Source: Lactobacillus pasteurii DSM 23907 = CRBIP 24.76 | GTDB lineage: Bacteria; Bacillota; Bacilli; Lactobacillales; Lactobacillaceae | Direction: 5' to 3' | NCBI RefSeq assembly: GCF_000297025.1 | Contig: NZ_CAKD01000022.1 | Span: 1 to 64,000, forward strand | Length of the DNA stretch: 64,000 bases | Part shown: positions 1-64,000 of the stretch, piece after piece | How positions within the stretch are numbered: position 1 is the first letter of the stretch | Layout: each line of letters starts with the position of its first letter | Program-made: the position numbers and the translations under genes | The notes under the pieces: model-generated | Seen by the model: the letters and a program-made list of their open reading frames with translations, nothing else | Database searches by the model: none | What the model was told of the DNA's origin: nothing

Positions 1-1
1 T

Positions 2-481
2 GCTCTAAAAGAAGAATTCGAGCAGTTTAAGGAACAAGCTTCAAAACCTCAAATGGTTTGGGTTTCTGGTACTTATTTAGGCAAAAATGAGGATTGCTAT
101 GGTCCAATCAATGCACCTCATATGATGAATACAAATGAATATCCTTTTGTATTAACCGGTCCTGATCCAGATATGAAGCATCCAAAGTATGATTATGCAG
201 CTAACAAATGGATTGACCGTGGTGAAGCATACTATGAAGCACAGGTTAAGGAATTATCCAATGATTTAAAAGGATATACTCAAACTGTTTCAAATTTACA
301 ACAATCACAGAACGTAGCTATTAATCAATCAGCTCAATTGGCTAAAATGCTTGAAAGTTCAAAGCAATCACAAGAAGCTACGCAAAAGGCTTTACAACAA
401 TTGACAGTAATGGTTTCTAAGATTGTACAAACGGCACCAAGTTCAAATCCAACTACAAGCAATGAAGAGAAACAACAATAG
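2..481 (+). CDS. Phage tail/baseplate protein, C-terminal part (partial at window edge)
   Basis: The reading frame is open from the first bases of the window, so only the C-terminal 159 residues are seen. The visible part has a tyrosine/asparagine-rich stretch ending in YDYAANKWIDRGEAYY, then a heptad-like glutamine/serine/leucine-rich helix (about the last 80 residues) that ends in a Ser/Thr/Asn/Glu tail. I do not recognise the family by motif. The next gene is an XkdX protein and a holin and lysin follow, so the position fits a tail, baseplate or receptor-binding protein of a siphophage. The phage assignment is from context; the coiled-coil-like tail is seen directly. Confidence 0.6.
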   Translation, partial: ALKEEFEQFKEQASKPQMVWVSGTYLGKNEDCYGPINAPHMMNTNEYPFVLTGPDPDMKHPKYDYAANKWIDRGEAYYEAQVKELSNDLKGYTQTVSNLQQSQNVAINQSAQLAKMLESSKQSQEATQKALQQLTVMVSKIVQTAPSSNPTTSNEEKQQ

Positions 482-493
482 GAGGTATTTAGA

Positions 494-658
494 ATGACTT
501 TTGATTTCAATGCAATGTGGTTTGACAACTATAAGGTTTGGTACGACTGTGGATGGTACACAAAGGAACAACTAAGATCGTATGTACCAAATCTTTTCTT
601 AAGCCCAGAAGGCTATGAAAAAATTACGGGTGAAAAATATGAAGAGAGTCAAGGATAA
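494..658 (+). CDS. XkdX family phage protein
   Basis: A 54-residue protein with the XkdX signature: an N-terminal WFDNYKVWYD segment, a central WYTKEQLRSYV segment, then GYEKITGEKY near the end. XkdX-type proteins are small, of unknown role, and sit directly after tail-fibre or baseplate genes in Bacillus PBSX and many Lactobacillus prophages, exactly as here. A strong ribosome binding site (AGGAGG at 480-485) lies 8 bases before the ATG. It is too short to be found by length alone; family resemblance and gene order support it. Confidence 0.8.
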   Translation: MTFDFNAMWFDNYKVWYDCGWYTKEQLRSYVPNLFLSPEGYEKITGEKYEESQG

Positions 659-1033
659 GTTGGATTGGGAGAAGCATGAGCTGATTAAAGCAGGAATTCC
701 TATGATTGTTGTAGCAGCCATTCTACTGCTAGATCGAACCTACTTTTTCTATCCGCCAAATCTTGCTCCAATTTGGAATAATGCATGGCGGATAGCATAT
801 GGCTTATTTCTGGGATTCTCTTACTTGTCGCAGGTTTGTGCAACATCAAGAATGATTGGTTGATAGTTACTACATTATGTATAGCCAGTGGTTTTATTGG
901 CTTTTTAATTGCTATTGAGTTGGTTCATTCGTGGGGAGCAAACTTTATTCAATTCCATCCGATGATTGCTTTTGAAGCATATTTCATCGTGAATATCCTG
1001 GAAATATCATATAGGCACCATGCTAAAAAATAG
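639..1033 (+). pseudogene. Small phage membrane protein, frameshifted
   Basis: Two overlapping frames join into one protein. The first begins MKRVKDKLDWEKHELIK and contains one membrane span (IPMIVVAAILLL), then reaches PIWNNAW near 787. The second continues ADSIWLISGILLLVAGL with two or three more spans and ends HHAKK. Restoring a single G in the TGG at about 786-788 would give PIWNNAWADSIW, so a one-base deletion has split the gene. An upstream in-frame ATG exists at 615, but 639 just overlaps the XkdX stop and is the more likely start. Small multi-span proteins are usual next to holins. The exact function is unknown. Confidence 0.6.
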
Positions 1034-1046
1034 AAAGGAGAACGAT

Positions 1047-1259
1047 GTGCACAATAACTTAGATTCTCTGATTACCGTGCTAACCGCTTTTCTTTCGGCA
1101 TTGTTTTCCTTTTATTTATCAAATAAGAAATTCAATTCTAGCGATAAAAAGGAAGACAGAGATTACATCATGGAGTAGAATGATCGTTTAAATAGAGAAA
1201 ATCAGGAGCTTAGACAAGAGCTAGAAGAATTAAAAAGGGAGATAAATCATGACAGTTAA
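1047..1259 (+). pseudogene. Small phage lysis-module protein with in-frame stop
   Basis: A GTG start at 1047 follows GAAAGGAG and opens VHNNLDSLITVLTAFLSALF, a short N-terminal membrane segment, then a charged region. The frame hits TAG at 1176-1178 and then continues NDRLNRENQELRQELEEL to a stop at 1257-1259 that overlaps the next gene's ATG. The continuity on both sides of the TAG and the correct overlap with the downstream gene indicate a nonsense mutation. One N-terminal membrane helix followed by a charged coiled coil is common for small proteins in Lactobacillus phage lysis cassettes. No specific function is claimed. Confidence 0.55.
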
Positions 1260-1680
1260 AGATTGGTTGTATTTGGGCATTGTCGTTGCTAGTTATGCGA
1301 TTACTATCGTGGCAGGCATCTATGCTAAAAATAAAAGCAAGATCAATAAGACAACAACTGCAGGTAAAGTAATCGATGTTATTGGTCAGCTTGCTACTTA
1401 TGCGGTGCATGAAGCAGAGTACACGGGTATGGACGGAGAAGATAAGAGACAGTACGCATCTGAAGTTGTTAGTCAAGGTCTATCTTGGCTAGGGATTAAG
1501 AATGTTGATGCTGCATTAATCAATGGTGCATTTGAAAAGAGTGTTAATGCGATGAAACTAGCTAATAATGATTTGTCAGTAAGCCCAGAGCCTAATTATA
1601 GTGCTGAGATCGCAACCACAGTGCCAGATTCAGATGTTATTAAGCCAACTGTAGGTAAAAAGGTGACTGAGAATGCCTAG
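1249..1680 (+). CDS. Phage holin, LL-H family
   Basis: A 143-residue protein with one N-terminal membrane helix (WLYLGIVVASYAITIVAG, residues about 6-23), a conserved middle segment (VIGQLATYAVHEAEYTGMDG, about 45-64) and a soluble tail. The block LATYAVHEAEYTGMDGEDKR is typical of the holin family first seen in Lactobacillus phage LL-H. Holins permeabilise the membrane so that the endolysin can reach the wall. The ATG overlaps the preceding broken gene, and the stop overlaps the start of the lysin gene, which is normal for a lysis cassette. The gene is intact although its partner lysin is not. Confidence 0.8.
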   Translation: MTVKDWLYLGIVVASYAITIVAGIYAKNKSKINKTTTAGKVIDVIGQLATYAVHEAEYTGMDGEDKRQYASEVVSQGLSWLGIKNVDAALINGAFEKSVNAMKLANNDLSVSPEPNYSAEIATTVPDSDVIKPTVGKKVTENA

Positions 1681-1849
1681 AGAATACGGAATAGATGTTG
1701 CAGTTTATCAGCCCACTAATCTAGGTTTTTATGTTAGCCATGGTGCTAAATTTGTTTTTGTCAAAGCAACCGAAGGCACAAATTACATTAATCCTAAAGC
1801 TGTAGCGCAAATCAGATCAGCACATGCTAAATACTTCAAAAAACAGTAA
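1673..1849 (+). pseudogene. GH25 lysozyme-type endolysin, truncated
   Basis: The 58-residue product starts MPREYGIDVAVYQP and contains FVFVKATEGTNYINPKAV, the N-terminal sheets of glycoside hydrolase family 25 with the early catalytic aspartate (YGIDVA) and the conserved KATEG. Family members are about 190 residues in the catalytic domain alone, with wall-binding repeats after it. Here the frame stops after HAKYFKKQ and there is no later lysin sequence. The ATG overlaps the holin stop by 8 bases. The prophage therefore cannot lyse the host with this gene, so this is probably a deletion end close to the prophage boundary. Confidence 0.8.
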
Positions 1850-1890
1850 ATTTGCACTATTAATTCAATTTTTTAAGTTTAGCATTAAAG

Positions 1891-1921
1891 AAGCCGGTAC
1901 TTCCCAGGTACCGGCTTTTTT
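1891..1921 (+). terminator. Rho-independent terminator after the prophage lysis genes
   Basis: A perfect 10-bp stem, AAGCCGGTAC / GTACCGGCTT, with a 7-base loop, followed by a T-run. It lies 41 bases after the truncated lysin stop and closes the prophage lysis operon. Confidence 0.85.
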
Positions 1922-2584
1922 GTGTGCAAAAAAAGAAGACAAAAAGAAGACAATTTTTCGAAAAATCATTTATTTTACCGTATTTTATTGGAAAATCTAG
2001 GACACAGTAAAACTATCATAGAAGGCTTTATAAAAGCATTTGTTGATATAAAAGCAAAGCGACAAACATGTTTGATTAAAATTACTGTTTTAATGAAAGT
2101 AAATACAAAAATATCGAAGAGAGCTATCAAAGTACCAAAATCCGGTCCAAATCATCAGTCTTCATGATTTAGCTAAATGACTAAGATTTATAACTGTATA
2201 AGTTAAAAACTATTTGATTAAGTTTGTGTTTATAAAGCTGATATTAAAGATGTTTTATTAATAAGTTTGATCTTTATAGCTGATTTTTGATTTCTCATAG
2301 CTAAAGCTATCAAGTTAGATTTGCTGATGAATTTAACGTAAAAATTCTAAGTGATTTACTTGCTGTAGTTTGCTTTTTGATATAGATTTACATAATTTTT
2401 TAAATGTTAATAATGCTATGGCTTATCTAATTAATTACGAAATTATCTTTCAAAATTGGCTGATTTTACCTAAATTAACCAATATTTTCGCTACTTCTCT
2501 ACCATTTGTATAATACAAATAAGTGTGCTTAAAGTAATCACTTTAAATAATAAAGACATAATTACCTATTTTTTGCGAAAAAAT
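1922..2584. other. AT-rich gene-free region at the prophage edge
   Basis: About 660 bases with no convincing gene. The first 60 bases are A-rich. One plus-strand frame (1922-2167) lacks a ribosome binding site and resembles no family I know. Lysin followed by the attachment site is the usual order at the right end of Lactobacillus prophages, so attR may lie here, but I could not identify a repeated core without the left end. Confidence 0.4.
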
Positions 2585-2613
2585 AAGAACCAGAAAACAA
2601 GTTTCTAATTCTT
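2585..2613 (-). terminator. Probable terminator of the 2643-3365 gene
   Basis: AAGAA-cc-AGAAA, a 5-base loop, then TTTCT-aa-TTCTT. Read on the minus strand it is followed by a T-rich stretch. The stem is interrupted by a 2x2 internal loop, so it is weaker than most here. Confidence 0.45.
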
Positions 2614-2642
2614 ACTTTGCTTAATATATTCAAATTTAATTT

Positions 2643-3365
2643 TTAACGGTAACGATTAAGCACCCTTACGCTTTGTTGGAAGAGATTTTGAGTAATCTGT
2701 AAAGATGGATTCTCTACCATACCGTTGTCTAAGAATGACAGATCCTCTGCTCGATCATATAACTGATCAAGATATCCCATTAGATCGTACTCTTCGTCAG
2801 AGAAGTAAAGATATGCTAGCTCAGCTAGGTCAAAGCCAGCCTCAATCTTAGGTGCTTCTACATAAGAATCTTCTCGTTGATCAATTTGCTGATGCCATTC
2901 CATTAAAGTTAAAAATGGCTTAATTGCCTTGTCTGTATCTGGACGATCTCTTACCTTCATCGTATATTGACCGATCTTAAGGTCGCGATATTTAAATGCA
3001 AGGTCTCTAGTTTCAGCAACCTTCTTGTGATAAAGTACCAAGTCACCGAGTCTGATTGCACTATTGGCATCCTCCAGCAATTTAATGCGTGTAATTGCAT
3101 TATGCTGAATTATCAAGCTTTCAACATAATTACCTAATTCGGTATTTTTAAACTCGAAAAAGTCAGGATCAGTTAGAAAGTCTGCAATATCGCTTCTTTC
3201 ATCATTGATCTCGGTGTTTCTGTCATATACTAATCTATTAGCCCGTTTCCACATACTTTCAGATTCATCGACAACTGCAATATCTAACAAGTAGTCTTCA
3301 TCTTCAAGTTCTCTAATAGTGTCATATATTAGGTCCGTGGCCGGGCCAGGCTTACTGCTATTCAT
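2643..3365 (-). CDS. Hypothetical acidic cytoplasmic protein
   Basis: A 240-residue protein rich in Asp and Glu, with no signal peptide and no membrane span. It is probably largely helical: segments such as ELEDEDYLLDIAVVDE, LLEDANSAIRLGDLVLYHKK and DEEYDLMGYLDQLYDRAEDL look amphipathic. I do not recognise a family or a catalytic motif. It is a single transcription unit with its own terminator on one side and the pepV terminator on the other. It sits between the prophage end and core metabolism, so it could be either prophage-linked cargo or an old host gene; base composition does not separate the two. Confidence 0.6.
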   Translation of the reverse strand: MNSSKPGPATDLIYDTIRELEDEDYLLDIAVVDESESMWKRANRLVYDRNTEINDERSDIADFLTDPDFFEFKNTELGNYVESLIIQHNAITRIKLLEDANSAIRLGDLVLYHKKVAETRDLAFKYRDLKIGQYTMKVRDRPDTDKAIKPFLTLMEWHQQIDQREDSYVEAPKIEAGFDLAELAYLYFSDEEYDLMGYLDQLYDRAEDLSFLDNGMVENPSLQITQNLFQQSVRVLNRYR

Positions 3366-3460
3366 AAAAATCCTTTCATATAAAAAACTATCCTAGTTAT
3401 TGTAATAGTTTTATTGCTGGTTATGCAAGAGATTTGATAATTTTTACCGAAAATAAAAAA

Positions 3461-3478
3461 ACTTGCCCTAAGGCAAGT
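3461..3478 (-). terminator. Terminator of pepV
   Basis: A 7-bp stem ACTTGCC / GGCAAGT with a 4-base loop. On the minus strand it is followed by a seven-base T-run, 11 bases after the pepV stop. Confidence 0.85.
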
Positions 3479-3488
3479 TTTAGTTCAA

Positions 3489-4895
3489 TTAGTCAGCGTC
3501 CTTACTTAATTCGTAAATTGCTTCAGCGTAGATAGCAATTGAATCGATCAAGTCGTCAACCATCATGTATTCGTTAGCTTGGTGCATTACCATTGGAGCA
3601 CCTTCAGGTTGAGCACCGAAGGCAACACCGTGTTCGAATAAACGACCGTAAGTACCACCACCAATGATAACTTCGTGACCCTTCTTACCAGTTTGACGTT
3701 CGTAAACTGCAAGCAAAGTTTTAACAAGTGGATCATCACCAGGTACGTAGTGAGGCTTTTCAAAGCCCTTGTATGATGGAGTAACAACATCGCCGTGTAA
3801 TTCGTTAACTTGGCTAACCATCTTTTCTGGGTCAGTTCCTTGAGGGTAACGAATGTTGTCTAACAAGTATGCTTCGCCATCTTCTTCGAAACTGAAGATT
3901 GAAGGAGCTGAAGAAAGGTCACCCATCAATTCGTCGTGGTGAGCAACACCTAACTTTTCACCCTTGAAGTCTTCATGTTCAACTTCAGCAAGGAAGTGTA
4001 CATAGTTCTTTGCAGTTCCTGCTAAGTCTAATGAGTCTAAGAATACACCCAAGAAAGTAGCAGCGTTGCGACCAACTTGAGGAGCAGAAGCGTGAGCACC
4101 TTGACCAGTTACTTCAAGCTTAGCTTGGCCATCTTCGATAGCAAATTCACCTTCAAGCTTGTTGTCAGCAATGAACTTTTCAAAGTCTGCCTTAATGTCT
4201 GATAAGTTATCAGCCTTGATAGTAGCAAAGGCCTTTTGTGGAGTAACGTTAGCAGCAATACCTGCTTCAAACTTAACTAAACGAACGCTACCTTGGCCTT
4301 CTGCTGGCTTAAAGTCAAGTCTAAGAGTGTAGATACCTTGTTCACCGTTGATAATTGGGAATTCAGCATCTGGTGAAAATACTTGATCTGGAGTTGGTTC
4401 ATGCTTCAAGTAGTAGTTAATACCTACCCAACCAGTTTCTTCGTTAGTACCAACAACGAAGTCGATCTTCTTCTTTGGCTTGAAACCTGCTTCCTTAAGC
4501 AATAACAAACCGTAGTAAGCAGCAAGTGCTGGACCCTTGTCATCAGCTGAACCACGACCAATAATCTTGCCGTCTTGGATCAACATCTTAAATGGATCAG
4601 TTACCCAGCCATCACCTGCAGGAACAACGTCCATGTGGCCGATAACACCAACACGCTTTTCACCTTCACCGTAGTCAACACGACCAGCGTAGTTGTCAAC
4701 GTTCTTTACGTGGAAGCCATCTCTTTCAGCAAATGATAAGAACTTCAACATCGCCTTAGTAGGGCCTTCACCAACTGGGAATTCTTCAGTTGCGTGTTCA
4801 AGATCTTCGGATGAGTCAATAGCGATTAATTCAGCTAAGTCTCTTAAAATATCGTCTTTTTTAGCAGCAGCTAATTCTTTGTAATTTAAATCCAT
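3489..4895 (-). CDS. pepV: Dipeptidase PepV (M20 family)
   Basis: A 468-residue zinc dipeptidase of family M20 that cleaves unspecific dipeptides, the last step in using casein or host peptides inside lactobacilli. The metal and catalytic motifs are in order: GHMDVVPAGDGW (His and Asp ligands, about residues 86-97), GRGSADDKGP (bridging Asp), TNEETGW (catalytic Glu pair) and a C-terminal IIGGGTYGR with a late His in VMHQANEY. Length matches Lactobacillus PepV (about 470). The start is set by AGAGAGG seven bases before the ATG. It is monocistronic. Codon use is strongly biased (GGT, AAG, GAA), which suggests high expression. Confidence 0.95.
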   Translation of the reverse strand: MDLNYKELAAAKKDDILRDLAELIAIDSSEDLEHATEEFPVGEGPTKAMLKFLSFAERDGFHVKNVDNYAGRVDYGEGEKRVGVIGHMDVVPAGDGWVTDPFKMLIQDGKIIGRGSADDKGPALAAYYGLLLLKEAGFKPKKKIDFVVGTNEETGWVGINYYLKHEPTPDQVFSPDAEFPIINGEQGIYTLRLDFKPAEGQGSVRLVKFEAGIAANVTPQKAFATIKADNLSDIKADFEKFIADNKLEGEFAIEDGQAKLEVTGQGAHASAPQVGRNAATFLGVFLDSLDLAGTAKNYVHFLAEVEHEDFKGEKLGVAHHDELMGDLSSAPSIFSFEEDGEAYLLDNIRYPQGTDPEKMVSQVNELHGDVVTPSYKGFEKPHYVPGDDPLVKTLLAVYERQTGKKGHEVIIGGGTYGRLFEHGVAFGAQPEGAPMVMHQANEYMMVDDLIDSIAIYAEAIYELSKDAD

Positions 4896-4990
4896 AATGT
4901 TTCCTCTCTTTAGGTTATTAATTAAATTCTACCATAAATTTTTAAAAATCAGTGTTATTTAGCCAAATTATGCCAAATCTTATAATTTGA

Positions 4991-5050
4991 GATTCTAGAC
5001 ACTTTTATGATTAGTTTACTGCTCTTATAAAATTAAACGTCTCTAGAATC
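4991..5050. repeat. Imperfect inverted repeat in the pepV / aldo-keto reductase intergenic region
   Basis: GATTCTAGACAC (4991-5002) is matched by GTCTCTAGAATC (5039-5050), complementary at 11 of 12 positions across a 36-base gap. The 415-base gap between the divergent genes otherwise holds only AT-rich promoter-like sequence and the second inverted repeat listed next. Role unknown; an operator for a dimeric regulator or an RNA hairpin are both possible. Confidence 0.5.
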
Positions 5051-5176
5051 GTTCTCTCAGCATAAGCGTCTTAAATATAAAATACTTAATAAGTACGCTT
5101 AATAAAGAAATCTGATTTAAGAATAAAAACACGCACCAACTACCGATCTATTAGGCTTTTTACAATATTTTTTAAA

Positions 5177-5211
5177 TTCTATGCGTCTTAATCGCATTAT
5201 GACGCATAGAA
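5177..5211. repeat. Perfect 11-bp inverted repeat upstream of an aldo/keto reductase
   Basis: TTCTATGCGTC (5177-5187) pairs perfectly with GACGCATAGAA (5201-5211) around a 13-base centre. There is no T-run on either side, so it is not a standard terminator. It lies 100 bases upstream of the reductase start and could be an operator or a 5' leader hairpin. Confidence 0.55.
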
Positions 5212-5310
5212 AATTTGCCATAATTTGATCTTTTACTTGCTATCTAACTTGCTTGTGCTATGTTAAAGATAGTTAGATCTATTTTTACTATAAATAAAGG
5301 AGGGTTTTTC

Positions 5311-6135
5311 ATGGAATATTTTGAACTTAATGATGGAAACTTAATCCCTAAAATTGGTTTTGGAACTTTCGGCTTACATGGCAGTCAGGGATCGCTGTCA
5401 ATCAGATCCGCCTTGCTTAATGGCTATCGCTTACTAGATTCAGCCGTCAATTACGAAAATGAAGGTGCCCTTGGCCATGCAATTAAAAATTCAAGTATCG
5501 CCCGCGATCAAATTTTTGTCACTGATAAATTGCCAGGTCGCCACCACGACTATCATCAAGCAATTAATCAAATTCAAGAGTCATTGTTTGCTACCGGACT
5601 TGATTACATCGATTTGTATTTGATTCACTGGCCTAACCCTAAGGAAGATCATTATGTTGAGGCTTGGCAAGCTTTAGTCGATGCGCAAAAGTTTGGTCTA
5701 GTAAGATCTATTGGTGTATCAAACTTTGAACCAGAACATCTTGATCGAATTATTGATGCAACTGGCATTACTCCAGCTGTAAACCAAGTTGAACTTCACC
5801 CATATGCTTCAAATAAGACAATCCGTGAATATGATGATAAGTTAGGCATCATCACTGAAGCTTGGAGTCCATTGCAAAGAGCTGGCGAATCATTTAAAGA
5901 ACCAGTAGTTCAAGAATTAGCCAAAAAGTATCACAAGTCTCCTGCTCAAATAATTTTGCGCTGGGAAACTCAATTAAACGTTGTACCAATTCCTAAGGCA
6001 AGCTCTAGTGCACACCAACTCAGCAACACGGACATTTTTGATTTTGAATTAAGTCAAGACGATGTTCAAAAGTTGGTCGACCTTGATCGTCCAGATGGTC
6101 GCCGGTTAGATCCAAAGACACATCAAGAATTTTAG
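5311..6135 (+). CDS. Aldo/keto reductase
   Basis: A 274-residue NADPH-dependent aldo/keto reductase. The catalytic tetrad is visible: Asp and Tyr in LLDSAVNYENE, Lys in FVTDKLPG and His in YLIHWPNP. The cofactor-binding segments IGVSNFEPEHL and IPKASSS are also present. An in-frame start exists at 5260, but AAAGGAGGG ends about 6 bases before ATG 5311 and MEYFELNDGNLIPKIGFGTF is the normal family N-terminus, so 5311 is preferred. Such enzymes reduce aldehydes, methylglyoxal or small ketones; the substrate cannot be read from sequence. A second, different reductase lies at 28781-29644. Confidence 0.9.
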   Translation: MEYFELNDGNLIPKIGFGTFGLHGSQGSLSIRSALLNGYRLLDSAVNYENEGALGHAIKNSSIARDQIFVTDKLPGRHHDYHQAINQIQESLFATGLDYIDLYLIHWPNPKEDHYVEAWQALVDAQKFGLVRSIGVSNFEPEHLDRIIDATGITPAVNQVELHPYASNKTIREYDDKLGIITEAWSPLQRAGESFKEPVVQELAKKYHKSPAQIILRWETQLNVVPIPKASSSAHQLSNTDIFDFELSQDDVQKLVDLDRPDGRRLDPKTHQEF

Positions 6136-6140
6136 GTATA

Positions 6141-6170
6141 AAAAGACCGAGTCGATTGACTCGGTCTTTT
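6141..6170. terminator. Terminator of the aldo/keto reductase gene
   Basis: A perfect 13-bp stem AAAAGACCGAGTC / GACTCGGTCTTTT with a 4-base loop. The helveticin fragment begins at its right arm, so the insertion or deletion that created that fragment stopped exactly here. Confidence 0.9.
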
Positions 6171-6623
6171 ACTATATACAATTTAGATACAATTAATGAA
6201 AAACTTGATGAAAAGGGAAATAGTGAAGATGTTAATCTCGAAACTGTTAAATACGAAGATAGTTTTATCATTGATAATTTATATGGTGATGATAATAATT
6301 CTATTGTAAATTCAATTCAAGGGTATGATCTGGATAATGATGGAAATATTTATATTTCCAGTCAAAAAGCGCCAGATTTTGATGGCTCTTATTATGCACA
6401 TCATAAGCAGATTGTTAAGATTCCATATTATGATCGGTCTAAAGAAAGCGAAGACCAATGGAGAGCTGTAAATTTAAGCGAATTCGGTGGCTTGGATATT
6501 CCAGGTAAACATAGTGAAGTTGAAAGCATCCAAATTATTGGATATACTTATAATATATATTGCTGGGATAAGAGTAAAATAATTATAGGCATTATTTCTA
6601 AATTAAAAGGACAATTATTATGA
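6168..6623 (+). pseudogene. Helveticin J-like bacteriocin, internal fragment
   Basis: The frame reads TIYNLDTINEKLDEKGNSED at its start, later QGYDLDNDGNIYISSQKAPD and HHKQIVKIPYY, and finally NLSEFGGLDIPGKHSEVESI. From memory this closely matches the C-terminal third of helveticin J, a class III bacteriocin of about 330 residues. The match ends after IQIIG at about 6543 and the remaining 26 residues are unrelated. There is no N-terminal part: the frame opens inside the upstream terminator with a TTG that has no ribosome binding site. It is therefore a remnant broken at both ends, not an expressed bacteriocin. Confidence 0.8.
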
Positions 6624-7813
6624 TAAAAAACAAGATTATATCAGCTTCAATTGCAGCATTAATGGCTGTAAGTCCAGTACTTCCACTTAGCTCACAGGCT
6701 CATACGGTTCAAGCTGCAGATAATTCTGTCAGAAAGACAGTTATGCATAATTCAATTGCTTATGATAAAGATGGCAATTCAACAGGTCAAAAGTATTACA
6801 CTTACGGATCAATCAGTGTTGAACCAACCCCTGTAACTATTAACGGTAACCAATATTACAAGATTTCAGGTAAAAACCAATATGTTAGAGTAACTAATAT
6901 TGATGGTGTAAGACGTAGAGTAACCCACAATGCCTATATTTATCGTACTTCTACTCAAAAAACGCCTTACGGTATGACTGCAAGCAGTAAGAAATGGAAG
7001 TTATACAAAGGCGAAATAGTAACTACTTATGGTGGCTATTACACCTTTAAAAATGGTAAGCACTACTTCAAGGTAGGCGGACCAAGAAAGCAATATGTTA
7101 GAACTGCTAACTTAGGTCCAGTTATCGGAACTAATACTTCAACAAGTTCTAATAATTCGTCAAACACCCCAACTAATAATACCCAATCAGTTGGTAAATA
7201 TGAAACCACTGTAACAGTAATTACTCCATACACTTATCTTTTTACAGAAGTTCCAGGTAAAATCCAAGTCCAACGTACTAATAAACGTGTTAAAAAAGGT
7301 GATAAGTTTGTGGTAGACCGTTTAGAACAAGGGACACGTGCTGGTACTGGGCAAGACGGTGATGACGATAATGAGCTAGCAATTTATCATATTAAGGGAA
7401 CGGATTACTGGATTTATAATAATGATGTTCAAGCTGCTAAGCAATTATCAGTTCAGAGTTATAACAAAACAGACAAATCATTAATTACTATGGATCAACC
7501 AGTTGAAGTCTACAATGCAGATGGTACTTCTCAAAATATTAGAATTAAGAAGAACGATTCGGCATGGAGAGTTGATAGCTTATCATACATTTGGGTAGCC
7601 AAGGAAAATAAGGCTGAACTATTCTATCGTTTACATTTGAATGGTGAATATAGAAGCGTTTATCGCTTAACAAACAATGGCGACTATGTTTCCGATCGTG
7701 TTCCAATTAAAAATGCATACATAAAAGCAAGTGAAGTTAAAGTTGATCCAAATGGTTTGAAATTAACACCATCAAACACTGCTGCTGAAGCAGAGGCTGC
7801 TGCGAAAAAGTAA
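6620..7813 (+). CDS. Secreted SLAP-domain protein with a novel C-terminal domain
   Basis: A 397-residue protein. Residues 1-33 are a signal peptide (IISASIAALMAVSPVLPLSS, cleaved near QAHTVQAA). Residues about 38-170 hold two S-layer wall-attachment (SLAP) motifs, recognisable as VRKTVMHNSIAYDKDGN, YYKISGKNQYVRVTN, RRVTHNAYIYRT and HYFKVGGPRKQYVR. A Ser/Asn/Thr linker follows, then a domain of about 200 residues (ETTVTVITPYTYLF to the end) that I cannot name. That domain recurs in the 57464-59359 protein (see findings). AAGGA about 8 bases before ATG sets the start. SLAP domains bind teichoic acid or wall polymers, so this is displayed on the surface. Confidence 0.85.
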   Translation: MIKNKIISASIAALMAVSPVLPLSSQAHTVQAADNSVRKTVMHNSIAYDKDGNSTGQKYYTYGSISVEPTPVTINGNQYYKISGKNQYVRVTNIDGVRRRVTHNAYIYRTSTQKTPYGMTASSKKWKLYKGEIVTTYGGYYTFKNGKHYFKVGGPRKQYVRTANLGPVIGTNTSTSSNNSSNTPTNNTQSVGKYETTVTVITPYTYLFTEVPGKIQVQRTNKRVKKGDKFVVDRLEQGTRAGTGQDGDDDNELAIYHIKGTDYWIYNNDVQAAKQLSVQSYNKTDKSLITMDQPVEVYNADGTSQNIRIKKNDSAWRVDSLSYIWVAKENKAELFYRLHLNGEYRSVYRLTNNGDYVSDRVPIKNAYIKASEVKVDPNGLKLTPSNTAAEAEAAAKK

Positions 7814-7840
7814 AATTAAAAATAGATTTTAAAACTAAAA

Positions 7841-7880
7841 AACTGATGCATCTAAGCTATAAAGCTAGGAGCATCAGTTT
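7841..7880. terminator. Bidirectional terminator between the SLAP gene and the ImmA-like gene
   Basis: AACTGATGC pairs with GCATCAGTT around an inner CTA-AGCT / AGCT-AG stem. T-runs lie on both strands, so it can serve 6620-7813 on the plus strand and 7886-8260 on the minus strand. Confidence 0.85.
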
Positions 7881-7885
7881 TTTTG

Positions 7886-8260
7886 CTACATTAGGTCGTC
7901 ATTGTCTTTGAAAAGTTGCTTGGTTGCGGTGGCCATTCTTTCGGGGATGCCATAGTTCTGCATGAAGGTTCCTGGTTCTTGAATGTAGTCACCATTTTTG
8001 CAGGAATAGTCGTAAATAATCTTAAGAGAAAATAGATCTGCTTCCTCTTCTTCTGAGTTTTGCCCTGAAAAGCTAGGCCAATAAGCAATACCTGAATCAC
8101 CTAACATTAAGTGCCCAATAATAAAAGGCAATTCATTAGAATTGTGCCAGCTAGTGTTGATTATCATCTTGTGCTTATGTTTAAACGAAAGTGCAGGATC
8201 ATATGGCTCGCCTCTAACTAAGATGTATGAAAGGCCATGCTTAAAAGCATAGTTGAGCAA
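7886..8260 (-). CDS. ImmA/IrrE-like metallopeptidase remnant
   Basis: About 124 residues. The context YDPALSFKHKHKMIINTSWHNSNELPF followed by IIGHLMLGDSG resembles ImmA/IrrE peptidases, where a zinc-binding HExxH is expected just after the WHNSNELPF-type block; here only GHLMLGD remains, so the first His and the Glu are missing. A good start is also absent: the frame is open further upstream (RRQEIRNLGKEELIEYLLNY) and overlaps the end of the HTH gene, with no ATG and no ribosome binding site. ImmA proteases normally cleave the partner repressor of a mobile element. Together with the neighbouring HTH gene this looks like a decayed repressor/protease pair. Confidence 0.55.
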   Translation of the reverse strand: MLNYAFKHGLSYILVRGEPYDPALSFKHKHKMIINTSWHNSNELPFIIGHLMLGDSGIAYWPSFSGQNSEEEEADLFSLKIIYDYSCKNGDYIQEPGTFMQNYGIPERMATATKQLFKDNDDLM

Positions 8261-8283
8261 ATATTCAATTAATTCTTCTTTGC

Positions 8284-8601
8284 CTAGATTTCTAATTTCT
8301 TGTCTGCGCGACCTTCCTTGATGTCATCTTCCATTAGTCCTCGAACCATGTTGAGATATCTTTCTGGAACATTATAGCCGTGATATGAATAAGGCTTCTC
8401 CTCATCTAATGGGATAGAAGTTGGTTGTCCTTTGGTAGGTATAGGAGTAGGATCATCGGTTTTGCCTTTTAGATAGTCGATTGAAGTATTTAGTACTTCG
8501 GCAACGGCTTCTAAGGCATCACCACCAGGTCTTTTGTTCTTCCAATTATAGATAGAATTAGTACCTAACCCAGCCTTATCATTCACTTCACATAAGTTCA
8601 T
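8284..8601 (-). pseudogene. Cro/CI-type HTH regulator, N-terminus replaced
   Basis: From ATG 8601 the frame reads MNLCEVNDKAGLGTNSIYNW, then KNKRPGGDALEAVAEVLNTS and IDYLKGKTDDP, the second half of an Xre-type helix-turn-helix, followed by a charged tail ending ADKKLEI. The first helix that normally precedes NLCEVNDKAG is missing. The bases upstream belong to an IS110-type transposase in another frame (8588-8674), so the element's end has replaced the 5' part of the gene. The frame can be read from TTG 8616, but that part is IS sequence. It once probably formed a pair with the ImmA-like gene downstream. Confidence 0.65.
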
Positions 8602-8674
8602 TTTTGCTTTCACCAATTAGTTCACAAACAGTAGAAGTAGATTTGCTTACATCAATTCCAAAAGTAACTTGCAT
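8588..8674 (-). pseudogene. IS110-family (DEDD) transposase, N-terminal stub
   Basis: A 28-residue frame, MQVTFGIDVSKSTSTVCELI then GESKNELM and a stop. GIDVSKS with the first catalytic Asp is the hallmark N-terminus of IS110-family DEDD transposases, which are normally about 330-420 residues. A strong ribosome binding site (GGAGG) lies about 9 bases upstream. The homology ends near the AAAAATG at 8601-8607, where the HTH gene begins, so the rest of the element has been deleted. Confidence 0.7.
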
Positions 8675-8694
8675 AATAAAAACCTCCAAAACTT

Positions 8695-8855
8695 AGTAGT
8701 AAAACGTATTTACTTAAGAAATCAGATCTAATTTTCTAAACTCGACATCTAGTGTCCACATTCTTCGAAGAGACTATTGAAAACTTAAGTAAAACTGCCA
8801 GTTTTGTATACGACATCAAGTGTCTAAAGACCTCAGGGCATATCGTTTTACTACT
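8695..8855 (-). ncRNA. Candidate IS110 non-coding end (possible bridge-RNA region)
   Basis: Read on the minus strand this is the untranslated stretch immediately upstream of the IS110 transposase start. It is closed by a perfect 12-bp inverted repeat, AGTAGTAAAACG / CGTTTTACTACT (8844-8855 and 8695-8706). Inside are two near-identical copies of GACACTNGATGTCG and two copies of the CTTAAGT core. IS110-family elements such as IS621 encode a structured bridge RNA in the non-coding end next to the transposase start, of about this size. That this stretch is such an RNA is my inference from position, size and repeats; I cannot fold it here. Confidence 0.4.
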
Positions 8856-8880
8856 ACTTTAATTCTACAAAAGAATAAAA

Positions 8881-8920
8881 ATAGTGAATCAATTATCCCG
8901 TCGGATAACTAATTCACTAT
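8881..8920 (-). terminator. Terminator of the lipoprotein gene
   Basis: ATAGTGAAT pairs with ATTCACTAT, with an inner TTATCC / GGATAA stem. On the minus strand a T-rich run follows. Confidence 0.8.
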
Positions 8921-8947
8921 TTAGCTTAGAATGTTTTGTATTCTGGA

Positions 8948-9757
8948 TTATTGCAAACTGCTTAACATCTTAAATGCAGTAGTGGTGTCGTGGGCCTTCA
9001 TTTGGTAAACGTTGTCGCCACTCTTCCATGAAATTACAGTGTTAAGCGAGCCAACGCTTTCGCCGACTGTAACTTGAACACTAGAATTAGTAGAAGTTTC
9101 TGGCAAGTTGTATTCGTTAACCAAGCTCAACAACTTCTTAGCAGTAGCAGTTGGGTCTTGTTTCATTACAGTTGATGCATCAACCACGAATGACCATTGA
9201 CCTTGATTCCATTGCAAGTACTTGTGACCAGCTGCACCTTCGCTAGTAGCAGTAGTCTTGTCATCAAGCTTAACAGTTGGCAAGCCAGTTTGTGGTTGCA
9301 TGTAATTGATAATATCATCAGCGTTTGATACGCTCTTGTATTCTGTTAAGACAGCATATGGCTTTTCGTTAGCAACGCTAGCAGCATTGAAGGCTGAAGC
9401 GGTGTTTCCTACGCTGTAGTAAATTACATTCTTTTGGTTATCAGTAGTGTAGCGAACATTTAACTTATCGCTACCAGTGCCTAATCCATCTTTGGTTGGA
9501 AGCAACATTCCTGGCAAAGCCTTACGAAGCTTGCTCGTTAATAAATCAATTCTGCTTTCTTTTGGAGCTTGGCTTGAAGGCTTCTTGCTAGATGAAGTTT
9601 TTGAACTTTCTGTGGAACTCTTTTGAACTTGTGAGCTTTTATTTGATGAACTAGTACTACTTGAACTTGAGCCACTTTGACCAGCATTGTTAGAACATGC
9701 TGACAATGCTAATGCTGCCAAAATTGCTGCAGCTGTAAGACCAATTCTATTTTTCAT
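8948..9757 (-). CDS. Putative lipoprotein with Ser-rich linker
   Basis: A 269-residue protein. The signal peptide ends in a lipobox, ALALSACSNN, with the lipidated Cys at about residue 21. Residues 25-65 are a low-complexity Ser/Gln/Lys linker, which keeps the following domain away from the membrane. The C-terminal domain (about 200 residues, from SRIDLLTSKLRKALPGMLLP) has alternating strands and helices and no motif I recognise. AAGGAG six bases before ATG 9757 sets the start, 6 codons inside the longest frame. Monocistronic with its own terminator. It acts outside the membrane; the ligand is unknown. Confidence 0.8.
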   Translation of the reverse strand: MKNRIGLTAAAILAALALSACSNNAGQSGSSSSSTSSSNKSSQVQKSSTESSKTSSSKKPSSQAPKESRIDLLTSKLRKALPGMLLPTKDGLGTGSDKLNVRYTTDNQKNVIYYSVGNTASAFNAASVANEKPYAVLTEYKSVSNADDIINYMQPQTGLPTVKLDDKTTATSEGAAGHKYLQWNQGQWSFVVDASTVMKQDPTATAKKLLSLVNEYNLPETSTNSSVQVTVGESVGSLNTVISWKSGDNVYQMKAHDTTTAFKMLSSLQ

Positions 9758-9977
9758 ATTAATCTCCTTACACATAATTTTCTCTAGATCTTATTATATC
9801 AGACTTTACGGCCCTAAATTTTAAAAAAGACTATCAGTTGGACAATAATTTTACAATTTCATAACAATTAAGCAGAGTTTCTGTTGCAGAGCTCCCTGTT
9901 TGCTATTTTCTTTTTTTATTTTTATAATTAAATTTAGTAACAACTTTATTAGATATTATTTATTCTTAAACGAAATA

Positions 9978-10006
9978 AAAGCCCGAAGTTTTTTCCTTCA
10001 GGCTTT
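9978..10006 (-). terminator. Terminator of the giant SLAP repeat protein gene
   Basis: AAAGCC-c-GAAG pairs with CTTC-a-GGCTTT. On the minus strand it ends in a T-rich stretch, about 30 bases after the stop codon of the gene at 10039. Confidence 0.8.
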
Positions 10007-10038
10007 CTATTATATCTTATAATTCTTGTAAGTTTGAA

Positions 10039-13000
10039 TTACTTTTTCTTTTTCGCAATTAATGACTTAAAGTTGATCGCTTTGATATATCTGTCTTTAC
10101 CAATTCTGTAGTACTCTTTGCCATCCTTTAATTTGACCTTCTTACCGTAAGTCTTGACTAAGGCACCCTTCTTCATCTTCTTGAAAATGAAAATTCTTTC
10201 GCCCTTTGAATTATAAGTGTAAGCATTTCTAGTTAAAGTCCGGTTAGTTCCCTTACTGTTAACTAACTTGATATGACTTACTTCTGTTGTGACTTTTTCA
10301 TCGATTGCGTCATCAACGCTGATAGAAATCGTATCAGCTTGTGCCCTTGATGCGTTGATATTGCCGTTCAATTTCTTCAAGGCAGTCATTAAGTCCTGGA
10401 CAGCATTGTTAATCTCAACTGCATTAATGCCACTAAATCCGATTGATTTAGCCTTATTTAGTGCTTGATCAACTTCTGCTTGTCGATCAAAGTCTGCCAT
10501 TGTATAATTTTCTGTCTCGATAGTTTCATTAGCAAAATCAATTGCTTCGGTTGCTTTGCCAGCTGCATCATCTAAGCTAATGGCATCGCCTTTAGCTTTA
10601 GCAACGTCTGCTCTAGAAACAGCTTGATCAACCATGCTTTGGCTGTGCTTCTTTTGACTGTCAGAAAGGTTAGTCAAACTGTCGATCGCGCTGATGGCTT
10701 CCTTTTTAGCTTGGTCTAAATTGCTTTGACCATTTAATGCTTTTTGTGCATCAATGGTAGCTTGGGTAAGGTCTTGAACAACTAACAATTCATTGGTAAT
10801 AGTCATTTCTTGCTTAGCAGTTTCCAGCTTTTCATCTAAAGCTACTTGCATAGCTTCATCAGCTTCAGTGTAAGAAGTTGTAGTATGACTTGCTTCAGCT
10901 GTCTCGATAGTATCAGCTAATTGAGCAAGGGCTGCTGCCAAACTATCTGTAGCTTCTTTAGCTTTAATAATGGCATCCCTTGAAGTAGAGCTATCTACCA
11001 AGTCTTTTGCGTACTGCTTTTGGCTATCTGATAAGTTAGATAAGCTATCGATATCATTAGCAGCTTGCTTCTTAGCTTCTGCTAAGCTACTTTCACCGTT
11101 TAACGCAGCCTGTGCTTCAGTGATTGACTTAGCTAAGCTTTCAATTACTGATAAATCATTCGTAATGGTTGATTCGGATTTAACACTTGCAATCTTTTCA
11201 TCTAAAGCAGTTTGTTTGTCAGTGTCAGCTTCTTTGTATGAAATAGTGTTGTGACTATCTTCAGCTGTCTTGATTACTTCTTGCAAGTTTTCGATTGATT
11301 CAGCTAGCTTAGTTGCATCTTCTACAACTGTTGTTACGTTGCTTCTGCTATCTGAATTATTGATCAAATCAGTAGCATGTTGCTTTTGTGAGTCTGATAG
11401 ATCAATTAAACCATTAATTGATGAAATAGCATTGTTCTTAGCATCAGTTAAGTTAGATTCACCGTTCAATGCAGTTTGTGCTTCGGTGATCTTCTTTGCC
11501 AATTCTTCAATTGTTGCTACATCATTAGTAGTGGATAATCCTGTCTTAGCATCAGCGATCTTGCTATCTAGATCAGTTTGCTTTTCACTATCTGCTTCTT
11601 TGTAAGAAATTGAATTGTGAGTTGATTCTGCTTGCTTGATTACATCATCTAGATTTGCAATTGATTCATTCAATGCCTTAGCATCATCGCTAGCCTTAAT
11701 AGCTGCATCCCTTGAAATTGATTCTTCAACAAGATCCTTAGCATGTTGCTTTTGTGAGTCTGATAAGTTAGTCAACTCTTCAATTTCAGAAGTTGCGTTA
11801 TTCTTAGCATCATTTAGGTTAGATTCACCATTCAATGCAGTCTTGGCATCACTAATTAACTTAGCTAATTCTTCAACTACTGATAAATCATTTACAGTAG
11901 ACAATTGTTCCTTAGCCTTAGCAATCTTGCTATCTAAATCAGTTTGCTTATCAGTATCTGCTTCTTTGTAAGAAATAGTATCATGATTTGATTCAGCTGC
12001 CTTAATAACATTGTCCAAGTTAGAAATTGCATCGTTCAAAGCACTTGCTTCTTCACTAGCCTTAATAGCCTCATCCCTTGAAGTTGAGCCGTTAACTACA
12101 TCTTTCACATGTTGCCTTTGAGAATCTGACAAGTTTGCCAAATCTTCAATCTCAGAAACAGCATCCTTCTTAGCATCCGCTAAGTTAGACTCACCATTCA
12201 AAGCAGTCTTAGCATCGCTAATCGCTTTAGACAATTCTTCAACTACTGACAAGTCCTTAACTACAGAAACTTCTTGCTCAGCAATAGCAACCTTAGTATC
12301 AAGCGCTACTTGCTTGTCCTTATCTGCTTCTTTGTAAGCGATCGTGTCACGGCTTGTTTCTACATCATTAATTGCATCCCTCAAGTTAGACATTGCTTGA
12401 TTTAAAACATCCGCAGCTTGGTTAATCTTAATAATATTAGCTGAACTATCTGCCTTAGCAATAGCATCTTCAATAGCTTGCTTTTGCTTATCGTTTAAGT
12501 CAGTCAATTGACTAATCTTTTGACTGCTGTCAGCTTTTTCCTTGGTCAAAACTTCTGCACCGTCAAGACCGCTTTGCGCAGCTTGCAAGTTCTTAGTAGC
12601 TTTAACAACTTCGGCTACATCATTGCTATCTTGAATTATTGCAGCTTGATTTAAACTTTCATCAAAAGCAGACTTCTTCTCAGCAGTAGCTTCTTTATAG
12701 TTAGAGCTCTTCTTAGCTTTCTCAGCATCTGAAATTGCCTGCTTCAAATCGCCAACATTAGTATTCAATTCACTTGCTGCTTGGCTGATGCCGTTAATAT
12801 CTTTAACGCTCTTAGCATCCTTTATTTGAGCTTGAGCATATTGCTTTTGATCAGTAGATAAATTATCCAGATCAGCAATTTCTTGACTTGCTTTAGTCTT
12901 AGCCTGTGCAAGGTTGGTGTCACCATTCAATGCGCTTTGGGCAAGTTGCAAAACTTGGCTTGCCTGATTAATTGCTTGAATGTCGCTACTTGCCACCATA

Positions 13001-16000
13001 ACTTCCGCATTAGTCAAAGCTTGGCCTAGCGCCTTCTTCTTAGCCTGATCTGCTTCAAGGTAGTTTACTGTTTCCTGGGCATCTTTAGCTGAATTAATTG
13101 CTTGCTTTAAGTTGCCTAAAGCTTCATTCAGACTAGTAGCCTGATCTTGCAAGTCATTGATGATAGCTCTAGCTTGAGCTTGATTGATCTTCGCTTGCAT
13201 AGTTTGGCTTTGATCAGTCGTAAGGTTAGTTAAGCCAGCAAGGTACTGGCTAGCATCAGCTTTAGCTTGGTCTAAATTGCTTTGACCATTTAAGCCGGTT
13301 TGTTCAGCTACAATTGAAGCAATTAAATCATTAATTCCTGCATCATCAATTGCCTGCCCCTTTTCAAAATCAGTCGCAATCTTGCCAGCTTCAACTGCCT
13401 TAGTCAAAGCTGCTTGCTTATCTTGATCTGCTTCATTGTAGTTGACAGTAGCGTAACTTGCCTCGGCATCAGCAACTGCCTTGATCAACTTACCCATTTC
13501 AGCATTCAAATCGCTTGCTTGAGTAGAGATTGCTGCCAAGTTGCTTGACTTGTCTACTGCAACAACTTGATTCTTGAATTCTTGCTTTTGAGCCTGATTC
13601 AGGCTAGTTAATTGTTCGATTACCTGGTTGACTTCAGCCTTCTTATTGGCCAAATTCGTTACACCGTTCAAATCAGCTTGGGCATTTAAGACTAAGTTAA
13701 GTGCATCAGTTACTGCAGAAACATCCATGCCTACTCGGACACTGTTAGCCGCAGTTAAAGCTTGATCTAGGCTGGTCTTCTTATCGCTATCTGCTTCAAG
13801 GTAGCTTACCAATTTTTGAGTAGCTATAACAGAATCGATGGCTTTAGTTAACTTTCCAAGTTCAGTATTTAAACTTTGAGCAGTTGCCCAAGCAGCAGTT
13901 GCCTGTGATAAGGTCTGAGCTGCAGAAATTTGATCGATTGAAGCTTGCTTTTGCTCTTGGATCATATTAGCTAAATCGCTAACTGCTTCAATTGCGCCGT
14001 CTTTAGCTTCCTTTAATTTTTGGATACCGTTTAACTTAGCTTGAGCGTCTAAGATAGCCTGCTTAGCACTAGTTACTTCGCTATCTAAGATATTTAAAAC
14101 TAACTTATCTTGTGCATTCAAAATCACTTGGTCAAAATCAGCCCTAATCTGAGCATCAGAATCAGCGTAATTTTGGGTTCCTTGAGCAATTTCTGCTTGG
14201 TTAAGGGTCTGCTTTAACCCTGCCATATCGCCGTTAAGTGCTTGCGCGTCCTCCACCATTTGCTCTAAAGCATCATAGCTTGTGGCCTGAGTTAAGTCAG
14301 TTGAAATATGACTAACTTGAGCCTTGTTCAAATCACTCATAGCAAAAACTTGCTTTTGGGCATTGGCTAAATTGGCATCACCATTTAGCTTAGCTTGAGC
14401 ATCAGTAATTGCTTGTTGCAATTCGTTCACTTGAACTAAGTCGATAGCTTGCTCTAAATCAGCCTTAGCTGCATCAACGCTGGCATCAAACATCATTTGC
14501 AAATCTGACAAAGCACACTTGTAGTTAACTGTTTGAGACAGGTCTTTAACCAAATCAAGTTGGTTCTTCAAATCAAGCATGCCTTGATCAAGCTTTTGCA
14601 TCTTAATAACTACTGCTTGCAAAGCTGCGTAATCCGTTGCTGTAGAAATAGCTTGCTTAGCGTCAGAATTTTGCCATTTGTTGATGTTAGTTAGCTTACT
14701 AATATCTGAATGAGCCTTAACTAAATTGTTGTAGCCATCTAATGCACGCTTGTCGTTATTGATCATGCCAATCAAGTCTAAGACATAGCCGACACTAGCA
14801 TCTTGACCTTGGTTTAAAATCGCATCAGCTTTAGAATTGTCAGCTGAAGCATTAGCCTTGTACTTATCTGAAGCGTACTTGTAATTAGTGTTGTCTACTA
14901 AGTCAGCTGCTGCTTTTTGCAACTGGATCATGCCGTTATCCAGTCTAGTAGCGTCACTAACAGCATGATCTAGTTCAGCTGAGTTGTTAGCTTGTTCAAC
15001 TTGAGCTAGGGCAGTCTTTTTCTGTGCATCATTTAAGTTGGTCAAGGCTGACACGGTATCTTTAGCCTTTGAGCGGTCAATCTTGATGTAAACATAAGCA
15101 TCGTGATCAGTTGAAAAAGTTCCAACCAAGTTGCTAGTGCCAACTACGAGATAGCCTTCTGGTGCAATTGCTGCTGAGCTAAAGTCATAGCTTTCACCCA
15201 TGTCGCCAGTGTAAGTCAAATCAGAGATCTGATTGCCAGTAGCTGGATCAACCGCTGCGATACCATCAACTGGAGCATATTCAGTATGTTCGTGGTCTGA
15301 ACTAACATCAATATAGTGAATGTTAAGTTGACTCTTTTCAGCTTGGCCTACCTTGTGGTAGTAGTAAACCATGGAATTATCAACATAGTTGACCAAGTTG
15401 CTGTAAGTGTAGTCCTTGCCACCAACTGAGAAGGTCATCTTGTTATTGTCTAAGCCATGACCCAAGATTTGACTGCCATAGTTTTCTAGTGGTTGCCCCT
15501 TGTAGTAGGCAGTTGCTCTAACAGTACCATGTGCATCTAGAACAGTCTGTTCAACATAGATGTCGTCAGTGATGTACTGAGTGTAAGTGCCACCAATCTT
15601 GTAAGAGGCAATTACGCCATCTTGATAAGACAAGCCTAAAGTCTCTGGACTGCTTACTAGTTCATAACCCTCAATCTCAGGTGCATCGCCATTGATTTTG
15701 TAGCCTTGGTAACCATAACCTGAGATTTCTAGTGGCTTAGCAATATCTTCGCCAGTTTCTTGATCAACATATCTGATTGAAGTCTTAGTTTCTTGTGGGA
15801 TCACACTAGCCCATCGACCGATGTGATCGTGGTAGTTAAGTGCATCAATCTGGCGCACATTGAGACCTTCGTATCTAGGATTCAAGATTCCTTGGTCAAA
15901 AATTGGCGTCAAACCATTTTCACCAGTTGCGCGGTCCTTGTAATCCTTATAGCCAACTGAGAATGATTCACCCTTGTAGTTGTGAATGATCAAGTCGTAT

Positions 16001-16824
16001 GTACTACCACCAATACCTGCAAAGCCGCTATAGCTGATCTTAGCTTCTTGATCTGGAGCTAAAGTTTCAAGCTGAACATTGTTAGAGAAGGTATGGACAA
16101 TATAAGCATAAAGATTCTGGTCCTTAGCATCTTGTCCTCTAGCAAAGATAATGATTCGGTGATAATCTTCAGTGTTATCAACATATCCTGCAAAGAAGTA
16201 TTGATCAGGATTTTCTTTGATAATTCCCTTCTTGAAAAGATCACCAAAAATTGTCTTCTCCGCATTGCTTGGATAATCAAACATTCCTTTAGCAATTGTC
16301 TGATCAACCCAAGTACCTTTGCCGCTCTTGCTAGCATAGTCTTCCATCATTGGATCAGTAACCTTGGTTACAGTCTGAGTAGTATCAGGCAAAGCAGCTA
16401 ATTTTTCTGCTTCTGCTTGCTCTTTACTTTTATCTTGCTTTTGTTCTTCAGCTGCAGTTTTATCTGTTTGACTGTCAGACTTAGTCAAATCTGCAGTTGA
16501 ATCAGCCACTGAATTAGTTGCATCAGTCTGATCACTAGAAGTCTTATCTGAAGTATTGGCAGATAAAGTTTGTACCTCTACTGCGCTTTCATCAGTAGTA
16601 TTTACACTGCCATCTACTGGAGTTTCCACCTCATCAGTATCCACATCCGGTAAGTCGTTACCTTCATCATTATCAACTATATCGGCATATACCAATACTT
16701 TGTTCTTTTCAGCATTAACCCCGAAAACCGTTATTCCTAGTAGGACTGAAGCTACACCTACATTTAACTTTCGTAAACTAAACCGTTCTTCTCTTTTTAG
16801 TTCTTCGAAATTGACTTTTTTCAT
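10039..16824 (-). CDS. Giant Ebh-like surface protein with GA/FIVAR-type repeats and a SLAP anchor
   Basis: A 2261-residue secreted adhesin-like protein. Residues 1-48 are a YSIRK-type signal peptide (variant FSLRKLNVGVASVLLG). Residues 50-160 are acidic and Ser/Thr rich. An unnamed domain follows at about 160-340, then two MucBP-like modules (TSIRYVDQETGEDIAKPLEI and LNIHYIDVSSDHEHTEYAPV, about 345-600). From about 600 to 2150 there are 12-13 helical repeats of about 120 residues, each with a GA-like half (ALNGESNLADAKKDAVSEI, LSDSQKQHAKDLV) and a FIVAR-like half (SYKEADTDKQTDLDSKIA). The last 90 residues are one SLAP motif (LTRNAYTYNSKGERIFIF). There is no LPXTG. Staphylococcal Ebh has the same repeat plan; the wall attachment here is different. 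Confidence 0.85.
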   Translation of the reverse strand: MKKVNFEELKREERFSLRKLNVGVASVLLGITVFGVNAEKNKVLVYADIVDNDEGNDLPDVDTDEVETPVDGSVNTTDESAVEVQTLSANTSDKTSSDQTDATNSVADSTADLTKSDSQTDKTAAEEQKQDKSKEQAEAEKLAALPDTTQTVTKVTDPMMEDYASKSGKGTWVDQTIAKGMFDYPSNAEKTIFGDLFKKGIIKENPDQYFFAGYVDNTEDYHRIIIFARGQDAKDQNLYAYIVHTFSNNVQLETLAPDQEAKISYSGFAGIGGSTYDLIIHNYKGESFSVGYKDYKDRATGENGLTPIFDQGILNPRYEGLNVRQIDALNYHDHIGRWASVIPQETKTSIRYVDQETGEDIAKPLEISGYGYQGYKINGDAPEIEGYELVSSPETLGLSYQDGVIASYKIGGTYTQYITDDIYVEQTVLDAHGTVRATAYYKGQPLENYGSQILGHGLDNNKMTFSVGGKDYTYSNLVNYVDNSMVYYYHKVGQAEKSQLNIHYIDVSSDHEHTEYAPVDGIAAVDPATGNQISDLTYTGDMGESYDFSSAAIAPEGYLVVGTSNLVGTFSTDHDAYVYIKIDRSKAKDTVSALTNLNDAQKKTALAQVEQANNSAELDHAVSDATRLDNGMIQLQKAAADLVDNTNYKYASDKYKANASADNSKADAILNQGQDASVGYVLDLIGMINNDKRALDGYNNLVKAHSDISKLTNINKWQNSDAKQAISTATDYAALQAVVIKMQKLDQGMLDLKNQLDLVKDLSQTVNYKCALSDLQMMFDASVDAAKADLEQAIDLVQVNELQQAITDAQAKLNGDANLANAQKQVFAMSDLNKAQVSHISTDLTQATSYDALEQMVEDAQALNGDMAGLKQTLNQAEIAQGTQNYADSDAQIRADFDQVILNAQDKLVLNILDSEVTSAKQAILDAQAKLNGIQKLKEAKDGAIEAVSDLANMIQEQKQASIDQISAAQTLSQATAAWATAQSLNTELGKLTKAIDSVIATQKLVSYLEADSDKKTSLDQALTAANSVRVGMDVSAVTDALNLVLNAQADLNGVTNLANKKAEVNQVIEQLTSLNQAQKQEFKNQVVAVDKSSNLAAISTQASDLNAEMGKLIKAVADAEASYATVNYNEADQDKQAALTKAVEAGKIATDFEKGQAIDDAGINDLIASIVAEQTGLNGQSNLDQAKADASQYLAGLTNLTTDQSQTMQAKINQAQARAIINDLQDQATSLNEALGNLKQAINSAKDAQETVNYLEADQAKKKALGQALTNAEVMVASSDIQAINQASQVLQLAQSALNGDTNLAQAKTKASQEIADLDNLSTDQKQYAQAQIKDAKSVKDINGISQAASELNTNVGDLKQAISDAEKAKKSSNYKEATAEKKSAFDESLNQAAIIQDSNDVAEVVKATKNLQAAQSGLDGAEVLTKEKADSSQKISQLTDLNDKQKQAIEDAIAKADSSANIIKINQAADVLNQAMSNLRDAINDVETSRDTIAYKEADKDKQVALDTKVAIAEQEVSVVKDLSVVEELSKAISDAKTALNGESNLADAKKDAVSEIEDLANLSDSQRQHVKDVVNGSTSRDEAIKASEEASALNDAISNLDNVIKAAESNHDTISYKEADTDKQTDLDSKIAKAKEQLSTVNDLSVVEELAKLISDAKTALNGESNLNDAKNNATSEIEELTNLSDSQKQHAKDLVEESISRDAAIKASDDAKALNESIANLDDVIKQAESTHNSISYKEADSEKQTDLDSKIADAKTGLSTTNDVATIEELAKKITEAQTALNGESNLTDAKNNAISSINGLIDLSDSQKQHATDLINNSDSRSNVTTVVEDATKLAESIENLQEVIKTAEDSHNTISYKEADTDKQTALDEKIASVKSESTITNDLSVIESLAKSITEAQAALNGESSLAEAKKQAANDIDSLSNLSDSQKQYAKDLVDSSTSRDAIIKAKEATDSLAAALAQLADTIETAEASHTTTSYTEADEAMQVALDEKLETAKQEMTITNELLVVQDLTQATIDAQKALNGQSNLDQAKKEAISAIDSLTNLSDSQKKHSQSMVDQAVSRADVAKAKGDAISLDDAAGKATEAIDFANETIETENYTMADFDRQAEVDQALNKAKSIGFSGINAVEINNAVQDLMTALKKLNGNINASRAQADTISISVDDAIDEKVTTEVSHIKLVNSKGTNRTLTRNAYTYNSKGERIFIFKKMKKGALVKTYGKKVKLKDGKEYYRIGKDRYIKAINFKSLIAKKKK
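10370..15060 (-). repeat. Tandem ~120-residue GA/FIVAR repeat array inside the giant surface protein
   Basis: At least twelve units can be aligned on the recurring landmarks ALNG(E/Q)SNL, LxxLSDSQK and YKEADxxKQ. Units near the C-terminus (about 10700-12300) are most alike, for example KEADTDKQTDLDSKIA and KEADTDKQTALDEKIA; units nearer the N-terminus are diverged. The similarity gradient suggests recent duplication at the C-terminal end. Length variation between strains is likely by recombination between units. Confidence 0.8.
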
Positions 16825-17071
16825 GTATATTTCCCCTAATCAATTTCATCAATATACAGAGCTGTATATGAGAATAAATTATTATAACTTAGTATGTTAT
16901 ATAGTATTTAATAAATTTGCAAGTCTCCACCAACTTGCCTATCGATCCACTATTTTTACTACATAAGTCTATATGTTAACATTATACCGTTATTCACGAC
17001 ATACGTATACAAGTTTTTTTACCATAGTGTTAAGTATAATATGCCTTTTTGTAGCATTTTTAAGAACAAAA
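16825..17071. other. Promoter region of the giant surface protein
   Basis: An AT-rich 247-base gap with no gene. It carries the 5' region of the minus-strand 2261-residue gene (GGGGAAA just upstream of its ATG). I saw no clear operator. Confidence 0.4.
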
Positions 17072-17100
17072 AAATACAGAATCCAATGGATTCTGTATTT
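17072..17100. terminator. Terminator downstream of the truncated SLAP gene
   Basis: A perfect 13-bp stem AAATACAGAATCC / GGATTCTGTATTT with a 3-base loop and T-rich flanks on both strands. It follows the stop of the 17119-17868 minus-strand fragment. Confidence 0.9.
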
Positions 17101-17118
17101 AAACTAACTGTTATTAGT

Positions 17119-17868
17119 TTATTTCTTCTTTGGGGCTACAAAGTTGATTACTCTAATGTATTGGCCCTTGCCAACTCTGTAGTACTTCTTGCCGTTCTTG
17201 AAGATGAATGCCTTACCGTAAGTTGTTACCTTCTTACCCTTCTTCAACTTCTTGATGATAGCAATTCTTTGACCCTTGGAGTTGTAAACATAGGCGTTAC
17301 GCTTCAATGTGCGCTTTCTACCAGTTACATTAGTTACAAGTACGTATTCATCCTTGCCAGCTAACTTGTAGTAGTTTCTGCCCTTAATTCTTACTACCTT
17401 AGGGATGTACTTAAGTGAGTCGTATGACTTGTATCTGTTCTTAGTTGGCTTGCCGTTCTTGTCGTAACCAATTGCAGCGTGCATGTATTTACCATCGACA
17501 GTCTTTTCGCTAGGACCTTGGCTTGACTTGCCTGGCAAGATGTTAGTCATACCGATAGTGTCTGGGGATGAAGTAGTTGTATCAGCTTGGCTATTGGTGT
17601 TAGAACCGTTTTCACCGCCGTTCAACTTGTCGATTGCATCGTTGATGTTCTTGGTTGCATCCTTGATAGTTTCAGCAGTGGCATCCTTGTCGGTCTTAGC
17701 CTTTTCGCCATCAGTGATTGACTTATCAAGATCATCCTTCTTGCCCTGGTCAGAGTTGTTGTAGTCGGAAGTGCCTTGAGCATCCTTAGCCTTGTTGATG
17801 TCATCTTTATTGGTTGCGTTGTTGACTTCGTCATGAGCCTTGTTCTTTTGATCGTCTGTCAAGTCCAT
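17119..17868 (-). pseudogene. 5'-truncated SLAP surface protein
   Basis: The 249-residue frame starts inside a GA-like repeat (MDLTDDQKNKAHDEVNNATN) and runs through one FIVAR-like half ending INDAIDKLNGG. A Ser/Thr linker follows, then two SLAP motifs (about residues 125-245: IGYDKNGKPTKNRYKSYDSL, YYKLAGKDEYVLVTN, LKRNAYVYNSKGQRIAIIKK, YYRVGKGQYIRVINF). There is no signal peptide, and no ribosome binding site precedes the ATG; the frame meets a stop soon upstream. It is therefore the 3' end of a lost repeat adhesin of the same kind as the neighbouring 2261-residue protein. With two SLAP motifs against one in the neighbour, it is a separate gene, not the neighbour's broken tail. Confidence 0.7.
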
Positions 17869-18017
17869 AAAATTTTTACTACTTATATGGTAAACATATA
17901 CTACAAGTTAATTATATCATTGTATAGATGATTAAACACAAGGTTATTATTATATAACGCATAGCTTATACATACCTTTAACGGGATTATGCGCAACTTT
18001 CTTATCAAACCATAAGA

Positions 18018-18047
18018 AAAAGATCCAAGTGTATGACCTGGATCTTT
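18018..18047 (-). terminator. Terminator of the lactate permease gene
   Basis: AAAGATCCA pairs with TGGATCTTT. On the minus strand it is followed by a T-run. It lies about 40 bases after the permease stop. Confidence 0.85.
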
Positions 18048-18085
18048 ACAGACAAATTATTCAAATTTTATATAGAAAGTATTCT

Positions 18086-19600
18086 TTAGATAAATTTACC
18101 TAAAACAAAGAGTACGACACAGATTACCACTAGGTAAAGTGCACACCACTTAAGGGCTTGCTTGAGAATTTCACCTTCACTACCTTCTTGGCCGATAGCA
18201 GCTGAAGCAACGGCAATACTTTGTGGTGAGATCATCTTACCAGCAGTAGCACCAACCATGTTGTTAGCAACTAGCCAGTATTCGTTTACGCCTAATGAAT
18301 GAGCAGCTGACAATTGCAAGCCACCAAACAAGACGTTGGCTGAAGTGTCTGAACCAGTAATGAAAGTACCAAGGGCACCGATAATTGGAGCAACCAATGG
18401 GTAAACTGGACCCATTATTTTAACCAAAGTATCAGCAAGGCTAGCAGTCATTTGTGAGTAGCCCATTACCTTAGCAAGAGCAACGATGGCACAAACAGTA
18501 ATCGCAGTTTTCCAAATACCGGCAATAGTCTTGCCTAAGATGCCAAACAATTCACCTGCACCTAAGCCTTGGATTAAGCCACCGATGAAAGTGGCAACGA
18601 TGATCAAAGTACCAGGTGAAGCAAGCAAGTTCAAATTGAATAGTCCTGCACCCTTACCAGTGTAAACTGGGAATTTAATTGAGGCAGCGTTTAACGCGTG
18701 ATTGATAGGTGGAACTAATGAACTTGCCAAAAGAACAAAGACAAAAACCAAAATAAATGGTGCACAGGCCTTCAATAATTCGCTAGTTGAGTGATGTGGC
18801 ACATCAATTTTTTCAGCTGATGGATCAGCTTTTCTAGTCTTAGCTATCGCCACAGTAACAGCAATACTCAAGATTGAACCAACAATTGCTGGAAGTTCTG
18901 GACCAACAAACTTAGCTACGAATATTTGTGGCAAAGCAAATGCCAAACCTGACATCAAGGTAATTAAGAACACACCCTTGATGCTCTTAATGCCCTTGTC
19001 GACAACAGCAACAAGAACAAATGGAATCAACACGATCAACAATAGAAGTTGGAGAGTTACCACAACTGACAAATGGTTCAAGTTAAGACCAGTTACTTGT
19101 CCCAAAGTGATAACTGGCAAACCAATCGCACCAAAGGCAGTTGGTGTAGTGTTAGCGATTAAACAAACTACTGAGGCTTTAATCGGATCAACACCAAAAG
19201 AAATCATAATTCCGGCTGGAATTGCAACAGCTGTACCAAAGCCAGCAATGGCTTCAAGGAATCCCCCAAAGCCCCAGGCAATGATCAAAGTAAGGATACG
19301 CTTGTCAGTCGTAATTGCTGAAAGCATATCTTGAATCTTATTCATCGCCCCAGACTTGGTTGTCACATTGTAAGTAAACAAGGCAGCGATGATTACGTAA
19401 ATGATTGGGAAAAGCCCCATCAACGCCCCCTCCAAGGCACCGCTAAAAGTGTCTAGTGGCGATAACTTAAAGCCAAAAATAGAAATAATAATTGTCAAGG
19501 CCAAACCAATTGTTGTGGCCTTCGGAGCAGCCATTTTCAATACTCCCAAAGAAACGATTAACCATACGATAGGAATTAAGGCTAAAACAAACTTTAACAT
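18086..19600 (-). CDS. lldP: L-lactate permease (LctP family)
   Basis: A 504-residue polytopic membrane protein with about 13 hydrophobic spans. Family landmarks are the N-terminal LGVLKMAAPKATTIGLALTI, the conserved FLEAIAGFGTAVAIPAGIMI (about residue 115) and GALGTFITGSDTSANVLFGG (about 405). These permeases move lactate, and sometimes glycolate, with protons across the membrane. Length is close to the bacterial average (about 500-550). A GGAAG-type ribosome binding site precedes the ATG. It is monocistronic, and a perfect cre site lies 43 bases upstream of the start, so carbon catabolite control by CcpA is likely. In a lactic acid bacterium it would allow reuptake or export of lactate. Confidence 0.9.
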   Translation of the reverse strand: MLKFVLALIPIVWLIVSLGVLKMAAPKATTIGLALTIIISIFGFKLSPLDTFSGALEGALMGLFPIIYVIIAALFTYNVTTKSGAMNKIQDMLSAITTDKRILTLIIAWGFGGFLEAIAGFGTAVAIPAGIMISFGVDPIKASVVCLIANTTPTAFGAIGLPVITLGQVTGLNLNHLSVVVTLQLLLLIVLIPFVLVAVVDKGIKSIKGVFLITLMSGLAFALPQIFVAKFVGPELPAIVGSILSIAVTVAIAKTRKADPSAEKIDVPHHSTSELLKACAPFILVFVFVLLASSLVPPINHALNAASIKFPVYTGKGAGLFNLNLLASPGTLIIVATFIGGLIQGLGAGELFGILGKTIAGIWKTAITVCAIVALAKVMGYSQMTASLADTLVKIMGPVYPLVAPIIGALGTFITGSDTSANVLFGGLQLSAAHSLGVNEYWLVANNMVGATAGKMISPQSIAVASAAIGQEGSEGEILKQALKWCALYLVVICVVLFVLGKFI

Positions 19601-19642
19601 ACTTCCACGCCTTTCTAATTAACTCGATAGTTACATAATACA

Positions 19643-19656
19643 TGAAAGCGATTGCA
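19643..19656 (-). promoter_or_regulatory. cre site (CcpA) upstream of lldP
   Basis: TGAAAGCGATTGCA matches the consensus TGWNANCGNTNNCA at every defined position. It lies 43 bases upstream of the lldP ATG, where CcpA-HPr(Ser-P) binding would block or modulate transcription. Confidence 0.75.
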
Positions 19657-19788
19657 AAAGATAGTGAAAAGCTAGAAAAAATTCGTTTCAGCCTAGTAGT
19701 ATCAATGATTATTATTTCACAAGCTTCTCAATATCGATCAAACTTTTCCACCCTTTTAAAGGGATAAAAGCTAGCTAAATGCACTAAA

Positions 19789-19834
19789 AAAGCCCAATTT
19801 GTGAATTTGTAACAAAAATCACGTACTGGGCTTT
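19789..19834 (-). terminator. Terminator of the DUF1304 gene
   Basis: AAAGCCCA pairs with TGGGCTTT and an inner TTTGT / ACAAA stem extends it. On the minus strand a TTTTTT run follows. Confidence 0.8.
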
Positions 19835-19860
19835 AAAAAGTAAAAAATTTTTTCGTTTTT

Positions 19861-20220
19861 TTATAAAAATAAACTGATCAGCGCTAAAATTGGCAGTCCA
19901 CCTTGCATCAAAATAATTTTTGGATTGCTAGTGATTGCTCCATATGCTGCTACCAAAATGATATAAACTAGTAAAACGATTAAGGCAGTTTGGCTGGCAA
20001 AAACAAAAGTTGCTAATAACACTTCGGCTGCAATCAAACCGTTGTAGACGCCCTGATTTTTGAATAAGGTAATAATCATTTCGTTAGCTTGATCTGCCTT
20101 AGCTAAGCCAAAGACCTTGGCAGTCTTAGCCGACTTAGGTGCAAAGGTCTCTAAATACATGATATATAAAAATTCGACCGCAACTGCTACTGCAAGCACC
20201 TTACTGATAACTGACATCAT
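19861..20220 (-). CDS. DUF1304 family membrane protein
   Basis: A 119-residue membrane protein of the DUF1304 family. From the preferred start it opens MMSVISKVLAVAVAVEFLYI, then has the conserved block FGLAKADQANEMIITLFKNQ and GVYNGLIAAEVLL; four membrane spans can be drawn. An upstream in-frame start at 20253 would add 11 charged residues before the first span; ATG 20220 with GAAAGAG just upstream fits the family better. Function is unknown. It is divergently transcribed from the Flp-like regulator, and the Fnr-type box lies in the shared 97-base gap, so Flp could control both. Confidence 0.8.
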   Translation of the reverse strand: MMSVISKVLAVAVAVEFLYIMYLETFAPKSAKTAKVFGLAKADQANEMIITLFKNQGVYNGLIAAEVLLATFVFASQTALIVLLVYIILVAAYGAITSNPKIILMQGGLPILALISLFL

Positions 20221-20252
20221 ATTCACTCTTTCTAATTGATTATAATTTCTCA

Positions 20253-20282
20253 TTGTAACATTATAAATAATTGTCTTATAAT
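20253..20282 (+). promoter_or_regulatory. Promoter of the Flp/Fnr-like regulator
   Basis: -35 TTGTAA (20253-20258), an 18-base spacer and -10 TATAAT (20277-20282). The predicted start falls at or inside the Fnr box that begins at 20288. Confidence 0.6.
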
Positions 20283-20287
20283 TAGAC

Positions 20288-20301
20288 TTGATCTATATCA
20301 A
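20288..20301. promoter_or_regulatory. Fnr/Flp box, TTGATctatATCAA
   Basis: A perfect Fnr-type palindrome TTGAT-N4-ATCAA, extended by one base pair on each side (CTTGATctatATCAAG). It begins 5 bases after the -10 of the flp promoter and ends 16 bases before the flp ATG, where binding would block transcription. Autorepression is the simplest reading. It lies 68 bases from the DUF1304 start on the other side. Confidence 0.8.
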
Positions 20302-20317
20302 GAAAAGGATGATTTTT

Positions 20318-20962
20318 ATGGAACATTCTCCACTTTCCTGCATCTCCCAAGCCGAACTCTTTAAGGACTTGCCCCTTGAATTGCGTAAACAGCTAGTGAC
20401 CGTCTCCAGTCATCAGCAAATGTTTAAAAAAGGCAGCTTAATTCGTCAACCCGATGATGGCAATGATGGCATGATGCTAGTCGATCACGGCCGAGCTAAA
20501 GTCTACAGCATTGCTGAAAATGGCAAAGAATCAGTGCTAGAAGTCCTAAAGACCGGCGACTTTGAAGGTCAAGCCAGTCTCTTTCGTCATGAAGCAAGCG
20601 ACAATTTTATCGAAGCTTTAGAAGACACCACCATTTGCTCAATTAAGCGAATCGATTTTCAAAATTTACTACAAAAACATCCCGAAATTTCGATCAACTT
20701 GCTCAATAGCTTTGGCCAAAAGTTGACTGAAATAGAGAAAAATACCAGTAGAAGAAATTCTCTTGAAGCCAAAGACCGCCTCTTTGCTTACCTTGAAGAC
20801 CAAGCTAGAGAACAAGGTAGCGATTCTTTCAAGTTAACCATGAAGAAGAAGGATCTTGCTAGCTATCTTGGTTTTACCCCTGAAACACTCAGTCGTCAAT
20901 TAAAAAAATTGGCAGCTGAAGGTCGAATCAACTTAAACGGAAAGCAAGTTGAAATCTTATAA
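20318..20962 (+). CDS. flp: Crp/Fnr family regulator, Flp-like
   Basis: A 214-residue regulator. Residues about 10-125 form the cyclic-nucleotide-type beta-roll (FKKGSLIRQPDDGNDGMMLV, GDFEGQASLF). A dimer helix and a winged HTH follow, with the recognition helix in YLGFTPETLSRQLKKLAAEG (about 183-202); the ETLSR motif reads TTGAT half-sites. There is no Fnr Fe-S cysteine cluster, but Cys8 and Cys107 fit the two-cysteine redox switch described for Flp of Lactobacillus casei. The longest frame starts at 20288, inside the operator; AAAGGATG before ATG 20318 sets the start. It probably senses oxidants and represses itself through the overlapping box. Confidence 0.85.
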   Translation: MEHSPLSCISQAELFKDLPLELRKQLVTVSSHQQMFKKGSLIRQPDDGNDGMMLVDHGRAKVYSIAENGKESVLEVLKTGDFEGQASLFRHEASDNFIEALEDTTICSIKRIDFQNLLQKHPEISINLLNSFGQKLTEIEKNTSRRNSLEAKDRLFAYLEDQAREQGSDSFKLTMKKKDLASYLGFTPETLSRQLKKLAAEGRINLNGKQVEIL

Positions 20963-20966
20963 AAAA

Positions 20967-20994
20967 GAAGCCCGACGAGGAAAAATCGGACTTC
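20967..20994 (+). terminator. Hairpin after flp
   Basis: GAAG-c-CCGA pairs with TCGG-a-CTTC around a 10-base loop, 5 bases after the flp stop. On the plus strand the T-run is poor; on the minus strand a six-base T-run follows. It probably ends flp but could also stop minus-strand transcripts from the gene-free region to the right. Confidence 0.5.
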
Positions 20995-21249
20995 TGTATG
21001 CTAACCACTTATAGTATTATATTAATAAGGTTATAGGAATAACCAGTTGAAAATAGTTCGTGTTTAAATCTTATGATATCATCATCCTTTCCTTATATGA
21101 TGGTATGGAAGATAGAACTGGTGACGAATTTACCAATAAAACTTTTACAACTTATTACATCCCCTCTTTCACGTAAAACCCTTTGTTTCTAATTACATTA
21201 TATACTGTGAAAAATATAATAGCTAACAAAACGCTCAACTAAAAAAGCT
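20995..21249. other. Gene-free region upstream of the candidate small RNA
   Basis: No ORF with a ribosome binding site is visible on either strand. A short TGACGAATTT segment at 21122-21131 is repeated at 21287-21296, inside the candidate small RNA. I checked both strands for short hydrophobic toxin-like peptides and found none. Confidence 0.4.
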
Positions 21250-21284
21250 TTGACTTTAGGGATGTAAGCGGTTATAATTATGTC

Positions 21285-21342
21285 GATGACGAATTTCTAA
21301 TAACATACAATAAAAAAGGCCAGTACAAACATGGTCTTTTTT
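21285..21342 (+). ncRNA. Candidate ~60-nt small RNA
   Basis: A consensus promoter, TTGACT (21250-21255), a 17-base spacer and TATAAT (21273-21278), is followed only about 60 bases later by a terminator: AAAAAAGGCCA / TGGTCTTTTTT (21312-21342). Nothing between them is coding. A promoter and terminator this close imply a short stable transcript. It might instead be a premature stop in a longer leader, but the next gene has its own promoter-like region at about 21470. Confidence 0.45.
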
Positions 21343-21421
21343 ATTGTGTTTTTTTATTTTTGTTCTAGTAACAAAGCATTTGCCTAACATCTTTTCATTT
21401 GATCAGTAAACTACCATCTGC

Positions 21422-21455
21422 TACTGAGATATTTTCTTCTTGCTACTTCTCAGTA
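21422..21455. promoter_or_regulatory. Inverted repeat over the pepE promoter
   Basis: TACTGAGA (21422-21429) and TCTCAGTA (21448-21455) are perfect inverted copies around an 18-base centre. TATAAT follows at 21470, so the right arm overlaps the expected -35 region of the peptidase promoter. A repressor or activator site is plausible. Confidence 0.45.
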
Positions 21456-21510
21456 TTTTAAATGCATGCTATAATAAATCTTATATGATTTTAATTAAGG
21501 AGTTTTATCA

Positions 21511-22824
21511 ATGCATGAATTAACTATCCAAGAAATTGAAAAGTTTAGCCATGACCTTAACCAAGATGCTAAGAATGCTGTCGTTGGTCGTGCTGCTAGA
21601 CGTAGCGGCTTATACGAAGCATCATTCAATGATCATGTCTCACAAAAATTAACCCATGTCTTTTCAACTGAACTTGATACTAACAACGTTACCAACCAAC
21701 TTCACTCAGGTCGTTGCTGGGAATTCTCAGCTTTAAATGTACTTCGTCACGAATTCGGTAAGAAGTACAAGGCTAAGGACTTCACTTTCTCTCAAGCCTA
21801 CAACTTCTTCTGGGACAAGATTGAACGTGCCAATGTCTTCTACGACCAAATCATCTCTTCAGCTGACAAGCCTCTACATGATCGCACTGTTAGAGCTTAC
21901 CTTGATTTAGCTGGACAAGATGGTGGCTTATGGCACATGGCTACTTCTTTAATTGAAAAGTACGGCGTAGTTCCTACTTATGCAATGCCAGAAAACTTCA
22001 ACACTAATAACACTGAAGGCTTGAAGGAAAACCTTGCTAAGAAGTTGAAAAAGGATGCCTTAGTCTTAAGAAAGCTTGTTCAAGCAGGCGATGAAGCTGG
22101 CGTTGAAAAAGCTCGCAAAGAACTGCTTAACGAAGTTTACCGCATGACTGCTATTGCTGTTGGTGAACCACCTAAGACTTTCGATCTTGAATACAGAGAT
22201 GACGACAAGAACTACCATTTGGATAAGAACCTTACTCCAGTTGAATTCTTCAATAAGTACTTGTCAGAAGTTGACTTTGACGACTACGTTGTTTTGGCAA
22301 ATGCACCAGACCACGAATACAACAAGCTTTACGCTCTTCCATTTGAAGACAACGTTAACGGCAAGTACCCTAACACTTACCTAAATGTGCCAATGGAATA
22401 CTTAGCTCAAGCTGCGATTGCTCAACTTAAGGACGGCGAAGCTGTTTGGTTTACTAACGATGTTGCTAAGGGCAAGGACAACAAGACCGGTTTCTTATCA
22501 ACTGATTTGTACAAGTTCGAAGAATTGTTCGACGTTGACATGAGCATGACTAAGGCAGAACGTTTGGCAACTGGTGAAGGTACTATGAGCCACGCTATGA
22601 CTTTAGTCGGCGTTGATGAAGACAATGGCGAAATCCGTCAATGGAAGGTTGAAAATTCTTGGGGCGACAAAGTAGGCAACAAAGGTTACTACGTAATGAG
22701 CAACGAATGGTTCAACGAATACGTTTACGAAGTTGTTGTTCACAAGAAGTATTTGACTAAGGAACAAGTTGCCTTAGCAGAAGGTCCAGCAGAAGCAATG
22801 CCTGTTTGGGACTCAATGGCTTAA
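21511..22824 (+). CDS. pepE: C1-family thiol peptidase, PepC/PepE type
   Basis: A 437-residue papain-fold peptidase of the bleomycin-hydrolase group. The catalytic Cys lies in LHSGRCWEFSALN (about residue 73), the catalytic His in GTMSHAMTLVGVDED (about 366) and the Asn in WKVENSWGDKVG (about 387). PepC aminopeptidases usually carry a slightly different block around the Cys and are about 449 residues; the 437 length and the QLHSGRCWEF context fit the endopeptidase PepE, although I name the symbol from memory. It degrades peptides in the cytoplasm, complementing PepV. AAGGAG before the ATG sets the start. Monocistronic. Confidence 0.8.
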   Translation: MHELTIQEIEKFSHDLNQDAKNAVVGRAARRSGLYEASFNDHVSQKLTHVFSTELDTNNVTNQLHSGRCWEFSALNVLRHEFGKKYKAKDFTFSQAYNFFWDKIERANVFYDQIISSADKPLHDRTVRAYLDLAGQDGGLWHMATSLIEKYGVVPTYAMPENFNTNNTEGLKENLAKKLKKDALVLRKLVQAGDEAGVEKARKELLNEVYRMTAIAVGEPPKTFDLEYRDDDKNYHLDKNLTPVEFFNKYLSEVDFDDYVVLANAPDHEYNKLYALPFEDNVNGKYPNTYLNVPMEYLAQAAIAQLKDGEAVWFTNDVAKGKDNKTGFLSTDLYKFEELFDVDMSMTKAERLATGEGTMSHAMTLVGVDEDNGEIRQWKVENSWGDKVGNKGYYVMSNEWFNEYVYEVVVHKKYLTKEQVALAEGPAEAMPVWDSMA

Positions 22825-22958
22825 TTTAGTAAAATAAAGTAAATGCTATACTTTAACAGTAAATTTCTATTGCACTTACAAAAAGAATGTACTAAAATTT
22901 TCTTGTAAATAGTTCATTGTCTGTTTTTATGTTCTAAGTAGTATAAATAGGCAGTTTT

Positions 22959-23003
22959 AAATAGGGATAATTTGATTATGCTGCAAATTATCCCTATTTT
23001 TTT
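22959..23003. terminator. Bidirectional terminator between pepE and the DUF438 gene
   Basis: A perfect 16-bp stem AAATAGGGATAATTTG / CAAATTATCCCTATTT with a 9-base loop and T-runs on both strands. Confidence 0.9.
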
Positions 23004-23009
23004 ATTCAA

Positions 23010-24221
23010 TTATAAATTACGCTTTTCAGCTGGCAAGTTGCGAATATCGGTGATATCTTGAGCTACTTCTAAGCAGCCAAGATACTTACCTTCTTCATCT
23101 CTAACAGCATAATAGCGCAAGTAAAGAAAGCGGCCCATCTTCTTTGGCGTAAACCAGAATTCATACTTGTCTCTTTGACCGGTGTGAAATTCCTTGAAAA
23201 TTCGCTCAATTACTGGACGGCTTTTGGCAGTGTGACAGTAAAAGACCGAATTGCCTAAGGCATTCTTTGAGTGAGGATAAATCGAAGCTCCCCCGCCAAA
23301 ATAGGCTACCCGATCATTTTCATCAACAAAGGTCAAGGCAAAAGGCAACATATCAAGAATGGCTGACAGCTGCTTGATATTTAAACTGCCCTCTTTGAAA
23401 TTGATAAAAAGACTAGCCATATTCGTCAATTCAACCGCTGGACTAGCCTGAACTTGCTTAGGCTTCCAATTCATCGGCTTTTGCTTGAGCAAGCTGTAGC
23501 CAATCTGGCCTTCTTCTTGCTTGACGTTGTACCAGTCTTGCTCATTTGCGACTTTGTCTAGCATTGGTAGCATGATCTCTTCTTCTTTGAAGATCATCTC
23601 GACTACTTCATGACCAGCTTCTTTGACGGCTTGGACAAATTTTTCCTCATCAACCAGGTCTTTGCTCAATTCAATCGCCTGCTTGATCAATGCTCTGATA
23701 TCATCATCAACGCCCCACATCACTTGTGGCGGAGCAGTAATGCCGTATTTATTCATTAAAGGAAAAATCGACACTTCTTTTCTTAGATAATGCTTATGAA
23801 CAGTATTTAAATCAGCTAAGCCTTGGCGAAGATCTGCTAGCAAGGCTGGATCATGATTTGCCTGCCATTTTTCGAGTTTTGGCAATAAGTAGTCATTGAC
23901 CAAAGATTTCAAGACCAAGTTTTCCAGCTTAAAGGTATGAACTGGATGGCCAGGTTGGTCAAAGTCTGGGTTATCTTTTTCTTCCTTGATCTGATCGCGG
24001 AACAAGTCAACGTGGACATTACAGAGATATTGGATCTTAGCTGGATCAAGTCCGCCAGCAATCAATTGGCGCTCTGCCTGAGTAATTTCTGCTACGTCAA
24101 CTTGGTCAAAGGATTTTTGAAACATTTCCTTAGCTGTAGCCAAATCGCCCCCGTCTTGAATGAAGTTCAAGATTTTGACGATGGCATCTTGACGCTCTTT
24201 GGCAAGTTCTGCCTTAGTCAT
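23010..24221 (-). CDS. DUF438/hemerythrin/PAS protein
   Basis: A 403-residue protein with three parts. The N-terminal DUF438 region (about 1-90) is helical. A hemerythrin-like four-helix bundle (about 90-235) has candidate metal ligands in FKLENLVLKSL, NTVHKHYLRKEVSIFPLMNK and GHEVVEMIFKEEEIMLPML. The C-terminal PAS-like domain (about 280-395, from INFKEGSLNIKQLSAILDML) ends VAQDITDIRNL. Such proteins are thought to handle or sense oxygen or nitric oxide at a di-iron site; this is family knowledge. The ATG overlaps the DUF59 gene's stop by 8 bases and AAAGGGG precedes it, so the two are co-translated. It shares its neighbourhood with anaerobic nrdDG. Confidence 0.85.
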   Translation of the reverse strand: MTKAELAKERQDAIVKILNFIQDGGDLATAKEMFQKSFDQVDVAEITQAERQLIAGGLDPAKIQYLCNVHVDLFRDQIKEEKDNPDFDQPGHPVHTFKLENLVLKSLVNDYLLPKLEKWQANHDPALLADLRQGLADLNTVHKHYLRKEVSIFPLMNKYGITAPPQVMWGVDDDIRALIKQAIELSKDLVDEEKFVQAVKEAGHEVVEMIFKEEEIMLPMLDKVANEQDWYNVKQEEGQIGYSLLKQKPMNWKPKQVQASPAVELTNMASLFINFKEGSLNIKQLSAILDMLPFALTFVDENDRVAYFGGGASIYPHSKNALGNSVFYCHTAKSRPVIERIFKEFHTGQRDKYEFWFTPKKMGRFLYLRYYAVRDEEGKYLGCLEVAQDITDIRNLPAEKRNL

Positions 24222-24783
24222 TGAACTGGTACCCCTTTTCAATCAAATCTGCCTTAACTTTTTCAAGTTCAAAGCCCATCGCTTTTGCACCTAATCTTAA
24301 AGTCATCATCCGGCCTACCGTGCTAACCATCCCTGGAATAGTAATTCTGGTAAAGCCAATATCATACATATCTTGGACAAAGTCTGGATACTTGTCAGCC
24401 AAAGTCTTGATCGGCGTATCTACATCTAATAACTTTCCTGGCTTTTCAGGCTCTTTTGGAGCCTCTTTTTCAGCCATACCCAGCATCTTTTTAGCAGCCT
24501 GCGTCATGCGCTCTGGCGTCCAAACTGGATACCAAACTAGCTTGACTTCAACCTGATCAATCTCTGACAATTCTAGAATTGCCTTTTTAATTTCTTCATC
24601 TAAATATTGACTCAAAGGACAGCCCATCGTCGTCAAGGTCAAGTTCACCTGGCAGCTACGATCCTTAATTTCGATGCCATAGACCAAGCCCAGGTTGACA
24701 ATATCGACAAAAAGTTCAGGGTCTTCTACTTTTTGTAGTTTTTCAATTACTTGATCAACAAGCTGTAGCTTTTTTTCTTCCAT
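24214..24783 (-). CDS. DUF59 (MIP18-like) and DUF1858 fusion protein
   Basis: A 189-residue protein. Residues about 5-90 are a DUF59/MIP18 domain (EDPELFVDIVNLGLVYGIEI, LTLTTMGCPLSQYLDEEI), the fold of Fe-S cluster carrier or assembly proteins such as SufT and PaaD; the Cys of MGCPLS is the likely active residue. After a Pro/Glu/Lys linker, residues about 118-185 are DUF1858 (VDTPIKTLADKYPDFVQDMY, IPGMVSTVGRMMTL), seen in hybrid-cluster and hemerythrin-type systems. It is first in a two-gene operon with the DUF438-hemerythrin gene and lies just downstream of the nrdG terminator. A role in maturing or repairing iron centres is inference. Confidence 0.85.
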   Translation of the reverse strand: MEEKKLQLVDQVIEKLQKVEDPELFVDIVNLGLVYGIEIKDRSCQVNLTLTTMGCPLSQYLDEEIKKAILELSEIDQVEVKLVWYPVWTPERMTQAAKKMLGMAEKEAPKEPEKPGKLLDVDTPIKTLADKYPDFVQDMYDIGFTRITIPGMVSTVGRMMTLRLGAKAMGFELEKVKADLIEKGYQFND

Positions 24784-24803
24784 ATATTAAACCTCAAAAA
24801 ACA

Positions 24804-24827
24804 AGGAAAGCTAATTTTAGCTTTCCT
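24804..24827 (-). terminator. Terminator of nrdDG
   Basis: AGGAAAGCTAA pairs with TTAGCTTTCCT. On the minus strand a T-run follows. It separates nrdG from the DUF59 operon. Confidence 0.85.
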
Positions 24828-24833
24828 CTTATA

Positions 24834-25547
24834 TTATCTAACTAATTTATCCCAAATAACAACCTTTCCGCTAGCTAAAGACTTAGGTACGTCAATGATC
24901 CGCTGATTGCTGGATCCTCTAAATTGCAAGGTTAGGTCTTTTTTGCTTTCCAAAAATCTTCCATCAACCAAAATATCGATCTTCGAGAGCATTTCTAACT
25001 TGTCGGGCGTCTCTTTTTGAAGTTCATCCCAGGTATAACCTGACCAAGACCAGATGTCTTTACTGTGACCAAACTCCTTGCGAATTCGATCGATCACGCG
25101 CAAGCAGACACTGGTATTAAGAAATGGTTCCCCACCTAGCAAGGTCAAGCCTTGTACATAAGGCTGAGCCAGGTCTTTCATAATCTGGTCTTCTAATTCT
25201 TGGGTAAACGGTACGCCATAATTGAAGTTCTGCGCTGCTAAATTGTAGCATCCCGGACAATCAAACAAGCAACCTGAAACATATAAAGAGCAGCGAACCC
25301 CTTCCCCATCAACAAAGTTAAAGGGCTTGTAATCAGCAATCTTGTGCAAGCTGTACTTTTCATCAGTCCATTCGCCTGGCTTAGGATTTTTAGGCAGACG
25401 CTTTTGCCGAAGCAACTTCTTAGCATGTTCAACTTGCGGACGATACAAATTAGAATCAACAAACATCGTATCGCCATCGATGTTGACTTTGATCAAGCTA
25501 GATCTGACGTCTGGCCCCTCTTGATTGTTCTGATCTTTTGATGGCAT
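24834..25547 (-). CDS. nrdG: Anaerobic ribonucleotide reductase activating protein NrdG
   Basis: A 237-residue radical-SAM enzyme that makes the glycyl radical on NrdD. The 4Fe-4S cluster motif Cx3Cx2C is in SGCLFDCPGCYN (about residues 91-102), and LTLLGGEPFLN is the SAM-contacting GGE block. It is longer than the E. coli enzyme (154) because of an N-terminal extension of about 60 residues, as in other lactobacilli. Its ATG overlaps the nrdD stop by one base (TAATG), so translation is coupled. It functions only without oxygen and supplies dNTPs during anaerobic growth. Confidence 0.95.
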   Translation of the reverse strand: MPSKDQNNQEGPDVRSSLIKVNIDGDTMFVDSNLYRPQVEHAKKLLRQKRLPKNPKPGEWTDEKYSLHKIADYKPFNFVDGEGVRCSLYVSGCLFDCPGCYNLAAQNFNYGVPFTQELEDQIMKDLAQPYVQGLTLLGGEPFLNTSVCLRVIDRIRKEFGHSKDIWSWSGYTWDELQKETPDKLEMLSKIDILVDGRFLESKKDLTLQFRGSSNQRIIDVPKSLASGKVVIWDKLVR

Positions 25548-27754
25548 TAGTAAGCCTCATTCTTTCTAATTTCTTGGCTAGCCATGCGACTTTCAAGGCC
25601 TGAATTCATGTGCTTTACCCGGTGGGTAATTTCTTCATGACGGCCATGAACCATTGGACGGCGCAAAGGATTACCTAAATAGCCACAAGTTCTCTTGACA
25701 CAGTCACAAGTCTTAGGGTCGTGATTGCCGCATTGTGGACATTCAAAGCCCTTGGCTGTTGCCTTAAATTCGCCGGCAAAACCGCACTTGTAACACTTGT
25801 CAATTGGCGTGTTAGTTCCCAAATAGCCAACTTGATCGTAAGCCCAGTCCCAAACAGCCTCTAGAGCCGCTGGATTTTGCTTAAGGTTTGGATATTCGCA
25901 GTAGTGAATAAAGCCACCAGCAGCATATTTTGGATAATCCTTTTCAAAGAGCAACTTCTCAAATGGAGTTGGGTGCTTGCGTACGTCGTAGTGGAAGGAA
26001 TTAGTGTAGTATTCCTTGTCAGTAATGTCCTTTACCTTGCCAAATTTTTGTAAGTCCAAACGGCAGAAACGGTCAGTCAAACTTTCACTTGGGGTTGAAT
26101 ATACGCTGTAATGATAGTGGTTAGGATCTTCTTGTTCCCACTTCTTGCATAAGTTGTACATGCGCTTGACGATTTCCAAGGTGAAGTCATGAGCTTCTTG
26201 GTTATCTTCCCAATCAGAACCATAAAAGACAGTTCCAACTTCGTATAAGCCGATATAGCCCAAGGAAACAGTTGCACGGCCATCTTTGAACAAGTCGTTG
26301 ACATTGCCATCTTCGCCTAAACGCTTGCCAAAGGCACCATTTTGGTACAAGATTGGCGCATTGAGCGGCGTAGCTTCAGTAGCACGGTGAGCCTTGAAAG
26401 CCAAAGCTTCATGCGCAGTCTTCATTCTTAAGTTGAAAATTTTCCAGAAGAGGTCCTTGTCACCGCGACTTTCCATAGCAATTCTTGGCAAGTTGACGGT
26501 CACAACGCCCAAGTTCATTCTACCTGAGTTAACTTCTCTTCCTTGCGCATCCTTCCAGCCTTGCAAGAATGATCGACAACCCATTGGACACTTGAACGAA
26601 CCAGTCAATTCCACGATCTTGTCATACATCAAGACGTCTGGATACATCCGCTTAGTTGAACATTCAACAGCTAATTGCTTGATGTCATAGTTAGGATCGC
26701 CTGGGTGCAAGTTTAAGCCGCGCTTGATGGTAAATAGCAATTTAGGGAAAATTGCCGTCCGATGGTCCTTGCCTAAACCCTTGATTCTAATCTTCAAGAT
26801 ATCTTTTTGGATTTCGCGTTCAATCCATGAAGTACCTAGGCCAAATCCTAATGAAGTAAATGGCGTTTGACCTTGGCTAGAGAACATGGTGTTGATCTCA
26901 TATTCAAGGCTTTGCATTGCATCATAGATGTCCTTTTTGGTCCGCTTTTTGGCAAAAGCATCAGCCTTTTCTTCATCATCGATTAATTCACGGGCATCAG
27001 CCAAATGCTTTTCGTAGCTCTTTTGGGCAAATGGTGCTAAGACCTGGTCAGCACGGTCAAATGAACAACCACCGTATTGGCTAGAAGCAACATTGGCAAT
27101 AATTTGCGAAACTTGACTAGTTGCAACGCCAATTGAATTAGGACTTTCCATAAAAGCATTTCCAATCTTGAAACCATTGGTCAACATTTCTTCAAAGTCG
27201 ATCAAGCAGCAGTTAGTCATTGGCGAAAGTGGCGTATAGTCTAAATCGTGCCAGTGAATATCACCGCGGAGGTGGGCTTTAGCAATATGTTCAGGCATCA
27301 TGGTCAAGCCAACGGTCTTGCCGACAGTTCCGGCAGTCAAATCACGCTGAGTTGAAAAGACATCGCTATCTTTGTTGGCATTTTCGTTAACAATGGTTGG
27401 GTCCTTATGGATCATTCTTTGCAAACGAGCTTGCGTATTGATCTCATTTTGCCAATTTTCTTCGTCTTTTTCGCGGTAAGCAAGGTATGCTTCTGCTTCA
27501 TCATCAAAACCTAAGGCTTGCAAACTTTCATAGAAAGTCTGAAAAACATCGGCAGCCTTAACGCTAGAATCACTATCTAAGCGACAAAAAATTTCGTCAA
27601 GGACAGCCTCGCGTTCAAATTCAGGTATCTGCAGTGCCTTAATAATATTTTCTAATTTAAAAATTTCAAATGGATATTCTGTCCCATCGCGCTTAACAAA
27701 AGTCTTAGGGATGGGGGCGTTTTTTAAAGTCATATTCAAGTCTTGGGCTAGCAT
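25547..27754 (-). CDS. nrdD: Anaerobic ribonucleoside-triphosphate reductase NrdD
   Basis: A 735-residue class III ribonucleotide reductase. It has an N-terminal ATP-cone (KRDGTEYPFEIFKLENIIKA), a central barrel, two CxxC pairs that bind zinc (CYKCGFAGEF and FECPQCGNHD) and the C-terminal glycyl radical motif RTCGYLGNPLRRP followed by HEEITHRVKHM. It reduces NTPs to dNTPs with a glycyl radical made by NrdG. AGGAGTGAG before the ATG sets the start. It is first in nrdDG, and two NrdR-like boxes 32 bases apart lie 43-90 bases upstream. Confidence 0.97.
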   Translation of the reverse strand: MLAQDLNMTLKNAPIPKTFVKRDGTEYPFEIFKLENIIKALQIPEFEREAVLDEIFCRLDSDSSVKAADVFQTFYESLQALGFDDEAEAYLAYREKDEENWQNEINTQARLQRMIHKDPTIVNENANKDSDVFSTQRDLTAGTVGKTVGLTMMPEHIAKAHLRGDIHWHDLDYTPLSPMTNCCLIDFEEMLTNGFKIGNAFMESPNSIGVATSQVSQIIANVASSQYGGCSFDRADQVLAPFAQKSYEKHLADARELIDDEEKADAFAKKRTKKDIYDAMQSLEYEINTMFSSQGQTPFTSLGFGLGTSWIEREIQKDILKIRIKGLGKDHRTAIFPKLLFTIKRGLNLHPGDPNYDIKQLAVECSTKRMYPDVLMYDKIVELTGSFKCPMGCRSFLQGWKDAQGREVNSGRMNLGVVTVNLPRIAMESRGDKDLFWKIFNLRMKTAHEALAFKAHRATEATPLNAPILYQNGAFGKRLGEDGNVNDLFKDGRATVSLGYIGLYEVGTVFYGSDWEDNQEAHDFTLEIVKRMYNLCKKWEQEDPNHYHYSVYSTPSESLTDRFCRLDLQKFGKVKDITDKEYYTNSFHYDVRKHPTPFEKLLFEKDYPKYAAGGFIHYCEYPNLKQNPAALEAVWDWAYDQVGYLGTNTPIDKCYKCGFAGEFKATAKGFECPQCGNHDPKTCDCVKRTCGYLGNPLRRPMVHGRHEEITHRVKHMNSGLESRMASQEIRKNEAY

Positions 27755-27796
27755 TTTGTCTCACTCCTAAATCTCTTGCTTCAATCTTACCACAAA

Positions 27797-27844
27797 GCAC
27801 AAGATATTGTATTCTATACAAACCCTGTAATCATTATGTTGTAT
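27797..27844 (-). promoter_or_regulatory. Two NrdR-like boxes upstream of nrdD
   Basis: GCACAAGATATTGTAT (27797-27812) agrees with the NrdR consensus ACACWATATATWGTGT at 13 of 16 positions. AATCATTATGTTGTAT (27829-27844) agrees at 11 of 16. They start 32 bases apart, which is the usual three-turn spacing of paired NrdR boxes. NrdR binds them with dATP/ATP to repress reductase genes. The individual matches are imperfect; the spacing is the main support. Confidence 0.55.
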
Positions 27845-27954
27845 ATGGTAAATCGGGATCAGACAAGCATTCAATGGATGAAAAATTTTTTGAATTTGAA
27901 CTAGCGAAATTTTTTAAAGTATAATGTTATCAAAACACAAGGGAGAAGATTACT

Positions 27955-28728
27955 TTGAAGAAAATCGCAATCATCGGCGTTGGTCACATGGGCGGAGCGA
28001 TCCTCACTGGCCTAGCCAAGACTAAGAAATATCAATTACTCGCAGAAAACCATGTCAACAAGCGCGTTAGTCAGCTAACTGACAAGTATAACTGCCAGCT
28101 AGTTTATTCAATATCAGATTTAGCCAAGCTAATACCAGATCTTGTGGTCATCACTACGCCAGCTGCCGCTACCATGGAAATTGTCCAGAAGTTGACTATT
28201 TTAAATAAAGACACAATTATCGTCTCAGCAGCTGCTGGCCATAGTTTAAAGGATTACCAAGCAAAGCTTGCCGGCTACCAAATTGCTCGCTGCATCCCTA
28301 ACATTCCAGTCAGCGTCAATAGCGGTCTTACCGGAATTTACTATCCTGATGACCTTGCCCCCGCTGCTAAAGACTTCATCAATGAGGTCTTCCATGACCT
28401 TGGCGAAGTAGTCGAAGTAGCAGAAGAACAGTTGTCGATTGTTGGCACGATTGCCGGCTGCGGACCAGCCTTTGTCGATGTCTTCATGGATGCTTTAGCT
28501 GACAGCGGCGTTTTGAACGGTTTAGCACGCGAATTAGCTAACCAAATTGCAGCTGGTATGGTTAAAGGGGCAGCCCAACTGGCTTTAGATAGTCACTTGC
28601 ATCCTGCTCTATTAAAAGATCAAGTCTGCTCACCTGGCGGCACTACGATCAAGGGTGTTACCAGTTTAGAAGAAAACGGCTTTCGTCATGCCGTCATTGA
28701 AGCAGTTAATGCAGCCAACCAAAATTAA
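27955..28728 (+). CDS. proC: Pyrroline-5-carboxylate reductase
   Basis: A 257-residue NAD(P)H enzyme that reduces pyrroline-5-carboxylate to proline. The Rossmann motif IGVGHMGGAIL is at residues 6-16. The active-site region VGTIAGCGPAFVDVFMDALA is near 165, and the C-terminal CSPGGTTIKG (about 223) is a family signature. The start is TTG at 27955 with GGGAGAAG upstream; there is no ATG in the right place and the Rossmann strand would be lost with a later start. It is monocistronic with a terminator shared with the converging reductase gene. Confidence 0.93.
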   Translation: MKKIAIIGVGHMGGAILTGLAKTKKYQLLAENHVNKRVSQLTDKYNCQLVYSISDLAKLIPDLVVITTPAAATMEIVQKLTILNKDTIIVSAAAGHSLKDYQAKLAGYQIARCIPNIPVSVNSGLTGIYYPDDLAPAAKDFINEVFHDLGEVVEVAEEQLSIVGTIAGCGPAFVDVFMDALADSGVLNGLARELANQIAAGMVKGAAQLALDSHLHPALLKDQVCSPGGTTIKGVTSLEENGFRHAVIEAVNAANQN

Positions 28729-28736
28729 ACAAAATA

Positions 28737-28772
28737 AATAAGCTACCGCCCTTTTTAAGCGATAGCTTATTA
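28737..28772. terminator. Bidirectional terminator between proC and the aldo/keto reductase
   Basis: AATAAGCTA-c-CGC pairs with GCG-a-TAGCTTATT around a short loop, with T-rich ends on both strands. Confidence 0.85.
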
Positions 28773-28780
28773 TTTTTGTC

Positions 28781-29644
28781 TTATAACTTGCCGCCATAAA
28801 CTGGGAAAATTCGACCCTCGCCGTAGTCTTTGATCTTTTCGACGTGTTTCAAAATTTCCATGTCTTCATCAGAAATCTCAAAGTCTAATTCACCATTAGC
28901 CTTCATGTGGTCAGGGTTTGCCGTCTTAGGCAAAGTAATCATGCCCAGTTGCAAATCATACTTGATGCAAAGTTGTGGCACGCTAACACCATATTTTTGC
29001 GCTGTTTTGACAATAACTGGATTATCCAAGTTTGCCCCGTGAGCAACTGGAGAATATGCTTCTAGAGCAATATCGTGCTTTTGGCAGTAATCAATTAAAT
29101 CTAGTGGGGTATTAGAAATGTGACACAAGATCTGGTTGACCGTTGGCTTAATTTCGCAATCTGCCAAAATATTGTCCAAATCTTCTGCCAGGAAATTAGA
29201 TACGCCAATTGCACGAAGCTTGCCTGCCTTGTAGGCATCTTCCATTGCTCGCCAAACTTCCTTATTTTCTTCAAAGTAGCGGTTGTCTGATTGATTTACT
29301 TCCTTCCAAGGTTGAGGTGAGTGAATGATCATTAAGTCAATGTAATCAAGGCCTAACTTGGCCAAAGATTCATCAATTGACTTAGCAGCTGATTCATAAG
29401 TCTTATTTTCAGCAGCTACCTTAGTGGTAATGAAATAGTCCTGACGCTTAAGAGAAGTTTCTTTCAAGGCCTGACCAATGCCACTTTCGTTGCCATAGGC
29501 TTGAGCGGTATCAATATGACGATAACCCAAATCCAAAGCCGTCAAAACTGCCTTTGCTACATGATCATTGTCAATTAGCCAAGTTCCTAAAGCAAGTTGT
29601 GGAACAACAACGCCGTTAGTCAAAGTTATAGTTTTATCGTACAT
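28781..29644 (-). CDS. Aldo/keto reductase (2,5-diketogluconate reductase-like)
   Basis: A 287-residue NADPH-dependent reductase. Catalytic Asp and Tyr are in HIDTAQAYGNE (about residues 45-55), Lys in FITTKVAAENK (about 78) and His in DLMIIHSPQPW (about 112). The cofactor loops IGVSNFLAEDL and LPKTANPDHM are present. It is diverged from the 5311-6135 reductase: they share the fold and tetrad but differ throughout, so they are not recent duplicates. The substrate is unknown. Monocistronic; the downstream terminator is shared with proC. Confidence 0.9.
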   Translation of the reverse strand: MYDKTITLTNGVVVPQLALGTWLIDNDHVAKAVLTALDLGYRHIDTAQAYGNESGIGQALKETSLKRQDYFITTKVAAENKTYESAAKSIDESLAKLGLDYIDLMIIHSPQPWKEVNQSDNRYFEENKEVWRAMEDAYKAGKLRAIGVSNFLAEDLDNILADCEIKPTVNQILCHISNTPLDLIDYCQKHDIALEAYSPVAHGANLDNPVIVKTAQKYGVSVPQLCIKYDLQLGMITLPKTANPDHMKANGELDFEISDEDMEILKHVEKIKDYGEGRIFPVYGGKL

Positions 29645-29742
29645 ATAATTTTCCTTCCTAAATCTAATATACCTAGATCATAGCGCAAAGAAATTATAAT
29701 AAAAAATATTTATCACTTATTGATATTCATAAGCGATTGTAA

Positions 29743-30552
29743 TTAATAAACCCGACTAGTTCCCGTCTGATAGTTGAGCTTTACCCCGTCTTGCACATTG
29801 AAGATGTAGACATTGAACTTGATAGCGTTAGAGCCAACTGACCAAGCTTCCATCTGCACGCCCCTAGCAAGCAATTCATTACCTTTAAAGATTGGACTGA
29901 CCCGGTATCTGACATAGTGTTTGCTGGATGAGCGCAAGTAAGCTGCCACTTCGTTTTCATAGCGGAGCATCCCTGGATCATTCAATTGTCTAGTTCCAGT
30001 CATCAGATTGCGGATGTTGTTATTCTGACCAGTTAATTGATAGCCGATCAAATGGCAGCGATTGTATAGCCAGCCACTAGCAATCCGCTTATTGTGCCAA
30101 CCAGTTGGATTGATGTATAGATTCTCACGTCTAGCTGATGGCATGAGGCGATTGTTAAGCATGGCATTAGCTGGAGTTACCCGGTTCAAATAATCTAGCT
30201 CGCCATATTTTTGCCAAGCGCCACGGCTCAAACTCATCTGACTTGCTGAAAAACTAGGCTTGTTCTTGTTGACCATCACCACGTCTTGTCCGCTGTAGTT
30301 TAGGCTTGCTAATTTAGAGCGACTAGCTGATTCAACCACATGTTTGCCAGTTGCAATGCCTAGTTGTTTTTTTAGGGCTGCAATTTTTTGATCTAAAATC
30401 TTGATCCGAGCCTGCGTTGCCCGATTTTCGCGTTCAATATTTTCAGCTTGGGCAATTTCGCTTTTAGTGTCTGCTTTGACTGGCGTAGCAAAACTGCCAA
30501 TTAAAGTTACTCCTAGCAAAATACTACTGGTAAATTTAATCCACTTCTTCAT
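29743..30552 (-). CDS. Secreted DNA/RNA non-specific endonuclease (EndA-like)
   Basis: A 269-residue secreted nuclease. The signal peptide ends FATPVKADT (about residue 28). A short coiled coil follows (IERENRATQARIKILDQKIA), then the bba-metal nuclease domain. The catalytic block reads LYNRCHLIGYQL (about 172-183), where classical members have DRGH, and the metal-binding Asn lies in QNNNIRNLMTGTRQLN. The family cleaves extracellular DNA and, in streptococci, serves DNA uptake. The ATG overlaps the stop of the preceding secreted protein by one base (TAATG), so they form an operon. Roles in nutrient scavenging, biofilm DNA or DNA uptake are all possible. Confidence 0.85.
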   Translation of the reverse strand: MKKWIKFTSSILLGVTLIGSFATPVKADTKSEIAQAENIERENRATQARIKILDQKIAALKKQLGIATGKHVVESASRSKLASLNYSGQDVVMVNKNKPSFSASQMSLSRGAWQKYGELDYLNRVTPANAMLNNRLMPSARRENLYINPTGWHNKRIASGWLYNRCHLIGYQLTGQNNNIRNLMTGTRQLNDPGMLRYENEVAAYLRSSSKHYVRYRVSPIFKGNELLARGVQMEAWSVGSNAIKFNVYIFNVQDGVKLNYQTGTSRVY

Positions 30553-30974
30553 TATCTCTTCGCCTTCCGATAACCTGCTGCAATTGCTTCTTTTTCAGAA
30601 TTGAAGTAAATGGCGTTAGTTGAATTCATTCGATAGCCACTTTGACCTGGAACATGGTAGATCTTTGATCTGATATTGCCAACGATCTTGCCAGTGTTTG
30701 CGGTGTTGATCTTGCCACTTGGAGTAGCTTTGGTTGTCTTCTTAACAACCTTCTTGCGCTTTTTCTTAACGGTCTTTTTGACTTTGGTTGCTTTAGTCTT
30801 ATTTTTGACTTGAGCTAGCAGAGCTTCATATTCAACTTGCTTAGCCTGTTCAATCTTAGCTAATTTAGCCTGCTTAGCTTGATCATCTGATAAGCGAGAA
30901 GCTTGAACTTGACCAGTACTTGTCAGCAAAGTCAACCCTACTAAGGTTGCACTGATAAATTTCAATTTCTTCAT
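30552..30974 (-). CDS. Secreted basic protein with a sunset-type C-terminal motif
   Basis: A 140-residue protein. Residues 1-25 are a signal peptide (LKFISATLVGLTLLTSTGQVQA). A glutamine/lysine helix follows, then a very basic stretch of about 30 residues (KKTVKKKRKKVVKKTTKA) that could bind DNA or teichoic acid. The last 40 residues (GNIRSKIYHVPGQSGYRMNS, then YFNSEKEAIAAGYRKAKR) form the small motif often found at the end of surface nucleases and called sunset. AAGGA before ATG 30974 sets the start, 8 codons inside the longest frame. It is translationally coupled to the nuclease gene and may hold DNA for it. Confidence 0.75.
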   Translation of the reverse strand: MKKLKFISATLVGLTLLTSTGQVQASRLSDDQAKQAKLAKIEQAKQVEYEALLAQVKNKTKATKVKKTVKKKRKKVVKKTTKATPSGKINTANTGKIVGNIRSKIYHVPGQSGYRMNSTNAIYFNSEKEAIAAGYRKAKR

Positions 30975-31071
30975 AGTCTTATTCCTTGCCATATACATAA
31001 AATAATCCCCACATCTCTAGTCTACACCTATCCCATAGCTAGTTCCATGGCTATTTTTAATAAAATTATCA

Positions 31072-31083
31072 CACTATATAGTG
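31072..31083. promoter_or_regulatory. Palindrome CACTATATAGTG between the nuclease operon and the LysR gene
   Basis: A perfect 12-bp palindrome in the 243-base gap between the divergent nuclease operon (start 30974) and the LysR-type regulator (start 31218). It is near the nuclease side, where GATAAT follows on the minus strand and could be a -10. An operator is plausible; no regulator is assigned. Confidence 0.4.
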
Positions 31084-31217
31084 AAATACTTTATTGAATG
31101 CGTTTTGTTTTTCTAAATATACAAAATAGGTTAAAATATTATTATGTGAGGTTTTTCCTAAGCTAATCTGCTGGAAATTGTAAGCTATACTTAGCCCTAT
31201 TAGAAAGGACTTTAGCA

Positions 31218-32102
31218 ATGGATATCAGACAACTTAATTACTTTTTGACGATTGCAGATATGCAAAATTATTCGCATGCCGCAAAGATTCTTTACGTCTC
31301 TCAGCCTGCCTTAAAGCAAAATATTTCTAAGATGGAAGAAGAGTTGCACACCCAGCTCTTCATCTACAATAATCACCATTTGCAACTAACTAAGACTGGC
31401 CAAGAGCTTTATGATCGCGCTAAGCCACTTGTTAAAGAATTCAATCAACTAATTGACGACTTCAAGAATCAAGACAGGACGGTCAAAACTCCCCTATATA
31501 TTGGGGTAACTTTTTTGACTATGCTTGAATATATGGATCAGATCTCGCGCTTTATCCGCCGCAATCAGCAAGTTGACGTTCACTTTATTCAAGAAGGTTC
31601 AATTAAGCTCCAGCACGATCTAGTTGACGGAAAAATAGACGTTGCCCTGCTATCATTTCCGCAATTTGAACAAGATATTATTATCGACCCGTTAGCTGAT
31701 GAATCTGAAGGCTACACCGCCTATGTCGTTGCACCAAAAAGCCATCCCTTAGCCGGATATAAGGAGCTATCTTTCAAAGATCTCAAAAACAGCAATATTG
31801 TCAGCTTGTCAACCAACTTCGTCCTAGGAGAATTCGTGAAGCAAAATTGCGAAAAATATAACTACAGCCAGCAGGTAATCTTAGTCCATGATGACTTTGA
31901 ACTCATCTTGCACTCTTTAAACCAGCTAGACGCCATCAGTATCTTGCCTAAGGAATTGATGACTAATTCCACAGTCAAGGACTTAGCCTGGATTCCTTTA
32001 ACTGATAGCAAGAATACCTACCGCCACGGCATTGCTTATCGCAAAAAGCTATCACAAAACGCAAGCGTAATTCGGCAATTTATTGACCATATCAAAAATT
32101 AA
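31218..32102 (+). CDS. LysR-family transcriptional regulator
   Basis: A 294-residue regulator. The winged HTH (residues 1-60) reads MDIRQLNYFLTIADMQNYSH then AAKILYVSQPALKQNISKME, the LysR signature. The effector domain (about 90-290, from KTPLYIGVTFLTMLEYMDQI) is the two-lobed substrate-binding type. AGAAAGGAC before the ATG sets the start. LysR proteins usually control a divergent gene; here that is the secreted sunset/nuclease operon 243 bases away, so control of the nuclease is a reasonable guess, though not proven by a clear T-N11-A site. Confidence 0.9.
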   Translation: MDIRQLNYFLTIADMQNYSHAAKILYVSQPALKQNISKMEEELHTQLFIYNNHHLQLTKTGQELYDRAKPLVKEFNQLIDDFKNQDRTVKTPLYIGVTFLTMLEYMDQISRFIRRNQQVDVHFIQEGSIKLQHDLVDGKIDVALLSFPQFEQDIIIDPLADESEGYTAYVVAPKSHPLAGYKELSFKDLKNSNIVSLSTNFVLGEFVKQNCEKYNYSQQVILVHDDFELILHSLNQLDAISILPKELMTNSTVKDLAWIPLTDSKNTYRHGIAYRKKLSQNASVIRQFIDHIKN

Positions 32103-32110
32103 TCAAACAA

Positions 32111-32146
32111 AAAATCCCAAAGCTTCAACTTGGCTTTAGGATTTTT
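32111..32146. terminator. Bidirectional terminator between the LysR gene and the GW-type secreted protein
   Basis: AAAATCC-c-AAGC pairs with GCTT-ta-GGATTTTT, with T-rich ends on both strands. Confidence 0.8.
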
Positions 32147-32159
32147 ACGTGAATTAAAA

Positions 32160-33674
32160 CTAATTGCTGGCCTGCATCAATTCAGCTCTTTGAGCCATGT
32201 TGACGATCAATTGGCCATTCTTGATGGCAATACCTTCGAATTCACGCTTGGTATTGAACTTGTTCATACTGATGAAACTGCCATCTTCAGCCAACTTGAA
32301 GATGTGATCGTTAAAAGCAATGTAGAATACGCGATTTGCTTGATCATAAGTAAAGCCTTGAACTTGGGCACTATTAGTGATCAAGTCGTTAGCCGTTTGG
32401 CCCATTTGACTAGCAGTAAAGCTGTCGCCCAAACGGCTAATCTTCCAGAACTCGTATTTGTGTTTCTTAGAATTGTGGAACAAACCGATCATGGTGAAAT
32501 CGTCAACCACCGTTACATTATGGAAGTAACGTGGATATTTTGCCTTGCTGGCAGCTACCTTGAAGGTCCAAATCTTGTCGATCAACATATCGCTCTTTCT
32601 AATTCTCAAGATTTCATTTGACCAGCGGGGATTGCCAGCCTTGTTGTAGTTAGCTACCACATAAATATATTGGGTAGTTGAGCCAATTGCTTGACCGTGA
32701 CCTAGACGAATATAAGGACTAACCTTGATATTTTCAGAGTATTTCTTAAACTTGCTAAAGCTCAAATCATCAGTTGGGATGTATTGGGCATCGAACTTGC
32801 TGTCAAATGCGCTCAAGCGATATGAAGCAAGGTGGCCCCAGGCAAATGGTTGGTTGGCGTTGTTGCTAGTTGAATATAGAGAGGTCGTCATCCAACCATC
32901 GGCATAAGTCATCCCTTCAGGGATCAAGCCAACCTGTGTATCAGGCGAGCCAGCTAAGCTTAAGATATTTGGCTGAAAGAAGGCCGTCTTCAAAGTCATG
33001 CCACTTGTGCCAACATAAGTGTGGGCTTTCTTTTGAATTTTAAAACTTCCCCCTGTTCGCTTAACCCAAGTAGTTGAAGTTGGGCCAGCGTTAGTTTGAG
33101 CTGCAACGATTGGCTTAGCGATGCCTTCTTTTGAATTGCTTCTAACTGTCACATGGCTTTCTGCGCTGCGACCATTATATTGGTAAAGCACTCTAGTTGT
33201 ACCAGCAGTAGCTGAACTTACCGTAGGCTGAGAAATCCAAACCTTGTAGAGATCAACTACACTACCAGTCCGGTCAGTGACATAGTTGACCGCATCAGCA
33301 GTATTGTAGCCACGGTCGGCGCTATTTTTGACTAAGCTAACGCTCTTGACCACATTAATTTTGTTGCGCGCAAAAAAGTTCTGGTTCACCCAGCCAAGTC
33401 CGCGTCCATTAGCATATAAGTACCAGTAAGTACCATGCTTAGTTCTAACATAAGAGCGCGATTGCAAGTGCGCATATTTAAAAGGCGAAGTCGTCGTTAC
33501 CTTATGCTTGACGCCTTTTTTGGAAACTTTCTTATAGATATTGTAAGTCTTATTGCCAGCGATTTTGGTTTGCAAGCTAGTTGAAGTAGCTTGTACTTCT
33601 CGACTTGTCATCATTATTGCTAGTAGCGAGCTAGCAACTAAAAATGGCAAGGCTTGCTTGATCTTGATGCTCAA
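32160..33674 (-). CDS. Secreted GW/SH3-domain protein with a beta-propeller-like C-terminus
   Basis: A 504-residue secreted protein. The signal peptide ends near SREVQATS (about residue 30). Residues about 43-105 are a GW/SH3_8-type module (YNIYKKVSKKGVKHKVTTTS, YWYLYANGRGLGWVNQNFFA), which binds teichoic acid. Residues 110-185 are a bacterial Ig-like module (DAVNYVTDRTGSVVDLYKVW). The rest (about 215-504) is rich in strands with repeated aromatic edges and resembles a beta-propeller, as in the helveticin J group, but I see no diagnostic block and claim no bacteriocin role. Monocistronic. Wall-bound by charge rather than covalently. Confidence 0.7.
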   Translation of the reverse strand: MSIKIKQALPFLVASSLLAIMMTSREVQATSTSLQTKIAGNKTYNIYKKVSKKGVKHKVTTTSPFKYAHLQSRSYVRTKHGTYWYLYANGRGLGWVNQNFFARNKINVVKSVSLVKNSADRGYNTADAVNYVTDRTGSVVDLYKVWISQPTVSSATAGTTRVLYQYNGRSAESHVTVRSNSKEGIAKPIVAAQTNAGPTSTTWVKRTGGSFKIQKKAHTYVGTSGMTLKTAFFQPNILSLAGSPDTQVGLIPEGMTYADGWMTTSLYSTSNNANQPFAWGHLASYRLSAFDSKFDAQYIPTDDLSFSKFKKYSENIKVSPYIRLGHGQAIGSTTQYIYVVANYNKAGNPRWSNEILRIRKSDMLIDKIWTFKVAASKAKYPRYFHNVTVVDDFTMIGLFHNSKKHKYEFWKISRLGDSFTASQMGQTANDLITNSAQVQGFTYDQANRVFYIAFNDHIFKLAEDGSFISMNKFNTKREFEGIAIKNGQLIVNMAQRAELMQASN

Positions 33675-33713
33675 TTAATCTACCCCCATTTATATCAGTT
33701 CAATCTTCTCACT

Positions 33714-33742
33714 AAAAAGCGCCGTTTAACAACGGCCTTTTT
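33714..33742. terminator. Hairpin in the 5' region of the GW-protein gene
   Basis: AAAAAGCGCCGTT pairs with AACGGCCTTTTT around TAAC, with T-runs on both sides. It lies 40 bases upstream of the minus-strand ATG at 33674. With no gene ending here, it may be an attenuator in the leader of that gene, or an insulator against the HTH promoter region. Confidence 0.5.
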
Positions 33743-33875
33743 ACTTATACAATACGGGTCCACTTTAACACAGATAGGTAAAAATTTCCATTGACATTTG
33801 TGATTTCTTGTTTTTCTATTTTGATAGTTTTACATAATTTATATTATGAATATTATTTCAAATGAATAAAAATAT

Positions 33876-33942
33876 CATATATATTTGACATTTAACATCT
33901 GTCCTGTTATTATGAAAATGTAACATATATATGACATTTTAA
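33876..33942 (+). promoter_or_regulatory. Promoter and direct repeats before the HTH/DUF3278 genes
   Basis: TTGACA (33885-33890), a 17-base spacer and TATTAT (33908-33913) make a strong promoter. Two related copies, CATATATATTTGACATTTAA (33876-33895) and CATATATATGACATTTTAA (33924-33942), cover the -35 and the transcribed start. They are natural operator candidates for the adjacent HTH protein. Confidence 0.6.
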
Positions 33943-33955
33943 ATTAGGTGAGGCC

Positions 33956-34165
33956 ATGAACAGTATCAAAGAATATCGCAAGAAGCTAAAACTATCCCAA
34001 TCTACTCTAGCACAACAAGTTGGGGTTGCCCGACAAACGATAAATTTAATTGAAAATGACAAGTATAACCCATCGCTTAATCTCTGTATCAAACTTGCAC
34101 AAGCCTTAGGTACAGACCTTAACAGTTTATTTTGGTTTGGAGAAAATAAAGATGAACAAGAATAA
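33956..34165 (+). CDS. Xre-family HTH regulator (small)
   Basis: A 69-residue protein made almost entirely of one helix-turn-helix: SIKEYRKKLKLSQSTLAQQV, then GVARQTINLIENDKYNPSLN and LCIKLAQALGTDLNSLFW. This is the YozG-like short Xre class. TAGGTGAGG before the ATG gives the start. The following DUF3278 membrane protein gene overlaps it by 14 bases. In Firmicutes this pairing is common, and the small HTH usually controls its own operon. The repeats flanking its promoter suit autorepression. Confidence 0.9.
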   Translation: MNSIKEYRKKLKLSQSTLAQQVGVARQTINLIENDKYNPSLNLCIKLAQALGTDLNSLFWFGENKDEQE

Positions 34166-34682
34166 CTTCGAAAACAAATTAATCAACTGGTTTGTTGGAT
34201 CTGCCGAAGATCGCGACGAATACCAAAGAAGCGTAATTTTTGAAACGCTCGCCAAAGAAAACATGATTTCTTTCTGGTTAATTACCATTGGCATGCTAGT
34301 CAGCCTCTGTTATGACCTAGCAGTTCTTAAGACTGTTTCTGCCGGGACAATTATTCTATTCCTATTGCTTTACTTTAAGAGTCTTTACATGACCATCGTC
34401 TTGCGCAAAAAAGGACTTGTCCAATCGGAATACTATGACAAAGCCAGTTACCAAAGAGCAGTTGACCGGCTAAAGCATAAGTCGGTTATAGTAGCAGTTC
34501 AATTTGGCCTTGGACTATGGATTATCGGATTAATTATCGATAAGTTTAGTGGCGAAGCCATTATTATTAACCGAAGTTTTTGGATCAATTTGATCGTTGA
34601 TCTGCTTTCTGGACCTCTTTTTGCGATTTGCATGTATTTCTTTGCCAAAACGCAACTTAAACTAATTGAAGAAGACAAGTAA
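34152..34682 (+). CDS. DUF3278 family membrane protein
   Basis: A 176-residue membrane protein with four predicted spans (ISFWLITIGMLVSLCYDLAV, GTIILFLLLYFKSLYMTIVL, IVAVQFGLGLWIIGLII, LIVDLLSGPLFAICMYFFA) and a charged N-terminus, NKNNFENKLINWFVGSAEDR, characteristic of DUF3278. The longest frame begins at TTG 34137; ATG 34152 with GGAG 9 bases upstream is the better start. It overlaps the HTH gene and shares its promoter. Role unknown; the pair resembles membrane-protein/HTH switch modules that respond to envelope stress. Confidence 0.85.
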   Translation: MNKNNFENKLINWFVGSAEDRDEYQRSVIFETLAKENMISFWLITIGMLVSLCYDLAVLKTVSAGTIILFLLLYFKSLYMTIVLRKKGLVQSEYYDKASYQRAVDRLKHKSVIVAVQFGLGLWIIGLIIDKFSGEAIIINRSFWINLIVDLLSGPLFAICMYFFAKTQLKLIEEDK

Positions 34683-34720
34683 AAAAGATGCTAACCTCGC
34701 TATCGAGGCTAGCATCTTTT
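34683..34720. terminator. Bidirectional terminator between DUF3278 and the permease gene
   Basis: AAAAGATGCTAaCCTCG pairs with CGAGGcTAGCATCTTTT around a 4-base loop. Confidence 0.9.
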
Positions 34721-34721
34721 G

Positions 34722-36197
34722 CTATTTATTCTTCTTTTGTGCTGAATGGTAAAGACCTAAAGCAATTCCCGTAAATAGAATTGGTCCAACCAAAGTCCAG
34801 ATTCCAGTAATGTAGTCACCAACCAAAAATGGCTGCAAGCAAGTAAAGACAACGCCAAATAGTAGGACTGCAAATGACAAGTAAGTAATGATCAGCGTCA
34901 AAGTATGCTTCTTATAGACTTCAAACGGTTGATCAAAGTGCTTTTTCTTAAAGATTGGAAAGGCACCGATCAAGATAACGTAAGAAATAGCCGTTGACAC
35001 ATTAGACATATCAGTCAAGATCGTGTAGAAAGTCTTAGCTTGACTGCCGCCAAAAGAAATCAAGAAGAGCAAGACGCCTACGATCAAAGTCTGCATCCAC
35101 ATCGCATTTTCAGGGATGCCATGCTTGTTTAACTTGGTCAACTTCTCTGGCCAAAGGTGCTTTGAACCTAAGATGAATGACTTAATTGGTGAGTAAATGA
35201 ATAAGAAAAATGATCCTACATAAGCTAGTAGCATCCCTAATCCAACAAAGCGAATAAAGATGTTACCAATCATAGCAGAGGCTTTGGCACTCAAGCCCAA
35301 AGTTTGGCCTAAGAAAGTACCAAGGTGCTGCATCATCACATAGGTAATATTTCCTAAGTTAACGCTACTTGATGACAAATCGCGTTGCCAGTTGGTGCTT
35401 ACTCCCCAAAGCAAAATCATCAATGAATAAGATCCAGCAATTAAAAGAGAGGAAATGGCAATTCCCTTAGGGAAAGTCTTTTCAGGCTTGTCAATATTGT
35501 CAATCACCCCACCTAGCGTTTCAAGTCCACCATAGGCAAAGATCGCATATACCACAAAGGAAATCATTGCGATTGGACTTTGAAATTCTGGGTTTGGCGA
35601 CTTGATGAAAGCATGAGCAGTGATTGCTTCTTGTATTTGTCCATGACCAGCCACAAAAATTACGCCAGTTGTAACCAAGAAGACAACCACCATCATGCTA
35701 ACCAAGGTTCCACCAATACTTGAAATCTTGGAAATAACGTTCACGCCTCGGCTAGCGCAAATGGTAACAAATAAAAGCCAAGCAATTCCTAAAAGACCAA
35801 TTACTTGAGTCGAATTGAGCGAGCCAATCGTCCAAGATTGAGTTACATCCTTACCAAACAATAAAGCTGAGAAGGGAATGTAAATCTTAGTTGAAGTGCT
35901 CAAAAGCCAAATCATCAAGTTAGATAGCCAGAGGAAAGTACCAATAAAGGCCATCTTCTCACCCACTGCATGACTTAGCCAACTGTAAAATCCACCATGC
36001 TCTTCTTTGAAAGTTGAACCATATTCAGCAATCATCATTGCCAGCGGCAAAAAGAAAAAGACAGCCGCAAAGATGTACCAAATAATGCTGGCATAACCCA
36101 TCTGCAAGAATGCAATTGGAGTGTTAGCAAAACCAAAGATGCCGGAAAAGATCATCATGATTAAGCTGAATAGAGTGATTTTTTTATTTTTATCCAT
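34722..36197 (-). CDS. APC-family amino acid permease, YjeM-like
   Basis: A 491-residue transporter with about 12 membrane spans. The N-terminus KKITLFSLIMMIFSGIFGFA carries the unwound helix-1 substrate site of the APC family, and GGFYSWLSHAVGEKMAFIGT follows. The subgroup is that of glutamate/GABA antiporter GadC and YjeM. The longest frame starts at TTG 36203; ATG 36197 is preferred. Monocistronic, with terminators on both sides. It would exchange or import an amino acid; the substrate is not clear, and no decarboxylase gene lies next to it, so an acid-resistance role is not supported by context. Confidence 0.85.
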   Translation of the reverse strand: MDKNKKITLFSLIMMIFSGIFGFANTPIAFLQMGYASIIWYIFAAVFFFLPLAMMIAEYGSTFKEEHGGFYSWLSHAVGEKMAFIGTFLWLSNLMIWLLSTSTKIYIPFSALLFGKDVTQSWTIGSLNSTQVIGLLGIAWLLFVTICASRGVNVISKISSIGGTLVSMMVVVFLVTTGVIFVAGHGQIQEAITAHAFIKSPNPEFQSPIAMISFVVYAIFAYGGLETLGGVIDNIDKPEKTFPKGIAISSLLIAGSYSLMILLWGVSTNWQRDLSSSSVNLGNITYVMMQHLGTFLGQTLGLSAKASAMIGNIFIRFVGLGMLLAYVGSFFLFIYSPIKSFILGSKHLWPEKLTKLNKHGIPENAMWMQTLIVGVLLFLISFGGSQAKTFYTILTDMSNVSTAISYVILIGAFPIFKKKHFDQPFEVYKKHTLTLIITYLSFAVLLFGVVFTCLQPFLVGDYITGIWTLVGPILFTGIALGLYHSAQKKNK

Positions 36198-36319
36198 AGA
36201 CAACCCACTTTATTAAAAATGTCACAAAAAATGTGCTTGCTTAATTTTACCAGAACTTCGGCAAAATCATCATAATTATTTTACCTTTTTATCAATTTGA
36301 CTTTATAGACAATGAAAAA

Positions 36320-36351
36320 ACAACCATTCTTTCTTGCAAAGAATAGTTGTC
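36320..36351 (-). terminator. Terminator of the ROK kinase gene
   Basis: ACAAC-c-ATTCTTT pairs with AAAGAAT-a-GTTGT. On the minus strand it is followed by TTTTTTC. Confidence 0.8.
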
Positions 36352-36357
36352 TAATAG

Positions 36358-37269
36358 CTAATTATTCTCATCTAATTGCAACAATAAGGCATAAAGCGCA
36401 CCATAAAGATTGGCATCATTTTGGAAATGCGCCGCCACAATTTCTGGCGGGATAATCTGACCACCAAGCATTTCGTTGCTGGAGAGCAACTTCTCAAACT
36501 GATAATTAATCTCATCAAGCAAAATTGGCTGAGCGCTAATTCCACCACCGATGACAATCTTTTCGCCATTGATTACAGTTTGAACATTAAGAATCATTTG
36601 GGCGATATTAGCACAATAATCCTTAAAGATATCGCTAGCAACCGACTCTTGGCGGTTGATGGCCGCAAAGGCCGCTAGCCCATCATCAAGTTGATCATTG
36701 CCAAGTGCTTCATTGATGCGTTCAATCATCTGTACAGCTGAGCAGAGATAGGCTGTGTAAGAAGTGATCTTTTCCAGGCCTTCTCCTGCTCTTAAAAGCA
36801 TCCAGCTAAGTTCACCAGCTTGAAAGTCGCGACCATGTAGAAGCGTGCCATTGGCGATAATGCCACCGCCAACACCTGTTCCTAAGGTCATCATCGCACC
36901 TGTATCAACGCCTTTTAATTCGCCTAGCCATTGTTCGGCCAAAGCTGCCGCCTTACCATCGTTTTCCACGCTAACAGGCACTTGATAGCGAGCACCGAGA
37001 TTTTCTTCCAAATTAAAGCCATCCAAATAAGTCAAGGCTCCGCCGTAATAGATGGTCTTTTCATGGACATCAATCTTGCCTGGCGCACACATGGCAATTG
37101 CGGTAAACTCACCTTCAAACTGATCAGCAATGTCAATCAAAGCTTGTTTGAAAGCTGGTAAATTGTCTGGAGAAACAACCTTGCCCTTGGTCAGAATATT
37201 TCCGCTGTGATCCATCAAGGCGTATTTTAAGTTAGTTCCACCTACATCGTATACTAGATATTGTGTCAT
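36358..37269 (-). CDS. ROK family sugar kinase
   Basis: A 303-residue ROK-fold protein. ATP binding: VYDVGGTNLKYALMD (residues 5-19). The sugar-binding and catalytic region is VSVENDGKAAALAEQ with GAMMTLGTGVGGGIIANGTL. It has no N-terminal HTH, so it is a kinase not a repressor. The zinc-binding histidine/cysteine set of many ROK kinases is not clear. The longest frame begins at 37326; AGGGGATG before ATG 37269 (MTQYLVYDVGG) gives the start. A cre-like site lies about 37 bases upstream. It probably phosphorylates glucose, N-acetylmannosamine or another hexose. Confidence 0.9.
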   Translation of the reverse strand: MTQYLVYDVGGTNLKYALMDHSGNILTKGKVVSPDNLPAFKQALIDIADQFEGEFTAIAMCAPGKIDVHEKTIYYGGALTYLDGFNLEENLGARYQVPVSVENDGKAAALAEQWLGELKGVDTGAMMTLGTGVGGGIIANGTLLHGRDFQAGELSWMLLRAGEGLEKITSYTAYLCSAVQMIERINEALGNDQLDDGLAAFAAINRQESVASDIFKDYCANIAQMILNVQTVINGEKIVIGGGISAQPILLDEINYQFEKLLSSNEMLGGQIIPPEIVAAHFQNDANLYGALYALLLQLDENN

Positions 37270-37305
37270 TTTTTCATCCCCTACCTTTATAAAAACTATT
37301 ATAAT

Positions 37306-37319
37306 TGTTTCCGCTTTCA
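37306..37319 (-). promoter_or_regulatory. cre-like site upstream of the ROK kinase
   Basis: On the minus strand TGAAAGCGGAAACA fits the looser CcpA consensus WTGNAANCGNWNNCW. It lies 37 bases upstream of the kinase start, and carbon control of a sugar kinase is expected. Confidence 0.6.
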
Positions 37320-37360
37320 ATAGCACGGGGATGAGGGAAAAATCTTGTATTTAATTCAAA

Positions 37361-40264
37361 TTAATATTTTATTTTGGTCAACATGTAGTATGTATCTAAA
37401 TCTACCGGAGTATCCAACTTAAGATTCATTGATACAACTGACTCTGTTTTAGTTTGATTACCCTTTATCACTTTCATTGAATGTGGCTTAAATGACTCGC
37501 GCATGCCGCTGCAGGTTCCTAAATAAATGAAGCTTGCTTGATCGTCATCAGACTTTTGAATAAATAAATGCAAGTCATAATTCTTATCTGCAAACAACTT
37601 AATATCCTTGCTATCTAAATTGCGTTTTACTTTTGAATACATGTTGAGAACAGATTGACTAATAAATCTGTCTGGATAATTCAAACTAGCCCCATCATGC
37701 TTGTCATAAGTAACAAAAATTGCACAATTTTGGTGATCTTCATCAAACTTGTAACCACCGATATTTAATCCAGGAACAATCTTATCCCAATTTAAAATTC
37801 GACATGCATCAGTTCGGCTGTATCTTTTTCCAATCGTAAATAAGCGATCACTGTCGTATTGCTGACTTCTAAGTAGGCCTGTTTTTACAACATCTTCAAA
37901 AAATGCCAAAAAGTCGCCTTTCAACACTCCAGCTAATTGCCTGTCAAACTGATATTCACCATTGTCATGCTTGATTAAACTACGTCCACCAAAACTATCC
38001 TTATTTGGCAAAGAATTTCGTTCATAAAAAGCTAAAGTCAAAATTTGATCAATGGATTTTTCAACATGACTATCAAAATAGCAATTATTATCTGCAATTA
38101 TTTTTTGATACTCTGCTTCTAAAAGTTTTCCTTTTTCAAGTAAAGCCTCTAGCAGCAATAATTCATGCTTGCGTTTTCCATTTACCAAGACAAAAGTTAA
38201 AAAGGTCAATACCTTAAGCTCATAATCTGAAAAATCAGGAACATCCTGCTTCATATCGGCTAAGAATTTGACATAGTTTTTGAATTTATCAGCAATTACC
38301 TGACTATCAATTGAATCACGTTGCAACTCATACATAGAAGGAGTATGTCCCAGTCTCATCTTTTCCAGTTGGAACTCTTTTCTTAGTTCAAGTAGATTAG
38401 TCATATTCTTGTTCTTGATTGAGCGATAGATCTGTTCTTTAGCAACTTGAGTAAAGTTAATCACGGAAACATCAACAATCGGATCCAAATCAACGTTGTC
38501 TCGAACATTATCTTTATTATGCGTTTTATCACCTGATAAGGCTACAGGAATAAGATAGTTATTTGCATAATTACCAATAAAGTCGATTACTGTTAGGTAA
38601 CTTTTAGCTGAATACTTTCTCAACCCTCTACCTAGTTGCTGAATAAAGACAATACTTGATTGAGTTGTTCGCAAGAATACGACTTGGTTTATACAAGGGA
38701 TGTCGACACCTTCATTAAAAATATCGACTGTTAGAATGTACTTTATTTTTCCATCTTCTAATTCTTTAGCTACCTGAGCTCTAGTTTCCGGTGAATCTTC
38801 GCCTGAAAGGCAGCGACTTGGATAACCTTTAGCAGTCATTATTTTAGCTAAAGTCTTAGCTTCTTCCACGCTACTACAGAAGATCAACCCATGTAGAACA
38901 TCCCCAGAATAACCATAATATTCTGTCTGCTGGATAATATAGTCTACACGCTTTTCACTTACTAACCTTTTTAGGCTAGATTTATCGCCAATGAGTTCAT
39001 TTTGATAAACATAATCTTCAACGCCATAATAGTGAAATGGACAAAGCAATTGGGCCTTTAGAGCATCTTCAAGTCTGATCTCATAAGCAATCTGATAATC
39101 AAACAATTGAAAAATATTGTAATCGTCCATTCGCTCAGGTGTTGCTGTCATCCCCAAACAAAACCTAGGCTGAAAGTAATTAAACACGCGTTGATGTTGC
39201 GCCGCTGCCAAGTGATGAGCTTCATCATACAAAATATAATCAAATTCATCAGGTCGAAACTTGTGCAAATTATCTTCTCTAGACAAAGTTTGCACTGTCG
39301 CAAATACATATTTGGCATCTAATCCATCTTGACGGTTACCTGAATAGATACCGTATTCACTAATATCACCGCCAATTACTCGGTGAAATGCATGCATAGC
39401 TTTTTCTAGAATTTGTTCTCGGTGAACAACAAATAGGAAACGTTTGGGCTGATATTTTCTTACATCAAAAGCACCTAAGTATGTTTTTCCCGTACCTGTA
39501 GCAGAAATTATCAGGGCTTTGTCTTTGCCATCTTTTCTAAAGCTATCCAGTTCTGCTAAAGCTGCCGCTTGCATTTTATTAGGTTCAATCTGCTTATTTA
39601 GTTGATCCTTTTCTTCAACAATAGGATTATTTTGCTCAAAATTATTGTTATTGTATTTAATTTTATAAAGATCAAGCCATTCTTGCGTCAATGGAATAGA
39701 CTTATTCCACTCATCTTCGATTTGAAGCCTGATCTGTTCAGTAATTTCAGCATTTTCTAGTGAATTAACGTTAAGATTCCATTCGTAATTCTTAAGTAAA
39801 GCATTACTAGTTAAATTCGAACTTCCAATAACAACTGAATGATATTCTCCATAATCAAATACGTAGCCTTTAGCATGGAAAGGCAAGACATTACCATTTT
39901 CATCACGCTCGTTAAAGATTCTAACTTCAACATTATCAATCTTCATCAATGAACGAAATGCTTCCGGCTTATTAAAGTACAGATATGTAGAAGTAAGGAT
40001 TCTCCCCTTAATCCCTGCTTTCTTCAAATCTGCTAAAACAGTTAAGAATTGTGACAAACCATCATGAGTAATAAAAGCTACCGCAAAGGTAAAGGATTGA
40101 CAAGTCGCAAGCTTCATCTTCATCACGCGATAGACGTTATTGCGAGCATTTTGATTAAAAATCAAATTTGCGGATAGATTACCTTCAGGTAAGTACTGCT
40201 CCTTATCAATAAAATTATTTAATACTGTCGTAGTTAAATAGTTTTTGATGTTAGTTTCTTCCAT
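37361..40264 (-). CDS. PLD-nuclease / SF2 helicase / DUF3427 protein
   Basis: A 967-residue protein. Residues about 50-190 are a PLD-like domain with one HKD motif (FHAKGYVFDYGEYHSVVIGS). Residues about 230-600 are a superfamily-2 helicase: Walker A ISATGTGKTYLGA, Walker B ILYDEAHHLAA, motif III LGMTATPERMD and motif VI QQLGRGLRKY. The remainder (about 620-967) is DUF3427 (YSRTDACRILNWDKI, FVTYDKHDGASLNY). It cleaves or remodels DNA in an ATP-dependent way. This domain order is widespread and often sits in defence islands. It stands alone between a ROK kinase and a broken surface gene. No methyltransferase partner is nearby. Confidence 0.85.
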   Translation of the reverse strand: MEETNIKNYLTTTVLNNFIDKEQYLPEGNLSANLIFNQNARNNVYRVMKMKLATCQSFTFAVAFITHDGLSQFLTVLADLKKAGIKGRILTSTYLYFNKPEAFRSLMKIDNVEVRIFNERDENGNVLPFHAKGYVFDYGEYHSVVIGSSNLTSNALLKNYEWNLNVNSLENAEITEQIRLQIEDEWNKSIPLTQEWLDLYKIKYNNNNFEQNNPIVEEKDQLNKQIEPNKMQAAALAELDSFRKDGKDKALIISATGTGKTYLGAFDVRKYQPKRFLFVVHREQILEKAMHAFHRVIGGDISEYGIYSGNRQDGLDAKYVFATVQTLSREDNLHKFRPDEFDYILYDEAHHLAAAQHQRVFNYFQPRFCLGMTATPERMDDYNIFQLFDYQIAYEIRLEDALKAQLLCPFHYYGVEDYVYQNELIGDKSSLKRLVSEKRVDYIIQQTEYYGYSGDVLHGLIFCSSVEEAKTLAKIMTAKGYPSRCLSGEDSPETRAQVAKELEDGKIKYILTVDIFNEGVDIPCINQVVFLRTTQSSIVFIQQLGRGLRKYSAKSYLTVIDFIGNYANNYLIPVALSGDKTHNKDNVRDNVDLDPIVDVSVINFTQVAKEQIYRSIKNKNMTNLLELRKEFQLEKMRLGHTPSMYELQRDSIDSQVIADKFKNYVKFLADMKQDVPDFSDYELKVLTFLTFVLVNGKRKHELLLLEALLEKGKLLEAEYQKIIADNNCYFDSHVEKSIDQILTLAFYERNSLPNKDSFGGRSLIKHDNGEYQFDRQLAGVLKGDFLAFFEDVVKTGLLRSQQYDSDRLFTIGKRYSRTDACRILNWDKIVPGLNIGGYKFDEDHQNCAIFVTYDKHDGASLNYPDRFISQSVLNMYSKVKRNLDSKDIKLFADKNYDLHLFIQKSDDDQASFIYLGTCSGMRESFKPHSMKVIKGNQTKTESVVSMNLKLDTPVDLDTYYMLTKIKY

Positions 40265-40362
40265 ATATATTTCTCTTACTTTATCTTATAAACTCCACAT
40301 TATCGTTATCATCTAACTTTCTACATTTTACTCGTAAATAGTAAACATTTCTATGCAGCAAT

Positions 40363-40414
40363 AAAAAAAGACTTACATCTTAGTAAATCAAAATTTACTA
40401 ATTGTAAGTCCTTT
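40363..40414 (-). terminator. Terminator of the LPXTG gene
   Basis: GACTTACA pairs with TGTAAGTC and TTAGTAAAT with ATTTACTAA, a long interrupted stem with T-runs on both strands. Confidence 0.85.
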
Positions 40415-40425
40415 TCATTTAACGA

Positions 40426-42210
40426 TTATTCATCGTCTCTCTTCTTTTTAAGTCCGAATAATGCTAGTGATATCAAACCTAATCCTAGAAGTGTCAATTG
40501 TAAGCCACTTCTGTTACCTGTTTGAGGTAACTTGTTTGCATCCCTATCATCCATTCTTCCTAGTACGCCACTATCTGCCTTGTCATCATGCTTAGCCAAA
40601 GCTTGACCCTTCAAGTAGCGTTCTCTTTCAGCTAGACTCATATGAGCCCATTCAGTTGAAGTAAGTCCTTCAGGTGCCTTATCTGACTTAGCTCTGTCAG
40701 AAATTGCTTGAGCCTCTGGTTTATTAGTGTGAGGTTTAGCTGGTTTTTCTGGCTTAGAAGGCTTATTAGGTTTTTCAGGCTTAGCAGGTTTATCCGGCTT
40801 GTCTGGAGTTGTTGGCGTAACTGGTGTTAGCGGTGTATCAGGCTCACTTGGAGTGTCTAGTTCATCTGGCACAGCAACGTAGTTAATTTCTACTGTTACA
40901 TCCTCGCCATCAACTGGAACATGAGTCAAATCAACAACTTCCTTGTCTGGAGTGTAACCTGGAACGCTTGGAGCGTCATATTGAGGCCAGTTAGTTAGTT
41001 TAGCTGTCCAGTCGGAGTAAGTAACTTTCTTGGTTACAGCATCGACAGTTGCAGTTCTGCCGTATTCAACTACCTGCTTAATTTCCTTAGTTGTGCCATC
41101 AGGAAGGTTAACAATGATCGTTCTAGTGATTGTCTTAGAAAGATCGCTCTTGTCAACGCCTGATGGGTAATTTTGACTAGTGCCAGGAATTACATCAGTT
41201 GGAGTCTTTGGCTGATCTGGTGTTACTGTTTCAACATGATGCTTAAGCACAAGCATGAATGTTTGTGGTTCACTATCTTCAGCTTGACCGTAGTTTGAAG
41301 TTGTATCGTACTTTTGATCAATTATTGGTACTGAAACAAGGTCGTAGCCTAGCTCTTGGTATTTCTTAATAAGCTCAGACATCTTGTTTACAGGATCATT
41401 ACCGACACTTTCATCACTGAAGCCGCTGTAAGTTATTGGATCCTCTAGATCCGTATCAGTATCTTGATCATGAACCTTCAAGATCAATTGTTGCATATCT
41501 GGTGTGTAAACAACCTCGTCTGACACCTTTAGGCCGTCACTCATCAACTTAGCAATTTCATCTTCGCCAGCATTCTTTAAGAAGTCAGCAGAAATTGTAG
41601 CCTTGGCAGCAACTTCCTTATCTGGGTGGTAGCCGTCTGCAAGCTTCGGACTTGTTACACCATTAGAAGTGTAAGTGCCTGACCAATCTAACTTAGTAAC
41701 ATTGCCATTCACCTTGTCAGTGGTTACTGTTCTTGAGAAGACCCCATCAAAAGTATCTACCTTAGCATCAGGTGCTTTAGGTGCGTCTGGTGATTTGCTA
41801 TCAACTGAGTAAGTAACTTCCCTTACTACCTTGATAGATTCGGTCTTAACATCCTTAGCGTGCTTCAAGTGAACTTTTAGAACTTGAACTTGCGTATCTG
41901 CACCAGAACCGTTGCCAGTTGAATCGAACTTGCCAGTAGCTGCTGGGAGAGTTTCAACTACATAGTTGTTGCGTTTATAGAAAGTCTTAAGCGCATCAAG
42001 ACTAGTTGCAACCTCAGCTGGGAAGTCTGACTTAGAGTTGCCAGTGAAACTAGTAGTTACACCAGTTTCAGTAGTATCCAAAGCTTGATCAGGAGTGTCT
42101 GATTCATCGTCATAGACCTTGATCTACAATTCCTGCTTTACCGGAGCGTACTTGACAGTATTTTCAAAAGTTAGAGTACCGTCTTTGGTGAAGTCGAAAG
42201 TTGCGCAAAT
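40426..42210 (-). pseudogene. Mucus-binding (Mub-like) LPXTG protein, truncated with a nonsense codon
   Basis: The C-terminus is complete: a Pro-rich wall linker (KPDKPAKPEKPNKPSKPEKP), LPQTG, a membrane span and KKKRDDE, the sortase signal. Upstream are two Mub-type repeats with landmarks SGFSDESVGNDPVNKMSEL, VYTPDMQQLILKVHDQDTD and VVEYGRTATVDAVTKKVTYS. The frame starts at 42081 only because a TAG at 42124-42126 interrupts it; above the TAG the same frame reads ATFDFTKDGTLTFENTVKYA then PVKQEL*IKVYDDE. Beyond about 42210 the similarity ends, with no signal peptide. It is a 5'-truncated gene that also carries a stop. Confidence 0.8.
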
Positions 42211-42459
42211 CCTAATTTTTTCTTATATAACGATATGGTGTATATTATAGTTATAAAGCAATTAGAATCCCGTAGTTTCAATGATATATAGTGTTTTTTC
42301 AAAACTTTTTTCTAATTATAATTAATAGTTTTTGCTTATGAACTAGAATCGTTCCTTCGATAACAATTCAGAATCACCAGCAATACCTTCTTGCTATTAG
42401 CATTCTACCATCATCACTGGTAAGATTGAAGTATGAATACAGATACGGAGGTTTTGCAA
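42211..42459. other. AT-rich junction region without a gene
   Basis: About 250 bases. It contains the lost 5' boundary of the mucus-binding gene and the 5' region of the monooxygenase-like gene. I saw no repeat or RNA structure of note. Confidence 0.4.
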
Positions 42460-42786
42460 ATGATTACCGTTAACCTTTATTACACTGGAAAAAATGGCGC
42501 TGCGCAAAAATTTGCTCAAGAAATGGAAGCAAGTGGCTTAGCTGATAAAATCCGAGCTGAAGAAGGAAATCTAAAATACGATTACTTCCAGCCTTTAGCA
42601 GATCCAGAAACAATCTTGTTAATCGATTCTTGGACAGATCAAGCTGCCATTGATCGCCACCATGCTACTCCAATGATGGGCGAACTTGCTAAACTTCGCG
42701 AAAAATATGATTTACACATGCGCGTTGAGCGTTATGTCGAAGACAAAGGCTTGCCAGAAAAGGATAAGGCTTTTATCAGAAAATAG
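42460..42786 (+). CDS. Antibiotic biosynthesis monooxygenase-like (quinol monooxygenase) protein
   Basis: A 108-residue small ferredoxin-fold protein. MITVNLYYTGKNGAAQKFAQEM starts the first strand-helix unit; EEGNLKYDYFQPLADPETIL and LIDSWTDQAAIDRHHATPMM are the typical ABM core with the strand-edge His pair. AGGTTTTGCAA with GGAGG 8 bases before ATG 42460 sets the start, 9 codons inside the longest frame. Members act as cofactor-free oxygenases, haem degraders or stress proteins. No partner gene indicates the substrate. Confidence 0.8.
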   Translation: MITVNLYYTGKNGAAQKFAQEMEASGLADKIRAEEGNLKYDYFQPLADPETILLIDSWTDQAAIDRHHATPMMGELAKLREKYDLHMRVERYVEDKGLPEKDKAFIRK

Positions 42787-42821
42787 AATTTGACAAATTA
42801 CTTTTACTCAATTAAAAATAG

Positions 42822-42850
42822 TTGATTTGAGTTTTGCCTCGTATTATAGT
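42822..42850 (+). promoter_or_regulatory. Promoter of the 47-residue gene
   Basis: TTGATT (42822-42827), a 17-base spacer and TATAGT (42845-42850). Confidence 0.55.
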
Positions 42851-42876
42851 CATTTTATGATTATGAGGTGATTATT

Positions 42877-43020
42877 ATGAGCAAAAATAAAAAAGTCCAA
42901 GTAAATGTAAATTCTGATATTGCCATAGAAGATGAACTCATATTACAAGCATCAAAGACCATTCCTATCAAGGAATTGAATGCTAAGAAAGATATAGAGG
43001 ATTTCTTTGATAAAGACTAA
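42877..43020 (+). CDS. 47-residue charged protein, unknown
   Basis: A small gene with its own promoter, a good ribosome binding site (GAGGTG, 7 bases before ATG) and a strong terminator after it. The product starts MSKNKKVQVNVNSDIAIEDE and ends DIEDFFDKD: a basic N-terminus, an acidic rest and no membrane segment. I do not recognise it. The layout (one small acidic protein, N-terminal KVQVNV strand) would suit an antitoxin-like protein, but no toxin gene lies beside it. The translational signals make it likely to be real. Confidence 0.6.
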   Translation: MSKNKKVQVNVNSDIAIEDELILQASKTIPIKELNAKKDIEDFFDKD

Positions 43021-43047
43021 TTAAATCAAGCTTTAGTCAACCAAAAC

Positions 43048-43094
43048 AAAAGGGTTGATCGACTTTGCTTAAAACAAAGCTGATCAACCTTTTC
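43048..43094. terminator. Bidirectional terminator between the 47-residue gene and the DUF4097 gene
   Basis: AAAAGGGTTGATC pairs with GATCAACCTTTT, with an inner CTTTG / CAAAG stem and T-runs on both strands. Confidence 0.85.
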
Positions 43095-43102
43095 TATTTA
43101 CA

Positions 43103-43846
43103 TTATTCAACTCGGTTGTCGCCATTAACGGTTTCAATCGACAACTTATTATTCAAACTCTCGTCACGCGCACTTGCAGCAATCTTGCTATCGCCTAATA
43201 CAGTCGCATAGCTAATCTCGCCAAAAGGCGTATCTACGATCCTATTATCACCGCTGACAGTGGCAATCGTTGCTTCATCTTCAACCTTGCAATGATGAAT
43301 GACATTGTCCCCGCTATTAAGTTCAATTCTTAAGACTTTAAATTTAGAGTCTGTTAACTCACAGTCACCACTATTTCCATTGAACTTCAATAAATCAAGC
43401 CTGGAGTTTTCAACTTCAAAGTCTCCGCTGTTGAGCTCAATTTTTGCCTCAGCAAAAAGACAATTCTCAAGTTCACTATCGCCACTATTAACATGCAGCT
43501 TCAATTCGCTGCCACTAATACCTGAAATTTCAAGATCACCACTATTTAATTCAGCATATAACTTCGTCAAATTAGCTCCTTGAGGTACTTCAATTTCTAG
43601 GCTTACTTCATCACTAGTAGTCAATGAAAAAATCCCATGCACTCTTTGATGCAAAATCAGCATATTTCCATCACGAGTTACACTTGGCAATAATTCTTTT
43701 GGTCCAACATATCTAACTTCGAATTTTTCACCAGCAAAAATTTTCACATCGGGCTGAGAAACCTTGATTTTCAAACTATCAAAGCTGTCAATAGTCAGAG
43801 TTTCTTCGATCGTATCTGAATGCTTTCTACCACCAATAATTAGCAT
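43103..43846 (-). CDS. DUF4097 beta-strand repeat protein
   Basis: A 247-residue protein with no signal peptide. It is built of short beta repeats, each with a (N/S)SGD turn: YAELNSGDLEIS, LHVNSGDSELEN, IELNSGDFEVEN, NGNSGDCELTD, IELNSGDNVIHH and TVSGDNRIVD. This is the DUF4097 right-handed helix/beta-solenoid pattern. In Firmicutes relatives are usually linked to PadR or PspC-like envelope stress genes, but no such partner is next to it here. Function unknown; cytosolic scaffold or membrane-peripheral sensor are both possible. Confidence 0.85.
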   Translation of the reverse strand: MLIIGGRKHSDTIEETLTIDSFDSLKIKVSQPDVKIFAGEKFEVRYVGPKELLPSVTRDGNMLILHQRVHGIFSLTTSDEVSLEIEVPQGANLTKLYAELNSGDLEISGISGSELKLHVNSGDSELENCLFAEAKIELNSGDFEVENSRLDLLKFNGNSGDCELTDSKFKVLRIELNSGDNVIHHCKVEDEATIATVSGDNRIVDTPFGEISYATVLGDSKIAASARDESLNNKLSIETVNGDNRVE

Positions 43847-43973
43847 ATTATTCCCCCGTTTCTATTATCCATTTGATACTTAAATTATATCATTGAGGAA
43901 AATATCAAAAATCCAAGATAAGCAAGCGGTAAATTAATGCCACTAAGTGGTCAATTTATCATTGTAAATAAGT

Positions 43974-44459
43974 CTAGATTCTTTCGACTTGATAACGACT
44001 GCTGCGGTCAGGTACTTCATTTTTTTCAGCAGGAACACCTACAGGTACTACTACAGAAACTTCATAGCCGTCTTTTAAGTTGAGCAGTTCTTTAGCTTCT
44101 TGACTCTTGTTCAAAGCCATTGTACCGCCAAGAATATATACACTACCTAAGCCTAGTTCTTTAGCTTCGATCATCAAGTTTTCAGCTGCACATGAACCGT
44201 CACGATCGGCAAAAGGACTATCAGACTTAGTCGCAATCACAAACAAAGCAGGTGCGCCATAAAAGGCACCGTTAGCAATAGATTCCAGCTTTGCTCTAGT
44301 CTCTTGGCTAGTAACTAATTTCAATTCCATTACTTCAAACTGTCCCATACCAGCAGGTGTTGCTTGAAAGGCTGCAACTAATTTCTCTAATTGCGCATCA
44401 GTTAAGCTTTCATCAGTATATTTTCTAACTGCTCTTCTGTTTAAAACTGCATCTGACAT
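43974..44459 (-). CDS. Nitroreductase family protein
   Basis: A 161-residue FMN protein of the nitroreductase fold. The N-terminal SDAVLNRRAVRKYTDESLTD holds the arginine pair that contacts FMN phosphate, and APALFVIATKSDS plus AAENLMIEAKELGLGSVYIL are the dimer-core helices. It is shorter than classic enzymes (about 200), like the YdjA/streptococcal small group. It could reduce quinones or nitro compounds or degrade FMN. No operon partner. FMN can be made by this cell through the riboflavin operon 1 kb away. Confidence 0.85.
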   Translation of the reverse strand: MSDAVLNRRAVRKYTDESLTDAQLEKLVAAFQATPAGMGQFEVMELKLVTSQETRAKLESIANGAFYGAPALFVIATKSDSPFADRDGSCAAENLMIEAKELGLGSVYILGGTMALNKSQEAKELLNLKDGYEVSVVVPVGVPAEKNEVPDRSSRYQVERI

Positions 44460-44530
44460 AGTTTTACCTCGGTTCTAAATTAACGATATAAGCTCATTAT
44501 AGGCCCATTACTAACAAAAAGAAAGCGCTG

Positions 44531-45094
44531 TTACTTGAAGTTGCAATTTTCAAGATGATCATTGATGATTCCGACAGCCTGTAAGAATGAATATAAAGTT
44601 ACCGGACCCAAGAACTTAAAGCCCATCTTTTTTAGTTTTTTAGCTAATTTTTTTGAATGCTCATCTTGGCTAGGAAGATCGCTGAGAGTTTGAGGATGAT
44701 TAATAATTTGCTTAGGGAATTCTTCCTGTAGAAATTGCCTAATAGTAGTACCATCTTCATGCAATTGCTTAATAACTTTTGCATTATTGATAGCTGCTTC
44801 GATCTTCATTCGATTGCGAATAATTCCTTTATCAGTCAGCAATCGATCAATATCTGTTTGATCAAATAAAGCGACTTTTTCAGGGTCAAAATTGGCAAAA
44901 GCCTGGCGGAAATTTGCTCGTTTATTCAGCACAATTCTCCATAATAAACCCGACTGGAAGCTCTCAAGAACCATCATCTCGTACAAATAATCCTCATCCA
45001 AATTCAATTTACCCCACTCTTCATCGTGATACTTTTGGTAAAAATCCGGCTCACCTTCGACCCAGTCGCAGCGGTTATAGTTATCTTGTGTCAT
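44531..45094 (-). CDS. tag: DNA-3-methyladenine glycosylase I
   Basis: A 187-residue glycosylase that excises 3-methyladenine from DNA. Zinc ligands can be placed at RCDWV (Cys9), YHDEEWG (His23) and the C-terminal NDHLENCNF (His and Cys), the usual Tag arrangement. The core LESFQSGLLWRIVLNKR and FDPEKVALFDQTDIDRLLTD are family blocks. Most members read AGLSW at the position that here is SGLLW. GAAGGGGATG-type ribosome binding site upstream. Monocistronic, next to the nitroreductase gene. Confidence 0.92.
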   Translation of the reverse strand: MTQDNYNRCDWVEGEPDFYQKYHDEEWGKLNLDEDYLYEMMVLESFQSGLLWRIVLNKRANFRQAFANFDPEKVALFDQTDIDRLLTDKGIIRNRMKIEAAINNAKVIKQLHEDGTTIRQFLQEEFPKQIINHPQTLSDLPSQDEHSKKLAKKLKKMGFKFLGPVTLYSFLQAVGIINDHLENCNFK

Positions 45095-45231
45095 TTTCGC
45101 ATCCCCTTCTAGATATTTTTCTTTGATTTTAGCACAAAAGTAAAAAATTTTTCATTCCCAATTTATCCCAATCCATAGCACTTTAACGGCTATTTTTATA
45201 AATCTATCTTTTGTTATTTTAAATTTTTTAG

Positions 45232-45260
45232 TTGACAAAGAAAGCACTTACAACTATCAT
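45232..45260 (+). promoter_or_regulatory. Promoter of the riboflavin operon
   Basis: TTGACA (45232-45237), a 17-base spacer and TATCAT (45255-45260). An inverted repeat CACTTAC / GTAAGTG (45246-45252, 45263-45269) brackets the -10. Transcription would begin just before the FMN riboswitch. Confidence 0.7.
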
Positions 45261-45283
45261 TCGTAAGTGAATTGAATAATTTA

Positions 45284-45396
45284 GTCTTCAAGGCAGGGTG
45301 AAATTCCCGACCGGCGGTAAAGTCCGCAACCCACTATTTTTGTAGTGGCTGAACCCGTAATGGTACCGATAGTTATAGTCTAGATGGGAGAAGTTA
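45284..45396 (+). ncRNA. FMN riboswitch (RFN element)
   Basis: The conserved RFN core is plain: AGGCAGGGTGAAATTCCCG, then ACCGGCGGTAAAGTCCGC, a variable stem with GTGGCTG, CCGATAG and finally GTCTAGATGGGAGAAG. It folds into the six-helix FMN aptamer. It lies between the rib promoter and a terminator, so FMN binding would favour termination and repress riboflavin synthesis. Confidence 0.95.
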
Positions 45397-45434
45397 ATTA
45401 CTGAAACAGCAGTTTATTTACGATGCTTATTTTT

Positions 45435-45467
45435 GGGGAAGTCTTGAAGTTCAAGGCTTCCCTTTTT
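45435..45467 (+). terminator. Riboswitch-controlled terminator
   Basis: GGGAAG-t-CTTGA pairs with TCAAG-g-CTTCCC and a T-run follows. It lies 39 bases after the aptamer and 23 bases before ribD, the position of an expression platform. Confidence 0.85.
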
Positions 45468-45489
45468 TGATGCAAAGGAAGTGATTTAA

Positions 45490-46545
45490 ATGAATCAAGA
45501 TTACCATTTCATGGATTTAGCTATCCAAGAAGCGATCAAGGGTCGCTATCAAACTTGGCAAAATCCAATGGTTGGGGCTGTTATTGTTAAAAACAGACAA
45601 ATTCTTGCGACAGGTTATCACCAGCATTTTGGCGATAGCCATGCAGAAAGAGACGCCATTTCTAAATTAACCTTCGAGCAGTTATCCAATTCAACCTTAT
45701 ACGTAACGCTAGAGCCTTGCAGCCACTATGGCAAGCAGCCGCCTTGTGCTGATTTAATTATTAAAAGTCAGATCAAACGCGTTGTCATTGCCCAGGTTGA
45801 TCCCCATAGCCTTGTTACTGGCAAAGGAATTCAGAAACTAAAAGATGCTGGAATTGAAGTAGTTACAGGAATCAGAGCTAATGCAGCTCAAGCTTTGAAC
45901 TATTTCTACACCTTTTTCTATCAGCATCATCGTCCCTGGATCAGCTTAAAGCAGGCTATTTCGCTTGATCATAAGCTGGGGTTAACCAATCAGCGGACTG
46001 CTATTACCAATTCCAAGGTTTATGAAAAGGTACATCAAGAGCGTAGCGACTACCAAGCAATCATCATTGGCAGCAATACCGCTATGATCGATAATCCTTC
46101 TCTTCATAGCAGTCAAGTTAGCGATTATCCACCCATTCGAGTGGTTCTTGACCGGCGCGGCCGATTATTCAAAAGGCCAGATTTAAAGCTGTTTACTGAT
46201 CAAAGCCAAGCCACTTGGATTTTTACTCAGCATCCTGAACTTTTCTCAAATTTGCATAACAGCTGGGTAAAAATTTTTCAAACTGATGGCACGATCGAAG
46301 ATGTTGTTAATCAACTGACAAAAGTAGGGATCCAGTCGCTTTACGTCGAAGGCGGAGCCAAAATTCATCAAGCCTTTTGGCAGACTGGTTTGGTCGATGA
46401 ATTGATTACTTATCAGGCGCCAGTTCTACTGGGAAAAGATGGCTATGATGCCTTTACGCCTGATAATACCGTTCTTTTTACAGACCTTAAATTAAAGCAG
46501 CTAGCAAATAATTTCAGAATCGAAGGTAAACTTTCTCATGTTTAG
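45490..46545 (+). CDS. ribD: Bifunctional riboflavin deaminase/reductase RibD
   Basis: A 351-residue enzyme with an N-terminal zinc deaminase (HAERDAI, then PCSHYGKQPPCADLI; residues about 1-145) and a C-terminal NADPH reductase (from PWISLKQAISLDHKL). It carries out two consecutive steps on the pyrimidine intermediate made from GTP. CAAAGGAAGTGA before the ATG sets the start. It is first in the rib operon and its stop overlaps the ribE ATG, so translation is coupled. All expected catalytic residues (HAE, PCxxxGxxPPC) are present. Confidence 0.97.
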   Translation: MNQDYHFMDLAIQEAIKGRYQTWQNPMVGAVIVKNRQILATGYHQHFGDSHAERDAISKLTFEQLSNSTLYVTLEPCSHYGKQPPCADLIIKSQIKRVVIAQVDPHSLVTGKGIQKLKDAGIEVVTGIRANAAQALNYFYTFFYQHHRPWISLKQAISLDHKLGLTNQRTAITNSKVYEKVHQERSDYQAIIIGSNTAMIDNPSLHSSQVSDYPPIRVVLDRRGRLFKRPDLKLFTDQSQATWIFTQHPELFSNLHNSWVKIFQTDGTIEDVVNQLTKVGIQSLYVEGGAKIHQAFWQTGLVDELITYQAPVLLGKDGYDAFTPDNTVLFTDLKLKQLANNFRIEGKLSHV

Positions 46546-47137
46546 TGGATTAGTTAGAGGCGATGCCAAAATCGCTCAAATTAAGATTAAAGATCAAACA
46601 ATTGTCATGGATGTTGAAACAAGTGCTGAAGTAATCGACACCATTAAGATCGGTGATTCGATTGCAATCAACGGAACTTGTTTAACTGCCGAAAAGATTG
46701 ATGGCAACAGTTTTCAAGTGACGATGATGCCGCAGACTTTTAACAAGACAATTTTCAAAAATGCCAAAGCCGGCGACCAGGTTAATCTCGAGCGTTCTCT
46801 AAAGCTCGGCGATCGACTCGAAGGTCATATCGTCACTGGGCATATCGACCAAACAATCAAACTTCTCAAAAAGCAAGCAAATGAAAACGCGATTGAGCTT
46901 TTCTTTGAATTGCCGAAGCGTTTAGCCAATCAAGTAATTCCTCAGGGAAGCGTAGCTTTAAATGGCGTAAGCTTAACGGTCATGGATGTTCAAGGAAGCA
47001 ATTTTTCAGTTGGATTAATTCCTCATACGCAGGATGAAACTAATCTAGCCAAATTAGAAGTTGGCGATGAAGTCAACTTAGAAACTGATATTTTAGGCAA
47101 ATATGTCGCACAAAATTTAGCAAAAAGAGGTATATAA
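46538..47137 (+). CDS. ribE: Riboflavin synthase, alpha subunit
   Basis: A 199-residue lumazine-protein-like enzyme with two homologous beta-barrel halves. The N-terminal MFSGLVRGDAKI, GTCLTAEKIDG in the first barrel and GVSLTVMDVQG in the second are the repeated lumazine-binding motifs. It dismutates two 6,7-dimethyl-8-ribityllumazines to riboflavin. It starts inside the end of ribD (8 bases overlap) and is followed by ribBA after two bases. Length is normal. Confidence 0.96.
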   Translation: MFSGLVRGDAKIAQIKIKDQTIVMDVETSAEVIDTIKIGDSIAINGTCLTAEKIDGNSFQVTMMPQTFNKTIFKNAKAGDQVNLERSLKLGDRLEGHIVTGHIDQTIKLLKKQANENAIELFFELPKRLANQVIPQGSVALNGVSLTVMDVQGSNFSVGLIPHTQDETNLAKLEVGDEVNLETDILGKYVAQNLAKRGI

Positions 47138-47139
47138 AG

Positions 47140-48318
47140 ATGGATGTCAAGAAAATTCAAACTGCAATTCAATGGATGAAACAAGGTGGTCTAGTTATCG
47201 TAGCTGATGATGAAGATCGGGAATCTGAAGGAGATATGATCGGCCTAGCTTCTAAAGTAACCCCGCAAAATATTAACTTCATGACTAAATATGCTAGAGG
47301 ACTTCTCTGCACTAGTATTAGTCGCGAAATTGCTCAAAGACTTCATTTAGGCCAAATGGAAGATGACAACACAGATCCTTTTGGCACAGCTTTTACAATT
47401 AGCGTTGACTACAAAACAACCACTACTGGAATTTCTGCCTTTGACCGTGCTACGACCATCAAGGCTCTAGCTGATCCAACTAGCAAGCCAGAAGACTTCT
47501 TTAGACCGGGGCATTGCTTCCCACTTGTAGCTAAAGATGGCGGCGTACTTGAGCGCAATGGCCACACCGAAGCCTCTGTTACCTTAGCTAAACTAGCCGG
47601 TGAACCAGCTACTGCTTATATTTGTGAAGTTTTAAAAGATGACGGTCATATGGCTCGCCGTCCTGAATTAAGACGAATCGCACAAGAATTGCATTTGCCA
47701 TTTTTCACAATTGCAGATTTGCAAGAATATGTAAGAACCATGGGGCAATTGGATGCAGGATTTGTAGATTTGCCTACTAAGTACGGTGATTTTAAAATTA
47801 AGAGCTATCAAGGTGAAAATTTAGTCATCAAAAAAGGGCAAATCGACCCTACTAAGCCTGTTTTGGTAAGAATGCATTCTGAGTGCTTAACCGGCGATAC
47901 TTTTGGCTCATTAAGATGCGACTGCGGTGAACAACTTCATACTTCAATGAAAATGATCGAAGAAAACGGTAATGGTATTATCCTCTACTTGCGACAAGAA
48001 GGTCGTGGTATTGGCTTAACTAATAAATTAAAGGCTTATGCCTTGCAAGATCAAGGACATGATACTTATGAAGCCAACGAATTATTAGGTTTCAAGCCAG
48101 ATGAACGCAATTATGATGTAGCTGCCAAAATGCTTAAAGACCTCGGTATCAAGCAAATTGATTTATTAACAAACAATCCTGATAAACTTGAACAGCTTGA
48201 AGACTACGGCATTGAAATTCATAAACGCATCCCACTTGAGATGCCAGCAAATGAGATCGACCGCTTCTATCTTGAAACTAAGCGTGACCGCTTCAACCAT
48301 ATGTTGAAGGCTTTATAA
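47140..48318 (+). CDS. ribBA: Bifunctional DHBP synthase / GTP cyclohydrolase II RibBA
   Basis: A 392-residue fusion. The N-terminal half (about 1-200) makes 3,4-dihydroxy-2-butanone 4-phosphate: DDEDRESEGDMIGLA and RNGHTEASV are its metal and base residues. The C-terminal half is GTP cyclohydrolase II: HSECLTGDTFGSLRCDCGEQ holds the zinc cysteines, RQEGRGIGLTNKLKAYALQD the catalytic arginine region. Both halves are full length, so the cell has both entry branches of riboflavin synthesis. Two bases after ribE. Confidence 0.97.
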   Translation: MDVKKIQTAIQWMKQGGLVIVADDEDRESEGDMIGLASKVTPQNINFMTKYARGLLCTSISREIAQRLHLGQMEDDNTDPFGTAFTISVDYKTTTTGISAFDRATTIKALADPTSKPEDFFRPGHCFPLVAKDGGVLERNGHTEASVTLAKLAGEPATAYICEVLKDDGHMARRPELRRIAQELHLPFFTIADLQEYVRTMGQLDAGFVDLPTKYGDFKIKSYQGENLVIKKGQIDPTKPVLVRMHSECLTGDTFGSLRCDCGEQLHTSMKMIEENGNGIILYLRQEGRGIGLTNKLKAYALQDQGHDTYEANELLGFKPDERNYDVAAKMLKDLGIKQIDLLTNNPDKLEQLEDYGIEIHKRIPLEMPANEIDRFYLETKRDRFNHMLKAL

Positions 48319-48337
48319 AAATTGAAAGGATTTAAAT

Positions 48338-48799
48338 ATGACCACTTTTGAAGGAAACTTTACTAATAATCAAGCAAAAATTGCTATTGTTGCTTCAAAA
48401 TTCAATGAAATCGTCACCCATCACTTAGTCGATGGTGCGACCAACACTTTAAAACAATTTGGAGTAAATCCTGATGATATCGATATTTACTGGGTACCAG
48501 GAGCTTTTGAAATTGGCTTTACTGCACAAAAAGTTGCCCAATCAGGCAAATATGATGGAGTGATGACTCTAGGAGCAGTAATTAAAGGCGAGACCGATCA
48601 CTATGGTATGATTATCCAAAATATTACCAACGCTATCATGCAGATCAACCTAGAAGGTAAGGTTCCGGTTACTTTTGGAATTCTTACTACCGACAATATT
48701 GATCAAGCCTTGCAAAGATCAGGCTTGAAAGCTGGAAATGAAGGAAGTTCAACCGCACAAAGCCTGCTGGAAATGATTTCGTTGAATAAGCAAATATAA
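48338..48799 (+). CDS. ribH: 6,7-dimethyl-8-ribityllumazine synthase
   Basis: A 153-residue enzyme that condenses the ribityl pyrimidine and the butanone phosphate. KIAIVASKFNEIVTHHLVDG, VPGAFEIGFTAQK and ALGAVIKGETDHYGMI-type blocks (LGAVIKGETDHYG with the catalytic His) are all present. Last of the four-gene operon, 19 bases after ribBA with GAAAGGA before the ATG, and followed by a strong terminator. Members form 60-subunit capsids. Confidence 0.97.
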   Translation: MTTFEGNFTNNQAKIAIVASKFNEIVTHHLVDGATNTLKQFGVNPDDIDIYWVPGAFEIGFTAQKVAQSGKYDGVMTLGAVIKGETDHYGMIIQNITNAIMQINLEGKVPVTFGILTTDNIDQALQRSGLKAGNEGSSTAQSLLEMISLNKQI

Positions 48800-48801
48800 C
48801 A

Positions 48802-48831
48802 AAAATGGTCAGACTGTTGTCTGGCCATTTT
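48802..48831. terminator. Bidirectional terminator between ribH and topB
   Basis: AAAATGGTCAGAC pairs with GTCTGGCCATTTT around a 4-base loop. Confidence 0.9.
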
Positions 48832-48844
48832 CACATCCATCACC

Positions 48845-50899
48845 CTAAAATTCCGGCTTAAATCCATAAAAGCTTCTCCCCTTATAGGACTGCTTGGCTA
48901 ACTTTCCACTTACCGACTTTTGAGCACCTCTTTTAGAGCGATAATTTATCGTGATTGTCTTTCCCTCCAGCAAATCCGCAACTTCTTGCTGGGTAAACTT
49001 ATGTCCACCCCAAGTTTGATTAAAGCTAATCTCTTCTCCATTAAACTTACCAGTAACCTTGTCCTTAGAGGCAACTTTCTTACTTACAGTCTTAGTCTGA
49101 TGCTTGCTTGCAAGTTTTTGCAAAGTTGCATTTTGATCCAAAATAGTAGAATTAGTTTCAAAAATTGGCATATCGTGGCGTACAATCGTTTGCATTGATT
49201 GCGGAATCAGTTGATAATCCAGTTCTTTTCTTTTTACCCGATCCATCCCATCAAACAAACGCTTGGTAATCTTAGGCGAAGCGATCATGCTCCCTTTAGA
49301 CAAAATTGCTTGCACTTGTCCTTCGTAATTTAGAATATAGCCACCTCGATATAAGGAAGCAAGACTCCCCTTACCTGAACTAATTTCTGCCAAAGTCTGC
49401 AATCTAGTTGCACCAGTTCCAATGTTATGCTTTTTCAAAAAGTTCAAAATAAACTTCTTGGTTGGCTTTCCTGGCTTCGGGTTAGCGCCTTCGTAGACAA
49501 ATGGAGCTGCTGGATCCTTAAATTCATGTGCCTCGATTTCTTCTTCATCTGACAAATCACGATCATCAAAAATCAGCTTGTAATTCATTTCTTTAGGTAG
49601 TTGAATCGATGATTTGAAGTCAGGATATTTTGCCAAATGCGCCTTTTGTGCTTCATAAACATAATCTTCTGCCAACATTGCCAAATAACTCTTGGCCACA
49701 ACTTGATAGATTTCAACGCCAATTTTTCCAAAACGCTTTTCTAATTGTTCAAGCGACTTAGGAACCTTCAGGCCAGGTCTGTTAGCTCCGTGGGCTGCTT
49801 GCTTGGTAATAAATTTCAGACGAGGCTTGCGCCTAATTAGCAACTTGGAATCAACGCCAATAACATTCGCAATCTGATCCACCAATGGCAATAATTCATT
49901 GAATTGTTCAAGCGTAACTTGAGTATCTTCAGTTCTTGGATAAGAAACAATTTGAGCTTGATACATATCCTGGTAAGTTTTGATAATTTCCTTGTCCTTA
50001 TAACCCTTAGCACCTACTAAAATACCAATTTGTCCTAAATCAACCAGTGGCGGTGGTGTTTGCTTCTTTAGCTTTTTTTCGTCAATTACGATTGAGCTTG
50101 AGGCAAAATTAGCCAGATCATCTTTTGCCCCTTTTATTTCAGCAAAACGGAATTTATCTTTATCTGGATCGAACTTGCGACTAAAGATATTGCCATTTTG
50201 GTCTTTGAATTTGACCTCGAAATATGGCTTTTTGACGTAATTTTCAATCTCAGTATTGCGATCAAAAATCAACCCGACAATCGCCGACTTCAGCCGACCA
50301 ATTCGCATGGTCTTAGGACGATAGCCGGCTTTTTTAGCATAAATCATGGCAATTCGCGATAGCTGCATTGATAATAGATCAAATCTCTGCCTTGCTAAGG
50401 CTTCCAGATATTCGCCCTGCTCCATTTGATTAGTTACATCAGTCATTTGTCTCATGGCAGCAATAATTGATTTAGGAGACTGATCTTCAAAGCGAATCCG
50501 GTAAACTACCTTTTTCCAATGAATGGCATTGACAATTTCCCAGCCAAGCAAATCACCTTCACCAGAAGGATCATCATCAGTTGCAATAATGATCCCGTCG
50601 CAATCTTTGGCAGCATCCCTGATCTCCTTGAGCGTCTTCATTCTCCCTGGAACGATTTTCTTAGCCCAAGAGAAGTCCTTTTCATCCCATGGGAAATACT
50701 TCAAGCTGCGCCATGATGAATAGCGCGTCTTCTTGTCGTCGCCAACCATCTCTTGTGGCTCTTTTAGCTGCAAAATGTGGCCATATGAATGAGTTAGTAC
50801 ATAGTCAAACTGACCTTGAAAGTTGCCAGTTTTTCCACCAAGTGCAACGACGAAGTCGTCCATTTGCGATTTCTTTTCAGTTAATATAAGTAATTTCAT
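48845..50899 (-). CDS. topB: DNA topoisomerase III (type IA)
   Basis: A 684-residue type IA topoisomerase. The Toprim acidic motif reads ATDDDPSGEGDLLGW, the active Tyr lies in IVSYPRTEDTQVT (about residue 320), and the C-terminal domain has a short SVSGKLAKQSYKGRSFYGF end. It decatenates single-stranded links at replication forks. Compared with E. coli TopB (653) and Bacillus TopB (727) the length is normal. The N-terminus MKLLILTEKKSQMDDFV is the normal family start. It is transcribed alone, converging on the rib operon. Confidence 0.93.
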   Translation of the reverse strand: MKLLILTEKKSQMDDFVVALGGKTGNFQGQFDYVLTHSYGHILQLKEPQEMVGDDKKTRYSSWRSLKYFPWDEKDFSWAKKIVPGRMKTLKEIRDAAKDCDGIIIATDDDPSGEGDLLGWEIVNAIHWKKVVYRIRFEDQSPKSIIAAMRQMTDVTNQMEQGEYLEALARQRFDLLSMQLSRIAMIYAKKAGYRPKTMRIGRLKSAIVGLIFDRNTEIENYVKKPYFEVKFKDQNGNIFSRKFDPDKDKFRFAEIKGAKDDLANFASSSIVIDEKKLKKQTPPPLVDLGQIGILVGAKGYKDKEIIKTYQDMYQAQIVSYPRTEDTQVTLEQFNELLPLVDQIANVIGVDSKLLIRRKPRLKFITKQAAHGANRPGLKVPKSLEQLEKRFGKIGVEIYQVVAKSYLAMLAEDYVYEAQKAHLAKYPDFKSSIQLPKEMNYKLIFDDRDLSDEEEIEAHEFKDPAAPFVYEGANPKPGKPTKKFILNFLKKHNIGTGATRLQTLAEISSGKGSLASLYRGGYILNYEGQVQAILSKGSMIASPKITKRLFDGMDRVKRKELDYQLIPQSMQTIVRHDMPIFETNSTILDQNATLQKLASKHQTKTVSKKVASKDKVTGKFNGEEISFNQTWGGHKFTQQEVADLLEGKTITINYRSKRGAQKSVSGKLAKQSYKGRSFYGFKPEF

Positions 50900-50969
50900 C
50901 TAGTTTTTCCTTTGAGAAATAATGTAGTCATTTAGAATACTTATTTTACATTTTAGTGGCCCAAAATAA

Positions 50970-51000
50970 AAGAAGCTTAGATCTCGTTACTAAGCTTCTT
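50970..51000 (-). terminator. Terminator of the mutS2-like gene
   Basis: AAGAAGCTTAG pairs with CTAAGCTTCTT around a 9-base loop. On the minus strand a TTTTATTTT run follows. Confidence 0.85.
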
Positions 51001-51015
51001 GTTCTAAGTATCTTT

Positions 51016-52899
51016 CTAGTTCATTGTCTGGTCTTGAGATTTTTCTATTTTTCGCAATTTCTTATAAGCCTTCTTGGATCCGCGAGCTAAATCCTTATCA
51101 AACTTATAGTCCTGCCAATTTTCTACAAACAATAAGTCCAGATTATAGCCTTCTGGATAAAGGTCTTTGGCTAATCTCCGCAATTGCAATCGTCTAACTG
51201 GATACAGGTCGAACTTTTTATCAACAAAAACCTTCGCCTGCTGTCCGTCTAAACTATGGAAAATGCCTTCTTTTTTAATTGAGCTAATATAGACCACATC
51301 GCCCTTATGCAAAACTAGCTTAGGCTTTTGCTTTGCGGCTGGCTTTTCTTTAAGTTTTACCTGCTTATGGGCTAGAGGAAATTCATCCCGCTCTAAATAG
51401 TTTTCAGCTAGATGCAAAACTCGGTCTGATAGACCCACTTTTTTGGCAATCCATAAAGCGCGGCTGTCGCCAACTCGGTTCAAAATCAAACGGTAAGTTG
51501 GGCTCAAAGTTGCTGGATCAAAGTCCATCTCTGCTGTCATAAATGCCTCATGCTTTAAAGCAAAATCCTTGATAGCAGAGTAGTGCGTTGTGGCTACAAT
51601 CAAACATCCCCGCAAGTATAGTTCCTGCAAGACGCCAATTGCAATTGCGCTTCCTTCATTAGGGTCTGTTCCCGTCCCTAATTCATCCAGCAAAATCAAA
51701 CTTCTCGCAGTTGCACCCGATATTATATCGGCAATTTGTTTCATCTCCGCTGAAAAAGTACTCAAAGAATTGTCGATACTTTGATGATCGCCAATTAATG
51801 TACAAACCTGATCCATCACTGGAATCTTACATGGCTTTTGACTAGGCAAAAACAATCCTAGTTCAGTCATCAAAACCATCAAACCGATAGTTTTTAAAGC
51901 AACCGTCTTACCTCCAGCATTAGGGCCAGTGATCATTAAGACTGCACGTTCTTGATCTAGCTTAACAGTTAAAGGAACTGGATTAACTAGTAAGGGATGA
52001 CGTACTGCATTTAGTTCCAAGCTGTTTTCATGATTTAAGACCGGCTTTTTACCGTCATAGCTTTGCGAATATCGAGCCCGAGCCATAATTTCGTCAATTG
52101 CCGTAATAGCAGCAATGTTTTCGTTGATGTCACGACTATTTTCAAAAACTTGCGCCGTCAATGCACCTAAAATTGCATACTCAATATTAGTAATTTGCAT
52201 TTTAAGTGTGGCAATTTCTGCGTTTAAATTAACCATCTTGCTAGGCTGCCAGTAAACAGTCTTGCCACCAGATGAACTGGCTACAATCTGGCCATTTAAT
52301 TGATTCTTATAATTAGCCTTCATTGGAATCGTTAAAACGCCGTTTTTTTCGACAATTAAGGGATCTTGAATCATTGTTTTGTACTTTTTATTAGTCAAAA
52401 AATGATTCAACCCTTCTCGAATTGCCGTTTGATCTTGCGTTAGCTGCTTCCTCAATCTGGCTAAATCTCGGTCTGCTCGATCAGCCACGATGCCATGTTC
52501 AATCGAATCATAGATAGCTTCTTCTAGCTTAGGAAGTTCGATCAAGCTTTGCACATATGAACTAAGCAAAGGCGCCTCACTCTCCAATCGCTTAAAGAAG
52601 CGCTTGAGCAAGGTCATCACTCGCAAGTAGTCGGCTACTTTTTCCAATTCGTCAGCAGATAGCAATAAGCCTTTTTGAGCCTTAAGCAAAATTGGATCAA
52701 TCGCCTCAGAATCCACAAATGGCATGTGTTGTCCCGTCTCGATAACAGCTATAGCCTGCTGAGTTTCAATTAACAATTGTTCGACATAAGCAGGATTGTT
52801 AGCTGCCTGCTTTTTCATAATGTTTTCTTTTGCTTTATTAGTCTTGGCATAATCTGCCAAAAGCGACTTAATCCGAGCAAAGTCTAATTCATCAGTCAT
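51016..52899 (-). CDS. MutS2-like ATPase without the Smr nuclease domain
   Basis: A 627-residue MutS-family protein. The N-terminal helical core (ARIKSLLADYAKTNKAKENI), clamp region (IREGLNHFLTNKKYKTMIQD) and ABC-type ATPase are present: Walker A TGPNAGGKTVALKT (about residue 335), then STFSAEMKQIADII, Walker B SLILLDELGTGTDPNEGSAI and the late VATTHYSAIKDFAL. Full MutS2 is about 785 residues with a C-terminal Smr nuclease; here the chain ends after the KOW-like segment VYISSIKKEGIFHSL and a Lys-rich tail. It is likely a shorter paralogue. It may act in ribosome or recombination quality control rather than mismatch repair. Confidence 0.88.
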   Translation of the reverse strand: MTDELDFARIKSLLADYAKTNKAKENIMKKQAANNPAYVEQLLIETQQAIAVIETGQHMPFVDSEAIDPILLKAQKGLLLSADELEKVADYLRVMTLLKRFFKRLESEAPLLSSYVQSLIELPKLEEAIYDSIEHGIVADRADRDLARLRKQLTQDQTAIREGLNHFLTNKKYKTMIQDPLIVEKNGVLTIPMKANYKNQLNGQIVASSSGGKTVYWQPSKMVNLNAEIATLKMQITNIEYAILGALTAQVFENSRDINENIAAITAIDEIMARARYSQSYDGKKPVLNHENSLELNAVRHPLLVNPVPLTVKLDQERAVLMITGPNAGGKTVALKTIGLMVLMTELGLFLPSQKPCKIPVMDQVCTLIGDHQSIDNSLSTFSAEMKQIADIISGATARSLILLDELGTGTDPNEGSAIAIGVLQELYLRGCLIVATTHYSAIKDFALKHEAFMTAEMDFDPATLSPTYRLILNRVGDSRALWIAKKVGLSDRVLHLAENYLERDEFPLAHKQVKLKEKPAAKQKPKLVLHKGDVVYISSIKKEGIFHSLDGQQAKVFVDKKFDLYPVRRLQLRRLAKDLYPEGYNLDLLFVENWQDYKFDKDLARGSKKAYKKLRKIEKSQDQTMN

Positions 52900-53038
52900 T
52901 TTTTCTTCTCCTGATCTAAAAACTTTTACGAGATTAAGCTGTAGTTGCTCATACGCGTCTCCTTTCTATTTTAAAACCATTTTTCTACATAATATCACAT
53001 AATTTTAATTTGTTTCAATAAAATAATAAAGCTATTAT

Positions 53039-53638
53039 CTATTTTCTATCCTGCAGCTCTGATTGTTTGCTGTGGCTAATAATTTTCTTTACTTCTTCAG
53101 CGAAATCTGTTCTCTTAATTGGCCTTAATTTTGAAAGCATCGGTATTTTTTCTAGAACTTTGCCTAAATAATAAGTCGATAAACGCTCCCGGTCATAGAT
53201 TAAACCTGGATAAAGTATTATTACTCGATCACCCAAATAATTTACAAGTGATTTTTCAGTGTATCTTTTGGCATTCAAGTAGCTACTAAAAAATATCGGT
53301 GCATAATTTGCTGAAACAAATATTAATCTATTGTTCTGATCTTGCATGATAGCGGCAATTCGTTCAGCTGGTTCAACAATCGAGTTTTGATAAGTCTGTC
53401 CACGCTTTGGATCTTCATGCAGAATTCCCACACAATCAATTACCCAGTCTGAGCTCTTTATCAAATCTTGCCATACTTTATCTGCGAAACTTCCATCATG
53501 ATAAGTAACCCCACTAACCGAATTTGTTCTTTTGCCATGGCGCGACAAACTATATAGTTCATAGCCTGGTGTTTGGCTAAGCGTCTTTAATATTCCTTGG
53601 CCTACAAGACCTGTACCACCCACAACTGTGATTTGCAT
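53039..53638 (-). CDS. NAD(P)-binding atypical SDR/NmrA-like protein
   Basis: A 199-residue Rossmann protein. TVVGGTGLVGQGILKTL is the NAD(P) site (residues 4-20); WVIDCVGILHEDPK and IFVSANYAPIFFSSYLNAKR give the SDR-like core, with Tyr/Lys in YLNAKRYTEK. It is short for an extended SDR and lacks the C-terminal substrate domain, like the YlbE/YbjT-type small proteins. It may be a redox sensor or a reductase for quinones; the substrate is unknown. Monocistronic. Confidence 0.8.
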   Translation of the reverse strand: MQITVVGGTGLVGQGILKTLSQTPGYELYSLSRHGKRTNSVSGVTYHDGSFADKVWQDLIKSSDWVIDCVGILHEDPKRGQTYQNSIVEPAERIAAIMQDQNNRLIFVSANYAPIFFSSYLNAKRYTEKSLVNYLGDRVIILYPGLIYDRERLSTYYLGKVLEKIPMLSKLRPIKRTDFAEEVKKIISHSKQSELQDRK

Positions 53639-53686
53639 TTTCTCACCTCATTTACTAGAAAAATTCTTTAATTGCGATAGAAAAAA

Positions 53687-53710
53687 GACGAGATTTCTCC
53701 CGCCTTTATA
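53687..53710 (-). terminator. Terminator after the Rpn fragment on the minus strand
   Basis: GACGAGA pairs with the G:U-containing TCCCGCC side. On the minus strand TCTTTTTT follows. Confidence 0.5.
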
Positions 53711-53715
53711 AATAA

Positions 53716-53970
53716 CTACGCTTCTTGCAAGGCAGTGCCTTTAGCTTCGTTCATGAATTGTTTGATCTGTTCATCAGTGAAGTACTTGCCGTAGCGCTTC
53801 TTAGCTTGGCTAAAGATTATTTCATCTGAAAGTCCACTTTCGCCAAATCCAAGAATCAAATTTGTGAGCCCTTCAGCTCTACCTTCAGCGCGTCCGATAA
53901 TTCTGCCCTTTATCTCGCCTTCTTCACGACCTTGGATCTTTTGTGCCATCAAATTCGCTTCGTATCTCAT
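53716..53970 (-). pseudogene. C-terminal fragment of an Rpn-family nuclease
   Basis: An 84-residue frame MRYEANLMAQKIQGREEGEI followed by KGRIIGRAEGRAEGL, an arginine/glutamate-glycine helix, then LSDEIIFSQAKKRYGKYFTD. This is the tail that follows the PD-(D/E)XK domain of Rpn (formerly transposase_31) proteins, usually about 300 residues. There is no nuclease domain here and no clear ribosome binding site. It faces away from the second Rpn remnant at 54136, so the two probably descend from separate copies that were joined by deletion. Confidence 0.65.
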
Positions 53971-54135
53971 GATATCAGACTTCCTGTCCTTGCTTAGTTC
54001 TAATGATAACCTTAGTCAATCAATTGTTCAAAAAATCCAACTTCTTAAGAATTTCTAAAGTTGGAAAACAGAAAAATTTTTTTGCATTTTTTCGCGTATT
54101 TAATATTAAGGGAGCCTCTTTAAAGGAGGTTACCA

Positions 54136-54812
54136 ATGGGACAGAAGAATTTAGCTGAAAAGCAATTTTTGTCCTTTGAAGATGTCTTTGCCGATATCTT
54201 CAATTCCATCGTGCTCAAGCAGGATCTAATCGATCCAAAGAAATTGCGCAACACAAAAACTGAAACCCAATTGCCAGATCTAGGCGATGATCTGCATGCA
54301 CAATTAAGAGACGTAGCTAAGATCTACTCAGACGGCAAGGTTAGGCTAGCGCTATTGGGAATTGAGAATCAAACTAGGTCTGATAGGCTAATGGCAGCTA
54401 GGATCATGGCTTATAACGCAACAGCAATCATTGATCAGTTGAAGTCCAAAGACTGGCCTCAATCGCTATATCCGATCCTAACCATTGTGTTTTACTTTGG
54501 TAAAGAGAAGTGGATGGACCAACTAGATGGCGACTATCTAGAGAAGTTTCTTGAGATAATGACTAAAGATAATAAGAAAGCAGGTGCGAGATGGGAAGCT
54601 ACTTAGGCAAAATTGAAGCAAGAGGCAAAGCCCAAGGCCGGGCTGAAGGTGAAGCTAAAGGCAAGATCCTAGGCGCAGTTCGCGTTATGATTAAATACAA
54701 GGTTCAACCTGACGAGATCAGAAAGAATATTCGTGAAGACTACCCCCACTTCGACCAAAGCAAGTTGGATGACATCATCGCTGAGCAAAAGAAGGAACTC
54801 GGCATTAGTTAA
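54136..54812 (+). pseudogene. Rpn-family nuclease, internally deleted and frameshifted
   Basis: Frame one (54136-54606) is the N-terminal nuclease domain: LSFEDVFADIFNSIVLKQDL, IENQTRSDRLMAARIMAYNA and YPILTIVFYFGKEKW, which include the PD-(D/E)XK acidic/Gln residues of the Rpn family. It then runs into a shifted end, GARWEAT. Frame two (from 54591) supplies the normal C-terminal tail: GKAQGRAEGEAKGKILGAVR and DIIAEQKKELGIS. About 100 residues expected between them are missing. AAAGGAGG upstream of ATG 54136 is intact, so a truncated product may be made. Full Rpn proteins are about 290-320 residues. Confidence 0.7.
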
Positions 54813-54841
54813 TAAATAAGAGTATAGGCTCCCCCCACAAG

Positions 54842-54873
54842 GCGACTAGTATAAGGCTAGTCGCTCTTTTTTA
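54842..54873 (+). terminator. Terminator after the Rpn remnant
   Basis: GCGACTAG pairs with CTAGTCGC around a 7-base loop; a T-run follows. Confidence 0.85.
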
Positions 54874-54996
54874 TCCTTTTAAAATTTTGCTTAAACCGAG
54901 TTTTGTTCAAGACATATTTCTTTACTTTTATAAAATTAGTATTACAATTATCTTAAATATTATTAGACTGACATTATTAGAGAGGAAGTAATGCCG

Positions 54997-56019
54997 ATGT
55001 CAAAAACCAAAGTATCAGACTTAGATTGGAACAATTTAGGATTTCAATATCACGATTTGCCTTATCGTTGGACTGACGAATTTAAGGATGGTAAATGGCA
55101 AGGTGGTCATTTGACTCAAGATTCTAACATGGTTTTCAATGAAGCCGCTGAAGAATTGCATTATGGTCAAGAAGTCTTTGAAGGTTTAAAAGCTTATAGA
55201 AGAAAAGACGGAGGCATTAATCTCTTTCGTCCTGATCAAAATGCCAAAAGAATGTATGATTCTGCCAAACGTTTAATGATGCAACCTTATCCAGAAGATA
55301 AATTCGTCGAAGCAATCAAAGAAGTGGTAAAGGCAAATCAAGAATTTGTTCCACCTTACGGTTCTGGCGGAACCCTTTATATTCGTCCTTTCATGATCGG
55401 AACCCAGCCATTAGTTGGCGTGCAAAGATCAGAAAGCTATGTCTTTAGAATTTATGCAACTCCAGTTGGTGCTTATGTTAAAGGCCTTAATCCAATGCCT
55501 TATAAAGTTAGTGAGTACGACCGAGCAGCTTATGCCGGAACTGGCCAGGCTAAGACTGCCGGAAATTATGCCGGAAGTTTATTGCCTTCTCTTAAAGCTA
55601 AAAAAGAAGGCTTTGCAGACTGCCTCTTCTTAGATCCACGCGAGCACAAATACATTGACGAATTCAGTGGTGCTAACTTCTATGGCATTACCAAAGACGG
55701 ACAATTTCAAACACCTAAGTCTCCATCTATTTTGCCATCAATTACTAAGAGATCGCTTTTGCAAATTGCTGCTGATCAAGGCTTGAACCCAATTGAGACT
55801 CAAATTCCTATTGCAGAAGTTGATCGCTTTGTCGAAGTTGGTGCAATGGGGACCGCTGCTGTAATTTCACCAGTAAGTTCGCTGACTTATGAAGGAAAGA
55901 CCATTACCTTTGGTGATGAAGTTGGTCCAGTAACTCAAAAACTTTACGATACTTTATTCAACATCCAAGTTGGTGATGCAGAAGATATCTACGGCTGGAC
56001 TGTTCAAATTGACTTATAA
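54997..56019 (+). CDS. bcaT: Branched-chain amino acid aminotransferase
   Basis: A 340-residue fold-type IV PLP enzyme that transfers amino groups between branched-chain amino acids and 2-oxoglutarate. The PLP lysine is in GTGQAKTAGNYAGSLLP (about residue 186). The EEFSGANFYGI-type and the C-terminal VGAMGTAAVISPVSSL blocks are the phosphate and substrate loops. Two ATGs are possible; AGAGGAAG is 8 bases before ATG 54997, against only 2 bases for ATG 54991, so 54997 is chosen. It is the only amino-acid aminotransferase here and stands alone. In lactobacilli it mostly works in catabolism or aroma formation. Confidence 0.95.
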   Translation: MSKTKVSDLDWNNLGFQYHDLPYRWTDEFKDGKWQGGHLTQDSNMVFNEAAEELHYGQEVFEGLKAYRRKDGGINLFRPDQNAKRMYDSAKRLMMQPYPEDKFVEAIKEVVKANQEFVPPYGSGGTLYIRPFMIGTQPLVGVQRSESYVFRIYATPVGAYVKGLNPMPYKVSEYDRAAYAGTGQAKTAGNYAGSLLPSLKAKKEGFADCLFLDPREHKYIDEFSGANFYGITKDGQFQTPKSPSILPSITKRSLLQIAADQGLNPIETQIPIAEVDRFVEVGAMGTAAVISPVSSLTYEGKTITFGDEVGPVTQKLYDTLFNIQVGDAEDIYGWTVQIDL

Positions 56020-56024
56020 CAAAT

Positions 56025-56060
56025 AAAATCACAGGATTTTGATTTGATCCTGTGATTTTT
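56025..56060. terminator. Bidirectional terminator after bcaT
   Basis: AAAATCACAGGAT pairs with ATCCTGTGATTTT; T-runs on both strands. Confidence 0.9.
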
Positions 56061-56073
56061 TCTGTCTATTTAG

Positions 56074-56373
<300 letters not shown>

Positions 56374-56385
56374 CTATTTAGAAAC

Positions 56386-56416
56386 ATCTTAATCCTTGGA
56401 GTTAACTCCAAGTCAA
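56386..56416 (-). promoter_or_regulatory. MerR-type promoter with perfect palindrome
   Basis: On the minus strand: -35 TTGACT, a 19-base spacer and -10 TAAGAT. The spacer holds CTTGGAGTTAACTCCAAG (56395-56412), a perfect 18-bp palindrome. The unusually long 19-base spacer with a dyad between -35 and -10 is the hallmark of promoters activated by MerR-family regulators (AdhR/NmlR type half-site). The regulator gene is not in this window. Confidence 0.75.
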
Positions 56417-56442
56417 GCACAAAAATAAATTTTAAACAAAAA

Positions 56443-56472
56443 AATCAAGCAGCCTAGTCAAAACTGCTTGAT
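56443..56472 (-). terminator. Terminator of the ADP-ribosylglycohydrolase gene
   Basis: AATCAAGCAG pairs with CTGCTTGAT; on the minus strand a T-run follows. Confidence 0.8.
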
Positions 56473-56481
56473 CTTCTTGAA

Positions 56482-57441
56482 TTATTCACTTAATGAGCTA
56501 TAAAAGTCCGTGCACAGTTGCTTAATCCAGTCGCCCTTAGCTAAGGTATGAAGCCAATCTGCTGGCATAGCCTCAACTCCATAAACTAACCCAGCTGCTC
56601 CACCAGCAATTGCTGCGATTGTATCTGTGTCGTCGCCTAAATTAACTGCCGACAATACAACTTCTTCATAAGAATGATTGTTTGCCAGACACCACAGCAC
56701 TGCATAAAGCGTATCAACTACATAGCCTGTGCTCTTAATTTGCTCACGTCTTAGTTCAAAAATATGCACCAAATTTGCGAACTCGTAGAGATATCTAGCA
56801 AAAAACGGATCCTGATTGTAAAAGGCCAAAGCATCTGCAATGCCACTACGAATAGCTAATGGCAAAGGGTATCCTTTCAAGAGATTGAAAACCACTTCCG
56901 CATAAATACCACATGCAATTAGACATCTTGGGTTGGCATGGGTGCATTTGGAGTAATTATGGATAATTTCTGCACTTTCGCGATCCAATTTTCCCTTGCC
57001 TTGAGCGTGTAGATACAAAACTATCGGCAAAATTCTCATTAATGAACCATTGCCACTAGTCCAATCGCTAATTTCGCCACTTTCTAAGGCCTTTGCGCCT
57101 TTATTGAAATTAAAAATCGCCGTTTTGGTAGTACCGCCAACGTCAAAAGCTTCACCGCGGGCAGAATAGTCACCTTCCCATAGCCATTTAGAAAAGCGTT
57201 CCATCAAATCCTTGTAGTCAACTCCTGCTTTAGTTAATGAATCAACTGTAGCTAAAGTCAAGCTAGTGTCATCAGACCAAGTTCCAGCTACTTGACCATG
57301 CTCACCACCTGCACTCATGTCTGTTACTGGATTCATATCTAAATCTGATCTAGACATGAATTCTACTGGCACACCTAAGGCATCACCGATGGCAAAGCCT
57401 AATATACCATCAAAAATTTGCTTTTTGCTTATCTTCGTCAT
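56482..57441 (-). CDS. ADP-ribosylglycohydrolase family protein
   Basis: A 319-residue DraG/ARH-fold protein. The first metal motif is GTWSDDTSLTLAT (about residues 53-65) and the second LGDDTDTIAAIAGG (about 268-281); the GDALGVPVEF block at the N-terminus is also typical. These aspartates bind the two Mg ions that open ADP-ribose. It would remove ADP-ribose from proteins, nucleic acids or small molecules. No ADP-ribosyltransferase or macrodomain gene lies next to it, so the target is unknown. Monocistronic. Confidence 0.88.
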   Translation of the reverse strand: MTKISKKQIFDGILGFAIGDALGVPVEFMSRSDLDMNPVTDMSAGGEHGQVAGTWSDDTSLTLATVDSLTKAGVDYKDLMERFSKWLWEGDYSARGEAFDVGGTTKTAIFNFNKGAKALESGEISDWTSGNGSLMRILPIVLYLHAQGKGKLDRESAEIIHNYSKCTHANPRCLIACGIYAEVVFNLLKGYPLPLAIRSGIADALAFYNQDPFFARYLYEFANLVHIFELRREQIKSTGYVVDTLYAVLWCLANNHSYEEVVLSAVNLGDDTDTIAAIAGGAAGLVYGVEAMPADWLHTLAKGDWIKQLCTDFYSSLSE

Positions 57442-57463
57442 ATTATTCTCCGCAAACTATATC

Positions 57464-59359
57464 TTAGTCAGTTGCATATTCTTTAACATTTAGGTCATGC
57501 TTTTTGCTGTTAGCATCAATTAAGACAAAATGCGATCGTTGGCTATTCTTAAAATCACTTGGATAACGGCCTGACTTGGTTGCATAGTCTGTATAAATTC
57601 CTACACGTATCTTGTCATAATTATTAACATCTTGCATTAAAGCAAAAATTGCATTTGCTTCAATTGTAGATAAATCATTGAGATCCTTGACTTTTATTTT
57701 CTTGCCGTCAAGTCTCTTTTGACTAATCTGAACCTGATCAATCAAGCTGGCCATCACCATTTGAGTTGTTTGACTGTCATTTTTTGCCTTAGTCAAAGAT
57801 GCTAAGGCTTGATCATAGGCTGCTCTTGTTTGATAATCACTTAAACGGTACTTATCGCTAGCCTTAACTGTATCGACTGCAGCTAATAGTGTATCTGCCC
57901 GATTCTTAAGTTCTTTACTTGCAATTTTATTATAATCAGCCTCAGCTTCTTTGGCAGTATTTTGCGCCTTAAGCTTAAGGCCAGTTACCGTATCAGCGTC
58001 ACTAGCCTTAACATAAAGATCACAAGAGCTTCTCTCTGGTTCAGATGACTCATCATCACCGTATGGTTCGACAATTCTAGCAGTCAAATGGTAATATAGT
58101 TCAGCCTTATTTTCAGAACTATTCCAAATATAGCGCGCTTGATCAGCTACAAACACGCCGCTACCAGACTTCAGACTGCCAATAACTTTGCCATTTACAT
58201 CATAGCTTGAAACAGTCTTATTAAAATCAACAATTGTATTGTACTTGTCAAGATAGCGACTAGTCTGTATATGTTGTCTAATGTAGAAATTTGCACTTAC
58301 TTGATCTTCTACACTATTATTAGGGTATTCTTCACCCGGACCCCAATCAAGATAATAGTCGCTGCCTTTAATATGGTAGTAGATTCTTTGTACATCTCCA
58401 GATCCATAAGATACGGCATAATCAGAAGTGACCTTTTGACCGCGATGATAAATCTTGGTAGATGGATTTAATTTAGTATCTATAGCTACTTGGTCATGCT
58501 TGATTGTTAACTCAACCGGACCCTTAGCAAAAATAATTCGACCATTGAGCAATTCTAGATTAATCGTTTTGACATAGGCATTCTTGCCAATTGCAATGTA
58601 GGTTGAATTCTTGATCTTCTTAGTTGGCAAAGTATAGCTAGCACTTGATTTATAAGCTTGTTTGGTGAAAAATACACTGTTTTTTGTAGCTTTTTGCCAT
58701 TTTCCGGCATATTTAACAAGGCTATATTTACCTAAAACAGTCTTACCCACACGTTTGCCATTCTTGTCATAAACATAGGCATTGTGATTCAACCTTACTA
58801 CGCCTTTGCCGTCGACTTTAGCAATATATTGCGCATCGACGTAGTGGCCTTTGCCAATATTGTATAGAACTTTAGGGGCATAGGTAGAAGCAATTTTGCC
58901 CAGATATTGAAAGTCACTGCCAGCCTTTAAATAGCTTTGACCATGAAAGTTCTTGATTCGTTTGCCATTTTTGTCATAGATATAAGAATTTTTGTTGATT
59001 CTTAGATAGATCTTACCGTCTTTTTCATATGAACTGGTGGCATTGGCAGCCTTCACAAATCCTCCATCGCCTAAGGATTGATAGGTATCCTTGCCAATAT
59101 AAGTAATTAGATCTAATGCATTTTCAAGGGCATGGGCCTTACCCTTAATAACTACTGGTCTGCCATAGTATTTATAACTTTTATTAGAACTGACATTGGT
59201 GTTGCCAATATAATTTCCTTTTTTATCCACGACCGAAACTTTACCATCGTAAGTTGGCGCGATGGTGATGGTTTGCGTTGAAGAAGCCTGTACTGGTCTA
59301 TTAAAAAATAGCCCCGCTCCTAGCACAGAAGCACATACGAGTATCAATTTTCCCTTCAT
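57464..59359 (-). CDS. Large SLAP-repeat surface protein sharing a novel domain
   Basis: A 631-residue secreted protein. The signal peptide ends near RPVQASS (about residue 27). About 245 residues with several SLAP-like repeats follow (YDGKVSVVDKKGNYIGNT, LRINKNSYIYDKNGKRIKNF, RLNHNAYVYDKNGKRVGKTV, YIAIGKNAYVKTINLELL). Residues about 280-470 match the C-terminal domain of the 6620-7813 protein: RIYYHIKGSDYYLDWG against AIYHIKGTDYWIY, and ENKAELYYHLT against ENKAELFYRLH. The last 160 residues include a FIVAR-like helix pair and end in YATD. AAGGAAGGTG before ATG 59359 sets the start. It is anchored through SLAP motifs rather than LPXTG. Confidence 0.83.
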   Translation of the reverse strand: MKGKLILVCASVLGAGLFFNRPVQASSTQTITIAPTYDGKVSVVDKKGNYIGNTNVSSNKSYKYYGRPVVIKGKAHALENALDLITYIGKDTYQSLGDGGFVKAANATSSYEKDGKIYLRINKNSYIYDKNGKRIKNFHGQSYLKAGSDFQYLGKIASTYAPKVLYNIGKGHYVDAQYIAKVDGKGVVRLNHNAYVYDKNGKRVGKTVLGKYSLVKYAGKWQKATKNSVFFTKQAYKSSASYTLPTKKIKNSTYIAIGKNAYVKTINLELLNGRIIFAKGPVELTIKHDQVAIDTKLNPSTKIYHRGQKVTSDYAVSYGSGDVQRIYYHIKGSDYYLDWGPGEEYPNNSVEDQVSANFYIRQHIQTSRYLDKYNTIVDFNKTVSSYDVNGKVIGSLKSGSGVFVADQARYIWNSSENKAELYYHLTARIVEPYGDDESSEPERSSCDLYVKASDADTVTGLKLKAQNTAKEAEADYNKIASKELKNRADTLLAAVDTVKASDKYRLSDYQTRAAYDQALASLTKAKNDSQTTQMVMASLIDQVQISQKRLDGKKIKVKDLNDLSTIEANAIFALMQDVNNYDKIRVGIYTDYATKSGRYPSDFKNSQRSHFVLIDANSKKHDLNVKEYATD

Positions 59360-59448
59360 TTGTAACACCTTCCTTAGTACTTTAATTATACTATTGGTAG
59401 CTGTTAATATTAATTAAAAATGACTAAAGATAAAGTTCAACACAGAAA

Positions 59449-59474
59449 AAATAGGCACAGCAAGGTGCCTATTT
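59449..59474 (-). terminator. Terminator downstream of the R-M remnant
   Basis: AAATAGGCAC pairs with GTGCCTATTT; on the minus strand TTTTTT follows. It closes the minus-strand unit 59477-61679. Confidence 0.85.
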
Positions 59475-59476
59475 CC

Positions 59477-59883
59477 TTATAACTTATTGATTTGCTTTTG
59501 CAAATCTTTCAATTCATCCTTCTTCAGGAAGTAGCCAAGAATTTCAAGATAGTATTGTGCCTTTTTCTTATCTTCTTGATCAATCATCTGTTGGATCATC
59601 TGGTAAGCAAGTTTGACAATATTTTCATCTGGAGTTAGAGGAATATCCTGGTCGGCAAGTTCTGCTCTAACTAACATAATATTTGGACGAATATTGACAG
59701 ATTTATCCATTTCCGCGATGTACTTAAGTTCTGATCGTACCATCGGCGACTTGTAGTAGCGCTGGCTGAAGATGTCACAATTAGCAGCCAATTGATATTG
59801 GCCCTTTTCAACATAGTAATATCCGAGATTGCGGTAATATCTGGCTAGTTCATCTGGGTGAACATACTCGCTAGTAATAAAGT
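59477..59883 (-). pseudogene. TPR-like C-terminal fragment fused to res
   Basis: After the shared residues KNFITSEYV the frame continues DELARYYRNLGYYYVEKGQY, AANCDIFSQRYYKSPMVRSE and YYLEILGYFLKKDELKDLQK, a helical repeat (TPR-like) C-terminus unlike any restriction subunit. It is joined to the N-terminal res fragment in a shifted frame. A deletion has therefore removed most of res and the 5' part of some downstream gene. The function of that lost gene is unknown. A protein made from the hybrid frame would need to cross the frameshift at the A7 run (59884-59890). Confidence 0.6.
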
Positions 59884-60176
59884 TTTTTTGTTCCTTCTTT
59901 AATACTTGGGGTAGGCACAACAATAATGAACTTAAACAAGCCATATTTCTTATGAAGCTCGTACATTAACCGAGTATAAACGTAGGTCTTTCCAGTACCA
60001 GTTTCCATTTTAATATCAACGTTAGCTTCATCTTTATAACGTTGATAGATTAGTGGATTTGCGTAGACGTAATCCGCATCTGCATCATCCGTTCTTGTGT
60101 CAACACCTTTGAATGCTTTGTCGATTGCGGCCAAAGCTTCTGTTTGGTGTTCTAGTGTCTCTAATTTGATTTGCAA
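59884..60176 (-). pseudogene. Type III restriction subunit Res, N-terminal fragment
   Basis: A TTG-started frame reads [20 protein letters not shown], then Walker [21 protein letters not shown] and [15 protein letters not shown], the standard start of type III Res helicase-nucleases (normally about 900-1000 residues). It then frameshifts in a run of seven A/T (59884-59890). In the other frame the expected [13 protein letters not shown] continues, after which Res sequence ends. So one base in the A7 run breaks the frame, and a deletion removes the remaining 800 residues. The stop of the mod gene lies 2 bases upstream, so the pair was mod-res. Confidence 0.75.
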
Positions 60177-60177
60177 T

Positions 60178-61679
60178 TTAATACCTCTTGATCAAATTTA
60201 CTCTGCTGTCTATTTGTTGTAATCCAGTTTCTAGTTCTTTTAAGTCCGCACCGGAAAATGAATAACCAAATAATACAATTGTCTGCACTGTTAATTGATG
60301 CGTGCCAAGTAAATTCAATAATTCTTTCGTACTCTCACTATTCCAGTAAGTATCAGTTAAATATAATCTAGTATCATCCACAACAGTTGCTTTATAGCCT
60401 GCTATATCTAATTCATTGATCTTAGTATCGAAAGAATATCCATCTTTAGCCAACCAAGTAGTAAGAATTGTTTGTTTGCCTGTAGCTGATCCATCAACGT
60501 TGAGAGCTTCACTAGAATATGAATTTAACATATCGCTGAACATTGTATCGCCATTTGGATCAAAGTCATAGATTTCACTGAGCAGCTTCTTGGTTGGTTT
60601 AACAACTCTATAGTGCTTAAAACTACCATCAAAATCTTCTGAAATAGTTAATGCGTTATCTTCCTTAATCTTAGCTGCTGCTCTACGAATTTGCTCACGG
60701 GAAATCTCATCAATTGAACGATAACCTGCATCATATGTTGCCTTTCCACCTTTGGTTGGTATTTCTCTACCATCACTGTTAGTGTTAAAAGTAGGCTCAT
60801 TGCACCATGATAAATTTGCGGTTACCGCCATCTTCTGCATTTAATTGCATTACTGCATCGGCTGTTGTAGAGGAACCTGCGAAGAAATCGAGGACCAGAG
60901 AATCGGAATTTGAGCCAATCATAATTAAATCTTTTATAAATTCTACAGGTTTGGGATATGGGAATATTCTTTCGCCCAATAATTTCATACCTTCCCTGGT
61001 GCCATTACCACTACTATACTCAGGTTTATATAAAATAGATTGGGTCTTTTTTCTCTCGGAGCATTGACGCCTGTAGACTTTAAATTTGCTCCTTTCTTGT
61101 AATAACCCTTTATCAGCTAACAACTTCTTCGCCAAAACCAACCTAGGATACATAAAAGTCAACCACGCAGAGTGACTAGACTTCCCCTGAATACTCTTCA
61201 GTCTCTCAATCTGATTATCATCAAGTCCCAGCATGTCATGCAATTGCTTATCAGAATATTCAAACGAGTCTGGATAAACAAAGTCGCCATTACCAGTATT
61301 ATACGGAGGATCAATGTAAATCATATCTACTTTGTCTTCATAATTGCCTTGCAAATGTCGTAAAACTTCCAAATTATCGCCAGTAAAGAATAAGTTTTTA
61401 CTATTTTTACCTTCGCCATTATTTTGCTCTTCATCAGGCACAATAACCGTAGTTGGCATTTCCCCCGCTTGTCTTCTAGCGTAATCCTTACCAATGAAGT
61501 TTAATTGGAACCCATCCCTCAATTCATTGATATTCTTCTCAGCTAATTGATCCCTAAACTTATCGATATCGAAATTATCATCTCTATCGAAAAACTCAGG
61601 CAGCTTTTTCCTTTAGCTTAGTGAGAAAAGCTGTATTTGGCTTAACTTGGAGGTTGAACTTTTCGCTATCACTAAGCAA
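60178..61679 (-). pseudogene. Type III DNA methyltransferase Mod, multiply frameshifted
   Basis: Reading from TTG 61679 (AAGGAGGTG six bases upstream) gives LSDSEKFNLQVKPNTAFLTK, a frameshift at the T5/A5 run 61605-61609, then LPEFFDRDDNFDIDKFRDQL. The catalytic motif IV DPPYNTGNGDFVY is intact (about 61290-61330), as is motif I-like VLDFFAGSSTTADAVMQLN. Near 61050-61100 the frame passes through nonsense sequence (LLQERSKFKVYRRQCSERKK), the target-recognition region is largely missing, and a third shift near 60835 moves the frame to NEPTFNTNSDGREIP and the C-terminal DIAGYKATVVDDTRLYLTDT part. At least three lesions leave no working methyltransferase. Confidence 0.8.
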
Positions 61680-61732
61680 GGGAAACACCTCCTTTTAATT
61701 TGAAGTTATTACTAATATCCTGCATCAAAAAA

Positions 61733-61765
61733 GAGTTTACTAATCCTCTAAGAATTAGTAAACTC
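61733..61765 (-). terminator. Terminator in front of the mod gene
   Basis: A perfect 12-bp stem GAGTTTACTAAT / ATTAGTAAACTC with a 9-base loop; on the minus strand it is followed by TTTTTTG. It lies 54 bases upstream of the mod start. Above it, a short minus-strand stretch contains AAGAGGTAAAAAG, then a five-codon frame MSTAR and a CGTTGAT / ATCAACG hairpin (61790-61809). It may be an attenuator in the mod leader or the end of a separate short RNA. Confidence 0.6.
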
Positions 61766-61960
61766 TCGTTAAAGTGGTTGACAAATAAGCGTTGATCTAT
61801 ATATCAACGTGCTGTGCTCATACTCTTTTTACCTCTTTTTTAAATTCGCCGTTATATCGACATTTTGATATTATCAATTATAGTTTAAATTTTAGCTACA
61901 AAAAACAAACTATAATGATGTTATAAGAAATTCGCATCTAAAATATGTTACAATGGCCAT

Positions 61961-62084
61961 AGAAAAAGGGAGATGTGTGCGAAACATCTCCCCTAACAGA
62001 TCCGCAAATGCGGTGGCCTAATTTAATAGTAAGTTATTTAACAACCACTAAATCAGTCAAAGTTATTAGTGGTTGTTTTGTTTT
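61961..62084 (+). ncRNA. Structured small RNA A (paralogue of RNA B)
   Basis: An extended -10 promoter TGtTACAAT (61946-61954) is followed by three hairpins: GGGAGATGT / ACATCTCCC (61968-61992), CCGC / GCGG followed by TGGC (62002-62017) and a terminator CAACCACTAA / TTAGTGGTTG with a T-run (62042-62084). The same order and the same middle module, ATCCG...CGGTGGC, occur in RNA B at 62669-62800. On the minus strand the first hairpin is also followed by TTTTT, so it can terminate minus-strand transcripts from the GNAT gene. No ORF explains this region. I see no toxin gene opposite RNA A; an orphan antitoxin RNA is one possibility. Confidence 0.5.
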
Positions 62085-62094
62085 ATGTCCATAC

Positions 62095-62547
62095 CTACAT
62101 AGTTTTACTCATGACATAAACTGTTACATCAAAGCTCTCATTCCCTGGCATTTTTCCCGATTCTTCTGAGACTACTCCAAAGCCAAAATGCTCATATAAT
62201 CGCTTGGCCCGGTCATTACCCTTTAAAACTTCCAAATAGATTTTTTCGGCAGGCATCTTTTCAAGTGCAGCCGAGATCAACTGACTAGCAATTCCTTGTC
62301 TTTGATATGCTGGATCGACATATAGCCATGCAATTTCATTCTCAGTAAATGCAATAAATCCTCGAACCGATCCAGCTTTTTCTGCTACCAAGATCTGATA
62401 GCTAAACAAGTCTTCTCTTTGGGCAGCAATTTTTAATGGTAAAAATGCATCATCTAAGTTAGCAACGGATAACTCTTGCTTTCGCGCTGCATCATGAATT
62501 AAGCAAAGTGCTGGAAAATCTTCTTCCAAATAATTTCTTATCAGCAA
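62095..62547 (-). CDS. GNAT family N-acetyltransferase
   Basis: A 150-residue acetyltransferase. Acetyl-CoA binding motif: AWLYVDPAYQRQGIASQLIS (about residues 75-94), with the Q/RxxGxA loop and the preceding strand GSVRGFIAFTENEIAWLYV. The C-terminal LEVLKGNDRAKRLYEHFGF is also typical. The longest frame starts at 62580 without a ribosome binding site; AAAGGGG lies 8 bases before TTG 62547 (LIRNYLEEDF), the usual family N-terminus, so that start is preferred. Substrate unknown. It sits between the two structured RNAs. Confidence 0.85.
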   Translation of the reverse strand: MLIRNYLEEDFPALCLIHDAARKQELSVANLDDAFLPLKIAAQREDLFSYQILVAEKAGSVRGFIAFTENEIAWLYVDPAYQRQGIASQLISAALEKMPAEKIYLEVLKGNDRAKRLYEHFGFGVVSEESGKMPGNESFDVTVYVMSKTM

Positions 62548-62668
62548 ATCGAATTCCCCTTTCAGTAAATCTATTATCAATTTGGTTAATTATATCATAG
62601 CTACCTACTCGGCTCATGATTTAGCTACAAGCTGATGAATTATTTAGCAGGAAATGCTATAATATGGG

Positions 62669-62800
62669 TAAATAAAAAAGAGAGCTACCCCCGTAGCTCT
62701 CTTTGCACGAATCCGTTATAAACGGTGGCACGATTATATCAACTAATAAGTCGCTTGACCCTTGCCAAAGTAGTTCAGCGGCTTATTAGTTTGCCTTCTT
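62669..62800 (+). ncRNA. Structured small RNA B, antisense to the 3' end of the membrane peptide gene
   Basis: An extended -10 promoter TGcTATAAT (62655-62663) leads into AAAGAGAGCTAC / GTAGCTCTCTTT (62677-62704), then CCGTT / AACGG followed by TGGC (62713-62729), then ACTAATAAG / CTTATTAGT (62742-62790) with a T-rich tail. The order matches RNA A, including ATCCG...CGGTGGC. The last hairpin lies over the stop codon of the minus-strand peptide gene 62786-62947, and the first hairpin is on the minus strand a textbook terminator for that gene's message. RNA and message would pair over about 110 bases, as in type I toxin-antitoxin pairs of the TxpA/RatA kind. Confidence 0.5.
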
Positions 62801-62947
62801 ATTTCTTCCACAATCGTGGAAGGCTGTAATCAATTCTTTTAAGGCTTGTAGCCACTTGGTTGTCTTTTTGGTTAGTAAGGTTAAACTTGCTACCAAAACG
62901 CCCAGCAGATTAATCACAGCGATGACAGACATAAGTAAGTCCGTCAT
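62786..62947 (-). CDS. 53-residue hydrophobic membrane peptide, candidate type I toxin
   Basis: The frame reads MTDLLMSVIAVINLLGVLVA, then SLTLLTKKTTKWLQALKELI and TAFHDCGRNKKAN: one membrane helix (residues about 4-25) followed by a basic amphipathic segment. AAAGGAGGT lies 13 bases before the ATG, rather far; a 14-codon overlapping frame starting at TTG 62954 has the ideal spacing and may couple translation. The message ends at the GAGAGCTAC hairpin (62677-62704) with six T. RNA B is encoded opposite its 3' end. The size, charge pattern and antisense RNA recall type I toxins, but the peptide matches none I know by sequence. Confidence 0.5.
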   Translation of the reverse strand: MTDLLMSVIAVINLLGVLVASLTLLTKKTTKWLQALKELITAFHDCGRNKKAN

Positions 62948-63018
62948 CGGTCAAACTGTACCTCCTTTCAATGAAATCTAGGTCAATAGTTCTTACACCA
63001 TTGGCACCACCTCCATGA

Positions 63019-63058
63019 AACGAAAGTACCACCGCTCATACTTTTTCGTACTTTCGTT
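63019..63058. repeat. Perfect 11-bp inverted repeat upstream of the membrane peptide
   Basis: AACGAAAGTAC (63019-63029) and GTACTTTCGTT (63048-63058) pair perfectly around an 18-base centre. It lies between the PTS gene terminator and the peptide gene, where the minus-strand promoter of the peptide should be. Its centre has no T-run, so operator or leader hairpin are the likely roles. Confidence 0.55.
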
Positions 63059-63114
63059 ATTTTATCAAAAATACTGTTCCAAGAATAGATTTTTGTAATA
63101 TTTATATGCATAGA

Positions 63115-63140
63115 AAAGCACACCATAAAAGATGTGCTTT
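63115..63140 (-). terminator. Terminator of the PTS gene
   Basis: AAAGCACA pairs with TGTGCTTT around a 10-base loop, just after the PTS gene stop on the minus strand. Confidence 0.75.
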
Positions 63141-63151
63141 TTTGCCGATAA

Positions 63152-64000
63152 TTAATCTTCTGCAGGTTTACGCCATAAACCGTAAATAGTTCCTGCAATT
63201 ACCATCCCTATCAATAATGAAGCAATGAAGAATGGGGCATTGCGAATTAATAAAACTACCCATAAACCACCATGTGGTGCAGGCACATTTACTTGCCATA
63301 GTTGAGCCAAAGCACCACCGATTGCTGAGCCAACTACGCTCGAACCGATGACTCTAACTGGATCAGAAATTGCAAATGGGATTGCCCCTTCAGTAATAAA
63401 TGAAATTCCAAGTACCCAGTTACTGATACCAGCTTTTCTTTCTGACTCGGTAAATTTCTTAGCCCAAATTGTTGTCGCAAAGGCAATTGCTAGTGGTGGA
63501 ATCATACCACCAATCATTACTGATGCCATCATGTTGCCTTTCCCAGTTTCAGCTAAAACTCCGATCGCTGTAGTATAAGCTGCCTTGTTAACTGGTCCTC
63601 CAAGGTCAAACGCCTGCATCCCAGCTAGGATTGCACCAAGTAAAATTGCATACCCTGCTAAGAAACCAGCGATAATTCCGCCGATAAAACCAGAACTACC
63701 TTTGGATTGAATGACACTGGCAGCTGGTTGCGTTGCCATATATCCACCAACAAAACCGGGCATCAAAGCTGGACGATCGCCGATTGAATAAGCGATAAAT
63801 CCTGCCAAAACTGGAATCAAAAATGAAAATGCATAGTTTCCTAGTGAGTTCAAAAAGATAAAACTAGTTGAATCCTTACCAGCTGCTTGCTCAAGCATGA
63901 ACGAGATTGCCATAAGAATACCGCCACCTACAACAAATGGAAGCATGTTCGAAATTCCGTTCATCAAATCTTGATAAACCTTTTGCCAAATACTCTTTTC
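63152..64000 (-). CDS. PTS fructose-type EIIC (partial at window edge)
   Basis: The frame is open to the window end, so only the last 282 residues are seen. The membrane region begins KVYQDLMNGISNMLPFVVGG and has about eight spans. Family landmarks of the fructose/mannitol EIIC group are MNGISNMLPFVVGGGILMAI, MPGFVGGYMATQPA, and FITEGAIPFAISDPVRVIGS, the conserved glutamate-containing substrate loop. EIIA and EIIB parts, if fused as in FruA, would lie beyond the window. It imports and phosphorylates fructose or a related hexose. No other PTS component is in view. Confidence 0.9.
   Translation of the reverse strand, partial: EKSIWQKVYQDLMNGISNMLPFVVGGGILMAISFMLEQAAGKDSTSFIFLNSLGNYAFSFLIPVLAGFIAYSIGDRPALMPGFVGGYMATQPAASVIQSKGSSGFIGGIIAGFLAGYAILLGAILAGMQAFDLGGPVNKAAYTTAIGVLAETGKGNMMASVMIGGMIPPLAIAFATTIWAKKFTESERKAGISNWVLGISFITEGAIPFAISDPVRVIGSSVVGSAIGGALAQLWQVNVPAPHGGLWVVLLIRNAPFFIASLLIGMVIAGTIYGLWRKPAED

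Follow-up and report, generated by a model that had tools for sequence, protein, structure and literature searches.

The window, the whole stretch of 64,000 nucleotides of Lactobacillus pasteurii DSM 23907 = CRBIP 24.76 that was analysed, very probably encodes a TxpA/RatA-like type I toxin-antitoxin pair, formed by a plus-strand antisense RNA (RNA B) and a small hydrophobic peptide gene on the minus strand. At B the sequence places the antisense RNA convergent with the 3' part of the hydrophobic-peptide gene, which is the layout of TxpA/RatA. Comparison with relatives shows homology of the predicted RNA to RatA, recurrence of the convergent 3'-overlapping layout in many genomes, hydrophobic peptides led by putative Shine-Dalgarno sequences, and a conserved reading frame. 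A TxpA/RatA-like convergent system had been proposed in the original prediction; it is upheld as the best reading of the locus, and the RNA family is Rfam RatA.

RNA B would be transcribed from an extended -10 promoter and would pair along its whole length with the 3' untranslated region (UTR) of the peptide mRNA, which would itself end at hairpin 1 of the locus. By analogy with txpA/RatA, the resulting duplex would be cut by RNase III. The full-length peptide mRNA is predicted to be closed by its 5' leader, in which GCGGUGGU would pair with the 3' UTR site lying under the antitoxin's middle module. The antitoxin, carrying a copy of the leader motif, would displace the leader on the 3' UTR and so give the duplex for RNase III. 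A second RNA of the window, RNA A, would be an orphan antitoxin, matched in sequence to another peptide gene located elsewhere in the genome.

Features of the locus

The features are listed below with coordinates, strand and basis.

61946-61954, plus strand: extended -10 promoter of RNA A, TG-T-TACAAT (sequence; box conserved in the aligned RNAs)
61961-62082, plus strand: RNA A, RatA-type, putative orphan antitoxin of specificity group 2 (predicted ends; RF01776 40.8 bits, E 0.0028)
61966-61994, no strand assigned: hairpin 1 of RNA A, doubling as a minus-strand terminator (terminator scan)
62002-62017, plus strand: middle module of RNA A, CCGC-AAAU-GCGG with UGGC tail (hairpin 62002-62013, tail 62014-62017)
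62040-62077, plus strand: terminator hairpin of RNA A (the convergent GNAT gene has its stop about 18 bases away)
62655-62663, plus strand: extended -10 promoter of RNA B, TG-C-TATAAT (sequence; conserved in the aligned RNAs; start predicted)
62671-62797, plus strand: RNA B, putative RatA-type antitoxin (predicted ends; RF01776 26.7 bits, E 2.4)
62677-62704, no strand assigned: hairpin 1 of RNA B, its minus strand the presumed toxin mRNA terminator (terminator scan, covariation)
62713-62729, plus strand: middle module of RNA B, CCGUUAUAAACGG hairpin with UGGC tail (CCGTT/AACGG 62713-62725, tail 62726-62729)
62742-62792, plus strand: terminator hairpin of RNA B, with GCCA 62764-62767 in the apical loop region (folding, covariation)
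62786-62947, minus strand: gene of a toxin-like membrane peptide of 53 aa (ORF list, homologue comparison, dN/dS)
62960-62968, minus strand: Shine-Dalgarno sequence of the peptide gene, AAAGGAGGU (9 bases; 12 bases from the AUG)
63028-63035, minus strand: toxin leader motif GCGGUGGU (copies the antitoxin middle motif; predicted 3' UTR pairing)
63059-63066, minus strand: putative -10 region of the toxin mRNA, GATAAAAT (from the leader sequences)

The RNAs have a predicted length of about 125 bases. Both had been described as three-hairpin RNAs with extended -10 promoters, and sequence, folding z-scores, covariation and conservation of the -10 box agree with that description. The folding z-score is -4.5 for RNA A and -7.4 for RNA B, with 0 of 200 shuffles as good in each case. 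Across 150 aligned RNAs the extended -10 is conserved, T being present in 142 and G in 137. The promoters of A and B were not listed by a sigma-70 scan, since that scan demands a -35 match. A terminator scan of 61700-63200 listed five sites against 0.9 expected, including minus-strand terminators at both first hairpins, where they had been proposed. RNA B had been placed opposite the 3' end of the 53-residue gene; the ORF is there, but, as judged from predicted ends, the terminator hairpin of RNA B overlaps only its last 7 bases, and it is the presumed 3' UTR of the toxin mRNA that the RNA overlaps at length.

Elsewhere in the window, the minus strand carries broken type III restriction-modification genes in separate short frames at 59871-61522 (a methylase, N6_N4_Mtase; an EcoP15I-type C-terminal domain; pieces of ResIII). 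At 57464-59368, also on the minus strand, a 634-residue protein with two SlpA surface-layer domain matches is encoded.

Membership in the RatA family

The Rfam RatA model (RF01776) matches RNA A at 40.8 and RNA B at 26.7 bits, both below the gathering cut-off of 49, which no RNA of this genome attains (best 43.4 bits). The genome (1.9 Mb, 30 contigs) holds 20 RatA matches at E ≤10, and 16 of these are also matched by R1, a covariance model built from 15 of this genome's RNAs, RNA B included. In the training RNAs of R1, 90% of cells pair, and the covariation score lies above 500 of 500 shuffles; RNA B, as one of the model's own 15 sequences, scores 130.8 bits.

Within the genus, 46 of the 61 genomes, this one among them, have matches to R1, up to 22 each. 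R1 was also tried on 30 RatA loci from other genera of the order that exceed the RatA cut-off, and it recovered every one, at 57-86 bits for the best match per locus. Of 295 genomes of the order, 144 carry a match to the RatA model itself, which exceeds the cut-off in 117 of them; 14 control genomes gave none. Five of 20 sister loci pass the RatA cut-off (L043, 82.0 bits; L041, 79.3; L058, 52.9; L062, 50.4; L037, 50.0), the last of which lies opposite a member of the window's own peptide family; for eight of the 20 the RatA model gave no match at E ≤1. On the opposite strand, the toxin mRNA side, six of 20 relatives meet or exceed the rli28 cut-off. The window's toxin mRNA matches rli28 (RF01492) weakly, at 28.2 bits (cut-off 45, E 1.2).

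Alignment A3 holds 150 of the 155 matches. The top 16 of 8,515 column pairs by APC-corrected mutual information all lie within hairpins 1, 2 or 3, in an alignment fitted to the model structure, which favours hairpin pairs. These comparisons support homology of the predicted RNAs A and B to RatA, the antitoxin of TxpA/RatA. RNA B has no match in the plasmid or phage collections and RNA A none in the plasmid collection. Rfam matches to snR13, OrzO-P and PhrS in 59000-64000 lie below their own cut-offs and were taken as chance.

The 53-residue peptide and its homologues

The window's peptide has no match in Pfam (E ≤10) or NCBIfam, neither Hol_Tox (PF16935) nor PepG1 being matched, and none in the plasmid or phage collections. 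Pfam includes an Fst model; with no Pfam match of any kind at E ≤10, the peptide was not assigned to Fst/Ldr (par).

A search of its own genome with the peptide gave seven places at E ≤10. The seventh (E 0.22) lies inside a 572-residue frame, and the other six each lie opposite one of the RNAs: four are open, one has an internal stop (C21:19317) and one is a fragment (C9:67508). In five of 60 other genomes of the genus the peptide was found, each time directly opposite an independently found RNA. Among named genomes, a scan with the peptide gave one locus, from an uncultured Lactobacillus. One stop codon falls in the aligned stretch of four of these five matches; in three it is the natural one behind the DLWK end, and for the fourth (G011, L052) no qualifying ORF was found. 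Four relatives with the DLWK end are likewise without a Hol_Tox match. Over the first 45 codons, dN/dS is about 0.08-0.39 in the 10 pairs of five peptide copies, which points to a conserved reading frame; poor conservation in relatives had been named as an outcome that would speak against the original prediction, and the frame has held.

Near the end of the gene, copy B lacks one A in the TTCCACAAATCG stretch. This one-base deletion shifts the frame, so that its C-terminus reads HDCGRNKKAN instead of the relatives' (H/Y)DLWK, and toxin B may thereby be weakened or dead. The frameshifted C-terminus, with which the copy may be inactive, counts against the proposal that peptide B is a toxin. The FHDLWK end is encoded by an inverted repeat, TTCCAC..GTGGAA (window 62806-62821 and copies), so that it could be conserved as RNA as well as protein.

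It is possible, if doubtful, that B is a relic, with the peptide gene dead by deletion and RNA B an orphan kept by drift or as protection against other copies. The deletion removes the conserved DLWK end, and other copies in the genome carry a stop or are fragments, as at the two places named above. Against this reading, the membrane segment, start, Shine-Dalgarno sequence, leader motif and antitoxin pairing of B are intact, B and the copy nearest to it have a dN/dS of 0.08 across the first 45 codons, and the lone missing base may be an assembly error.

Orphan RNAs and pairing groups

Of the genome's 16 RNAs, five lie opposite an open peptide gene and two opposite a broken one; the remaining nine have no peptide gene opposite. 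By predicted pairing they fall into two main groups, of 12 and three, with one RNA apart. No Shine-Dalgarno-led ORF was found opposite RNA A. Its predicted duplex with the 3' UTR belonging to the peptide gene at C18:163683-163832 has an energy of -154.3 kcal/mol, and that with the 3' UTR of B one of -67.7 kcal/mol; the best shuffles reach -76 and -77. The C18 peptide is dissimilar to peptide B. Since RNA A fits the 3' UTR of the C18 gene and not that of B, it is, on predicted pairing, an orphan antitoxin of another specificity, together with C18_149320, and fits this second peptide gene elsewhere in the genome. It had been taken for an orphan copy of RNA B: orphan it is, with no ORF opposite, but it belongs to the other specificity group.

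The five peptide genes that are still open could be targets in trans for RNAs of these groups. That the orphans are kept for this reason, silencing paralogous or incoming toxin mRNAs in trans, we consider rather unlikely. When the eight group 1 RNAs without an intact gene are paired with the 3' UTR of each of the four group 1 genes that are open, the energies are -94 to -167 kcal/mol, with best shuffles of -57 to -83 kcal/mol, and 10 of the 16 RNAs share an identical ATCCGTTATAAACGGTGG in the module, both of which would fit such a role. Paralogues will, however, pair by descent whether the pairing is used or not; moreover, the loops of the RNAs vary between copies, and for C21_71342 no pairing is predicted with the 3' UTR of any of the five open genes (-42 to -62).

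Peptide genes opposite the RNAs in relatives

The original prediction had proposed a covariance-model search for hydrophobic minus-strand ORFs opposite related RNAs, and the search agrees with it: a Shine-Dalgarno-led hydrophobic ORF lies opposite 77 of 152 related RNAs among the matches listed, against 1 of 152 on the mirrored side, 2 of 139 at shifted places and 23 of 3,040 in Markov sequences. No qualifying peptide gene was found opposite the other 75 of the 152 matches listed. An ORF qualified with 25-90 residues, a Shine-Dalgarno sequence of at least 5 bases, a hydrophobic stretch, and a stop inside the later part of the RNA or at most 60 bases beyond. The sample comprised 16 own matches plus 38 of 57 and 103 of 114 further ones, duplicates, opposite-strand matches and weak matches having been dropped; of 157 matches 155 were distinct and three of these were excluded for short flanks, among them C9:67635, which has an open peptide gene. 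The loci are the best-scoring among the matches listed and not a random sample.

Grouping of the 77 peptides from the matches listed (phmmer E ≤0.001, single linkage) gave eight groups, of 49, 13, 5, 5, 2, 1, 1 and 1 members. The largest is Hol_Tox-like: three members tested match Hol_Tox, with E down to 1.1e-17, and a fourth falls below the cut-off. The PepG1 and ComI models match the Hol_Tox-like peptides below their cut-offs (PepG1 25-46 bits against 70). The group of 13 contains the window's peptide, and 10 of its members have the DLWK end or are B. Tested members of the other groups, which cover all but the L115 singleton, have no Pfam match; that last singleton of the 77 (L115 868) is probably a wrong frame. 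One and the same RNA scaffold thus accompanies dissimilar peptides.

That these are ordinary regulatory small RNAs acting on other mRNAs, with the opposite ORFs there by chance, is very improbable: the 75 of 152 matches listed without a qualifying ORF, and RNA A, opposite a GNAT gene that stops about 18 bases away, would suit it, but for the RNA family as a whole it is contradicted by comparison, through the 77 of 152 matches listed against controls of 1 of 152 and 2 of 139, the significant peptide homologues opposite these RNAs, and the Hol_Tox family peptides opposite others.

Several arrangements of the units were observed. At L071 754-4649 ten RatA-type units stand in a row, with five Hol_Tox-like 30-residue and five dissimilar 54-residue peptides. 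Two convergent RatA-type RNAs share one terminator hairpin at L061 1414-1633, where no qualifying toxin ORF was found. Just beyond the window, two tandem RatA-type RNAs lie 268 bases apart (L011 1360-2006; G000 contig C9 67359-68005), accompanied by a toxin fragment and an open toxin gene. Contig C9 ends inside a toxin leader, perhaps because of the tandem RNA repeat.

The middle module

Many toxin mRNA leaders carry GCGGUGGC, or a close form of it, and so repeat the motif found in the middle module of the antitoxin. Because antitoxin and toxin 3' UTR are complementary, the leader can pair with the 3' UTR. This fold-back is present in 66 of 74 predicted toxin mRNA folds (74 of the 77 mRNAs were folded), against 32 of 222 with shuffled leaders; the eight without it in the minimum-energy fold include the mRNA of the group 2 peptide. 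At RatA loci of other genera it is present in 15 of 19 folds, against 27 of 95 with shuffled leaders (35 matches, ORF in 21, 19 folded). In the window's toxin mRNA the helix is part of the minimum-energy fold, and the whole-RNA z-score is -10.4.

Leader and module also change together. Over 63 loci, double changes number 10 against 1.8 expected, at p ~1e-4 with related loci treated as independent, and kinship among loci inflates this permutation test; a dereplicated set of 50 loci gave eight against 1.4 expected (p ~1e-4). Rare forms common to leader and module are UGAC (L056, L085), UAG (L076, L079, L088) and UGGUGGC (L072, L078, L084). The 63 loci tested are those left after 13 of 76 in which the search pattern found no motif; in 10 of these 13 the antitoxin motif is GCGGUGGT and the leader is divergent, which counts against a universal rule. 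Leader and module differ at some loci, for example GCGGCGGU against GCGGUGGU in five. Given the copied motif, the predicted fold-back and the co-changing variants, the middle module probably mimics the leader and competes with it for the 3' UTR.

A pseudoknot of the antitoxin, in which the UGGC tail would pair with GCCA in the terminator loop, is suggestive only, on the evidence of covariation. Double-change cells number 36 against 12.7 in shuffles (144 distinct sequences; 0 of 500 shuffles as high) and 13 against 6.9 in a second set (38 sequences, three of them weak opposite-strand matches; 0 of 500). Column pairs with a double change do not exceed shuffles (3 against 3.0; 2 against 2.2). Among 8,515 pairs, the APC ranks of the pseudoknot pairs are 50, 373, 2116 and 5021, so that only one stands out; in the second set they are 414, 2632, 6200 and 6259 of 7,750.

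Comparison with known systems

RatA of txpA/RatA in Bacillus subtilis resembles the window's RNAs in the covariance match, the convergent 3' overlap and the small hydrophobic peptide. RatA is described with four stem-loops and a terminator (PMC3531473), as against three hairpins in the window's RNAs, which lie under the Rfam RatA cut-off and face a toxin of another sequence family than TxpA. For txpA/RatA, the RatA terminator is reported to make loop-loop contacts and RNase III to cut an extended 3' duplex (PMC3531473); the cleavage is also covered in a review (PMC6562991).

On Listeria plasmids, an arrangement with RatA opposite rli28 has already been published, with a BsrH-like peptide (PMC9484302); the window's peptide lies outside Hol_Tox, and its genome has 16 RNA copies. 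In Lactobacillus casei Zhang, five rli28 copies are expressed and a ratA lies on a plasmid (PMC8249650). Growth of that strain improved on deletion of one rli28 copy (PMC8249650), as would be expected of a toxin mRNA. With RatA opposite rli28 already in print for Listeria plasmids and both names in use in L. casei Zhang, the present locus is a variant of something known.

PepG1/SprG1 and other Hol_Tox type I toxins are linked to the locus by the Hol_Tox peptides found opposite the same RNA family in sister species, whereas the window's own peptide matches neither Hol_Tox nor PepG1. The 3' overlap is shared with bsrG/SR4 of B. subtilis, in which the antitoxin alters the structure of the toxin mRNA (PMC6562991). 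A BsrG model matches below its cut-off opposite the RNAs of three relatives (L042, L045, L048); the window's peptide has no such match, and a leader-mimic module is not part of the description of bsrG/SR4 in the accessible text of that review (PMC6562991). In PMC11228461, txpA/RatA is named a candidate for structural control of the toxin mRNA, because that mRNA seems unprocessed.

A literature search, with most subscription papers outside its reach, returned nothing on how many RatA copies a genome carries, on RatA RNAs that are orphans, or on a module that mimics the leader. Added here, and not found in the literature searched, are peptide groups that Pfam lacks, the number of copies together with the orphan groups, and the leader-mimic module.

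Implications

It may be speculated, as an unlikely reading, that RatA-type antitoxins form a modular scaffold able to control many unrelated membrane peptides because its middle module copies the toxin leader and competes with it for one 3' UTR site, and that lactobacilli carry up to 22 copies in pairing groups, with trans-acting orphans as an inherited immunity set against toxin modules. For the favoured reading, in which RNA B and the minus-strand peptide form a TxpA/RatA-type pair, the consequence is that an RNA not recognised before is placed in a known antitoxin family, to which groups of toxin peptides absent from Pfam are added. One antitoxin scaffold is reused for dissimilar peptides and is heavily copied in Lactobacillus. 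The reading of the middle module as a leader mimic would give a reason both for the conservation of the module and for the silence of full-length RatA-type toxin mRNAs.
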